In this document: positions 1 through 41,055 of the stretch, piece by piece
How positions within the stretch are numbered: position 1 is the first letter of the stretch
Layout: every line of letters starts with the position of its first letter
NCBI GenBank assembly: GCA_014879675.1
Contig: JACSRQ010000094.1
Coordinates: 1 to 41,055 of the forward strand
DNA from: Ignavibacteria bacterium
GTDB taxonomy: Bacteria > Bacteroidota > Ignavibacteria > Tepidaquicellales > OLB5
DNA length: 41,055 nucleotides
Reading direction: 5' to 3'
The notes under the pieces: generated by a model
What the model was told of the DNA's origin: nothing
Seen by the model: only the letters and a program-made list of their open reading frames with translations
The model's database searches: none
Translations under genes and position numbers: made by a program

Positions 1-786
1 TTCCAGCTCGTAGAAGAATCCGCCTGATGATGTATTTAGTATTGCGGGCTCATAAATACTCACTGTGATAGTTGAGTATGATGCCTGGTCCTTAAGCATC
101 CTCATTCTGCCTTCGGTTTTTTCGATGTTCTCTCTTACATTGGCAAGTTTCTGTTCGACCTCAACAACAGCGGTGAGTGTTGATGTTTTTTCTGCCAGAA
201 GCTGCAGCAGCCTTGTTTCAAGCTCACGCTGGGTTTTCAGCCTAGCTTCCGCGTCAACATATTCTTCTGTAACATCGCGGCCGGTAATGTTTTGATTCAT
301 AACTTTTCCGGTCTTAGCTATCTCAGCCAGAAGCGCGTCATACTTATCGGCCTGCACACGGATGGTAAGGCTTCCCTGTTTTTTTCCGCTCTGGTTTACC
401 TGCGAAGTGGAATTGGTAACATAGCCGCCTAAATTGCGGGTGATATCCTTTATCTTCTGATCGGTCTCATCAAAGTTCTCATTTTCAACGCTCATGGTTC
501 CTGAGCGGATTATCATTCTTTTATCCTGTGTATTGGTGTTCTCGGTTGGCTGCTGGTAATTAACCTGCTTCAGTTTTGAATCAGTTATACCGTCATTTTT
601 GCCAGTCCTGTTTTCATCCACGCTGGGGGCCGATTCATAATCTTTGGGTGAATCGGTTTTGTACGTTTCGGGCGATCTTGGTTCCTGGTTTGTAGATTGT
701 TTATCGCTCTGCTCCTGGCATGCACTTAGCAATACTGCCAATGGCAAAATTAGCGAAATTATGAGTAATTTTGAGTTTTTCGTCAT
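1..786 (-). CDS. DUF4349 domain lipoprotein, 3' end cut by window edge
   Basis: The frame is open from ATG at 786 to base 1, giving 262 codons with no stop, so the C-terminus lies outside the window. The first 23 residues are a lipoprotein signal ending in lipobox LLSAC (Cys23). A Ser/Asn/Asp-rich linker runs to about residue 85. Then comes IIRSGTMSVENENFDET, a run of G-G-Y-V-T-N and a coiled coil (residues ~175-240) with the heptad-like VEVEQKLANVRENIEKTE. This order matches DUF4349 proteins, which are membrane-anchored and of unknown function; members normally end in a C-terminal membrane helix that would lie beyond the edge. The family assignment is from memory of its motif pattern. A periplasmic or outer-membrane location is inferred from the lipobox. 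Confidence 0.8.
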   Translation of the reverse strand, partial: MTKNSKLLIISLILPLAVLLSACQEQSDKQSTNQEPRSPETYKTDSPKDYESAPSVDENRTGKNDGITDSKLKQVNYQQPTENTNTQDKRMIIRSGTMSVENENFDETDQKIKDITRNLGGYVTNSTSQVNQSGKKQGSLTIRVQADKYDALLAEIAKTGKVMNQNITGRDVTEEYVDAEARLKTQRELETRLLQLLAEKTSTLTAVVEVEQKLANVRENIEKTEGRMRMLKDQASYSTITVSIYEPAILNTSSGGFFYELE

Positions 787-920
787 ATAAAACCTCGTGT
801 ATTGTTAGTTTATATACTCACTAATTTAACTTTTTGTTTCATAAGTAAGAGTACTTAGAAAACACAATGTCAAATGCCAAAATCCAAATGACAAAGAATA
901 AAACATGTGTTTCTATCGCT

Positions 921-985
921 TTTCTTTGCGACTTTGCGGCTATGTGTGACTCTCTGTGACTCCTCTGTGCCCTCTGTGGTTATCG
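921..985 (+). repeat. Family A repeat, copy 1
   Basis: It begins TTCTTTGCGACTTTGCGG and continues as an ~11-base periodic run of CTCTGTG words ending in GGTTATCG. It is nearly identical to copy 2 at 1043-1110. Shorter derivatives of the TTTGCGTCTTTGCG word lie at 4465-4497, 29849-29882 and 36021-36039. Confidence 0.75.
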
Positions 986-1042
986 TTTTGATTCTGATTC
1001 TGCCTTTTGTTTCTGCTTCTATCTTTTGCTTTTTGCCTAATC

Positions 1043-1110
1043 TTTTCTTTGCGTCTTTGCGGCTTTGTGTGAGACTCTCTGTGACTCCTCTGTGCCCTCT
1101 GTGGTTATCG
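1043..1110 (+). repeat. Family A repeat, copy 2
   Basis: Direct repeat of 921-985 with only a few changes (for example GCGTCTTTGCGGCTTTGTG and a two-base insertion, GAGACTC). Neither copy shows flanking inverted ends, so it reads as a degenerate intergenic repeat and not an insertion sequence. Confidence 0.75.
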
Positions 1111-1181
1111 CTTTTGATTCTTCTTCATTTATCATTTCCTTTTTCATTCTTTTAAGTCACACTAAGCTTTATATTTAATTA

Positions 1182-4097
1182 ATGAAAATGAAAGTTTTAA
1201 TACTGCTGGCTTTATTCTGCACCGCTTACTCCCATGCGCAGGAGCGGAACATTAACGACATACTAAAATATACGCTTTCCTACCGGGGAATCACCGAGCG
1301 GGATATAACTATTCCCATAGATTTCTTCTCGCAGGCGGAAAAATCACCCACCAACGATGCGAAGCTTTTGCTGCCACTGGTAAGAGATATGATGATAATT
1401 CCCATGAGCAGCAATCAATGGCTGGATAGCATAAGCTCAAAGAGTAACACTAATAGATCCGGACTGGTAAGACTGATGTTTGATTTACTTTCATACAAAA
1501 AACTCGATTTTGAAGATATTTCTATAGAGTATGGCCATAAAGACCTTGAGGCTGTTTCAATTTTCATAAAGGAGAATATTTCACAGGATAAAAGCAGGAT
1601 GAATAAAGCATTAACCAAGATATCAGATGAGGACAAGAATTTTCTTAGTAAACATCTCCTTTCAATTCTTGATGAAGGAGATGACGATTATCCCAATGTA
1701 TCCGATATCCTTGTTTATAACCAGCGCCGCGATTCTTCTTTAGATAGATCTAAAAGGGTTATGGATATATTGACCAAAATGTATGGACCTGATGAAGAAC
1801 TAAACTCACCCGGCAGCTTGAGAAATTTCTCACTTTCAAACCTGCATTTTGCACTCACAATTGAAGAATTAATAACTCAGCACGTTAAAAATGAACCCTT
1901 AGATAACAAAAATACCAATTATGTTCAGGGCGGATTCTATTACTACTCAAATGAAAACGGCATACGCATTGCTATTGGCGGACCCGGTAAAAATACATAC
2001 ACCGGTAAATTCGATTTCATCATAGATCTCGGCGGTGATGATATATATAACGTAGATCATCCCCCCCTTACGAAAGGGGAATTATCAATGGGCGGATTTA
2101 GCTGCATCATCGATCTGGCCGGCAACGACTACTATACTACATCAAGCGATTTTGCGCTTGCTGGCGGATTGTTCTCTTCATCATTCATTTTCGATAAATC
2201 TGGTGATGATTATTATGAGTCAAAAGGCTCAGGTAATCTCGGCGCCGCGATCGGCGGCCTGGGTCTGCTATATGATGAAAAAGGAAACGATACCTATAAA
2301 GGACTTTCGTTTTCAATCGGCGCCGGATGTTTTGGTGTTGGATTGCTTGTTGATAGAGAAGGCAATGATTTCTACATAGCCAATTCATATTCTCAAGGAT
2401 TTGGAATGACGCAGGGTGTTGGCGCAATTGTTGATAATAAAGGAAATGATTCTTACCTTATCGATTCACGCTCGCTGGATATCGGCAGGTATAACGACCA
2501 TTATGTATCAATGTGCCAGGGTTATGGACTTGGTTTGAGGCCTTTTTATGCGGGCGGTATCGGACTCATTATCGAAGGCGAAGGCAATGATATTTATAAC
2601 ACAGATATTTTCGGACAGGGCGGCGCGTATTGGTATTCACTCGGCGCAATTGTTGATAAAGGCGGGCATGATAAATACAACGGCTACCAGTATTCGCAGG
2701 GTGCGGGTATTCATTTAGCTGTTGGACTGATTAAAGATTATGACGGATGGGATTTCTACCAGTCAAACGGCGTTTCACAGGGATGCGGCCATGATTTCGG
2801 ATTCGGTATGCTGTGGGATGTTAAGGGCAACGATAACTATTCCGCTTACTCGCTTTCGCAGGGTGCCGGCAATGCTGATGGTATAGGCATACTGATTGAT
2901 GAAAGCGGAACGGATGGCTACCTGAATAAATATCCCTCCAACACAAACGGTTATGGCAATGCGCGGCGGGAGTATGGAAGTATCGGTATATTTCTTGATG
3001 CTTCAGGAACTGACTATTACTCAAAGCCGGGTTTTGATAGTACACTAACCAATTCCTCAACTTGGGGCACGGCTAATGATTTCTGGCTGGGCGATCTGCC
3101 GGAACAGGTAAGCGGTGATAATTACAAGGTGCCTGTTGATTCAGCATCGAATTCAAATCCCTCAAACAATAGCATTCCAAATACGAATCCGGGCAACTAC
3201 TCTACCGCAGATTATTTCGCTATGGCAAAAACCATTGAGCCTCGGTTCAGTCTCTGGCAGGAATACGGCTTCCGTAAGCTCATCGAAGATAGTACCAATA
3301 CTGCAAAGTATATTACAACCAAATTTAATACTACCGATCACCGCGATGTACAGGTTTTCCGTGTACTCGCCATTAAGATACAATGGTCGATAGCCCATGA
3401 GCTTATTGAAAAGCTCAGGCTTTATACGCTGGGACAGGCAGTTTATACGCAGAGTGAGATCAGCATGATATGTTATGTTTTCGGCGAAACCCGTGACCCT
3501 TCGGCGAAAGAATACCTGCTTAAGCTGACCGGTGACAGCAATTATAAGATACGTTCATCGGCAATAAACGCATTGGGTAAGATAAAGTATGACCAGGGTG
3601 ATGCGGCATTCTTGAGCAAAGCGGCTGAAAGACTGCGAACGCTGGCAATGGAAGATTCAGATAAGAAGCTTTACCGCAAGGATATTACTTTTGCGTTGAA
3701 CAATTTCCGCACACCTGAAAATATTCCCGTACTGATGCACTTGCTGAAAGATGATTTCTACGGGCCGCGCTTTGTTGCATCCGATAACCTGCGCGCATTT
3801 GGTGATAGCTATTTTGCATACATTAATGAAAGCGCCATATACAGCATTTCTGATTCACATACGTGGCTGAATCCGTTTTTGTATTCATTGCTCTCACTCA
3901 ATGAAGGTAATTTCAGAAGTGTAATTGAACTGCTCCTGGAAAAATTTCCAAACTCCGATGGGCTGATGTATGAAAATATTGTAGATGTTCTGAAGCAGCG
4001 TAAACAAAGCAGCACCGATGCCGGGTTTAATTCCTGGTGCGAAGAGCTGATCACTGCATTTCAATCCCGCCTGAATTCCAGAATAATGCTAAAGTAG
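1182..4097 (+). CDS. Secreted GND-repeat protein with C-terminal HEAT-like domain
   Basis: 971 residues. Residues 1-20 form a signal peptide ending SHAQ. After an ~260-residue N-terminal region of no known family, residues ~260-620 carry about a dozen repeats of 26-29 residues with consensus G-N/D-D-x-Y ... SQG-x-G ... GxGxLxDxxG. The Gly/Asp spacing recalls RTX-like calcium-binding beta-roll repeats, but the unit is about three times a nonapeptide, so calcium binding is only inferred. An Asn/Ser/Pro linker (~645-675) leads to an alpha-helical end with HEAT/PBS-lyase-like repeats (SAKEYLLKLTGDSNYKIRSSAINALGKI). There is no T9SS tail. One repeat is two residues longer and contains HPPLTKGEL, coded by a CCCCTT-AAGGGG palindrome (see findings). 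The gene stands alone, followed by a repeat-filled spacer. Function unknown. Confidence 0.85.
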   Translation: MKMKVLILLALFCTAYSHAQERNINDILKYTLSYRGITERDITIPIDFFSQAEKSPTNDAKLLLPLVRDMMIIPMSSNQWLDSISSKSNTNRSGLVRLMFDLLSYKKLDFEDISIEYGHKDLEAVSIFIKENISQDKSRMNKALTKISDEDKNFLSKHLLSILDEGDDDYPNVSDILVYNQRRDSSLDRSKRVMDILTKMYGPDEELNSPGSLRNFSLSNLHFALTIEELITQHVKNEPLDNKNTNYVQGGFYYYSNENGIRIAIGGPGKNTYTGKFDFIIDLGGDDIYNVDHPPLTKGELSMGGFSCIIDLAGNDYYTTSSDFALAGGLFSSSFIFDKSGDDYYESKGSGNLGAAIGGLGLLYDEKGNDTYKGLSFSIGAGCFGVGLLVDREGNDFYIANSYSQGFGMTQGVGAIVDNKGNDSYLIDSRSLDIGRYNDHYVSMCQGYGLGLRPFYAGGIGLIIEGEGNDIYNTDIFGQGGAYWYSLGAIVDKGGHDKYNGYQYSQGAGIHLAVGLIKDYDGWDFYQSNGVSQGCGHDFGFGMLWDVKGNDNYSAYSLSQGAGNADGIGILIDESGTDGYLNKYPSNTNGYGNARREYGSIGIFLDASGTDYYSKPGFDSTLTNSSTWGTANDFWLGDLPEQVSGDNYKVPVDSASNSNPSNNSIPNTNPGNYSTADYFAMAKTIEPRFSLWQEYGFRKLIEDSTNTAKYITTKFNTTDHRDVQVFRVLAIKIQWSIAHELIEKLRLYTLGQAVYTQSEISMICYVFGETRDPSAKEYLLKLTGDSNYKIRSSAINALGKIKYDQGDAAFLSKAAERLRTLAMEDSDKKLYRKDITFALNNFRTPENIPVLMHLLKDDFYGPRFVASDNLRAFGDSYFAYINESAIYSISDSHTWLNPFLYSLLSLNEGNFRSVIELLLEKFPNSDGLMYENIVDVLKQRKQSSTDAGFNSWCEELITAFQSRLNSRIMLK

Positions 4098-4147
4098 AAA
4101 TTTAATGATAAACTCTCCGGCCGCCCGGGAGATTACAATTCAATCTC

Positions 4148-4265
4148 CGTGCCGTAGGCATGTAATATTGGTAGCTTTCGGTATGTTCTGTTATCCCGTC
4201 CCGTACGGGACGGAATACCGAGGGGGCCTCTGTTTCTACCAATATGCAATCCCTAACGGGATTGT
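4148..4265 (-). repeat. Family C nested-hairpin element, copy C1 (reverse orientation)
   Basis: In order: small palindrome TGCCGTAGGCA (4150-4160), stem arm ATATTGGTAG (4165-4174), central palindrome CGTCCCGTACGGGACG (4197-4212), matching arm CTACCAATAT (4236-4245), and outer palindrome AATCCCTAACGGGATT (4248-4263). The two stem arms pair perfectly over 10 bases and enclose the central hairpin. It is homologous to 8755-8904, 10548-10697 and 10991-11092 on the opposite strand. Confidence 0.85.
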
Positions 4266-4323
4266 GTTTTACTATTTCCCCCGTTGTTGGTGTTTTCACC
4301 AACAACAAATAGTATTAACAGCA

Positions 4324-4356
4324 ATTCATCCGATGACTCCAAGTCATCGGATGAAT
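4324..4356. repeat. Family B palindrome B1
   Basis: Perfect 15-base arms ATTCATCCGATGACT / AGTCATCGGATGAAT around a three-base loop, in a spacer between convergent genes. The other copies (8509-8614, 22930-22993, 30293-30357) have ~34-35-base loops. No T-tract follows, so it is not a standard intrinsic terminator. Confidence 0.85.
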
Positions 4357-4464
4357 ATACGTTCCACCTCATTGTGTTCCCACTGTCTCCGCCAGTCCTT
4401 TAAACTGTCTGGGGAAAATGAATATCGTCTTAAAAAGGCTTAATGCTTCCCCCAAAAAATTCAA

Positions 4465-4497
4465 ATCTTTGCGTCTTCGCGTCTTCGCGTGAAATAA
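4465..4497 (-). repeat. Family A short derivative A3
   Basis: ATCTTTGCGTCTTCGCG with a doubled TCTTCGCG. Its reverse complement (ATTTCACGCGAAG...GCAAAGAT) matches 29849-29882. It lies directly beside E1, as A4 lies close to E2. Confidence 0.65.
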
Positions 4498-4513
4498 TAT
4501 GTTCCAGAAGCTA

Positions 4514-4604
4514 CTCGTTCCACGAAATCAGTTCTGCAGGAAAAGTGTAAGATTGATGATTGATGCATTTTCAAGAAATAGCGCGTGGGTATTCGTGGCA
4601 CGAG
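4514..4604 (-). mobile_element. Family E MITE-like element E1
   Basis: 91 bp bounded by inverted ends CTCGTTCCACGAA and TTCGTGGCACGAG (12 of 13 pair). In reverse complement it shares GAAAATGCAT and the left end with E2 (29697-29787, also 91 bp), and TTTTTCCTGCAGAACTGA plus the right end with E3 (40601-40693). It is non-coding. No convincing target-site duplication is visible. Confidence 0.7.
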
Positions 4605-4609
4605 AATTG

Positions 4610-4783
4610 CTTGTCATACCTGCGGAAGCAGGTATCTAGCGGTGAATTTTAGAAGGAACGAATATCCAGAGTACCAGCAGATTCTGGAAGATGGGGTCTA
4701 TAGATCATAAATTAACCCGTGCCAAAAATTTTATCTCTATTATTGTTTTGGGTCTGGATACCTGCCTTCGCAGGTATGACAAG
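4610..4783 (-). mobile_element. Family D MITE-like element D1
   Basis: 174 bp with ~27-base terminal inverted repeats: CTTGTCATACCTGCGGAAGC at the left and its near-perfect complement at 4757-4783. Each terminal repeat is itself a palindrome (ATACCTGC...GCAGGTAT). The interior, read in reverse complement, aligns with D2 (29926-30133) over its last ~90 bases (shared words CATCTTCCA, CGTTCCTTC, CTAGATACCTGC). Non-coding. Confidence 0.7.
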
Positions 4784-4808
4784 CTGACGTGGCACGAGGA
4801 AAATAGAT

Positions 4809-5885
4809 CTACCCATTCAATCTTTCATTCCATTTTTTCACAACATCTTCAATACCTTCACCGGAACCGAATCCATAATCATGCCCGTCATTATTCCCTC
4901 CCTGCGTTTCAAACGACCATAGCATCACTCCGCCTGCGCCCGCACCAAACACTTCTTTCAGATAAATATCCAGCAGCCTTGATCTGCTCCTGCCGGGAAT
5001 ATTCTTAAAGCCGGTTTCGCCAATATAAACGGGCTTGGCAATTACACCGGCGAAACTGAGATCCTTCCTGTTATACTTGTTCCATAGCCACCTGAGTGTA
5101 AACGGGAAACGGAACAATTTTCCTTTTCCCATCATATATTTATCTATTGCTGAAAACGGCTTATCAACAGCTCTGCCAATTGCGGAATACCGTTTCGCCT
5201 TTTCAGTTTCACCGCGGAACCTGTAAAGCATATCCATTCTTTCAAATACACCCGAATCATAACTGTAATCATGCAGTGAGACCGCATCAAGTGTTTCAAG
5301 CTCATAGAGCTTTCTGAAATTGTTTTTATCGAGCACCGAAAAAACCGGGCCGAACTTATCGCCAATACCTCCAACAGTTCCAACCGAGAGCATATGATTT
5401 CCGTTTGCGCTCTTAAACTCACCCGCTGCCTCTTTAACAAAATTATAAAATGTATCAAAGCTTCCGGATTCCGGTTCGTTTATCAGTTCCCACATCATTA
5501 TCTCATCCCTATCCCGCAGGGCAGCAACTACACTTGTTATGTAGGGAATGTAACTGTTTCTGAATCCGCCTTCATACCACGTGTCATCGATCTTATAATT
5601 CTGCAGGTAACCCCATTTATCGGCAAGCGATACGATCAGCTTAAAACCAAAGGGTTTCACGGCAGTGCAGATCTCATTCATTATGTTTACCTGCTCTTCT
5701 GCGCTCCTGTTTTCAAATAGCCAGAACCTGAGGACTGTGAATCCGGCCCCGGCCGCATCTGCAATCATCTTCCGGGCGGTTTCCGCAGAAACGTTAGCAA
5801 GTTCATAAACATTTGCGCCAACAAATCTGAATGGCTTATTGCTCAGAGTAAACTTACCTGCGTTATTTTTTACAAAGTTCAGCAT
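4809..5885 (-). CDS. GH5-type glycoside hydrolase (mannanase-like)
   Basis: 358 residues from ATG at 5885. Glycoside hydrolase family 5 (alpha/beta)8 barrel: N-terminal strand KPFRFVGANVYEL, FTVLRFWLFENR (~49-60), catalytic acid/base Glu137 in WELINEPE, HDY at ~205, and nucleophile Glu290 in VYIGETGF, followed by late-barrel VMLWSFETQG. The layout resembles endo-beta-1,4-mannanases, but the substrate cannot be fixed by eye. The frame stays open to an ATG at 5954. I prefer 5885 because a good promoter (TTG-N21-TATTTTTG, 5894-5925) lies inside the longer version and because the barrel starts at once. No signal peptide is present with either start, so a cytoplasmic role on imported oligosaccharides, or export by an unrecognised route, must be considered. 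It is divergent from the gene at 5996. Confidence 0.85.
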   Translation of the reverse strand: MLNFVKNNAGKFTLSNKPFRFVGANVYELANVSAETARKMIADAAGAGFTVLRFWLFENRSAEEQVNIMNEICTAVKPFGFKLIVSLADKWGYLQNYKIDDTWYEGGFRNSYIPYITSVVAALRDRDEIMMWELINEPESGSFDTFYNFVKEAAGEFKSANGNHMLSVGTVGGIGDKFGPVFSVLDKNNFRKLYELETLDAVSLHDYSYDSGVFERMDMLYRFRGETEKAKRYSAIGRAVDKPFSAIDKYMMGKGKLFRFPFTLRWLWNKYNRKDLSFAGVIAKPVYIGETGFKNIPGRSRSRLLDIYLKEVFGAGAGGVMLWSFETQGGNNDGHDYGFGSGEGIEDVVKKWNERLNG

Positions 5886-5893
5886 TTGTATTT

Positions 5894-5925
5894 CAAAAAT
5901 AACAATTAACCTGCTCATTAACCAA
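5894..5925 (-). promoter_or_regulatory. Bacteroidetes-type promoter for the GH5 gene
   Basis: On the minus strand, TTG (5925-5923), 21 bases, then TATTTTTG (5901-5894), an exact TAnnTTTG. The preferred ATG (5885) is eight bases further on, so the leader would be only a few bases or absent. Confidence 0.6.
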
Positions 5926-5983
5926 TGACATAGTTGTGAGCGTTTCGCCGGCATTCAGGTAGAATCTTTAATACTATAACCGT

Positions 5984-5991
5984 TATATTTG
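5984..5991 (+). promoter_or_regulatory. TAnnTTTG promoter element for gene 5996
   Basis: TATATTTG is an exact -7 match, but no upstream TTG sits at the usual distance. It lies four bases before the ATG, so transcription would start at or inside the start codon (a leaderless mRNA), or the match is fortuitous. Confidence 0.4.
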
Positions 5992-5995
5992 CTGT

Positions 5996-6553
5996 ATGAA
6001 GAATCTTATTTGCCTGATCATCTCACTTTTTATTATTGTACCGGAAGCTTTCCCGCAGCATGAAACTGACATCCCCGGTTCACTTCACAGCCACTCCTCT
6101 TCAGCCGATGCAGGCAATACCCTCATCCTTGGCTCCGCCCTGATTATTTCACCAACACTTGTGCTTGAAGATGGAAAAGCATTTTTCGGATTATCAAAAG
6201 AGCTTTCAGCAGGCATCTACCCTTTCGGCAGGGCTGAGCTTGACTATACTTATATTTTCAGGAACAAACGCCCAAATGCTCTGCATCTCTCATACAATCT
6301 GGATATACCCATGAACGGGAAATTCAATGACCCCTCAATGTTCTTTATCTCCCCCGGCGGCGGGTATTACACTGACCTCACACGCAAAGGATTTTTTGTG
6401 CAGGCAGCATTCGGACTCTTCGCCGGCACCGGATTCAGTAATGCGGTTTCTGTTCATCCTAATATCAAGTTCCGCAAAATATTCATGAAGGATGGTTACC
6501 CCGGCATGTTTGAGATCTCACTCGGTGTTGGTTTTGCTGTTTACTCAAGATAA
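5996..6553 (+). CDS. Putative outer-membrane beta-barrel-like protein
   Basis: 185 residues with signal peptide MKNLICLIISLFIIVPEAFPQ. The mature part alternates short amphipathic strands and turns (AELDYTYIF, ALHLSYNLDIPMNG, FFVQAAFGLFAGTGF, MFEISLGVGFAVYSR), as in small outer-membrane barrels or surface antigens. No named family is recognised. A histidine/serine-rich patch (HSHSSS) follows the signal. It begins a four-gene plus-strand run with 15-60 base gaps up to 7516. The start is chosen for the signal peptide. Confidence 0.6.
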   Translation: MKNLICLIISLFIIVPEAFPQHETDIPGSLHSHSSSADAGNTLILGSALIISPTLVLEDGKAFFGLSKELSAGIYPFGRAELDYTYIFRNKRPNALHLSYNLDIPMNGKFNDPSMFFISPGGGYYTDLTRKGFFVQAAFGLFAGTGFSNAVSVHPNIKFRKIFMKDGYPGMFEISLGVGFAVYSR

Positions 6554-6568
6554 CTAAACTCATGGATC

Positions 6569-7000
6569 ATGCTCAAAATAATACGGGAAAAATTCACAAC
6601 GGCAACAGCCGCGCTGCTTGTATTCACAACTGTAGTATTCACCGGCTGCTCATCTTCTTCCAGCATCGAAACCATTGATGCAAAAAACCTCGTAAGGGAA
6701 TGTGATAATATTCCCGTAATACTAAGCTTTAAGCTGAAGAACGGCGAAACGTATACGGCTGACAGCAGTTTTGTATATTTTGAGTGCGGAGATTCATCCA
6801 GCACTAAATTGGTTTACGAGAGCACGAAAAAGAACAGCTTAAACCAGGAGAAGATCTTCAAATTAAGCGAGATACTGAATGTAAAAGTACTTTACCCTAA
6901 GGAAGATTCTAATATCGGGGTCATTGTTCTGGGAGGTTTGGTATTTATAGGCATAATGGCTTTAATTGTTGTATCATCTGATAAATCCGGCAGGCCATAA
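6569..7000 (+). CDS. Small lipoprotein with C-terminal hydrophobic helix (paralogue 1)
   Basis: 143 residues. Lipoprotein signal ends FTGC (Cys27), followed by a serine run. The body SIETIDAKNLVRECDNIPVI and SFKLKNGETY aligns with the next gene (ETVDRKTLVKD..., SFTLKGGKTF), so the two are tandem paralogues. Residues ~118-137 are a strong hydrophobic helix close to the end. A protein with both a lipobox and a C-terminal membrane segment is uncommon. Function unknown; the sequence suggests an envelope anchor at both ends. It lies 15 bases after the preceding gene. Confidence 0.65.
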   Translation: MLKIIREKFTTATAALLVFTTVVFTGCSSSSSIETIDAKNLVRECDNIPVILSFKLKNGETYTADSSFVYFECGDSSSTKLVYESTKKNSLNQEKIFKLSEILNVKVLYPKEDSNIGVIVLGGLVFIGIMALIVVSSDKSGRP

Positions 7001-7060
7001 TAAAAACTGTGTGCCTTTTTCAGAATAGCGGGTCGGAGATCCTGAATATACAGTAAGCTT

Positions 7061-7516
7061 ATGATAACATATATAAATTCGAAATTACCGAAGTATGTCA
7101 TCCCCGTATTGATCTTTTGTTTTGTGTTTCTTGCAGGATGTGGTTCTTCGGAGCCTGAACGTGAAACCGTTGACCGCAAAACACTTGTAAAAGATAAGAA
7201 AGATATAAACAGAATATACAGCTTCACACTAAAAGGCGGCAAAACATTCAATGACAGCCTCAACGAGATCGGGCTCGACCTCACAGATAAAAAAGATCCA
7301 AGAATAGTTTATTACGCGCCGGAAATAAAAACCGATACCGCCACATACTACACCGCGAAACCTTACCAGAGCTTCAGTATCTTCAGTGTAATTTCAGCGG
7401 ATGTTTTGTACCGCAAGTCTTCATCAAAAATAATGCCTATTCTCGGACCCATAATAGGCATAGGAGTTCTTGTGTTCATCTTCTGGGCAAACGGCGAGCG
7501 CAATAAACGGAAGTAA
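7061..7516 (+). CDS. Small lipoprotein with C-terminal hydrophobic helix (paralogue 2)
   Basis: 151 residues. Lipobox FLAGC (Cys27). The body resembles gene 6569: ETVDRKTLVKDKKDINRIYS near the N-terminus and SADVLYRK before the final helix, where paralogue 1 has LNVKVLYPK. The end is a hydrophobic segment (~125-143) followed by the basic tail NGERNKRK. The 60-base gap after its paralogue allows co-transcription. No known family is recognised. Confidence 0.65.
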   Translation: MITYINSKLPKYVIPVLIFCFVFLAGCGSSEPERETVDRKTLVKDKKDINRIYSFTLKGGKTFNDSLNEIGLDLTDKKDPRIVYYAPEIKTDTATYYTAKPYQSFSIFSVISADVLYRKSSSKIMPILGPIIGIGVLVFIFWANGERNKRK

Positions 7517-7650
7517 AAACAGCTCCTTTACCGGAATAAATTCAGCAAATAGACTTAATTCCGGCTCACGTAATATTGCAAAAATCACCCTAAAACCTAA
7601 TTTTAGGCAGTCAAAATGCTGTTTTCAACTCACCTGCCCCCTAAATTTTC

Positions 7651-7683
7651 TTTGAATTCACCCCCTGTTTCCTCCTAATTTTG
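7651..7683 (+). promoter_or_regulatory. Bacteroidetes-type promoter for gene 7727
   Basis: TTTG (7651-7654), 21 bases, TAATTTTG (7676-7683). Transcription would start near 7689, giving a leader of about 38 bases that contains the GGAGGGA ribosome-binding site ending ~8 bases before the TTG start. Confidence 0.7.
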
Positions 7684-7726
7684 TAGTGTATTAAATAACT
7701 ACTAACCAATTCCGGAGGGAAAAAAA

Positions 7727-8416
7727 TTGAGAAACATTTCCAAACACCTGCTCAAATCACTTTTTATTTTCACAATGGCTTTCGGGCTGGCCTTTTATTT
7801 TACAGCTTGCGTAAATGTTAACCAAAAAACCGCGCTGAATGCTGACGGTTCAGGTACCATCAAGCTTGAATACTGGGCAAAGATGAACAACCTGAAATCA
7901 ACAACTGATCTCGGTTCATTCAGCTTCAAAGAAGATAAAGCTAAGCAGAACTATACCTCTTCAAACAGCGAAGTTACCAGCATAAAGATCGAAGATAAGC
8001 TTGATGACTCAACAAAACATGTTTACATGGATATCAAGTTCAAGGATTTCAACAATCTTTCATCAGCCAAAGGATTTGAAAAGACCAAATCATCATGGAA
8101 GGAAGGAAAAGAAGGCAGGGATTTCATGTTCACGCTGCTGCAGGATACATCGAATGCCAAAACAATGGGCTCAAGCGACTACAAGCTTACATATACTTTC
8201 GAATTCCCCGGTGAAGTGCAGAAGACTAACGGACGAAAAGACGGGAAATCAGTTGTATGGGAAAAAACACTTGCAGACCTGAAAACCGATGTTGAGATGA
8301 CCGCTTCGGTTAAAGATGAAGGCAAAAAATGCGGACTGTTCGGAATTGAAATGCCGCTTGTGTTTGCTCTTGGTATGACATTGCTTGCTGGAATAAACAG
8401 GAGGAAAAAACAGTAA
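7727..8416 (+). CDS. Lipoprotein with C-terminal membrane helix and basic tail
   Basis: 229 residues from a TTG start, fixed by a strong GGAGGGA site and an upstream promoter. Lipobox YFTAC (Cys28), then VNQKTALNADGSGTIKLEY, an N-terminal strand-turn-strand like that of bacterial lipoproteins of unknown function. Charged amphipathic regions follow (IKIEDKLDDSTKHVYMDIKF; YKLTYTFEFPGEV). Residues ~203-222 are hydrophobic and are followed by NRRKKQ. The helix-plus-basic end resembles the two upstream lipoproteins and also the layout of C-terminal sorting signals, though no conserved sorting motif is evident. Function unknown. It has its own promoter, so it is probably not part of the upstream unit. 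Confidence 0.7.
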   Translation: MRNISKHLLKSLFIFTMAFGLAFYFTACVNVNQKTALNADGSGTIKLEYWAKMNNLKSTTDLGSFSFKEDKAKQNYTSSNSEVTSIKIEDKLDDSTKHVYMDIKFKDFNNLSSAKGFEKTKSSWKEGKEGRDFMFTLLQDTSNAKTMGSSDYKLTYTFEFPGEVQKTNGRKDGKSVVWEKTLADLKTDVEMTASVKDEGKKCGLFGIEMPLVFALGMTLLAGINRRKKQ

Positions 8417-8465
8417 CCGCGCTGCAGAATTTTTAGGGTCTCCTTTAGCAAGAGTCCCCTCAGGA

Positions 8466-8502
8466 AAAATCCCCGTTGCTTGTACAGGGCGGGGGCTTTT
8501 TA
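8466..8502 (+). terminator. Probable intrinsic terminator after gene 7727
   Basis: ATCCCCG (8470 region) can pair with CGGGGGC (8490-8496), followed by TTTTTATTT. The loop is about 14 bases and one pair is G-U, so it is weaker than the other terminators here. Confidence 0.5.
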
Positions 8503-8508
8503 TTTCAC

Positions 8509-8614
8509 TTATCCGATGACACACTCATCCGATGACTCCTACGTTTTTCACTCATCCGATGACTCAAATTTCCCAAATCCTCAGGCCTAGATTAATCCCA
8601 GTCATCGGATGAGT
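8509..8614. repeat. Family B cluster B2 (three left arms, one right arm)
   Basis: Left arm ACTCATCCGATGACT occurs at 8523-8537 and 8550-8564, with a degenerate copy from 8509. The single right arm AGTCATCGGATGAGT is at 8600-8614. The loop words CAAATTTC and AAATCCTCAGG resemble the loop of B4. It looks like a B element whose left half has been duplicated. The spacer is convergent. Confidence 0.8.
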
Positions 8615-8754
8615 AGGGGCCTTATCTATTTCTATCTTTATGTAGGGAATGCATCTTGGCCATTTTTGAAATGCTTTGTGTGTATCTTAATTCGACGTGA
8701 TCAAAGCAAACGGGTGAACTTCGTGATGCATTCCTGAATACTGTTGAAACTATA

Positions 8755-8904
8755 CATAATCCCGCTAGGGATTGAATATGGGTAGAACCAAATGCGCCCG
8801 CATTATTCCGTCCCGTACGGGACGGGATAGAAGGGGGCAACCGATGGCTACCAGTATCTCGTGCCTAACGGCACTCTTGGATAATTCTGCAATCCGGTAT
8901 ATAC
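8755..8904 (+). repeat. Family C nested-hairpin element, copy C2
   Basis: AATCCCGCTAGGGATT (8758-8773), then GAATATGGGTAGAACC, the central CGTCCCGTACGGGACG hairpin, GGCTACCAGTAT, GTGCCTAACGGCAC, and a tail TTGGATAATTCTGCAATCC shared with C3. TCGTGATGCATTCC, found downstream of C3 and C4, occurs upstream of C2 at 8721-8734. Confidence 0.85.
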
Positions 8905-8925
8905 AATGGCACCTTTAATTGGTGA

Positions 8926-10362
8926 TTATTTCAACAGACACATTTTTTTCGTGTCCACTATTACTCCATCTATTGATAACTGATAAAAATAAATTCCGCT
9001 GCTTAAATTGTTCGCTGTGAAATCAAACTTGTGATTACCTGCATTATAAAATTTACCGGTTCGAATTTCTAATACTTTGCCGGTAATATCAAAAATTTTG
9101 ATCTTCACAACGCCGCTTTTTGCTAATGAAAAAGTAATTGTAGTATTGGGATTGAATGGGTTGGGGTAGTTTTGATATAGTTTAAAATTTTTCGGAATGA
9201 TTTCTGAATGATTATTGATACCAATATACACGGGGGTATTTAACATACTGTCAGTTCTTACACAATATACAACTCTTGCGTATGAAGGTAATAGCTGTGC
9301 CGTACCTGCAAAGAAAATATCTCCATTTGAAATGGGAGTAATAGCTCTTAGTGAACCCCACCTGAAATTCGAATTCGTAAAAACCGCCTTCTTTGTAATA
9401 TTGCCGATTGAATCAGAGATTATTCCTATCCCGTTATATAGCGTGGATATTGAATCCCTTTCATAACAAAAAACGAATCTATTATTGTTGATTACGGAAA
9501 AACTTCCGAACCGTTCATGTCGCCCATTAACGGGAAATGTCCTTGTGTAAATACTGTCACCATTTAGATCAGTTTTCATAAAGCATAATTGTGCTTTGTC
9601 AGAATCAACTGTTCCTCCCCCAATGTACAAACTTTGCCCCGTTTTAATGATTTCACGTCCACTTGCCGCATTATTCTTAACATAGTAGTTCTTTTGCCAT
9701 AATGAATCTCCATTAGAACTTAGGCTCACAATTATCAACTGATTTCTATCACCTAGAAAACTCGATTCTATTCCTGTCAGGATATATCCTGTACCATTTA
9801 AGGTTACTGAATAAAAACTTTTTAAGAATGTGGAAGAGAATAACTTCACCCACATCAAATTTCCTGACGAATCAATCTTGATAGCAGTACCTTGGTAAGG
9901 CGGATAAGAACTTGTGCCACAGATTATATATCCTTTATCAGTTGTCACTTTAATGTCACGAATATTACTTGATAGCGGTAAGTAGTTTTTATACCAGATC
10001 AAATTTCCGTTCACATCCAATTTACATGAATATATAGAATCATTATTTCCCGAGATTACAATTCCGCCATCTCCAGTGGGTGTAACACAATTACCTTCAG
10101 TCACTTCATTAGGATAAGAGAGAATTGTTCTTGTCCATATAGTATCCCCATACTCATTGATCTTCATAGCCATGATACTCGTACCAATGCCAGATATGAT
10201 CGTAGAACCAGCAATTACGAAATTTCCGTCAATAGTCTGACAAGCATCATTGCCTACCCACATGCTATTTTTCTCGTATGTCCTTTGCCAGGTAATACTT
10301 TGGGAAAAAATATTCTGGCTAAACAACATTGCAACAAATATCAGCAGGATTTTCCACTTCAT
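8926..10362 (-). CDS. T9SS-sorted secreted protein (propeller-like)
   Basis: 478 residues from ATG at 10362, which begins signal peptide MKWKILLIFVAMLFSQ. An upstream in-frame ATG (10401) would only add 13 polar residues before the signal. The body has repeated blades of the kind DGGIVISGNND / DKGYIICGTSS / NGDIFFAGTAQ, each followed by ...KLDVNGNLIWYK-type strands, typical of secreted beta-propellers in this group. The last ~85 residues are a T9SS type A sorting domain (YQNYPNPFNPNTTI ... SSGIYFYQL ... KKMCLLK), which directs export through the outer membrane and surface attachment. It is flanked on both sides by family B and C repeats. The ligand or activity is unknown. Confidence 0.85.
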   Translation of the reverse strand: MKWKILLIFVAMLFSQNIFSQSITWQRTYEKNSMWVGNDACQTIDGNFVIAGSTIISGIGTSIMAMKINEYGDTIWTRTILSYPNEVTEGNCVTPTGDGGIVISGNNDSIYSCKLDVNGNLIWYKNYLPLSSNIRDIKVTTDKGYIICGTSSYPPYQGTAIKIDSSGNLMWVKLFSSTFLKSFYSVTLNGTGYILTGIESSFLGDRNQLIIVSLSSNGDSLWQKNYYVKNNAASGREIIKTGQSLYIGGGTVDSDKAQLCFMKTDLNGDSIYTRTFPVNGRHERFGSFSVINNNRFVFCYERDSISTLYNGIGIISDSIGNITKKAVFTNSNFRWGSLRAITPISNGDIFFAGTAQLLPSYARVVYCVRTDSMLNTPVYIGINNHSEIIPKNFKLYQNYPNPFNPNTTITFSLAKSGVVKIKIFDITGKVLEIRTGKFYNAGNHKFDFTANNLSSGIYFYQLSIDGVIVDTKKMCLLK

Positions 10363-10515
10363 GTTTTCACTTCTTGTGCGGGATTTAGGATTTAAGGTCA
10401 TTTTTGGTCAATATCCAACATGTATTGGTAATATTGAGTACAAATTAACAGAGTTTTTTGCGGGATGCAACAACAAAAACTCATAGGATTCGGTTTATGG
10501 CACAATTGTTTACAG

Positions 10516-10530
10516 ACTCATACGATGACT
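10516..10530 (+). repeat. Family B half element B3
   Basis: ACTCATACGATGACT is one left arm with a single change, followed by CAAACTTCTGAAAT, which resembles the loop of B2. No right arm is present. Confidence 0.6.
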
Positions 10531-10547
10531 CAAACTTCTGAAATTAT

Positions 10548-10697
10548 ACATAATCCCGTTAGGGATTGAATATGGGTAGAACCAAATGCGCCCCCCATTA
10601 TTCCGTCCCGTACGGGACGGGATAACATGGGCAATCGATGGCTACCAATATCTCGTGCCTAACGGCACTCTTGGATAATTCTGCAATCCGGTATATA
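10548..10697 (+). repeat. Family C nested-hairpin element, copy C3
   Basis: Close to C2 over the whole length. Stem arms ATATGGGTAG and CTACCAATAT match in 9 of 10 positions around the central CGTCCCGTACGGGACG. The tail is identical to C2 up to GGTATATACA. Confidence 0.85.
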
Positions 10698-10723
10698 CAT
10701 TCCCAAACTGGAGTTTGGGAATG
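10698..10723. repeat. Perfect 12-base hairpin CATTCCCAAACT
   Basis: Arms CATTCCCAAACT / AGTTTGGGAATG around GG. An identical copy at 11093-11118 directly follows C4, so the hairpin travels with the C element in this array. It is absent after C2. Confidence 0.8.
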
Positions 10724-10778
10724 AGAGGAATATCGTGATGCATTCCTAAATATCATCAAACCACCCCAACATCATTTC

Positions 10779-10952
10779 GCCCTTTCAGGGCTTTTTTCTT
10801 TCTGCTTGATCACGATGGGCTGCGCCCATTGCTGATATATCTTGCCCTTTCAGGGCTGGATAATGATTCACATAAGCTCCGTAGGAGCGGCATGTTTGTA
10901 GAGGATAGCGCAAGATTAGATCAAGCTCCGCTCCGAAGGAGCCCCTTTGGGG
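10779..10952. repeat. String of six short palindromes
   Basis: GCCCTTTCAGGGC followed by six T (10779-10797, terminator-like), ATGGGCTGCGCCCAT (10815-10829), GCCCTTTCAGGGC again (10844-10856), GCTCCGTAGGAGC (10876-10888), GCTCCGAAGGAGC (10930-10942) and CCCCTTTGGGG (10942-10952). GGAGCGGCATGTT follows the GCTCC hairpins twice. Confidence 0.8.
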
Positions 10953-10990
10953 TAGGAGCGGCATGTTACGAAATGTATTATGACGAACTC

Positions 10991-11092
10991 AATCCCGCTA
11001 GGGATTGAATATGGGTAGAACCAAATCCGTCCTCCCATTATTCCGTCCCGTACCTAACGGCACTCTTGGATGGCTCTGTAATCAGTTAAATA
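10991..11092 (+). repeat. Family C element C4, internally deleted
   Basis: It starts with AATCCCGCTAGGGATT and GAATATGGGTAGAACC as in C3, but jumps from CCGTCCCGTAC straight to CTAACGGCACTCTTGG. The right half of the central palindrome and the CTACCAATAT arm are missing. Confidence 0.85.
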
Positions 11093-11118
11093 CATTCCCA
11101 AACTGGAGTTTGGGAATG
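11093..11118. repeat. Second copy of the CATTCCCAAACT hairpin
   Basis: Identical arms and GG loop to 10698-10723. A degenerate extra arm (GGAGTTTGGAAATGAG) follows at 11127-11142. Confidence 0.8.
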
Positions 11119-11187
11119 AGTAGTGCCGGAGTTTGGAAATGAGAGGAATATCGTGATGCATTCCAGAATATCATCAAACCACCCCAA

Positions 11188-11213
11188 CATCAGTTGACTG
11201 CCGTCAACTGATG
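11188..11213. repeat. Perfect 11-base hairpin CATCAGTTGAC
   Basis: CATCAGTTGAC (11188-11198), loop TGCC, GTCAACTGATG (11203-11213). It occupies the place where the first copy of the array has GCCCTTTCAGGGC, directly after the shared CACCCCAACATCA. Confidence 0.8.
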
Positions 11214-11217
11214 TTTG

Positions 11218-11256
11218 CCCTTCCTTGCGACTGCTGGCGCAGTTAAAAAGGAGGGG
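11218..11256 (-). repeat. Family F-like hairpin with nested tip
   Basis: CCCTTCCTT ... AAGGAGGGG clamp enclosing GACTGCTGGCGCAGTT, a variant of the CTGACTGCTTTAGCAGTT tip seen in F1 and F2. It lacks the flanking F body. Confidence 0.6.
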
Positions 11257-11280
11257 AGCTATAAACATTAAATACAATCC

Positions 11281-11305
11281 CTCCCTCTCCTCTCAGGAGA
11301 GGGAG
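11281..11305. repeat. Purine/pyrimidine 11-base hairpin
   Basis: CTCCCTCTCCT / AGGAGAGGGAG around CTC, followed by TCGGAGGGTGAGGTGA. A related word (CTTCTCCCAACCCTCTCC) is at 40734-40752. Confidence 0.7.
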
Positions 11306-11373
11306 TCGGAGGGTGAGGTGATCAAATTTTGATTCTCTCTCAATCCGGGATAAGTTTCAGGTAATGTTTTAAA

Positions 11374-12825
11374 TCAACTCAGCTTACCAATAAGCCAGCT
11401 TTTGAAGTTAACCGAGTTATCCGCTTCTATTTCTCTGCGCATTTCTTCTGCGCTCAGTTTTGCTTTGCCGGTTCTTAGATCAATAATATTCTTACAGTAT
11501 TTCAAAAAATTCCCGGTGATGTTCCGGTAATATTCAGAAACCCCCTTATTTTTAGCCACAAAATGTTTGTATGTATCAATAAGCGAAATTGCTTCTTCGA
11601 TGTGATTCAGTTCAATATATATGCGCAATGTCAGATTCCTTACATCGAACTTCAGCGTAAATATGTCGAAGTCAACTTTATTAAGCATGGCAAGCGAGCC
11701 TTCATAATTCCCCCGTTCAAACATCAGGTGTGCATTGGCGTATTTTGTCATGTTCTCCCTGATATTATCCGGCAGTTTCTCTGAATACTTCGCAACGAAT
11801 TCTTCGGCCCACTCTACTTCATTCAGCTGCAGGGCACTTGTAAGTATCTGCCTGTAAAGCAGCAGCCTCATGTTCCTTCCATCAGGCAGGTACACGCCGG
11901 CATCAAGCCGCAGCTTGTTTATCTCGAACAGCTCGCGCCTGTAACGCTCACGGTCTATTGTTGTCATCTTCTGCCAGCAAATGGCTTCGGCCATCTGGTA
12001 AATATTATACTTCTCAAAATCCTGGATGTAGTTTATAGCTTCAGGTAATACCTGTTTCAGCTCGGCAAAATATGATTCATCTTCCTCTTTCATGTAGTTA
12101 AGGATAAACAGCACATATATTCTCATAGCCTTCCGTGTCTCGCCTGTTTCATCACTTACAGCCATAAGCTTATCCATCTTTTCCAGGTTAATGGCGGATA
12201 CAAAGTCGTTTATGAAAGCGCTTTCTTTAACATTAAAAATTACCTTATTCACCTTTATGTTGTGTATATAATAAGAAAGCCTGAGTATAAAATGATAGAT
12301 CAGGTATTCTATTTCACTTTTAAAATTATGCGAGATCTCTGATTGCCTGTTCTTCGCAAGATTTATCTGTACATATCTTTCTTCATAGTCCAGCCTGTTC
12401 TTAATGTACTCCGCGCTAATAGGTCCCGTTTCGCCTATCATTTTTATAATATGTTCAAGCTCTTTTTCGGCTTCTTTATGTAATCCCCTTCTGCTGTATT
12501 CAAACGATCTCAGGAAGCGCGCTTCCACGGGATTGGAGTCCTGCACTTTTACATACATGTAGTTATCCATCAGCTTCTTAAGGTCGCTGGTCAGTCTTCG
12601 TACTGTATCATCGCTGTATTCTTTGCCGGGGTATATTGCCTGGAATATTTTCTTCCTTTCGACCTTCTTTTCCTCAAACGCCGGGAAGTGTTTTTTCAAT
12701 TCTTCATAAAATCGGGTCAAGCTGGGCTGATTATTGAAATATGGAGAAATTATGAACTTATCAAATTCTTTGATTTCCTCCTTTGAGAAGGTTTTAAGTA
12801 CCGAAATGACCGATGTGTTTTCCAT
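11374..12825 (-). CDS. All-helical ~480-residue protein, paralogue 1
   Basis: 483 residues, no signal peptide, so cytoplasmic. It opens with FSKEEIKEFDKFIISPYFNN, which matches SSRQMKELGDFVNSPFFNKN in the gene at 17585-19042. The same order of charged helices and the near-end block NHIEEAISLIDTYKHFV (paralogue: GNIEEAMTEIENYRKYV) show that the two are full-length paralogues. The helix pairs suggest a TPR-like superhelix. I know similar proteins only as uncharacterised in Bacteroidetes and relatives. It is divergent from a Ycf48-like T9SS propeller gene, as is its paralogue. Function unknown; the repeated pairing hints at a shared role or control. Confidence 0.75.
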   Translation of the reverse strand: MENTSVISVLKTFSKEEIKEFDKFIISPYFNNQPSLTRFYEELKKHFPAFEEKKVERKKIFQAIYPGKEYSDDTVRRLTSDLKKLMDNYMYVKVQDSNPVEARFLRSFEYSRRGLHKEAEKELEHIIKMIGETGPISAEYIKNRLDYEERYVQINLAKNRQSEISHNFKSEIEYLIYHFILRLSYYIHNIKVNKVIFNVKESAFINDFVSAINLEKMDKLMAVSDETGETRKAMRIYVLFILNYMKEEDESYFAELKQVLPEAINYIQDFEKYNIYQMAEAICWQKMTTIDRERYRRELFEINKLRLDAGVYLPDGRNMRLLLYRQILTSALQLNEVEWAEEFVAKYSEKLPDNIRENMTKYANAHLMFERGNYEGSLAMLNKVDFDIFTLKFDVRNLTLRIYIELNHIEEAISLIDTYKHFVAKNKGVSEYYRNITGNFLKYCKNIIDLRTGKAKLSAEEMRREIEADNSVNFKSWLIGKLS

Positions 12826-12918
12826 ATTAACTCACACAAAAATGCTGATTTTATGGTTTAAATGCAAATAATAGTTGATACTTGCTTAATTGCGGGCTCA
12901 CTTTTTGAGTTAATTTTC

Positions 12919-12950
12919 TTTGTTTGCCCTCCTCAGATGGGCTAATTTTG
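12919..12950 (+). promoter_or_regulatory. Bacteroidetes-type promoter for gene 12985
   Basis: TTTG (12919-12922), 20 bases, TAATTTTG (12943-12950). Start would be near 12956, with a ~29-base leader containing CCTGAGGAC ahead of the ATG. Confidence 0.7.
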
Positions 12951-12984
12951 TTTCAATTCAAATTTCAAATTATTCCTGAGGACA

Positions 12985-15075
12985 ATGAATAAAAAACTTC
13001 TTTTTCTATTAGCATTATTGTTTGGCGGCAATGTGCTGTACAGCCAATGGCAGGTACAGAATTATTACCCCTCTTACAGTAACTCGAATTTCATCTCATC
13101 ATCAAATACGGGCTGGGTATGCGGTACAGGCGTTGTGCGTAAAACCACAAATGCAGGAACAACCTGGGTAAATCAATACTGCATTACAACGTATTCGCTA
13201 AATGATATCTTCTTTGTAAATGCAAACACGGGGTGGGCAGTCGGCGGATTTGGTGAAATATACTATACCGCAAATGGTGGAGCAAACTGGTCAGCACAAA
13301 CATCGGGAGTGCCCTCCGGCTTATACTCGGTACACTTTGCGAATTCAACTACCGGACTTGCTTCCGGCAGCGGCGGAAAGATTGTTAGAACCACCAATGG
13401 CGGTGCCGTGTGGAGCGTTGTTACTTTCAATACAGGCGCAATTGTTAATCTGAACATGAGAAATACATCAACAGTTTATGCAACGCAGGATGATAAATTC
13501 ATTAAATCCACAAATGGCGGCATCAACTGGAGTGTTGCGGCCACGCTTACTGCGGGAATTCCGGCGGTTTCTTTTGTTGATGATAATACCGGCTATGCAG
13601 CATTGGGAACCGGCCTTGTTGCAAAAACTACCAATGCGGGCGTAAACTGGGTAAACCAGGTAACAGGAAACTCCAACTACGTTTTTGATATACATTTCAT
13701 AAATGCTTCAACAGGCTTTCTTTCATATTACAACAACGAAATTTACCGTACAACCAACGGGGGCACAAACTGGAGCCTTGTTTACACCGCAGTAGCCCCG
13801 GTCACAAGTTTCGCAACCATGAACACAAACCAGATTGTTGGCACGGGCAGTTCAGGGCATGTGATATTATCAACCAACAGCGGAGCAGCATGGCAGGTTC
13901 TGCAGCAGGGTTATTCAAACAGGGTTACCGATATTCAGTTCATCAACCAGCAGACCGGCTGGGCAGCAAACAGCAGCGATAAACTGCTTTACACTACAAA
14001 TAACGGCGCCAACTGGTCTCCTTCGGTTTCAAGCGGACTCGTAAACGCTGAACAGCTTTATTTCCTGAATTCTTCAACCGGATTTACAGCGGGAATTTCC
14101 GGCTCATTTATGAGCGGAGCATCAATCGCCTCTGTGGCAAAAACTACCAATGGCGGCATTAACTGGGTTGTAACGCAGTTTCCAGATAACGGCTCCGCAT
14201 ATAAGCTGCAGTTCGTGAATGCAACTGACGGCTTTGTACTCATCAGGACAAGTTCTCCTGTTTACAAAATTTACAAAACAAGCAATGCCGGCACCGGATG
14301 GAATGTTGTTTATACAACCTCTGAGCTGATGAATGATATTTACTTCACAACCCAGCTCAACGGATGGATGGTTGGCGAATCTGGTAAAATTTACAAAACC
14401 ACCAACGGCGGCACAAACTGGAGCTTGCAAACAACAGGTGTAAGCGACCAGCTTTTGGCGGTATTTTTCTCTAATAACAATTTTGGCTGGGCATGCGGAT
14501 TCAACGGCAGGATACTCGCAACTACCAACGGCGGAACAAATTGGAGCCAGCAGGTTTCAGGTACCACAAAAGCGCTTACTGATATCGAGTTCAGCAGCCA
14601 GCTAATTGGCTGCGCTGTTGGCGAAGACGGCCAGAGGCTAACAACAGGAAATGGCGGCGCCAACTGGCTTTCGCAATTTGAACTGTCGCAATCAGATCTC
14701 GAGACCGTAACATTTGCCGCCTCAACACAGGCCTTCATTGGCGGCGCTGAAGGATACATAGCGTCCAACTCATCAATTGTTGGCGTTAACGATCCTTCAA
14801 GCCAGATACCGGCTGTGTATTCGCTGGGGCAGAATTTCCCCAACCCTTTCAATCCCGCAACCACGATAAGTTTTTCGCTGCCGGAAAAAAACTATGCTAA
14901 ACTGGAAGTATTTGATGTTAACGGGAAACTGGTTAGCACGATCGTTGCCGGAGACCTTGAAGCAGGAGATCACAGCTATTCATTCAGCGCTTCGGATCTT
15001 TCTTCGGGAATCTATTTCTACAAACTGGCAGCGGGTGATTTTATACAGGTAAAAAAAATGATATTGGTAAAATAA
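12985..15075 (+). CDS. Ycf48-like (BNR-type) propeller with T9SS sorting domain
   Basis: 696 residues. Signal peptide MNKKLLFLLALLFGGNVLYS. Residues ~30-600 hold about 13 blades marked by K-T-T-N-G-G-x-N-W (variants TTNAGTTW, STNSGAAW, TGNGGANW), each preceded by I-x-F-x-(6)-G-W/F-x-x-G strands. This is the pattern of Ycf48/photosystem-assembly-like and sialidase-type propellers common among secreted proteins of this group. Residues ~611-696 are a T9SS type A domain (LGQNFPNPFNPATTI ... SSGIYFYKL ... KKMILVK). It is therefore predicted to be exported and surface-bound. It lies 29 bases before gene 15105. Ligand unknown; photosynthesis is not implied. Confidence 0.88.
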   Translation: MNKKLLFLLALLFGGNVLYSQWQVQNYYPSYSNSNFISSSNTGWVCGTGVVRKTTNAGTTWVNQYCITTYSLNDIFFVNANTGWAVGGFGEIYYTANGGANWSAQTSGVPSGLYSVHFANSTTGLASGSGGKIVRTTNGGAVWSVVTFNTGAIVNLNMRNTSTVYATQDDKFIKSTNGGINWSVAATLTAGIPAVSFVDDNTGYAALGTGLVAKTTNAGVNWVNQVTGNSNYVFDIHFINASTGFLSYYNNEIYRTTNGGTNWSLVYTAVAPVTSFATMNTNQIVGTGSSGHVILSTNSGAAWQVLQQGYSNRVTDIQFINQQTGWAANSSDKLLYTTNNGANWSPSVSSGLVNAEQLYFLNSSTGFTAGISGSFMSGASIASVAKTTNGGINWVVTQFPDNGSAYKLQFVNATDGFVLIRTSSPVYKIYKTSNAGTGWNVVYTTSELMNDIYFTTQLNGWMVGESGKIYKTTNGGTNWSLQTTGVSDQLLAVFFSNNNFGWACGFNGRILATTNGGTNWSQQVSGTTKALTDIEFSSQLIGCAVGEDGQRLTTGNGGANWLSQFELSQSDLETVTFAASTQAFIGGAEGYIASNSSIVGVNDPSSQIPAVYSLGQNFPNPFNPATTISFSLPEKNYAKLEVFDVNGKLVSTIVAGDLEAGDHSYSFSASDLSSGIYFYKLAAGDFIQVKKMILVK

Positions 15076-15104
15076 TATAAACTAAAGAAAGGAAATCTAA
15101 AAAA

Positions 15105-15434
15105 ATGTTAAAACCAATTTTAAAAACACTAATTGCTTTATTATTTGTTTCGGCAGCACTCAGCACAAATGCATACGCCGGCGATGATTTCGGCAGCCCC
15201 GAAGAAAAGGCTGCAGAGTGGACAACATGGCTCAGCAATAAAGTCGGCTTAACTTCAGACCAGTATAATCAAGTTTACAACATTTATCTAAGGTATGCCC
15301 AGCAGTATAAAGCTGATAAAGAAAAAAAGAGCGGTAAGATAAAAGGCGGGTTCAAATCTTACAGGAAAAAAGCCAACGAAGAGATCAGGCCGCTGCTTAA
15401 TGCTGACCAGCAGAAAAAATGGAAAGGCAAATAA
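15105..15434 (+). CDS. Small secreted helical protein (Spy/CpxP-like layout)
   Basis: 109 residues. Signal peptide ends TNAYA; the mature part is ~80 residues and mostly helical, with VGLTSDQYNQVYNIYLRYAQ and a final IRPLLNADQQKKWKGK. The LTxxQ ... LxxxQxxxW frame is typical of short periplasmic helical proteins of the Spy/CpxP or zinc-resistance kind, but the match is too weak to name. AAAGGAAA lies ~12 bases before the ATG. It is 29 bases downstream of the propeller gene and is closed by the terminator at 15519, so the two probably form one unit. Confidence 0.65.
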   Translation: MLKPILKTLIALLFVSAALSTNAYAGDDFGSPEEKAAEWTTWLSNKVGLTSDQYNQVYNIYLRYAQQYKADKEKKSGKIKGGFKSYRKKANEEIRPLLNADQQKKWKGK

Positions 15435-15518
15435 CACTTTCTTCTGCGGTTTAAAGAAAATTTCATACAGCCGGCTCCTCTTTGTTTGAATCGGCCATAA
15501 ATGAAAGCTAAAGGAGAT

Positions 15519-15550
15519 AAGCCGTACACGATACTGTGTGCGGCTTTTTT
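15519..15550 (+). terminator. Intrinsic terminator after gene 15105
   Basis: AAGCCGTACAC (15519-15529), loop GATACT, GTGTGCGGCTT (15536-15546) with one G-U pair, then a run of T. Confidence 0.85.
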
Positions 15551-15671
15551 ATGAGTAATAAAAATAAAAATCCGTTGCGCATAATGCGCTTAAGTACTTT
15601 AAATACAATAACTTAATATTCTCGAAATGATTAATAGTACCTGTTTATCGGAATTCTTAAAACCTTTTATA

Positions 15672-15679
15672 TATTTTTG
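15672..15679 (+). promoter_or_regulatory. TAnnTTTG element upstream of the M1 peptidase gene
   Basis: TATTTTTG, 14 bases before the ATG at 15694. No clear TTTG partner at the standard distance. Confidence 0.4.
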
Positions 15680-15693
15680 ATATTAAATATCTT

Positions 15694-17577
15694 ATGAATA
15701 TGAATAAATGGTTTTTTATATTACTCTTCCTGCTTTCAGGTATCACTTCAACTTTTGCGCAGAATATTTACATTCCGTTGGAATTCCAGGATGCATACGA
15801 GAACGGTACGCGCTCGCTTGATGGCAAACCCGGCCCTGAGTACTGGCAGAACCACTCTGATTACAAGATCACCGCAGCACTTGACCCTGTAAGCGGAAAA
15901 CTTTTCGGAAGCGCGGCCATAACATATTATAACTCCAGCCCCGATACTTTGGACAGGCTTGTCTTCAGGCTCTACCAGAACATCCAGAAAAAAGACGCGA
16001 TGAGAGATTTTCTCATCTCAAACGATAGCGATAATGCAGGAATGATACTTACCTCACTAACGGTCGGTAAAAGAACCTACGCGCTTACAGGCGATACTTT
16101 GCTTGAATATACAGGAACAAACCTTATTGTAAAAAATATAACCATTCTTCCGGGAAAACAAACCACCATTAATGTAAAATGGGAATTCAAAGTGCCGGGC
16201 AAAGAAGGTATCCGTATGGGGCGTTATGATGCCACATCTTTTTTTATCGCATACTGGTACCCGCAGATTGCGGTATATGATGATATCGATGGCTGGGACC
16301 TGACCGAATACACAGGTAACGCCGAGTTTTATAACGACTTCAATAATTTCGATGTCAAGCTTACGCTTCCTTCGGATTACTGCTCGTGGGCAACAGGCGA
16401 ACTGCAGAATCCGCAGGATGTACTTTCTGCCGGCATTTTAAGCAGGTACAGCGAAGCAATGACTTCATTTACAACGGTGAATATAATTACACTCAACGAC
16501 CTTGTTTCTGCGGAACCGTTGTTCAATAATTCAGCCGAGACCAACTCATGGCATTACATTGCAAAAGGTATAACCGATTTTACTTTTGCCGCTGCAACGA
16601 GTTACCTTTGGGATGGAAGACTTGCCGATTCAGGCGGGAAAAAAGTTTTTGTTTCGGCGGCGTATAAAGAGTCATCGCTGAACTATTATGAAGTTTGCGA
16701 TATTACAGCGAAGACAATTGAAATAGCTTCCCGCGACCTGCCCGGCATTGTATTCCCATTCCCTAAAATTACCGTTTTCGACGGGCGGGGCGGAATGGAA
16801 TCACCAATGATGGTTAACATGAGTCCGGGCGAACAGCGTGTATGGACCGTACACACAACTGTTCATGAAGTGATGCATTCTTACTTCCCTTTTTATATGG
16901 GTATCAACGAACGCAAATACGCGTGGATGGATGAAGGATGGACACAGATGCTGAGCGAGTATATCCAGTTCGAAATAGATAAGACAATTGATTTCCGCGA
17001 AAGGAATGTGAAAAGATACCTTGACTACGCAGGCCAGTTCGATGAAGTACCAATGATGTATCCATCCAATAACATACGCGGCGAAATGTACGGCAACCAC
17101 GCATATTTCCGCCCCGCCAATGCTTTTAATATTATCAAAGATTTTATGGGTGATGCCGCGTTTAAAAAGGCGCTGCAGGAATTCATGAAAAGGTGGAACG
17201 GTAAACATCCAATGCCATATGATCTGTTCTTCACGTTTGAAGATGTTTCAGATGATGAGCTTGATTGGTTCGTTGAGCCCTGGTTCTTCGGGCAGGGTTA
17301 CCCGGATGTATCGATAGATACCGCCTTTGTTAAGGATGATATGCTGAAAATTCAGGTTACCAAAGAAGGCATCCTGCCTATACCGGTAGCGGTAAGTGTA
17401 AAATTCAAAGATGGCAGCACAAAACGGGCATATCGCTCTGCTTCCGCATGGAAGAATGAGGATGAAGATGAAATTACAATTGAAATGGAAATTGAGGGAA
17501 AGCCTTCTTATATAGAGCTAGGAAGCCGTTACATTCCCGATGTGGATTCGCTCAATAACATATGGCATTTTAAATAG
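15694..17577 (+). CDS. Secreted M1-family zinc metallopeptidase
   Basis: 627 residues. Signal peptide MNMNKWFFILLFLLSGITSTFAQ. The zinc site is HEVMH (His391, Glu392, His395) followed after 18 residues by Glu414 in WMDEGW, the gluzincin HExxH-x18-E motif. The exopeptidase-like loop reads GGMESPM (~366-372) in place of the classical GAMEN, and YGNHAYFRPA (~470) supplies the likely transition-state Tyr. An N-terminal beta domain (~30-270) matches the M1 saddle domain. Length fits short M1 enzymes. Predicted to trim N-terminal residues from peptides in the periplasm; there is no T9SS tail. It is convergent with the next gene, seven bases apart. Confidence 0.88.
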   Translation: MNMNKWFFILLFLLSGITSTFAQNIYIPLEFQDAYENGTRSLDGKPGPEYWQNHSDYKITAALDPVSGKLFGSAAITYYNSSPDTLDRLVFRLYQNIQKKDAMRDFLISNDSDNAGMILTSLTVGKRTYALTGDTLLEYTGTNLIVKNITILPGKQTTINVKWEFKVPGKEGIRMGRYDATSFFIAYWYPQIAVYDDIDGWDLTEYTGNAEFYNDFNNFDVKLTLPSDYCSWATGELQNPQDVLSAGILSRYSEAMTSFTTVNIITLNDLVSAEPLFNNSAETNSWHYIAKGITDFTFAAATSYLWDGRLADSGGKKVFVSAAYKESSLNYYEVCDITAKTIEIASRDLPGIVFPFPKITVFDGRGGMESPMMVNMSPGEQRVWTVHTTVHEVMHSYFPFYMGINERKYAWMDEGWTQMLSEYIQFEIDKTIDFRERNVKRYLDYAGQFDEVPMMYPSNNIRGEMYGNHAYFRPANAFNIIKDFMGDAAFKKALQEFMKRWNGKHPMPYDLFFTFEDVSDDELDWFVEPWFFGQGYPDVSIDTAFVKDDMLKIQVTKEGILPIPVAVSVKFKDGSTKRAYRSASAWKNEDEDEITIEMEIEGKPSYIELGSRYIPDVDSLNNIWHFK

Positions 17578-17584
17578 CAGCAAC

Positions 17585-19042
17585 TCATCCTTTTCTATGC
17601 AGAAGCTCTTCGGCTTTTTCTTTAAGCCACCTTCTGCTTGCAACCTGGTCACATTCTGAAATATCATCTTTAAGTTTTTGCAGGTTTGTTTTGGGGTTGA
17701 ACCGCGCTTTGCATATCTGCAGCATGAATTTGATAAAATTCGAGAGGATCCTTTTGTGACTGCTGTTTAGCAGCTTGTCATTCTGAACATACTTCCTGTA
17801 ATTCTCAATCTCGGTCATAGCTTCTTCAATATTGCCAAGCTCGTATTGTATCATTATCGAGATCAGCCTTGCATTGATCTTGAAATACAGCCCCGTCAGC
17901 GAAACTTTCCTGATATAGTTTTGAGCTTCCGAAAAATCATCTGCCCTCAGGTAGAATTTGGCATACGATATATTATAGATATTTTCCTGCTGGTCCGGCG
18001 CAAGCTTTTTGAAATTGTTCTCTATAAATTCTTTCGTCCATTTCAGGTCCCCTTCGGTAAGTCCAAGCGTAACCGCGTTCGCGAAAGACTCGGTCTCAAA
18101 ATATCCGCCTTCAACCCTGCGGTAAAGATCTTTTGAGATCAGGTACTTATTCATATCAAACAGGTATTTGTAGAATTCATTCCTGCCCGCATACGCCTTT
18201 TCTATGCAGATATTTATCAATACGGTTAAGCCTTCCCTGCGCTCGCCGTCTTCAATTGGCAATTTGTTATCCTGCAGTTCATCCTTAAGCTCAAACAAAA
18301 GATCTTCCCTGCTGCTATCAAGCAGCAGCAATATTTCCCTGTACAGAAGCGATAGCTCCTTTACTTCAAGGTGTTCCTTTCCTTCGCCCTCAATGAATTT
18401 GATAAGGTAAGGCAGAAGGTTAAGCTCAAAATCAGAGTTTACGGTAAACCCTTTATTAAGCAGGTAGCGGAATCGTTTGAACAGAACAAGCAGTGAGTAT
18501 GATGTGAAGTTGTTCGAGGCATCCATCATTCTTTCATCAGGCTTATCTTTGATAGTAACCGCGTTGAAGTTACGCGAGTATATTATGTGCCTGAACTCAT
18601 CAAGCCGGTATTTATCATAAAAGTACCTGCTGCTTTTGATCTTCCGGCGGCTTATCTCTTTCTCAGCCGTATTTATCATGCGCTGCGCGCCGCGCTCTAT
18701 TCCAAGGTCGAGCAGGCTCTGGATCAAGTGGCTGCGGTGGCTGCCTTCATCCTGTTTCATATCACTGTATGCCAGGTACTGTTCCGTGAGCTCCGTAAGC
18801 CTGAAGATCATATTCCTCATCAACCCGTCATTGTATTCATTTGCGCCAAACAGTTTCTTATACACAAATTGCTTATCAATAAGCTCCGGTTTAAGTTGCG
18901 GGTGCTGCGAAAAAAGGTACCCGTAAAGCTTCACAGTACTTTCATTTTTGTTAAAGAAGGGTGAATTAACAAAATCGCCAAGCTCCTTCATCTGCCGTGA
19001 TGAGAGTTTGGAGAGGATCTCTACAAGGTAAGTTTTTTCCAT
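17585..19042 (-). CDS. All-helical ~480-residue protein, paralogue 2
   Basis: 485 residues without a signal peptide. Full-length paralogue of 11374-12825: SSRQMKELGDFVNSPFFNKN at the start, repeated helix pairs throughout, ELGNIEEAMTEIENYRKYV near the end and a final RRWLKEKAEELL against FKSWLIGKLS. Divergence is high outside these blocks, so the duplication is old. No enzymatic motif is seen; a TPR-like scaffold is an inference from helix periodicity. It is divergent from the T9SS propeller gene at 19481 across a 438-base spacer. Confidence 0.75.
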   Translation of the reverse strand: MEKTYLVEILSKLSSRQMKELGDFVNSPFFNKNESTVKLYGYLFSQHPQLKPELIDKQFVYKKLFGANEYNDGLMRNMIFRLTELTEQYLAYSDMKQDEGSHRSHLIQSLLDLGIERGAQRMINTAEKEISRRKIKSSRYFYDKYRLDEFRHIIYSRNFNAVTIKDKPDERMMDASNNFTSYSLLVLFKRFRYLLNKGFTVNSDFELNLLPYLIKFIEGEGKEHLEVKELSLLYREILLLLDSSREDLLFELKDELQDNKLPIEDGERREGLTVLINICIEKAYAGRNEFYKYLFDMNKYLISKDLYRRVEGGYFETESFANAVTLGLTEGDLKWTKEFIENNFKKLAPDQQENIYNISYAKFYLRADDFSEAQNYIRKVSLTGLYFKINARLISIMIQYELGNIEEAMTEIENYRKYVQNDKLLNSSHKRILSNFIKFMLQICKARFNPKTNLQKLKDDISECDQVASRRWLKEKAEELLHRKG

Positions 19043-19480
19043 AATTGAAACTTTAAGTGTTTTTTACTTTGCCTTAAACAGTAGAAAATCAGCTGTTTTT
19101 GCCGGTTTTTGAAGATTACTGCGGGAATTTGAAACATGTCCGGAAACAATCACTTTAAAAATTCCGTTTTGATGCCGCGAAACAATTCAGAAAAACCTTC
19201 CTCATTTCTTTGGTAATATATAATAATTTCAGCATGAGTTCGTTTTTATCTTCTTTAATCAGATATAAAAACTGTAAATAAGTTTCTTTGAACAATAGCA
19301 CAGTTCAAAACTATCTTTGTACACAAAATAGTTACAACCTGTTTGAATGTAAATGGAAAAATGGATTTACAAATGAACATATATCCATTACATAACGGGA
19401 CTCCCGATTCAGGTATTGCCGCTTTGAGCTTAGTATATACAGCAGACTTTTGAAAAACTATAACCGGCATTGATCTTATT
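19043..19480. other. AT-rich divergent spacer with one promoter
   Basis: No palindromic repeat family is found here, unlike other spacers. The recognisable element is the promoter at 19287-19319. The bases from ~19326 to 19480 would be a long leader; no riboswitch family was recognised in it. The only start-to-stop frames are tiny (for example 18 codons) or shadows. Confidence 0.55.
19287..19319 (+). promoter_or_regulatory. Bacteroidetes-type promoter upstream of gene 19481
   Basis: TTTG (19287-19290), 21 bases, TATCTTTG (19312-19319). Transcription would begin near 19325, about 155 bases before the ATG. Confidence 0.6.
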
Positions 19481-20719
19481 ATGACAAACATATTCAAAGT
19501 ACTTTCAGGCATAATTCTTTTTTCGGGTTCTTTGTTTTCACAATGGTATAACGTCTCGCCCCCGGGAAATGATTCTTCATTATTCTGCATTGAGGTTGTA
19601 ACCGGGAACGTTGTTTACGCAGGCAAGGGCTCGCATGGCATCATGGTTAAAACTACCAATGGCGGCGCCAACTGGAGCGAAGTGAATACACCATCGCCTT
19701 TTATGGTGAACCAGATCAGTTTTCTAAACGAAACTACGGGATTTATCGCAACTGCCACAGGATTGTATAAAACCAATAATGGCGGTTCCAATTGGAGTAC
19801 ATTAATAACCGGCGGATTCCTGGACCTGTTCTTTGTATCTGAATCAACGGGTTTCGCCATCAGCGGAGATTTTCCGGCGAAGATCTACAGAACTACAAAT
19901 GGCGGTGCAAATTTTTCAATTTTTAACATGGGTTCTTACCCTGCGTACTATGGACAGGCTCTCTGTTATGTGAACCCGGCAGAAATATTTGTATTAACAT
20001 TCAAGCCTTCGGTTGATAGCGCTATAGTTTTTAAATGTACCAACTGGGATTCCGGCTGGGTTCCGGTGCTCAAAACCAAACCTGCCTGTTATGATATCTC
20101 ATTTGCTGATGCGAATACAGGCATCGTAACCGGTAACTTTGGCAGCTTCAGAAGGACTACCGATGGCGGCACCACATGGCAAAGCTTATCTCCTGCCGGA
20201 ACTACAACCATTCAGGCATGCATAATGAACAGTCTTTTAACCGGCTATTTTGTCTGCGGAAACGGCGCAATTTATAAAACATCCAATGCGGGCGTTAACT
20301 GGTTTACTCAAAGCTCGGGTACTACATTTTTGCTCAACGATATTGACGTATTAAGCAATGATAACATCGGTTTTACTGCAGGTGAAAATGGAACGATACT
20401 TAAAACCACCAACGGCGGAATTACATCACTGCTGCCCTCAACCGGGATCATTCCGGATGCATCATACCTGGAACAAAATTACCCTAACCCGTTTAACCCT
20501 GAAACAAAAATACGTTTTGCGCTGAATTTAGCAGGAAATGTTTCGCTTGAGATATTTGATATTTCGGGCCGGAAAGCGGCCGGGTTGTTTTCAGGCAGCC
20601 TTGCCGCCGGCTCGTATGAATTCAGCTTCAACGCGGAAGCTCTCGCAGGCGGTGTATATTTTTACAGGCTGCAGGCCGGCGCATTTACACAGGTTAAAAA
20701 AATGATATTAATAAAATAG
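19481..20719 (+). CDS. Ycf48-like (BNR-type) propeller with T9SS sorting domain
   Basis: 412 residues. Signal peptide MTNIFKVLSGIILFSGSLFS. About seven blades marked KTTNGGANW, KTNNGGSNW, RTTNGGANF, RTTDGGTTW, KTSNAGVNW and KTTNGGITS, so this is a single propeller, roughly half the size of the 12985 product. The last ~80 residues are a T9SS type A domain (EQNYPNPFNPETKIRF ... AGGVYFYRL ... KKMILIK). Same family as 12985 and with the same kind of divergent neighbour. Predicted to be secreted and surface-attached; binding target unknown. Confidence 0.87.
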   Translation: MTNIFKVLSGIILFSGSLFSQWYNVSPPGNDSSLFCIEVVTGNVVYAGKGSHGIMVKTTNGGANWSEVNTPSPFMVNQISFLNETTGFIATATGLYKTNNGGSNWSTLITGGFLDLFFVSESTGFAISGDFPAKIYRTTNGGANFSIFNMGSYPAYYGQALCYVNPAEIFVLTFKPSVDSAIVFKCTNWDSGWVPVLKTKPACYDISFADANTGIVTGNFGSFRRTTDGGTTWQSLSPAGTTTIQACIMNSLLTGYFVCGNGAIYKTSNAGVNWFTQSSGTTFLLNDIDVLSNDNIGFTAGENGTILKTTNGGITSLLPSTGIIPDASYLEQNYPNPFNPETKIRFALNLAGNVSLEIFDISGRKAAGLFSGSLAAGSYEFSFNAEALAGGVYFYRLQAGAFTQVKKMILIK

Positions 20720-20777
20720 TTCAGCAGTGCTTTACAGAATAACCGTAACATTACAATTCAATTAAAATAAGATCGAT

Positions 20778-22148
20778 ATGAAAACACTTAAAATATTACT
20801 GCTTCTCCTGCTTGTGTGCGGCGGCACATCGAACGGCATTCTATATGCGCAGCATATAACCAATACTCTTGGTACAAGCGGTCTGTTTAAGATCAAAGAT
20901 AATGTGAATACCTATTTCACTCTAACCCAGTCAAACGGGTATATCGAGCTTACAAAAAGCCTGAAGCTGCAGGAAACAAGCGACCTCAATACCGGGGTAA
21001 TTTACAAAGGCTCAATCCGCTTCATACATAACTATGAAAAATCAGGAAGCTCCGGCAATAACACTTTTGTGGGCATTAACGCAGGGAATTTTACGCTTGG
21101 CGGAGCATCATTCGGTGATGGCTCTTCAAATACTGCCCTCGGATATTTTGCGCTGAACAAATTGACAACTGGCTACGGCAATACCGCTGTTGGGACCAAT
21201 TCATTATCCTTTAACACTTCCGGGTACTACAACATTGCCATCGGAAACTCCTCGCTCAGCGGTAACACTTCGGGTGCTTACCAGGTGGCTATTGGGCCTG
21301 AGGCACTTGTATCAAATACCACGGGCGCCAATAATGTTGCAATCAGCTATCTATCGCTCAGCAGCAATACAACCGGGCTTAACAATATCGGCATCGGAAA
21401 CAACTCGCTAAGCTCCAATACAATTGGATGGGATAATATTGCCATAGGTAAACAGACACTTGATAACAACATAGACGGTAACAAGAATACAGGTATCGGC
21501 AATGTTACTCTCGGGAACTGCACCGGCGATAACAATACGGCATTGGGATACGGCTCCGCATCCAACTTAACAACAGGCTCAAACACTACGGTCATTGGCT
21601 ACAACGCACAACCTTCAAGCGCAACCGTATCAAACCAGATCACTCTTGGAAACAACTCTGTTTCCTCACTGCGCTGCAATGTGCAGACTATCACATCACT
21701 ATCGGATATGCGGGATAAAAGGAACATTAACGGGCTTTCACTGGGCCTGGATTTCATAATGCAGCTCAAGCCGCGCCAGTTCAACTGGGATAGGCGCGAA
21801 TGGTATGATGATAATAGCTCCGACGGAAGCAAAATGGATAGTGATCCAACCGCCGGATTCATAGCGCAGGAACTGGATTCCGTGCAGAATGAATTCAGCG
21901 CACCATGGCTTAAGCTTGTGCTGAAGGATAACCCCGAAAAATGGGAAGCAACCTACGGTAATCTGCTGCCTGTGATTGTTAAGGCTGTGCAGGAGCTTAA
22001 AACCGAGAACGACAGGCTTAAGCAGGAAAATTCCGCTTTAGCAGAAGAGCTGCAGAAGATGAAAGGTATAGAAAGCAGGCTTTCTGTTATCGAAAGTTAT
22101 TTGTTCATAAACGAAGAAGCGAAAGAAATCAAAAATGCAGGCAAATGA
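20778..22148 (+). CDS. Tail-fibre-like protein with S74 intramolecular chaperone domain
   Basis: 456 residues with signal peptide MKTLKILLLLLLVCGGTSNG. Residues ~90-300 are repeats of N-T-x-x-G-x-x-x-L-S-x-N-T-x-G (ALGYFALNKLTTG, AIGNSSLSGNTSG, GIGNNSLSSNT), like the left-handed head repeats of trimeric adhesins. From Ser309 the S74 chaperone begins: SDMRDKRNI, FIMQLKPRQFNW, TAGFIAQEL, and a C-terminal coiled coil (LKTENDRLKQENSALAEEL). In phage tail spikes this domain trimerises the stalk and then cuts itself off N-terminal to the Ser. Here it is chromosomal, secreted and next to a T9SS protein, so a trimeric surface fibre is likely. Its stop overlaps the next start (ATGA). Confidence 0.85.
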   Translation: MKTLKILLLLLLVCGGTSNGILYAQHITNTLGTSGLFKIKDNVNTYFTLTQSNGYIELTKSLKLQETSDLNTGVIYKGSIRFIHNYEKSGSSGNNTFVGINAGNFTLGGASFGDGSSNTALGYFALNKLTTGYGNTAVGTNSLSFNTSGYYNIAIGNSSLSGNTSGAYQVAIGPEALVSNTTGANNVAISYLSLSSNTTGLNNIGIGNNSLSSNTIGWDNIAIGKQTLDNNIDGNKNTGIGNVTLGNCTGDNNTALGYGSASNLTTGSNTTVIGYNAQPSSATVSNQITLGNNSVSSLRCNVQTITSLSDMRDKRNINGLSLGLDFIMQLKPRQFNWDRREWYDDNSSDGSKMDSDPTAGFIAQELDSVQNEFSAPWLKLVLKDNPEKWEATYGNLLPVIVKAVQELKTENDRLKQENSALAEELQKMKGIESRLSVIESYLFINEEAKEIKNAGK

Positions 22149-22900
22149 AAAGTGTAATAATTCTGTTTATCATTTTTCTCTCTTTGCTGTGCTGTTCGTA
22201 TATTTTCGCCCAGCCGAGCAGCATTACTTACGATAACGGTTCTGTGATAGATATACAGCCCGGGGGTGATGTTTGCGCCGATGCTGTAACTATAAACGGT
22301 ACGTTTTCCGGAAGCGGGACAATCTGTACAGGTGCGCTTCCTGTTACGCTCTCACTGTTTACCGCGCTCTCTGAAAAGAACAATGTAACTCTTACATGGA
22401 AAACCACCGAGGAAATAAATAACTCCGGTTTTGATCTGGAAAGAAGAGCCGAAGAAAGCTTGTGGCAAAAAATTGCATTCATAAAAGGATCCGGCACAAC
22501 CAACCAGCCCGTGGAATATAGTTACAGCGATAGAAAGCTAAAGCCCGGTAAATATTTCTACCGGCTGAAGCAAATTGACTACAACGGCAACTATGAATAC
22601 TTTGATCTTGCCCTGCCCGTAATAATTTCAAAACCAAAAGAGTTTTCACTGGGGCAAAGCTATCCGAATCCTTCAAATCCAAAAAGTAATATTGATTTCC
22701 AATTGCCCGAAAGGACCAAAGTAAACATCAGTGTATATAATTTGCTTGGCCAGCTTGCTGCCGAGCTTGTGAATACCGAAATGGATGCGGGTATTTATAC
22801 AGTAGAGTTTGACGGCAGCGGGCTAAGCAGCGGAACATACATATACCGCATCACAGCAGGAAACTTCACGGAAGTAAAGAAGCTTGTTATGGTAAAGTAA
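22145..22900 (+). CDS. T9SS-sorted protein translationally coupled to the fibre gene
   Basis: 251 residues. Signal peptide ends YIFAQ. A short Gly/Asp/Cys-bearing region (GGDVCADAVTINGTFSGSGTIC) precedes a fibronectin-like domain (~75-160: VTLTWKTTEEINNSGFDLERR ... YFYRLKQIDYNGNYEYF), common just before the sorting signal in this group. Residues ~170-251 are a T9SS type A domain (LGQSYPNPSNPKSNI ... SSGTYIYRI ... KKLVMVK). NPSNP replaces the usual NPFNP. The ATGA overlap with the upstream S74 gene implies coupled translation and perhaps a shared surface structure. Adhesion or anchoring is an inference. Confidence 0.83.
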   Translation: MKSVIILFIIFLSLLCCSYIFAQPSSITYDNGSVIDIQPGGDVCADAVTINGTFSGSGTICTGALPVTLSLFTALSEKNNVTLTWKTTEEINNSGFDLERRAEESLWQKIAFIKGSGTTNQPVEYSYSDRKLKPGKYFYRLKQIDYNGNYEYFDLALPVIISKPKEFSLGQSYPNPSNPKSNIDFQLPERTKVNISVYNLLGQLAAELVNTEMDAGIYTVEFDGSGLSSGTYIYRITAGNFTEVKKLVMVK

Positions 22901-22929
22901 CATGAAAATAGGGTGATTATGTTCAGCAC

Positions 22930-22993
22930 ACTCATCCGATGACTAAATATTTCTAAATCCTGAAGCAATCAATTTTTTAGTCATCGGATGAGT
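22930..22993. repeat. Family B element B4
   Basis: ACTCATCCGATGACT (22930-22944) and AGTCATCGGATGAGT (22979-22993), perfect 15-base arms with a 34-base loop containing TTCTAAATCCTGAAGC, close to the B2 loop. A degenerate arm, TCATATGATGAGTAG, follows. Confidence 0.85.
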
Positions 22994-23038
22994 AATGTCA
23001 TATGATGAGTAGATTCATATCCCTTATTCCCCCAAATT

Positions 23039-23072
23039 AGTGCCGGCCTTTTTGACCGGCACTGTTTTTTTT
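23039..23072 (+). terminator. Strong intrinsic terminator
   Basis: AGTGCCGG / CCGGCACT, nine-base loop, then G and eight T. It closes the S74-T9SS transcript, well after the stop at 22900. Confidence 0.9.
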
Positions 23073-23280
23073 GTTTCGAAAGAAAGCTCCATTTGAAAAA
23101 GTAGATACCAAAACTGCAGCCTTTTGCCGGCTCAATTCAACTTACCTTATGAGTATCCTAAATTCCTGACCATTCCGGGGTTTTTGAGCAATTTTTGGCA
23201 ATCACCTTCCTTCGTTTCACTCGTTAAGGCAAAATGAAATATATTTCTATTGTTAACCCTATCAGTTATTTTTTGTAAAT

Positions 23281-24024
23281 ATGAATAATGATGTCAGAGA
23301 AAGATCGGTAAAAACTGAATTACTGCTAAAGAAGAAACTTTATGCACGTATGCCTGAATACATCTTCAGCAATGATCTGTTCGAAAATATGATCAAAGCA
23401 GCATTATCAAGGGATTGTTTCTGGATTGACGCCGGTTGTGGAAATAACTCACTGGTATATGAGTTTGAAGGGATTGCTCCAAACGGCCTTGGTATCGATG
23501 AGGTAATTCATCCGGATATTTTGACCTCAAAAGACAAATTCATAAATTCGTCACTGGAAAAAATACCCTTTGAAGACAATTCTGTATCACTAATTACGGC
23601 GAATATGGTAGTTGAGCATATAGTTAATATTGATAGGGTACTCCGCGAGATAAAGCGTGTACTTAAACCGGGAGGGAAATTCATATTCAGAACAACAAAC
23701 AGGAATTACCCAACATTGTTTGCGGGGAACTTGCTTCCTAAAAAGATGAAGGATTTTATCATTTATAAAATATTTGGTGTCCGCTCTCATGACATTTTTG
23801 TGACAACTTATCCGATAAATACTCTGAAAGACATTGAAAAAAAGTTCACAAGTCACGGGTTTCTGATAAACAGCCTTACCGCATGTGAAGACCTTCATAT
23901 GTTTAACCCGGTGGCCTTCGAAATCTCCTATCTCATGTATAAAGTTCAAAAAAGACATGCATTCCGAAAATTCCGGAATTGTATTGTTTGTGAAGTATCG
24001 AAACCGGCAATTAATAACCTATGA
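23281..24024 (+). CDS. Class I SAM-dependent methyltransferase
   Basis: 247 residues. Motif I is FWIDAGCGNNSLVYEF (~47-62), the acidic end of strand 2 is GIDEV, motif post-I is SVSLITANMVVEHI, and IKRVLKPGGKFIFRTTN is the motif III loop. This is the Methyltransf_11 layout used by many small-molecule and lipid or glycan methyltransferases; the substrate is unknown. No signal or membrane helix. Its stop overlaps the next start by ATGA, so it is translationally coupled to the histidine kinase, which is an unusual partner. First gene of a five-gene run ending at 29537. Confidence 0.8.
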   Translation: MNNDVRERSVKTELLLKKKLYARMPEYIFSNDLFENMIKAALSRDCFWIDAGCGNNSLVYEFEGIAPNGLGIDEVIHPDILTSKDKFINSSLEKIPFEDNSVSLITANMVVEHIVNIDRVLREIKRVLKPGGKFIFRTTNRNYPTLFAGNLLPKKMKDFIIYKIFGVRSHDIFVTTYPINTLKDIEKKFTSHGFLINSLTACEDLHMFNPVAFEISYLMYKVQKRHAFRKFRNCIVCEVSKPAINNL

Positions 24025-25244
24025 AAAGCTACGGCTCGGCAAATATAAAGATCGCGCTTCTGGTAACCGGTGTGGTGATCATCATCGCTACGCTTATTTA
24101 CACACAGGTGCTTGTTTCTGATATACTCGAGCGTGAGCGCGAAGTTGCAAACCTTTACGCCAAGGCTATCGAGTTCATTGCTACCGATGAAAGCCAGTCC
24201 GGTGAGTATAACTTTGTGCTGAGCACAGTGGTCAGCTCAAACTCCATTAACTTCCCGATCGTTGTTACCGATGCCAAGAGCAAAGAACCTACTTTCACCA
24301 AAAATCTGTTCATAGATTCTACCCTGCCTAAGCAGGAACAGGTAGCGCAGATCAAAGAGCTTATCAGCGAAATGGATGAGATCAATTCTCCCATCAAAGT
24401 AACATATGGTGACTCCGTAGTATTAAGCTACGTGCATTACGGACAGTCAAACCTCGTCTCGCGGCTGCAAACACTTCCTATAATCCAGTTCATGGTTGCG
24501 GGAATATTTATCTTCCTCGGATATTTCGGGTTCAATTATATAAAACGTACCGAGCAGAGCAATATCTGGGTAGGGCTCTCCAAAGAAACGGCGCACCAGC
24601 TTGGCACACCGCTCTCGAGCCTGATGGGCTGGAACGAGCTGATGAAAACCGGCGCGTCAAATCCGCAAAAGGTTACCGAGCTTGCGGAGGAAATGTCAAA
24701 CGATATTGACCGCTTAAGCAAAATAGCAACGCGTTTCAGTAAAATAGGCTCAAAGCCTGACCTCAAATCAGAGAACGTGCACGATATAATCGAAAAAGTT
24801 GTCAGGTATTTCGAAGTCAGGATCCCGCGCATTCACACCGGCACTTTTGAAGGACATCCGAAACGCAAAATAGATCTTGTTATCAAAGGCTCTCTTTCTG
24901 CCACTGCGCTTGTAAACCGCGAGCTGTTTGAATGGGTGATCGAAAACCTTACAAAGAACGCGCTCGATGCCATCGAAAACTCGGCAGGCAGCATTACTTT
25001 TGATATTGAAGAAAAAGGCAGTCATGTGTTTATTGACGTAACCGATACCGGCAAGGGGATAGATCTTCGCTTCAAAAAAGATATATTCCGCCCGGGCTAC
25101 AGCACCAAAGTGCGCGGCTGGGGTCTGGGACTCAGTCTCTCGAAAAGGATAATCGAAACCTATCATAAAGGCAAGCTGAATATTAAAGATAGCGAGCCGG
25201 GTAAGGGTACCACGTTCCGCATCAGGCTTGATAAAACCGTATGA
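24021..25244 (+). CDS. Membrane sensor histidine kinase without adjacent response regulator
   Basis: 407 residues. Membrane helices at ~9-31 and ~150-172 bound a ~120-residue extracytoplasmic sensor. The H-box is SKETAHQLGTPLSSL with phospho-acceptor His192. The ATPase domain has the N-box WVIENLTKNALDAIE, G1 DTGKGID, F-box FRPGYSTK and G2 GWGLGLSLSKRI, so it is complete. No receiver gene is near; the next gene encodes a cNMP-binding-fold protein. The AHQLGTPLSSL H-box is a form I associate with Bacteroidetes/Ignavibacteria kinases. Signal unknown. Confidence 0.9.
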   Translation: MKSYGSANIKIALLVTGVVIIIATLIYTQVLVSDILEREREVANLYAKAIEFIATDESQSGEYNFVLSTVVSSNSINFPIVVTDAKSKEPTFTKNLFIDSTLPKQEQVAQIKELISEMDEINSPIKVTYGDSVVLSYVHYGQSNLVSRLQTLPIIQFMVAGIFIFLGYFGFNYIKRTEQSNIWVGLSKETAHQLGTPLSSLMGWNELMKTGASNPQKVTELAEEMSNDIDRLSKIATRFSKIGSKPDLKSENVHDIIEKVVRYFEVRIPRIHTGTFEGHPKRKIDLVIKGSLSATALVNRELFEWVIENLTKNALDAIENSAGSITFDIEEKGSHVFIDVTDTGKGIDLRFKKDIFRPGYSTKVRGWGLGLSLSKRIIETYHKGKLNIKDSEPGKGTTFRIRLDKTV

Positions 25245-25301
25245 TCAAATTTGCGGTATATATAAAAGTATCCAGGTAATTTGAATTAAATCATATAGAT
25301 C

Positions 25302-25808
25302 ATGTTCTCAAAAAGAGGCTCTGAAACAGACATACTGAAAACCAGGATCAAAGAGTGCCCGCTCTTTACTGATCTGACCGGAAGCGAAGCGAAAGCGCTG
25401 CTGCAGATAGCGCACATACGCGACTACTCCGAAGGTGAAAAAATTTTTACACAGGGAACCGTTGGGCTGTGTTTTTATATAATAGTAAAAGGGAAGGTGA
25501 ATATCATCTCCGAAGACGGCTCAAAGCCGCAATTGCTGCGTGAGCTTGGTGAATCAGACTATTTTTCCGAGGTGCACCTGTTCAGCGAAACAACACACAC
25601 TGTTTCGGCAGCGGCATCCGAGCTTACGAAACTTATAGTTTTTGCCAAGCCTGATTTTGAAGACCTCGTAAAAATGGATCCGCGCCTCGGCTGCAAAGCG
25701 CTGCTGCGTTTCCTGCAGTTCTTCGGCGAAAAAGTGGATGAGCTTTACAGGGAAAATAAGGATATACTCCGCAAGCTGAGGTCACTGAATTCACCCGGGC
25801 TGGAGTAA
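25302..25808 (+). CDS. Stand-alone cyclic-nucleotide-binding-fold protein
   Basis: 168 residues. A Crp/cNMP-binding beta-barrel: LFTDLTGSEAKALLQIAHIRDYSEGEKIFTQG, then YIIVKGKVNIIS and a phosphate-binding-cassette position GESDYFSEVHLFSETTHTVSAAA. The usual R-T/S-A after the helix is T-H-T-V here, so the arginine that holds the cyclic phosphate is missing. There is no DNA-binding HTH; a charged helix (FFGEKVDELYRENKDILRKL) ends the protein. Either the ligand is non-standard or the domain serves protein contacts, perhaps with the kinase 57 bases upstream. The partner is inference. Confidence 0.82.
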   Translation: MFSKRGSETDILKTRIKECPLFTDLTGSEAKALLQIAHIRDYSEGEKIFTQGTVGLCFYIIVKGKVNIISEDGSKPQLLRELGESDYFSEVHLFSETTHTVSAAASELTKLIVFAKPDFEDLVKMDPRLGCKALLRFLQFFGEKVDELYRENKDILRKLRSLNSPGLE

Positions 25809-25890
25809 TACCATACTTCTCATCATAAACAAATAAGCTGCTTAAATTTTGCAGCAGCATGATAAAACACAATTGTGATTTAGCCGAATA

Positions 25891-28206
25891 TTGATACAAC
25901 TTCTAAACCAAATAAAACTCTTCTTTACAAACAGGATCGCCGCTGTATCGGCATTAATTCTGTTCAAGCTGGTTTTCCAGCTTATTGTAATGCGCAGCGG
26001 ACTTAAGTGGCTTACCGCGGATGATTACAGCCGAACGGTTATTTCATGGGACTGGCTGCAGGCGCCGCGCATTTATTCCGGCGTTTGGCTAAGCTTCCAT
26101 TTTTGGCTGAGCGGTTTGTTCATTTGGTTGTTTCGTGATCTCACCCTGGCGCCTGTAATTCTCAGTACGCTGTTCTCGGTTTTAACAATGGTGTACCTCT
26201 ACCTCCTGCTCGAAAAAATTTTCACAAAAGAAATTGCCGTTGTATCCTGCCTGATCTATGCGGTTTTCCCGTTCCAGGTTTGGCTAAGCACTTCGGCTAT
26301 GCCCGAAACACCGTTTTTCTTTTTTATAACCGCATGCTTTTATTATTTCATAATGTGGTACCGCGGATTGGAGCTTCGCTCGCGCAGCCATGTGTATCTT
26401 ATACTTGCGGCAGTATCGCTCAACTTTGCCAATGCGCTCCGTTATGAAGGCTGGTTTTTCACTATCGCGTTTGTGATAATGGTCATCCTGCTATCATACA
26501 GGAAATTCCGCTTCACACGCCCGCTGCTGGTAAACTTCGGCTACGCGATGATATCGTATGTAACCATGATATGGTGGCTGTGGCAGAATTACCATGACTA
26601 CGGCGACGCGTTCTTTTTTATCAAAGAAACCACGAAGATTTATGCGGGGCTATCCAGTGCGGGATTCATCCAGCGCAGCATACAGTACCCGTTCTTCATC
26701 TTCTATATCGCGCCGCTTACAACATTGCTGGGCTTGTGGAAGATCATACGTACAGTGCGGAATAAACGTCACGGCTTCCTCGGTAACTTTTCGCTGCTGA
26801 GAATTTTCCTGCTCTTCAACCTCATAGAGCTTGTTCTGCTTATGTTCAGCGGAATAGTCGGCTCCGGCGGTACTAATATGATCTCAAGATACATTGTGCT
26901 TAATGCGATACTGTTTTTCCCGTTCGCAGTATGGCAGCTTGCGGATCTTCGCAGGTATGTGCTTGTTACAGGCGCGGCTGTGCTGATAGTTGTAAATATA
27001 GTGTGGAGCTTCTATTACCAGGATGCATACCGTGAAGATACTTACGAAGTTGCCGGGCTTACAAAGATGCTGATAGAGCGGAAATACCTTGGCCCGGAAG
27101 ACAAGATATATTTTGAGATGGTGCCGGGCTATTATGATATTTACCCGCTGCAGGTTATTTCGAATGATCCTTCGCGGTTTAACAGCGATACCATCCCAAC
27201 ATTTTTCGCAGTTGATCCGCCGGCATCAAAAAAAATATCGAAGAAAAAAAATGATGAGGAACAGCTTAAGCTGAACATTCTTGAAGTCCGTAAGTTTATC
27301 GAAGCGATGAAGATAAAGCTCTTTATTGTACGAAGCGACCTTTTAATAGATAAGCTGAGAAAGCTCAGTTATCGATCAGAACAGATAGGGGACTATCATA
27401 TCTTTTATATTTCGGAGAGCAAGATCTATTACCAGCGCGGCGGAAGCGCGGATTCTACAGGGAAAAATATCCGGTACTCCGGTCCTAAAAAAGAGCTCGG
27501 CCCCGATGAAATCTCATTCGATAAAAAACTTGTGCTCAGCGAAGCAAGGATCGATAACTCAAACTTTGGGATGAATCCGCAAACGATAACTCTCCGCTGG
27601 CAGATAGCCGATGCAACTATTCTGGATAGCCTAAATACCGAAACTGAAGAATTCGGCAGGTATAAAACACACCTCGAGCTTACCCCGGTTGATAGCGATA
27701 CCGCAGCATTCGATTCGTACACGAATATTTTTTCCGAGCGCAACGTGGAAGAATTTTTCGAAACCGAAGAAATAAAAAATATTCTGATACTGAAGCCTTT
27801 TGCAATGCTGAACTACTCGGTCAAGTTCAAATCATCACCATTTGAAAGCGGCTTGTATAACGTTCACCTTTCGGTTTATGACCGCATTACTGAGAAAGAG
27901 CTTCCGGTTTATCGCGGCGATAGTGTTTACATCCACCCGTATGAATTCATAAGCACCAACGACAGCGTTAAGATAGATTCTGTACTGCTTTCAAAACGTA
28001 TTAAAGATCACCGCGAGATGTATATCAAAAAACCGTATTATCCCATTGGCAGAATTATTGCGATGTTCCCTAATGTGAACTATAATGCGCTGATGAAAAA
28101 ATCCACCGACCTTTCACAGGTTATAATCCGCAACGGATTTATGCTGCCCTTCCTTAACCGCTACCAGGGCGATCATATGCTGGATATTGTGTTTACCTAT
28201 TTCTAG
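25891..28206 (+). CDS. GT-C family membrane glycosyltransferase (GT39/ArnT-like)
   Basis: 771 residues from TTG; no ATG is available before well into the first helix. The N-terminal ~400 residues contain about ten membrane helices. The first extracytoplasmic loop carries TADDYSR, the paired acidic residues expected for metal/lipid-phosphate sugar donor binding in GT-C enzymes, and VSCLIYAVFPFQVWLSTSAMPE fits the second conserved loop. The remaining ~350 residues are soluble and beta-rich, larger than in ordinary PMT_2 proteins, and may bind the acceptor. Predicted to move a sugar from a polyprenyl carrier to a lipid or protein outside the inner membrane. Substrates unknown. Confidence 0.78.
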   Translation: MIQLLNQIKLFFTNRIAAVSALILFKLVFQLIVMRSGLKWLTADDYSRTVISWDWLQAPRIYSGVWLSFHFWLSGLFIWLFRDLTLAPVILSTLFSVLTMVYLYLLLEKIFTKEIAVVSCLIYAVFPFQVWLSTSAMPETPFFFFITACFYYFIMWYRGLELRSRSHVYLILAAVSLNFANALRYEGWFFTIAFVIMVILLSYRKFRFTRPLLVNFGYAMISYVTMIWWLWQNYHDYGDAFFFIKETTKIYAGLSSAGFIQRSIQYPFFIFYIAPLTTLLGLWKIIRTVRNKRHGFLGNFSLLRIFLLFNLIELVLLMFSGIVGSGGTNMISRYIVLNAILFFPFAVWQLADLRRYVLVTGAAVLIVVNIVWSFYYQDAYREDTYEVAGLTKMLIERKYLGPEDKIYFEMVPGYYDIYPLQVISNDPSRFNSDTIPTFFAVDPPASKKISKKKNDEEQLKLNILEVRKFIEAMKIKLFIVRSDLLIDKLRKLSYRSEQIGDYHIFYISESKIYYQRGGSADSTGKNIRYSGPKKELGPDEISFDKKLVLSEARIDNSNFGMNPQTITLRWQIADATILDSLNTETEEFGRYKTHLELTPVDSDTAAFDSYTNIFSERNVEEFFETEEIKNILILKPFAMLNYSVKFKSSPFESGLYNVHLSVYDRITEKELPVYRGDSVYIHPYEFISTNDSVKIDSVLLSKRIKDHREMYIKKPYYPIGRIIAMFPNVNYNALMKKSTDLSQVIIRNGFMLPFLNRYQGDHMLDIVFTYF

Positions 28207-28291
28207 AAAATTTCAGCGGCGGCGGAACAAAAGCCTTCAATTCAAGTAAAACCTTTATAATCACTCTCAAAAACATAAATTTCAGATCATC

Positions 28292-29440
28292 ATGGCTATA
28301 AAATCGTTTAAATTAAGCTTGTTTGGCCTGTTTCTTGCGGCATTTTCATTTAATGCATCGGCTGGTGAGCGCGGGCTTTCAGTTGGCGAAACCTCTCCCA
28401 ATCCGGAATTAAGATACTACAACAAAGATCAGCGTTTCTACTACGGCAATATTTCAACTTTATATAATTACAAAGAAGATAATACACTGCTGGTTGCATT
28501 CATGCCGCAAATCTCTAAAGAAAACAATTATGCTGACGTGATGATCTCCGCTTTTGACAGGTATTTCGCTGAAGGCCTGGCATTCAGCGGTCAATATGAC
28601 TGGGAAAAGAATAAAAGTAAACTGAAGATACTGGTTATTTCAAAAAATGATGAATCCGAAATAAGGGAATACATCGAACAAAAAGGCATTGATTTCGAAA
28701 TGGTATCTGATATTAACATGGATGCGGCAAATTCATTCGGAATAAGTTCATGGAGCTCTTCAGGTGACGGTTCGGCAGTTTATGTAATAGATAAAGATAA
28801 CAAAATAGTTTATGCAGATAACAACTATAAAGGTGAAGGCGAAAAACTTCGTACAGTACAGAAGGAAATTTTTGCACAGCTTAATGTAGCGGATCTTTCT
28901 GCTGAAATTGTGCTTAATGATAAGATCTTAATGCCGGGAGATGATGCGGTTGATTTCAGTTTCAGCTACGTTGAAAATGGCAGCTTATTCGGTTCTGAAA
29001 ACAAACCCGCTAAATTATCCGACTACATCGGAAAGAAAAATGTGATCATTGCTTTCTACCCGGCACCATTCAGTATGAGCTGCATGATGGAAGCGCGGAC
29101 TTTTGATTCATACGCGGAAGAACAGACAATCAAAAATATCACAAACAGTAATATTGGCAGCAATGAGGATGTGGAAATACTTATGGTGAGCAATTCCGGT
29201 ACCGGCGTACTTAAAAGCTGGGGTGATGACCTCAAGCTGAAAAACGTCAAGCTTATAAGCGATGGCTCAGGAAAGATCTCATACCTGTACTCAAGTTTTA
29301 ATCCAATGGGATTCAACAACCGTACGCTATTTATAATTGATAAAAGCGGCAAGCTATCATACATTGATTGGGACTATAAGGTGGATGAAACTGATTTTTC
29401 TCAAGTTACCGATCACCTGAAACTAATTAGTGAAAAGTAA
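28292..29440 (+). CDS. Secreted tandem thioredoxin-fold (redoxin-like) protein
   Basis: 382 residues. Signal peptide ends FNASA. Two thioredoxin-like domains can be traced. The first (~25-205) has TLLVAFMPQISKENN and SAVYVIDKDNKIVYADNNYKGEG but no cysteine at the active-site position. The second (~212-382) has PGDDAVDFSF, KNVIIAFYPAPFSMSCMMEARTF with a single Cys in the peroxiredoxin-like position, and RTLFIIDKSGKLSYIDWDYKV. One active and one degenerate domain suggests a periplasmic peroxiredoxin or thiol protein that pairs intramolecularly. The lone Cys has no visible resolving partner. Last gene before the terminator at 29504. Confidence 0.75.
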   Translation: MAIKSFKLSLFGLFLAAFSFNASAGERGLSVGETSPNPELRYYNKDQRFYYGNISTLYNYKEDNTLLVAFMPQISKENNYADVMISAFDRYFAEGLAFSGQYDWEKNKSKLKILVISKNDESEIREYIEQKGIDFEMVSDINMDAANSFGISSWSSSGDGSAVYVIDKDNKIVYADNNYKGEGEKLRTVQKEIFAQLNVADLSAEIVLNDKILMPGDDAVDFSFSYVENGSLFGSENKPAKLSDYIGKKNVIIAFYPAPFSMSCMMEARTFDSYAEEQTIKNITNSNIGSNEDVEILMVSNSGTGVLKSWGDDLKLKNVKLISDGSGKISYLYSSFNPMGFNNRTLFIIDKSGKLSYIDWDYKVDETDFSQVTDHLKLISEK

Positions 29441-29503
29441 GATTAAATATTGAAACAATTCATAAGATTTTGCTTCACATAAATATCCCCCCCAGGATAT
29501 ATT

Positions 29504-29537
29504 AAAGCCCCGCAGATGTTGCGGGGCTTTTTGTTTT
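29504..29537 (+). terminator. Strong intrinsic terminator
   Basis: AAAGCCCCGCA (29504-29514), loop GATGT, TGCGGGGCTTT (29520-29530), then TTGTTTT. It closes the 23281-29440 run. Confidence 0.92.
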
Positions 29538-29547
29538 ATCGCTTCTA

Positions 29548-29696
29548 GTCCCCCTTCGGTTTCCCTGACTGCTTTAGCAGTTGTGAAGGGGGGATGATCG
29601 CTTTCAAGCCCCATATCTCAGATTGAAAGTTGATTTCCATGAATCGATATTCCGCAAGGGGGGTTGCCTCTAAAAGCTAAACCCGATAATAATTTT
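29548..29696 (+). repeat. Family F element F1 (hairpin with nested tip)
   Basis: Clamp CCCCCTTCGG ... GAAGGGGG encloses the tip CTGACTGCTTTAGCAGTT. The body GATCGCTT ... GATTGAAAGTTGATTT ... GGGGTTGCCTCTAAAAGC matches the tandem units at 36836-37324. It abuts E2. Confidence 0.8.
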
Positions 29697-29787
29697 CTCG
29701 TGCCACGAATACCCATAAGCGATTTTCGGAAAATGCATTAATTGCAAATCTTTCATTCTTCCTTCACAACCAGATTCGTGGAACGAG
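29697..29787 (+). mobile_element. Family E MITE-like element E2
   Basis: 91 bp, ends CTCGTGCCACGAA and TTCGTGGAACGAG (12 of 13 pair). Same length as E1. Left third matches E1 (CACGAATACCCA, GAAAATGCAT). Followed by TATCTTT, similar to the TAGCTTT after E3. Confidence 0.72.
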
Positions 29788-29848
29788 TATCTTTTTCTGC
29801 CGGGTATTTCTTACCCTACAAATCCGTCAACTGTAGATCACATTATCT

Positions 29849-29882
29849 TATTTCACGCGAAGTCACTAAGGCGCAAAGATCT
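29849..29882 (+). repeat. Family A short derivative A4
   Basis: TATTTCACGCGAAGTCAC and AAGGCGCAAAGATCT, the opposite strand of the TTTGCGTCTTCGCG word seen at 4465-4497. Confidence 0.6.
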
Positions 29883-29925
29883 AAAAGCCAACCCCCGACA
29901 AACGATTTCGAGGGGTCACATGCTG

Positions 29926-30133
29926 CTCGTCATACCTGCGGAGGCAGGTATCCAGACGATAATCACCAATCGTGGTATAATTTTCAGCACCGATTGATTT
30001 GTAATTTACAGAGCTTATCTGCACCGATGAATCTTCAATTTATAAACCATATCTTCCAAAATCCGCTCGTGCCATGGAGCAACGTTCCTTCCAAACTGCA
30101 CCCCTAGATACCTGCCTCCGCAGGTATGACAAG
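29926..30133 (+). mobile_element. Family D MITE-like element D2
   Basis: 208 bp with ends CTCGTCATACCTGCGGAGGC and the near-complement CTCCGCAGGTATGACAAG. The last ~90 bases align with D1 in reverse complement; the first half differs, so D2 is a longer or mosaic copy. Confidence 0.68.
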
Positions 30134-30153
30134 CGGATTAGATTTTGCTTTTG

Positions 30154-30289
30154 TCCCCCCTTCGGCTTCCCTGACTGCTTTAGCAGTTATGAAGGGGGAA
30201 CGATCGCTTACAAAACCGAAAACACGGATTGGAAATATATTTGCGGGAATGGGTTAGTCTACAATGGGGGTTTGCTTCTAAATTGTTAG
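30154..30289 (+). repeat. Family F element F2
   Basis: Clamp CCCCCCTTCGGCTTCC ... GAAGGGGG with the same CTGACTGCTTTAGCAGTT tip as F1, then GATCGCTTACAAAACCG as in the tandem units, ending GGGGGTTTGCTTCTAAA. Confidence 0.78.
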
Positions 30290-30292
30290 TCC

Positions 30293-30357
30293 ACTCATCC
30301 GATGACTCCACTCTCTTTAATCCTCATGCAAACTGTTATCCAAGTCATCGGATGAGT
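30293..30357. repeat. Family B element B5
   Basis: ACTCATCCGATGACT (30293-30307) and AGTCATCGGATGAGT (30343-30357), perfect arms, 35-base loop. Its right arm ends five bases before the stop side of the next minus-strand gene. Confidence 0.85.
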
Positions 30358-30362
30358 TATGT

Positions 30363-31046
30363 TTAAGATGACTTCCGCCTCAAATATCCATTCGGATTAA
30401 AGCTCATAAGGAATTTCTCTTTGCTCTTATCAACTTCAAACTCGGGGTGCGCCGGCAGAAATCTTTCCATCGCCTCCCACGGTCCCGGCCCCTGCCCGAA
30501 TCCGGAATAAACCGGGTGGCCGTTAATGTTGGAATCTTCTACCACGAGATATGAACCGGGAGTTACAAAGCTATGGTAAAGCTCAAGCTCTTTGTATACA
30601 TGGTCGCAGCTATGATCGGAATCAAGTATCACCATAACCTTCTTCTTATCCTTTACCAGCTCTTTAACTTTCATTAGTATTTCATCCGATACACTCGAAC
30701 CCATCAGGTATGTTATCCTCTTATGCTGCGGCATATCTGGCATAGCGTCAACATCAACCGTTATAATCTGGCCATCAAGCTCCATCATATCGAACAGCTT
30801 AGCGTAATACAGCGCGCTGCCTCCGTGGAACGTGCCGCATTCTATTATTACATCAGGCTTAACTTCCCATAATATTTCCTGGTATATCCACAGGTCATTT
30901 GGACACTTGAACACTTTTTTTCCGAGGAAATATGTATCTGCCCACACTTTGCTGTAATAATACTTCGCGTGAAACTCTTCTTCAACATTTTTCGGCGGAT
31001 CGATTATCCTGTTTAACCGCGCTAAAACCCTTTTAAAAAATAACAT
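30363..31046 (-). CDS. CmcI-like (cephalosporin hydroxylase family) methyltransferase-fold protein
   Basis: 227 residues, cytoplasmic. PDVIIECGTFHGGSALYYAKLF (~69-90) is the SAM-binding loop, QIITVDVDAMPD the next strand, VMVILDSDHSCDHVYKELELY (~137-157) the metal-coordinating acidic/His region, and YLVVEDSNINGHPV the final strand motif. This set is typical of the CmcI family, whose members include rhamnosyl O-methyltransferases and antibiotic-biosynthesis enzymes; no antibiotic cluster is here, so a glycan or lipid O-methyltransferase is more likely. 56 bases downstream of dapF, probably co-transcribed. Confidence 0.8.
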   Translation of the reverse strand: MLFFKRVLARLNRIIDPPKNVEEEFHAKYYYSKVWADTYFLGKKVFKCPNDLWIYQEILWEVKPDVIIECGTFHGGSALYYAKLFDMMELDGQIITVDVDAMPDMPQHKRITYLMGSSVSDEILMKVKELVKDKKKVMVILDSDHSCDHVYKELELYHSFVTPGSYLVVEDSNINGHPVYSGFGQGPGPWEAMERFLPAHPEFEVDKSKEKFLMSFNPNGYLRRKSS

Positions 31047-31102
31047 GTAATTTTCTTAGTTAATATCTGTTTTATAAACCGCATTTTGAATCCGCAAAAG
31101 TA

Positions 31103-31981
31103 TCACGCTTTTAATTCAAGCGGAATATCTGTAATCTCCCCTGCACCGATCTTTCTTGCGCTGCCCGTCAAAGTTAAGCCGGTAATTCTGCCGCCTTTCA
31201 GATCACCTTCTACCGTAAGTACCTCACCGCTTTGCACCTGCACTTTTACAGGCGAGGAGATGCCCTTCTGCAGCATTGCCGCAATTCCCGTTGAGATTAT
31301 CCCCGTGCCGCAGGCAAGGGTTTCACGCTCTACTCCGCGCTCGTAGGTGCGAAGCCGTATCATTCCGCCCGGAAGCACCTGCGCAAAGTTCACATTTCCG
31401 CCCCGCGGCTTAAAATCATCGTGGAAGCGCAGTACGCGCCCTGCTGAATTTACATCAAGTTCATCCATATGTTTACAGCTCAATGCGATCTTGTTTATCT
31501 CTTCATCAATAAAAAGCACGATGTGATCTGAGCCAACATTCACGAAGCTCACATTCAGTTTTTTTTCGCCTTCGCCAAAGTTAGCGGTAATGTGAATTCC
31601 TGTCTTCACTTCTTTAGGCTCGGGGAAACCTATCTTCACATTAACATCATCAATTATAACGGCGCTGTACAGATCATTAACTGCTTCAATGTTAAACTCT
31701 TTATAGGCGATCAGCCCATTCTTATAGGCAAACATGCTAACACATCTTGCCCCGTTGCCGCACATTGCGCCAAAGCTGCCATCGCGGTTGAAATAGTTCA
31801 TTCGTATTGAAGAACCATTCATCTCGGGCTTATCGGCAAAAATAACCCCGTCAATTTCGGGAAACTTCTCATTACAAAGCCAAACCGTAAGCTCTTTCTG
31901 CCTGCCGTGCGGAATTTTTTCGGTCAGGTTATTCACCATCACAAAATCATTCCCCGCCCCACTGTATAATTCGTATTTCAT
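31103..31981 (-). CDS. dapF: Diaminopimelate epimerase
   Basis: 292 residues. Converts LL- to meso-diaminopimelate for lysine and peptidoglycan. The two catalytic cysteines are in place: Cys74 in AMCGNGARC and Cys224 in LACGTGI, acting as the base/acid pair. The N-terminal YSGAGNDFVMVNN (usual K/H-GxGND) and the two similar half-domains fit the family, and length is only slightly above the usual ~275. Lies between lptD and the CmcI-like gene on the same strand. Confidence 0.93.
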   Translation of the reverse strand: MKYELYSGAGNDFVMVNNLTEKIPHGRQKELTVWLCNEKFPEIDGVIFADKPEMNGSSIRMNYFNRDGSFGAMCGNGARCVSMFAYKNGLIAYKEFNIEAVNDLYSAVIIDDVNVKIGFPEPKEVKTGIHITANFGEGEKKLNVSFVNVGSDHIVLFIDEEINKIALSCKHMDELDVNSAGRVLRFHDDFKPRGGNVNFAQVLPGGMIRLRTYERGVERETLACGTGIISTGIAAMLQKGISSPVKVQVQSGEVLTVEGDLKGGRITGLTLTGSARKIGAGEITDIPLELKA

Positions 31982-32103
31982 AATTCTATTCTTAAACCCA
32001 ATTCCCGCGATTAATTAATTGCTGCTATCTAATTTTTGCTCTTTGGTATTTGCTATTTGATATTTGATATTCCCTTTTTGCCTTTTCACTTTTGCCTTTT
32101 GCC
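31982..32103. other. Short spacer of word-like repeats
   Basis: Bases 32038-32103 consist of slipped short words (TATTTGCTATTTGATATTTG, TTTTTGCCTTTTCACTTTTG). Similar word-like DNA lies at 838-897 and 35283-35366. Confidence 0.6.
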
Positions 32104-34638
32104 TTAAAACACTCCCCTATTATTCGTCTGCCTTGTAACCTTAATATCCTGAAGCTGCGGCGCTTTAATTCTAAGTTCAAACTTGTATCCTCGGTATAAA
32201 CCCGTTGGCACCCAGTTGAAGCTCATCTCCCAGCAGTGCAGGTCGCGGTACAATGTAATGTACGGAGTGGAAAATGCCTGCCCGAAAATATCATACCCGG
32301 TTGTGAAAGTTATCTTCCAGTTCTTCGTCAAGTTAAAATTCAGATTGCCTGATATGTTTGAGAATTTGTTTATCACGCTGGGATTCCGCCTATCGATGCT
32401 GTAATTATAGCCTATTGAAACAGACCAGGGAATGGAAAAATCAACCGGCCTATCGCCATAAATTCCCACATACTCGCTTTCATATGTGCTTGTTTCGTTC
32501 AGCTCTTCGGCTTCCTTTGTGCTATCCGGGCCTTCATTCACTATCTGCCCGCCAGCCAGTGTGCTGTTGAGCGAAATATTAAAGCTGGTTAGCTGCGCAA
32601 ATTTTTTATCAGTATTCCACAGGAATTTATTTATCCTGCCAACACCATCAACATATTTATACAGACTGAATGACGCTCCGCCTGCAACACTTAGGAAGCT
32701 GCCGATCTCCGTGCGGTAATTCAGCCCCAGCTCCGAAAACCTGAGGCTATCTGCCGCAAAATTATAACTTATACCCGCATTAAGATTGAGAAGCTGGAAT
32801 TTTTTATCGGTTGAATCAGTATCCTTCACCTTCATTTCGAAAATATTGCCCACCGAAAAGCTTAAGAGCTGCTGCTCACCCGAAGGCGCGCCGCCGAATA
32901 CCTCGCGCTCATAGATCGAGTACTTAACTTCCTGGCCGAACTGGTTAGTGTATGTTTTGAACGCATTCCACTGAGGCTGGGAAAAATCCGGCTGAAAACT
33001 ATAGGTTACCGATGGCGTTATTGTATGCCTCAGCCCCCTGATGCCGAATATCCGCGTGTTAAAAAGTCCGATAAGCCTTGAGTTAAGCGTTACACCTGTG
33101 TTAAAATACCTGAACGCTTTGAATCCTTTTATATTACTTGTTGAAACAGTGCTATCTGCGGGATTAAATGTTTTCTCAACCGATTTATCATACCATATCT
33201 CATTGTAGTTAAAAAATGGCGAGAAGCTGAATTCCGAAACTTTGATTGGAGCGTTTATATTCACTGTTTGCCTGATACCACCCCGTGTATTGCGGTTAAA
33301 ATTCCCGTCAATAACCGAAGAGTTTGCAAGCAGCTTCTGATCGATATAAAGAAGCTGGCTGTTATACGCGTATGAAATTGATTCATACCACTTAAGACTT
33401 AACAATGAAGTTGCTTTCGAGCGGAAAGGGAATGTCTGTGTGCGCACAAATGTGAGCGAGGGAATGGTCTGCCTTATCTCGCCGGTTGTCAGGTTCTGGT
33501 CGCGGGAGTAGTTCAGCGAGAGCGAGTTCGGTGTGCCTTCCCAGAATTTGTTCAATGTTACATTTGATATCGCGTTCTGCTGAAGCAGGTCATTCAGATT
33601 ATTAGTCGAAGTATTGTAATAATTTTTGCTGCTCAGAAAATTTACATTTGCAGTAAGCGAAGTAGTCGGGTTTATGGTTTGGTTATGATATACTCCTATG
33701 CGCCATTCATCGCTGTAAGTTTTGTCGTTATCGGTATCTTCGCCAAGGCGGATCCTTGAGCCCCCGAGATCAACGTTTCCGCTCAGCTTATAACGCACCA
33801 CGTAACGGAAGCGCGAGCTAAGGTCTATCCTGCCCTTGGTGTAATAGTTTCCCTGCAGCGCAATATCCCAATAATCGCTGGCGGCCCAAAAATATCCGAG
33901 GTGCGAGAGATACCTTCCGTAAGTCGGATCCTCACCGTATGCCGGCGGGATCAATCCGCTGGATCTGCCTGAATGGTTGGGAAAAATGCCGAAGGGCAGT
34001 GCAAAGATAGGTACATCATCAATGAAGAGGTAAACCGGTTCAGCAATAACTCTATCACCCTGTATAATTTTCAGCTTCGGACTGCCGAAATAATAATCGG
34101 GCTCAGCTTTATCACAGGTTGTGTATCTTCCGTTTTGTATGAAAAAAATATCGTCAGATACTTTTTTAATTTTTTCGCCCAGGTAATAGCCGCCTTCAAG
34201 CTCGGTTGCGCCCATATCAATATTACCCTTGCGGGTAGAGAAGTTATACCTCAGGCGGCTGGCATCATAGCGTTTTGAGCCTTCAATAAATATCGGCTGT
34301 CCTATGAATTTACCGGCTTTGGTGGTATCCGGCACACCGTATGCTTCCATGATGGAGCTCTCGCGGTAAAGGATTATCCGTGCAGCCTTCAGATCATACT
34401 CTTTGAACTTAAGCTGTGCATCGTTATAGAGCATCAGCTTATCGCCCGATACATCGAATATCGCGGAGTCTGTTGCCGAGTACTCGATTATAGCGTTAAC
34501 ATCGCCATCGTTCCGGGTGGAATCAACTGCGGTTTTGAGTGAATCATTGATAGGTACATACAGAACTGAATCACCGGATTGCTGTGAATAAATTGGCAGG
34601 GTTAACAGAAACAGGAATATTTTAAAAAAAAATTTCAA
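32104..34638 (-). CDS. lptD: LptD-like LPS-assembly outer-membrane protein
   Basis: 844 residues from a TTG start that gives signal peptide KFFFKIFLFLLTLPIYSQ. Residues ~45-200 form the OstA/LptA-like beta-jellyroll (AIIEYSATDSAIFDVSGDKLMLYNDAQLK), with Cys in YTTCDKAEPDYYFG, and VPIFALPFGIFPN marks the junction into a large barrel (~220-844; many alternating aromatic strands such as SLSLNYSRDQNLTTG). The protein delivers LPS to the outer leaflet. It starts 100 bases after msrC, from which it is separated by a terminator-like hairpin. Confidence 0.85.
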   Translation of the reverse strand: MKFFFKIFLFLLTLPIYSQQSGDSVLYVPINDSLKTAVDSTRNDGDVNAIIEYSATDSAIFDVSGDKLMLYNDAQLKFKEYDLKAARIILYRESSIMEAYGVPDTTKAGKFIGQPIFIEGSKRYDASRLRYNFSTRKGNIDMGATELEGGYYLGEKIKKVSDDIFFIQNGRYTTCDKAEPDYYFGSPKLKIIQGDRVIAEPVYLFIDDVPIFALPFGIFPNHSGRSSGLIPPAYGEDPTYGRYLSHLGYFWAASDYWDIALQGNYYTKGRIDLSSRFRYVVRYKLSGNVDLGGSRIRLGEDTDNDKTYSDEWRIGVYHNQTINPTTSLTANVNFLSSKNYYNTSTNNLNDLLQQNAISNVTLNKFWEGTPNSLSLNYSRDQNLTTGEIRQTIPSLTFVRTQTFPFRSKATSLLSLKWYESISYAYNSQLLYIDQKLLANSSVIDGNFNRNTRGGIRQTVNINAPIKVSEFSFSPFFNYNEIWYDKSVEKTFNPADSTVSTSNIKGFKAFRYFNTGVTLNSRLIGLFNTRIFGIRGLRHTITPSVTYSFQPDFSQPQWNAFKTYTNQFGQEVKYSIYEREVFGGAPSGEQQLLSFSVGNIFEMKVKDTDSTDKKFQLLNLNAGISYNFAADSLRFSELGLNYRTEIGSFLSVAGGASFSLYKYVDGVGRINKFLWNTDKKFAQLTSFNISLNSTLAGGQIVNEGPDSTKEAEELNETSTYESEYVGIYGDRPVDFSIPWSVSIGYNYSIDRRNPSVINKFSNISGNLNFNLTKNWKITFTTGYDIFGQAFSTPYITLYRDLHCWEMSFNWVPTGLYRGYKFELRIKAPQLQDIKVTRQTNNRGVF

Positions 34639-34670
34639 ATTTTGATTATAAAATTATACCCCGGTAATTT

Positions 34671-34696
34671 AAAAAGCCCACGGCTTCAGCCGTGGG
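34671..34696 (-). terminator. Hairpin terminator between msrC and lptD
   Basis: On the minus strand CCCACGGCT / AGCCGTGGG (perfect nine-base arms, 34677-34696) is followed by CTTTTTAAATT. It would end the msrC transcript, or attenuate read-through into lptD. Confidence 0.65.
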
Positions 34697-34716
34697 AAAT
34701 TCATCGCTGAAAATCA

Positions 34717-34736
34717 GAAACCGTTTCAACGGTTTC
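34717..34736. repeat. Second nine-base palindrome
   Basis: GAAACCGTT TC AACGGTTTC, same nine-base arms and TC centre as the terminator hairpin 20 bases away, but without a T-tract. It ends two bases from the msrC stop codon. Confidence 0.75.
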
Positions 34737-34738
34737 TA

Positions 34739-35221
34739 TTACACAAACTTAATCATTGCGCAAATTTCGGTCAGATACTTCTCATCGGTTTTATCAAACA
34801 TAATGAGTCTATCTGAATCAACATCCAGAACCGCCAAAACTTTCCCGTCTCTAATAACCGGAATGACAATTTCGCTTTTAGATAAACTGCTGCATGCAAT
34901 GTGTCCGGGGAATTTCTCAACATCCTCTACAATTACCGCTTCCATGCGCTCTGCGGCTGCGCCGCAAACTCCGTTTGGTATCTGTATCCTCGTGCATGCT
35001 ACGGGTCCCTGGTAAGGACCCAAAACCAGCTCGCCACCCCTTACAAAATAAAACCCTACCCAGAAGAATCCTTCCATAGCATGCTTTAAGGCTCCGCATA
35101 TGTTTGCCATATTTGCGATCAGGTCACTTTCATCCGCGATCAGCGCCTTCACCTGCGGCAAAAGCTGCCTGTACCGCTCTTCTTTGGTTAGACTGGAGTT
35201 TATTTTTATATTTTCTATCAA
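34739..35221 (-). CDS. msrC: Free methionine-(R)-sulfoxide reductase (GAF-type)
   Basis: 160 residues from a TTG start. Single GAF domain that reduces free methionine-R-sulfoxide with thioredoxin. All three family cysteines are present: Cys76 in VACTRI, Cys86 in NGVCG and Cys110 (catalytic) in GHIACSS. Surrounding motifs FFWVGFYF, LGPYQGPVACTRI, VEKFPGHIACSS and SEIVIPV are characteristic, and VLDVDSDR closes the domain. Length is typical. Cytoplasmic repair of oxidised methionine. Confidence 0.92.
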   Translation of the reverse strand: MIENIKINSSLTKEERYRQLLPQVKALIADESDLIANMANICGALKHAMEGFFWVGFYFVRGGELVLGPYQGPVACTRIQIPNGVCGAAAERMEAVIVEDVEKFPGHIACSSLSKSEIVIPVIRDGKVLAVLDVDSDRLIMFDKTDEKYLTEICAMIKFV

Positions 35222-35366
35222 TGCCGATTTATTAGACTGAAAGAACCTGATTTTAGCACGTATGTCAATACTATTTCAATATTAACAATGCATCAACAAC
35301 TTGAAACTTTTAACTTGTAACCTGCAACTTCACTCCGCAATCACAAATCCGCACTCCGCAATCTCA
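35222..35366. other. Spacer with word-like degenerate repeats
   Basis: On the minus strand 35283-35366 reads as slipped words (GATTGCGGAGTGCGGATTTG, AAGTTGCAGGTTACAAGTT). No gene. Confidence 0.55.
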
Positions 35367-35921
35367 TCACAGCCCCATCTTATCAGATATCCCTTTTATA
35401 GCATCTGCAACAAAAGCTATATGTTCTTCCAGTGGTACGCCAAGTCCTGCAGCGCCGTTCACTATATCATCACGGTTTACGTTGCGTGCAAACTCTTTCT
35501 TCTTCATCTTTTTTATAACTGATTCCACCTTAACATCTTCTATCTTTTTAGATGGCTGAACCATCGCGCATGCTACAAGGAATCCGGAAAGCTCATCAAC
35601 CGCGAAAAGTGTTTTTTCCATTAACGAATCACGGCTTACACCTGTGTAATCCGCATGCGAAAGGATGGCGCGTATTATTTCCTCATCATATCCCCGCTCA
35701 CGCAGTATGGCGCTGCCCTTTATGGGATGCTCTTCAGCCGTGGGATGTATCTCCCAGTCGAAATCATGAAGCAAACCAACTGCCGCCCATTTATCCTCAT
35801 CCTCACCGAACTTGCGGGCGTATTGTTTCATAGCCTCCGCTACGGCATACATATGCCTGCGCAGATTTTCATTCTTCACAAACTCGTGAACTATTTCTAA
35901 TGCTTTATCGTATTGTGTCAT
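35367..35921 (-). CDS. HD-domain phosphohydrolase
   Basis: 184 residues, cytoplasmic. The metal site is His23 (RRHMYAVAEAM), His52-Asp53 (GLLHDFDWE), with further His65 (EEHPIKG), His89 (AILSHAD) and Asp109 (VDELSGF): the HDIG-type H...HD...H...D pattern. These stand-alone proteins often act on nucleotides or phosphate esters; the substrate is unknown. IEDVKVESVIKKMKKKEFAR is a basic C-terminal segment. A perfect GC-rich hairpin lies only nine bases before the start, so it is in the 5' leader. Confidence 0.85.
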   Translation of the reverse strand: MTQYDKALEIVHEFVKNENLRRHMYAVAEAMKQYARKFGEDEDKWAAVGLLHDFDWEIHPTAEEHPIKGSAILRERGYDEEIIRAILSHADYTGVSRDSLMEKTLFAVDELSGFLVACAMVQPSKKIEDVKVESVIKKMKKKEFARNVNRDDIVNGAAGLGVPLEEHIAFVADAIKGISDKMGL

Positions 35922-35930
35922 AGTTTTTGG

Positions 35931-35952
35931 AATCCCCGCGAAGGCGGGGATC
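35931..35952. repeat. dRS3-like palindrome
   Basis: ATCCCCGC GAAG GCGGGGAT, eight-base perfect arms. It is very like the widespread GGATCCCCGC...GCGGGGAT repeat (the neisserial dRS3 kind). Located between gpmA and the HD gene. Confidence 0.75.
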
Positions 35953-36045
35953 CATTATTCAAATTCTAACTATTATTTTAAGTTTCTCGCCGATCTGCAC
36001 AATTGAGTTTTCATAATTTCTTAGCGCTCTTGGCGGTTAAAAAAA

Positions 36046-36651
36046 TTATAGTTCTTTCTTCGAAACAATATTCAGATTCTCATCGAGGTCATACAGAATC
36101 GGCACGCCGGTTGGAATTTCAACCTTAACAATCGCCTCGCCGGAAAGCTTTTCGAGGTGCATAATCAGCGCCCTTAAGCTGTTACCATGTGCAACTATCA
36201 GTATATTTTTGCCATCCTTAAGCATCGGTTCAATTCTTTTATGGTAATATGGCAGCACGCGCTCCGCGGTATTTTTAAGGCTCTCGCCTCCCGGCGGCTG
36301 AATGTCATAACTTCTGCGCCATATATGAACCTGCTCTGCGCCGAACTTCTCGCGGCACTCATCTTTGTTCAGACCCTGCAGGTCGCCGTACATTCTTTCA
36401 TTCAGCGCTTCATCGCGCTCTGCAACCAGGTTGTTGAATCCCGCAGTCTGCGCTGCAATTGCATAAGTTTTGATCGCTCTTTGCAGCACCGAAGTGAATG
36501 CGTGGTTAAATTTCATGCCTTTGATCTTCTCGCCGGCTGATTTTGCTTCTTCTTCACCTTTTGGTGAAAGCGGAATATCGATCCAGCCCGTAAACCGGTT
36601 TTCTAAGTTCCACTGTGATTGCCCGTGTCTAATCAGTACTAATTGGCTCAT
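36046..36651 (-). CDS. gpmA: 2,3-bisphosphoglycerate-dependent phosphoglycerate mutase
   Basis: 201 residues from ATG at 36651; an upstream ATG (36702) adds 17 residues coded by word-like spacer DNA and is rejected. The enzyme interconverts 3- and 2-phosphoglycerate. LVLIRHGQSQWN (His9 phospho-acceptor), RFTGWIDIPLSPKG, SVLQRAIKT, ERMYGDLQGLNK, PPGGESL and the second histidine in IVAHGNSLRAL (~156) are all present. It is shorter than the ~250-residue E. coli form but usual for the compact type. Glycolysis, cytoplasm. Confidence 0.92.
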   Translation of the reverse strand: MSQLVLIRHGQSQWNLENRFTGWIDIPLSPKGEEEAKSAGEKIKGMKFNHAFTSVLQRAIKTYAIAAQTAGFNNLVAERDEALNERMYGDLQGLNKDECREKFGAEQVHIWRRSYDIQPPGGESLKNTAERVLPYYHKRIEPMLKDGKNILIVAHGNSLRALIMHLEKLSGEAIVKVEIPTGVPILYDLDENLNIVSKKEL

Positions 36652-36835
36652 CTGTAATTTTGCCCCGTTTGTAATTTTATGATTTTGTGGTTTTTGGTTC
36701 AATGATCAATAAATATAAGGCTTTGTATATTTTCATTAAATACCTAAAAAAATAGGTGTAAATGAAACATAAATCGGTACATATTATGCAGTTGTGAAGT
36801 GATGTATTAATTCAAATGCCGGTATGGTCAATATG

Positions 36836-37071
36836 AATGGGGTTCGCATCTAAAAGCTAAACCCCCGAAAGGAATTTTCGTTGGAAAACAATTCGGTTTC
36901 AATCACCACACAACGAAAATTGAAGCAATGCTCCCCCCTTTTCCAAAGGCGAAAGGGGTGGACGTGTTTCTTTATCATGTCCCCCCTTCCGCTTCTCAGA
37001 AGGGGGGGAAGATCGCTTACAAAACCGATAGCGGAGATTGAAAGTTGATTTGAGTTTTACGGAAAAGTAAC
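36836..37071 (+). repeat. Family F tandem unit 1 (236 bp)
   Basis: Order: GGGGTTCGCATCTAAAAGC, GGTTTCAATCACCACACAAC, hairpin 1 (CCCCCCTTTTCC...GAAAGGGG, no nested tip), GTGTTTCTTTATCATG, hairpin 2 (CCCCCCTTCCGCTTC TCA GAAGGGGGG, no nested tip), GATTGAAAGTTGATTTGAG. Hairpin 1 is hairpin 2 in reverse orientation. Confidence 0.85.
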
Positions 37072-37324
37072 AATGGGGGTTGCCTTTAAAAGCCAAACCC
37101 CCGATAATAATCTACGATGGAAAACATTCTGGTTTCAATCATCACACAACGAAAACTGAAGCAATGCTCCCCCCTTTTTAAACTGCCAAGGCAGTCAGGA
37201 AAGCGAAAGGGGTGGACGTGTTTCTTTATCATGTCCCCCCTTCCGCTTCTCAGAAGGGGGGAAGATCGCTTAAAAAGACGATAGCAAAGATTGAAAGTTG
37301 ATTTGAGTTTTACGGAAAAGTAAC
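37072..37324 (+). repeat. Family F tandem unit 2 (253 bp)
   Basis: Same order and nearly the same sequence as unit 1. It is 17 bp longer, mainly because hairpin 1 carries the nested tip AAACTGCCAAGGCAGTCAGG. A third unit begins at 37325 and stops after GGGGGTTCGCGTCTAAAAGC. Confidence 0.85.
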
Positions 37325-37357
37325 AATGGGGGTTCGCGTCTAAAAGCTCCGGGCAAT

Positions 37358-37388
37358 AAAAAAAGCCCGCCCTTTTTCAAAGGCGGGC
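37358..37388 (-). terminator. Strong intrinsic terminator of the DUF2202 gene
   Basis: Minus strand: GCCCGCC, loop, GGCGGGC, then seven T. It starts ~28 bases after the stop codon. Confidence 0.9.
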
Positions 37389-37415
37389 CGGTTATACTTT
37401 TATCAGAACTGCGTT

Positions 37416-38012
37416 TTATTTCAGCGCTGTCCCTTTTTCCTTAACATTTTTTATGATCATATCAAAATCAGACAAGGAAAGTACTGCAGGCTGGTATTCA
37501 ACACCGGAGAGCTTAAGGCTTTTCACAAATGCCCGCAGGTGATTCTGGCTTGCGCGTTCCATCTGTGCGAATATTTTGATTGTCCTGTCATCTGTTTGAG
37601 ATTTGATTCTCTCGCGCAGGTTTGTTATATCATTTTCTTCCATCAGTGCAGCGGTTTCCAGCGAGGTAACATCCGAGATATTCCCAAGTACAGTGTATTC
37701 ATCATATAGTGCCTGTATATCTTTGTTGTCGTAAAGTCCCTTTTCATCGCCGGCCAGTCCGGTACCCTGAGGCAGTTCTTTTACGCCCATCAGTTCTTTT
37801 ATACGCAGCATGTGTATCGCTTCGCTTTCACGCACCTGGTCAAATACGTTTAATCCCCACTTGTTAAAAAATTCGGAGTATAGATCGTATGACATCTTTT
37901 CTTCTTCATACATCTTCTGTAGAAGCTTCTCATCAGTACCGGCATTTGACTGCACTGTAAATAGTACGCCGAAGATAAAAAGCACAATTGCGGATATTTT
38001 GTATGTTTTCAT
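37416..38012 (-). CDS. Secreted DUF2202 ferritin-like protein
   Basis: 198 residues. Signal peptide MKTYKISAIVLFIFGVLFTVQSNA. The mature part is a four-helix ferritin-like bundle: MYEEEKMSYDLYSEFF (~35-50), VFDQVRESEAIHMLRIKELM (~56-75), TSLETAALMEENDITNLRER and IFAQMERASQNHLRAFVKSL. The Glu/His pattern E-x(n)-E-x-x-H (ESEAIH; ERASQNH) fits a di-metal site as in DUF2202. Function is not established; metal handling or oxidase activity is an inference. GAAAGGAG lies eight bases before the ATG. Two sets of 11-base direct repeats upstream suggest control by an OmpR/PhoB-type regulator. The gene has its own terminator. Confidence 0.85.
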   Translation of the reverse strand: MKTYKISAIVLFIFGVLFTVQSNAGTDEKLLQKMYEEEKMSYDLYSEFFNKWGLNVFDQVRESEAIHMLRIKELMGVKELPQGTGLAGDEKGLYDNKDIQALYDEYTVLGNISDVTSLETAALMEENDITNLRERIKSQTDDRTIKIFAQMERASQNHLRAFVKSLKLSGVEYQPAVLSLSDFDMIIKNVKEKGTALK

Positions 38013-38037
38013 TTTGAAACTCCTTTCGTCTAACTGA

Positions 38038-38066
38038 ATCTTAGTGAAATCTTAACTACATCTTAA
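38038..38066 (-). promoter_or_regulatory. Three direct repeats with 11-base period
   Basis: On the minus strand TTAAGAT-N4-TTAAGAT-N4-CTAAGAT (38066 down to 38038). Seven-base repeats with four-base spacers are the PhoB/OmpR winged-helix arrangement. The cluster is ~26-54 bases upstream of the DUF2202 ATG. Confidence 0.5.
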
Positions 38067-38155
38067 TACTAAACTAATCATTATATTTCCGTTTGTCAAT
38101 GACAAATATCATGAAATCGGCTGATAAATTTCATATAATTAATATGTTAGAATTG

Positions 38156-38211
38156 TGTTAAACCGTTACAATAGTAAAACTATGGTTAGGAAATGTTAAA
38201 GGATTGTTAAG
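38156..38211 (-). promoter_or_regulatory. TTAACA-type direct repeats (Pho-box-like)
   Basis: Minus strand: CTTAACA (38211-38205), TTTAACA (38200-38194), CCTAACC (38190-38184), with 11- and 10-base steps, then TTGTAAC and TTTAACA further on. TTAACA repeats at 11-base steps recall the Bacillus PhoP and cyanobacterial Pho boxes. Confidence 0.45.
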
Positions 38212-38315
38212 AACATAATATGCCGCTGGTGTAAACTCATTTGCTATAAACACCGCAGAAATATTCGGTAGTGTGATGTTGTTTTAATAATGAACTCAAA
38301 TTGCTAATTTGCAGC

Positions 38316-39518
38316 GTGTCTAAAGTAAAAATAGTCCTGCTTATACTTGCTGCCGCTTCAGCGGCTATGCTGCTCTATTACGCATCAATAAGATCAACAC
38401 AGTTGACACATGGATTCGCATCGTACTATACACATTCGCGCCTGCTTGCCGAAGGCGGCGATATGACAGCGGCTTATGACTCGCTGTATTTTCACTCAAA
38501 AATGTGGGAGTATAATTTCGGCCGCGTGAAGGATCTGCCCAATCTTCCAACCGGTTCGCTGATAATGTTTCCGCTGGCTTTTTTGGAGCCGGTGAAAGCT
38601 AAGGTTGTATGGACGGCTATTTCTCTACTCGCACTTGCCGCTTCGGTGCTGCTGCTTTTCCGCACTTACAATATTTCATTTAATTCTTCAGCAGGATTCG
38701 CGCTGCTGTTCTTTACTTTTGTAATGAATCCTTTATACAGCAACATGCTGTTCGGACAGGTTTATTCGGTAATGCTGCTTCTGGCGTCACTGGCTTTGTA
38801 TGGTGTGAAATCCCGGAAACCAATTCTCACCGCAGCCTCAATAGCCTTAATGCTCGTGTTTAAAGGATACGGCCTGTATCCTCTTGCTGCTCTGCTTTTG
38901 ATGAAAGAATACCGAGCTTCTATTTATTCTATAATATTCACTGCCGTCATCTTGCTTTCAACTCTGCCATTGTATGGAGTAACTGCGTGGCAGATGTATT
39001 ACACGGAATTTTATTCAGTTGTAGCCTACGGCACATTTACGGGGCATATTGCTTACCAGACTTTTGGCAGCCTGCTCATGCATACTTTCAGCTCTATACC
39101 TAAAGTTTACTTGTATTACCTGTCGCAGGCCGCGGGATTGATCGTTCTTGTTTTTTTAACCCTCCGGATGAAACCGATTGGTAAAACTGCTGCACTCACC
39201 TCGGCCATCGCCTTAAATGTAATCTTCTCACCTGCGGCAGAAAATTATCATTACGTATTGATGATCCCGCTGGTATATTGGGCAGGCAGTTTGATTGCAC
39301 TTCATGCCCGATCGAAAAAAGTGGTGCCTACAGCATTAATTCTATTTACAGCATTGCTTAGCGCACCCTTGGGTTATTTAGCACTTAACAACTCGCCCTT
39401 CCCCATTTTCCTACTTGGCTACCCCAGACTTTATGCAGGCGCTGCAATATTAGTAATTGCAGTCATCTTCTCGCTTTCGGTACTACAAAATAAGTCCGCG
39501 GAAAGTTCACTTCATTAA
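38316..39518 (+). CDS. GT87-like (DUF2029) membrane glycosyltransferase
   Basis: 400 residues from GTG at 38316. A TTG at 38301 is in frame, but the -7 element TAATTTG (38305-38311) lies between them, so the GTG is preferred. About ten membrane helices. The first loop after helix 1 has THGFASYYTHSRLLAEGGDM, and the third region NPLYSNMLFGQVYSVMLLLASLALYG matches the GQ-x(n)-L block of the GT87 polyprenyl-phosphate mannosyltransferase family. VFKGYGLYPLAALLL is the following conserved K-x-x-P helix. Predicted lipid-linked sugar transfer on the outer side of the inner membrane. Followed 32 bases later by a radical SAM gene, probably co-transcribed. Confidence 0.78.
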   Translation: MSKVKIVLLILAAASAAMLLYYASIRSTQLTHGFASYYTHSRLLAEGGDMTAAYDSLYFHSKMWEYNFGRVKDLPNLPTGSLIMFPLAFLEPVKAKVVWTAISLLALAASVLLLFRTYNISFNSSAGFALLFFTFVMNPLYSNMLFGQVYSVMLLLASLALYGVKSRKPILTAASIALMLVFKGYGLYPLAALLLMKEYRASIYSIIFTAVILLSTLPLYGVTAWQMYYTEFYSVVAYGTFTGHIAYQTFGSLLMHTFSSIPKVYLYYLSQAAGLIVLVFLTLRMKPIGKTAALTSAIALNVIFSPAAENYHYVLMIPLVYWAGSLIALHARSKKVVPTALILFTALLSAPLGYLALNNSPFPIFLLGYPRLYAGAAILVIAVIFSLSVLQNKSAESSLH

Positions 39519-39550
39519 TCATTTCGTTTGGCTAATTTCGCTACAAGAAA

Positions 39551-40597
39551 ATGAATTTCAAAGCATACCTGAATACAATATCCAACCGCGCGCGTTCACT
39601 TCCGGTGGTGATTCTTTACGTTACCGAAGGCTGTAACCTGAAATGCGTAACGTGTTCTTACCGCAAGCCAATGCCGGGCGAGCTAAGCTTTGAAGAAATT
39701 ACCGTGCTGGCAGAAAGCCTGAAGCAATTCGGATTGCGCCATATAGTCTATTCCGGCGGCGAGCCGCTTCTGAGACGCGATTTCCCGGAGATAAGCGGTC
39801 TATTTCAAAATACCGGTATCAAACAAACCTTGCTCACAAACGGACTCTTACTGGAAAAACGACTGCCTGAACTGCAAAATGTATTTTCAGAAATAATTGT
39901 ATCAATTGACGGCGCAGATGCGGATACACATAACAGGATAAGGGGTGTGAATTCATTCGATATTATTATTGCAGGAATTTCCGCAGCAGTATCTGCCGGA
40001 GAGAATGTTTCCATACGTACCGTTCTGCAGAAGCAAAACTACCGCGCGCTTCCGGAGTTTATCACTATGGCGCGTTATGCCGGAGTTAAACGAATTTCTT
40101 TTCTTGCCGCGGATGTATCCAGCGAAGCGTACGGGCGTGATTCCATAGCGCACAAACTTGATCAAAAAGGTACTATTGAAAATGAAAGTGCTATCGCGTT
40201 GAATCCGGATGAAACCGCAGAGCTTCGTTCGATAATAAATGAAATGGCAGTAAAGAATAAAAGAGATTTTGATAACGGCTTCATTTCGGAATCACCTGAG
40301 AAGCTGCTTGGTTTTGCCGATTATTATGATGCACTGCGCGGTGTTGGCAGATTCCCAAATACCCTGTGCAATGCCCCAATGGTTTCACTTGTAATCACAT
40401 CAACCGGCGATGTTCACCCGTGTTTTTTCCTTCCGGCATTTACAAATGTCCGCAATACGCCATTTCCTCTTGCCGCAAATACCGAAAGCATAAAACAGAT
40501 ACGTAAATCCGTAAGAACATACGAGCCTCATGAGTGCAAACGCTGCGTTTGTACATTATACACTTCGCCCCGCAATGCATTGGCCGATAAATTCTGA
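39551..40597 (+). CDS. Radical SAM protein with SPASM-like C-terminus
   Basis: 348 residues, cytoplasmic. The 4Fe-4S motif is CNLKCVTC (Cys28, Cys32, Cys35; CxxxCxxC), followed by YSGGEPLLRRDF (69-77) for SAM binding. The C-terminal region has CNAPMVSLVITSTGDVHPC (~277-295) and a late HECKRCVC cluster, as in SPASM/twitch domains that hold auxiliary clusters in peptide- or sugar-modifying enzymes. No small precursor peptide gene is visible beside it, so a role on a glycan or lipid, suggested by the GT87 neighbour, is possible. Weak TAATTTCG element at 39533. Substrate unknown. Confidence 0.87.
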   Translation: MNFKAYLNTISNRARSLPVVILYVTEGCNLKCVTCSYRKPMPGELSFEEITVLAESLKQFGLRHIVYSGGEPLLRRDFPEISGLFQNTGIKQTLLTNGLLLEKRLPELQNVFSEIIVSIDGADADTHNRIRGVNSFDIIIAGISAAVSAGENVSIRTVLQKQNYRALPEFITMARYAGVKRISFLAADVSSEAYGRDSIAHKLDQKGTIENESAIALNPDETAELRSIINEMAVKNKRDFDNGFISESPEKLLGFADYYDALRGVGRFPNTLCNAPMVSLVITSTGDVHPCFFLPAFTNVRNTPFPLAANTESIKQIRKSVRTYEPHECKRCVCTLYTSPRNALADKF

Positions 40598-40600
40598 CTT

Positions 40601-40693
40601 CTCGTACCACGAATTCCCAAGAGCATTTTTTATAGTTATAACGTTGATCAATGATCTAAGGTTTTTCCTGCAGAACTGATTTCGTGGAACGGA
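40601..40693 (+). mobile_element. Family E MITE-like element E3
   Basis: 93 bp, ends CTCGTACCACGAA and TTCGTGGAACGGA. The right half, TTTTTCCTGCAGAACTGA and the end, is identical to E1 in reverse complement. It begins four bases after the radical SAM stop codon. Confidence 0.68.
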
Positions 40694-41034
40694 TAGCTTT
40701 ATCTTCAGCACCAGCAAAACTTCCGCAATAACCTTCTCCCAACCCTCTCCAAAGGAGGGGGAGATGAGCAACAATCTTTAGAACAACGATATTCATTTCT
40801 GCTTACTGCCCTGGCAATTTTCAAGGAGGAATAAACCCGGCCTATGCGTCTGTTGACATCAACTATTTTATGTAACGATTGTATATATTCAGCTTTCGAG
40901 TTTGATATTCTACCCCTATAATCCCACATGTCCTCGCCGGTTCTGCGACCTTCCAGGGGGATATGATGCCACGACCTCCCCCCGGCCCCCTCCGAAGACC
41001 TTATGTTTAAATAGAAAGCCTCCTGAGAGTTTAT

Positions 41035-41042
41035 TATTTTTG
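41035..41042 (+). promoter_or_regulatory. TAnnTTTG element for a gene beyond the edge
   Basis: TATTTTTG, exact -7 match, 13 bases from the window end. No clear TTTG at the usual distance. Confidence 0.35.
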
Positions 41043-41055
41043 TATAGCGAACACA

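Follow-up and report, generated by a model that had tools for sequence, protein, structure and literature searches.

The stretch of DNA analysed here (the window, 41,055 nucleotides, a contig of an Ignavibacteria bacterium) contains three complete copies and one deleted copy of a palindromic element of about 117 bp, called family C in the following (Table 1). The fold runs in the order hairpin H_a, arm ATATnGGTAG, central palindrome, arm CTACCnATAT and hairpin H_b. The complete copy on the plus strand lies about 50 bp past the stop codon of the ORF at 1182-4097, between convergent genes. A preliminary description of the sequence had listed palindrome, arm, centre, complementary arm and hairpin as successive segments, an order that was confirmed in the window copies. 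The element is also real in extent, but shorter than the 120-150 bp given there, since the additional 30 bp up to 8904 and 10697 are flank which the copies at 8758-8874 and 10552-10668 have in common through a local duplication (family D7). Likewise there are four copies in the window as described, but the fourth has lost an internal part.

Table 1. Positions of family C elements, their parts and associated features in the window
Feature	Position	Strand	Remarks
Complete family C element	4149..4264	+	H_a first, orientation as in the element behind tnpA
Complete family C element	8758..8874	-	
Complete family C element	10552..10668	-	
Family C copy with internal deletion	10990..11063	-	deletion from palindrome centre into H_a stem
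H_b hairpin AATCCC-GTTA-GGGATT	10552..10567 (equivalent 8758-8773)	.	pairing by single-strand DNA folding
Outer stem arm ATATGGGTAG	10570..10579 (equivalent 8776-8785)	.	carries GTAG tag; covariation
Central palindrome TATTCCGTCCC-GTAC-GGGACGGGATA	10599..10624 (equivalent 8804-8829)	.	
Outer stem arm CTACCAATAT	10642..10651 (equivalent 8848-8857)	.	covariation
H_a hairpin GTGCC-TAAC-GGCAC	10655..10668 (equivalent 8861-8874)	.	pairing by single-strand DNA folding
Second-family composite end: hairpin GCTCCGTAGGAGC, linker, TGTAGA	10876..10902	+	family flanking the subclass-1.2 tnpA on C54
Block with three of the four copies and ORF 8926-10401	8506..11454	.	syntenic place 98 bp in genus relative G006

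We searched the source genome (3.79 Mb, 255 contigs, 94.7% complete) by blastn and found family C at 16 places, 12 of them in addition to those in the window, with E-values between 8.5e-14 and 1.5e-73. The copy on contig C27 is partial and degenerate. With no more than 2 mismatches, the 18-base central palindrome was found at 15 genomic places, all within family C copies, while the same pattern written backwards gave no match. Phage records showed no match to family C.

Folding and covariation of the elements

Folding of seven family C strands as single-stranded DNA gave z values from -2.4 to -5.4, and both strands fold. For covariation we used an alignment of 26 elements (A1), 14 from the source genome and 12 from seven relatives, which were aligned by sequence alone. 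These 26 sense elements were drawn from 46 strand-wise descriptor entries after manual trimming or reorientation of their coordinates. Neither the partial C27 copy nor the window copy with the deletion is included, and the structure used for counting pairs was written by hand. In this alignment 92.9% of 843 cells are paired, the weak spots being one central pair, open in 20 of the 26 rows, and one outer pair, open in 11. The covariation test proposed in the preliminary description was passed: all 500 shuffles fell short of the real alignment on each of five measures, and GGTAG/CTACC changes jointly to TATAG/CTATA in relatives. That description was also right that the loops vary around conserved pairing segments, as in a structure under selection. 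Among 77 elements in tnpA orientation, whose alignment was fitted to a covariance model and is hence biased towards it, one pair of the outer stem is GC in 41 rows and TA in 12, and the neighbouring pair is GC in 38 and AT in 13.

Structures of this kind might also be RNA elements, such as terminators, stabilisers of mRNA 3' ends or small RNAs, that were multiplied by chance duplication. This would agree with the good single-strand folding and with the location of the copies: none of the 16 overlaps an ORF of more than 112 aa (for 5 of them there is overlap with a short ORF, 70-112 aa long), and in three cases a stop codon precedes the element by about 50 bp. However, gene orientation is mixed. 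At the 14 places with an ORF on both sides the setting is convergent in 5, tandem in 6 and divergent in 3 cases, three of these calls depending on ORFs of 73-112 aa. Mismatches as expected for RNA are more frequent in the model-fitted 77 elements in tnpA orientation (138 G.T against 82 A.C cells, a figure not relied upon), whereas the strand test for RNA on A1 was null, with 23 G.T and 25 A.C mismatches. Both strands fold, Rfam gave no match at gathering score in the window, and chance duplication of an RNA leaves the clustering of the same architecture at tnpA genes of other genomes, described below, unexplained. We consider an origin as RNA structures unlikely, and an RNA reading of family C is unneeded. 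The association with a single-strand DNA transposase, the lack of an Rfam match in the window and the lack of a G.T excess in A1 favour, at the level of sequence, the view that the elements act as DNA.

Hairpin ends beside tnpA genes

The preliminary description saw no transposase nearby and suggested a search for a RAYT- or TnpA-like gene. Indeed no match to a Y1 transposase was found in the window, but the genome holds eight matches to PF01797, four of them strong (on contigs C37, C54, C129 and C43), and the search led to the tnpA gene on C37, which has an adjoining copy. It encodes an IS200-like protein of 156 aa (Y1, HuH). A complete family C element lies about 50 bp downstream of the stop codon, and a second, partial one follows further on; upstream the gene has no composite end. 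Chance alone would place 0.017 copies within 200 bp of one of the four strong tnpA genes. In the closest relatives of the C37 gene, whole elements flank tnpA on one side or on both.

The C37 protein matches Pfam Y1_Tnp and reaches 57.7 bits with the NCBIfam IS200 model (cut-off 55), compared to 33.2 bits with REP_Tyr_transpos (cut-off 80), which places it outside the REP-associated TnpA family. An AlphaFold2 model (pLDDT 88.9, from 28 alignment rows) is nearest to the TnpA proteins of ISDra2 and IS608, with TM about 0.55-0.6 by query length, and also matches the REP-bound RAYT 4er8 at rank 30.

The tnpA genes on C54, C129 and C43 are bracketed by palindromes other than family C, and those on C54 and C129 lie between two inner hairpins. 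Patterns composed of hairpin edge, linker and tag, with up to 2 mismatches, matched 36 times in the genome for the C54 end and 34 times for the C129 end, each including 3 matches at the gene itself; written backwards they matched 0 times and once. Paired hairpins are found at C43 as well, where no TAG tag was apparent by eye. With the dispersed repeats of family C, C54 and C129 type, three of the four tnpA genes thus each have their own repeat family.

We then looked at 80 related tnpA loci, the best 80 of 168 from one scan of named genomes, a choice that leans towards C37. A covariance model built from A1 gave 221 matches, and the best 150 of these correspond to 87 places in 35 of the 80 loci, 7 of the 35 having contributed rows to the model. 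Within these best 150, 85 of the 87 places are located within 1 kb of tnpA and none at 2-3 kb. Some weaker matches are half elements overlapping the tnpA end; an alignment that mixed these with whole elements (A3) was not used for any count. In the 45 loci with no match among the best 150, the density of perfect GC-bearing hairpins is 2.2-3.3 per kb in the 200 bp next to tnpA versus 0.3-0.55 per kb beyond 1 kb.

A descriptor independent of the model, consisting of a hairpin, 5-14 nt, TAG[AC] and a second hairpin 10-50 nt on, all read towards tnpA, showed the same concentration near the gene. Composite ends with the inner hairpin within 300 bp are present at 30 of 77 loci upstream, 34 of 72 downstream and 14 of 69 on both sides. 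Further away the numbers drop to 1/73 upstream and 3/70 downstream at 300-600 bp, 3/71 and 0/69 at 600-900 bp, and 0/70 and 0/68 at 1000-1300 bp, with none in any tested window from 1000 bp on. Without the second hairpin the descriptor matched 38/77 upstream and 39/72 downstream, and 13/77 and 23/72 in the opposite reading; the latter matches are expected, since whole elements have both their ends beside tnpA. More generally, the composite end (hairpin, linker, xxTAG, second hairpin) points at tnpA from either side. The two flanks of tnpA are mutually inverted repeats (score at least 40) in 26 of 70 loci. As controls, flanks 1200 bp away gave 0 of 58 and flanks combined from different loci 24 of 600. 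In many loci direct repeats between the flanks match or exceed the inverted ones in strength (upper quartile of the score 56 versus 47); the two kinds are about equally frequent, as tandem palindromic elements would give.

The tag also varies with the protein. When the two letters before TAG in the 600-bp flanks (GG, TA, TG or TC) were placed on the TnpA tree, 7 changes were needed, against a mean of 23.4 after shuffling, and none of 200 shuffles was as low; the figure covers the 50 of 82 rows that carry a label (three of these labels entered by hand), and near-copies in the tree help it. The descriptor covers 51 of the 78 relatives in this tree.

At three loci (L150, L148 and L141) several whole elements stand in a row beside tnpA, which suggests local amplification.

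TnpAY1 proteins were divided into 12 subclasses by Quentin and colleagues (PMC6006769). That paper describes subclass 1.2 by the Y motif Y---Q--HH, a length of about 148 aa, low copy number with few dissimilar copies per genome, and hosts that are mostly Bacteroidetes and Cyanobacteria. We found both HuH and Y---Q--HH in all four proteins of the source genome. The Y motif also occurs in 76 of the 80 relatives, among which HuH is present in 78, WQ in 79 and the class 2 motif Y--NP in none; the median TnpA length is 153 aa. By title, 78 of the 80 are Bacteroidota or Ignavibacteria, the others being Balneolaceae and Brocadia, with no Cyanobacteria among the 80. In motifs, length, host range and few dissimilar copies the proteins thus agree with subclass 1.2. 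In the same paper, the subclass is listed as "REP: no" and as generally without typical terminal secondary structures, which is contradicted by the composite hairpin ends at tnpA. As the subclass is defined on protein sequence, these ends do not exclude membership and rather extend the subclass.

One subclass-1.2-type tnpA gene with a composite end, L187, comes from a record titled outside Bacteroidota (Candidatus Brocadia sp. BIN37) and could reflect transfer or a misbinned contig.

Comparison with known systems and a proposed mechanism

Family C and its TnpA resemble REP/RAYT systems (TnpAREP, REPtron, TnpAY1 class 2) in having a small HuH/Y1 TnpA at low copy number, one repeat family per TnpA, and hairpin repeats that lie beside the gene and are dispersed in intergenic DNA. 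Family C also carries GTAG, which PMC8266576 gives as the tag and probable guide in TnpAREP. In contrast, the TnpA of family C is a class 1 protein (subclass 1.2), the element is found at only 16 places, and the tag varies in relatives (TATAG, TGTAG, TCTAG). In REP/RAYT, GT[AG]G stands at the 5' foot of the hairpin, whereas here the tag is located about 7-10 nt from the outer hairpin, before the inner palindrome. The system thus works like REP/RAYT but departs from it in two defining features, the tag at the hairpin foot and the class of the TnpA. The A1 pair counts show two inverted hairpin repeats pairing into one structure, as in REPINs, which are two inverted REPs; family C is likewise non-coding and presumably spread in trans, but differs by a conserved third, central palindrome between the paired tags.

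A Y1 tnpA between inverted repeats that can disperse is also known from TIRtrons (Di Nocera 2013, PMC3733652), whose consensus is GGGGWSAS; that article describes GTAG and CGTC repeats as well as tyrosine transposases flanked by TIRs. TIRYT proteins, unlike those studied here, belong mostly to subclass 2.1 according to PMC6006769. In the main text of the RepRanger paper (PMC12306157) neither "RAYT" nor "transposase" occurs. A literature search limited to papers outside subscription found no description, in the parts of the texts it covered, of repeats cognate to subclass 1.2.

PATEs are derivatives of IS200/IS605 elements that have lost tnpA. IS200/IS605 members (IS608, ISDra2) provide the solved structures closest to the TnpA model and have hairpins at their ends, whereas the ends in the family C system are symmetric double hairpins and there is no sign of tnpA movement. 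In a further explanation, the tnpA unit itself transposes as a classical IS200/IS605 element and family C represents its ordinary decayed ends. All four proteins score above the transpos_IS200 cut-off while the REP-transposase model is below cut-off or unmatched, and several tnpA genes do lie between inverted composite ends. Near-identical mobile copies of tnpA, a trait of IS200/IS605, are however lacking: the four strong genes encode proteins that are only 35-52% identical, adjoin different repeats and include no recent copies. Moreover, family C places outnumber their tnpA by 16 to 1, and both ends with an inner hairpin within 300 bp were seen at only the 14 of 69 loci mentioned above. We regard transposition of a classical insertion sequence as quite unlikely.

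We think it probable that family C is instead the dispersed cognate repeat of the C37 TnpA of TnpAY1 subclass 1.2, built from two head-to-head ends and moved in trans in single-stranded form. In the best reading it would be a tnpA-less, REPIN- or MITE-like pair of transposon ends. This reading builds on the recurrence and structure of the elements, their adjacency to tnpA in many genomes, the covariation, the tag tracking the TnpA tree and the variable repeat islands at syntenic places. One end would consist of the outer hairpin, the ATAT linker, the tag GGTAG and the inner palindrome; the two ends would have the inner palindrome in common and pair through their tags. A single strand exposed during replication would fold, and a TnpA dimer (HuH and one tyrosine) could then recognise the hairpins and cleave near the tag. 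The tnpA-less unit might in this way be copied or moved in trans, as has been proposed for REP/RAYT. The short element may have arisen from a unit bearing tnpA. Since the C54 and C129 genes lie between inner hairpins, the short form can be pictured as such a unit minus the gene; related tnpA genes are likewise found between the same kind of ends, yet C37 has no upstream end.

More broadly, we lean towards viewing subclass 1.2 as a separate and widespread REPtron class. Its ends would follow the grammar outer hairpin, ATAT, xxTAG, inner palindrome, its units would come from fused ends, and the tag would co-evolve with TnpA like the guides of IS200/IS605. With family C, a class of single-strand DNA transposases that was described as IS200-related but without IS and REP features would gain its DNA partner. 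The distribution of GGTAG, TATAG, TGTAG and TCTAG on the TnpA tree offers a ready test of how HuH proteins read their tags, and also of the way in which insertion sequences gave rise to REP systems.

Repeat turnover in related genomes and further repeats

Blastn found no family C in any of 14 further genomes from the same taxonomic family, among them 12 of the same genus. The preliminary description had named a lack of further copies in relatives as an observation that would speak against it; at the level of DNA this lack is real (0 of 14), but the same architecture written in other letters is present beside related tnpA genes. The covariance model gave 131 matches in the genomes of the order together with the window. 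Of 44 genomes of the order, 33 have a tnpA match, and 21 of these gave model matches (E 1e-4); of the 11 others, 2 gave weak ones (Fisher p 0.014).

Syntenic places differ strongly in length between species. The window segment 8502-11456 corresponds to 109 bp in the relative G010. On contig C196 an intergenic stretch of 728 bp is reduced to 6 bp in G005 and G013, 28 bp in G008, 65 bp in G014 and 218 bp in G006; G004 and G007 carry about 0.8 and 0.65 kb at this site. For a second copy on C196, 687 bp are opposed by 190 bp in G003, and in a wider comparison 1070 bp, about half of them ORF, by 119 bp in G005 and 79 bp in G006. We found no empty site for a single element at the window block or the two C196 copies. 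Only longer stretches are absent, 0.5-3 kb in length, and they hold several repeats and partly ORFs. As several palindromic families are carried there, the variable stretches represent turnover of repeats and not insertion of one element.

That several unrelated palindromic families stand together in the same islands and that these differ between species would also fit palindromes acting as hot spots that passively receive repeats, including tnpA, with TnpA not the agent, a very unlikely explanation given that three tnpA genes each have their own repeat family, with no common mixture, and that the tag tracks the TnpA tree.

The C196 islands (L240, 1585-2312 and about 14763-15308) measure about 0.7 and 0.55 kb and are packed with palindromic repeats of several families. 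On contig C2, at 2099-2266, four C54-type ends form a direct tandem with 49-bp spacing, so the inner hairpin of one end may double as the outer hairpin of the next. In the window, 10698-10970 and 11093-11118 form a mosaic of palindromic families other than family C. This mosaic contains CCAAACTGGAGTTTGG hairpins twice, GCCCTTTCAGGGC and GATGGGC..GCCCAT hairpins resembling those around the C43 tnpA, and GCTCCGTAGGAGC..TGTAGA as around the C54 tnpA.

Other repeats in the window include one of about 280 bp in inverted orientation at 4508-4784 and 29695-30134. Its two copies are 75-78% alike over three pieces and have internal inverted arms of 31 bp, and an extra piece of 53 bp lies at 40647-40699. 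Direct repeats rich in GGGGGG and CCCCCCTTC are located at 36836-37354, 29539-29684 and 30145-30292, with a spacing of 236-254 bp at 36.8-37.3 kb and of 606 bp at 29.5-30.3 kb. Another family consists of dispersed TCATCCGATGA / TCATCGGATGA pairs at 4326-4354, 8525-8612, 22932-22991 and 30295-30355.
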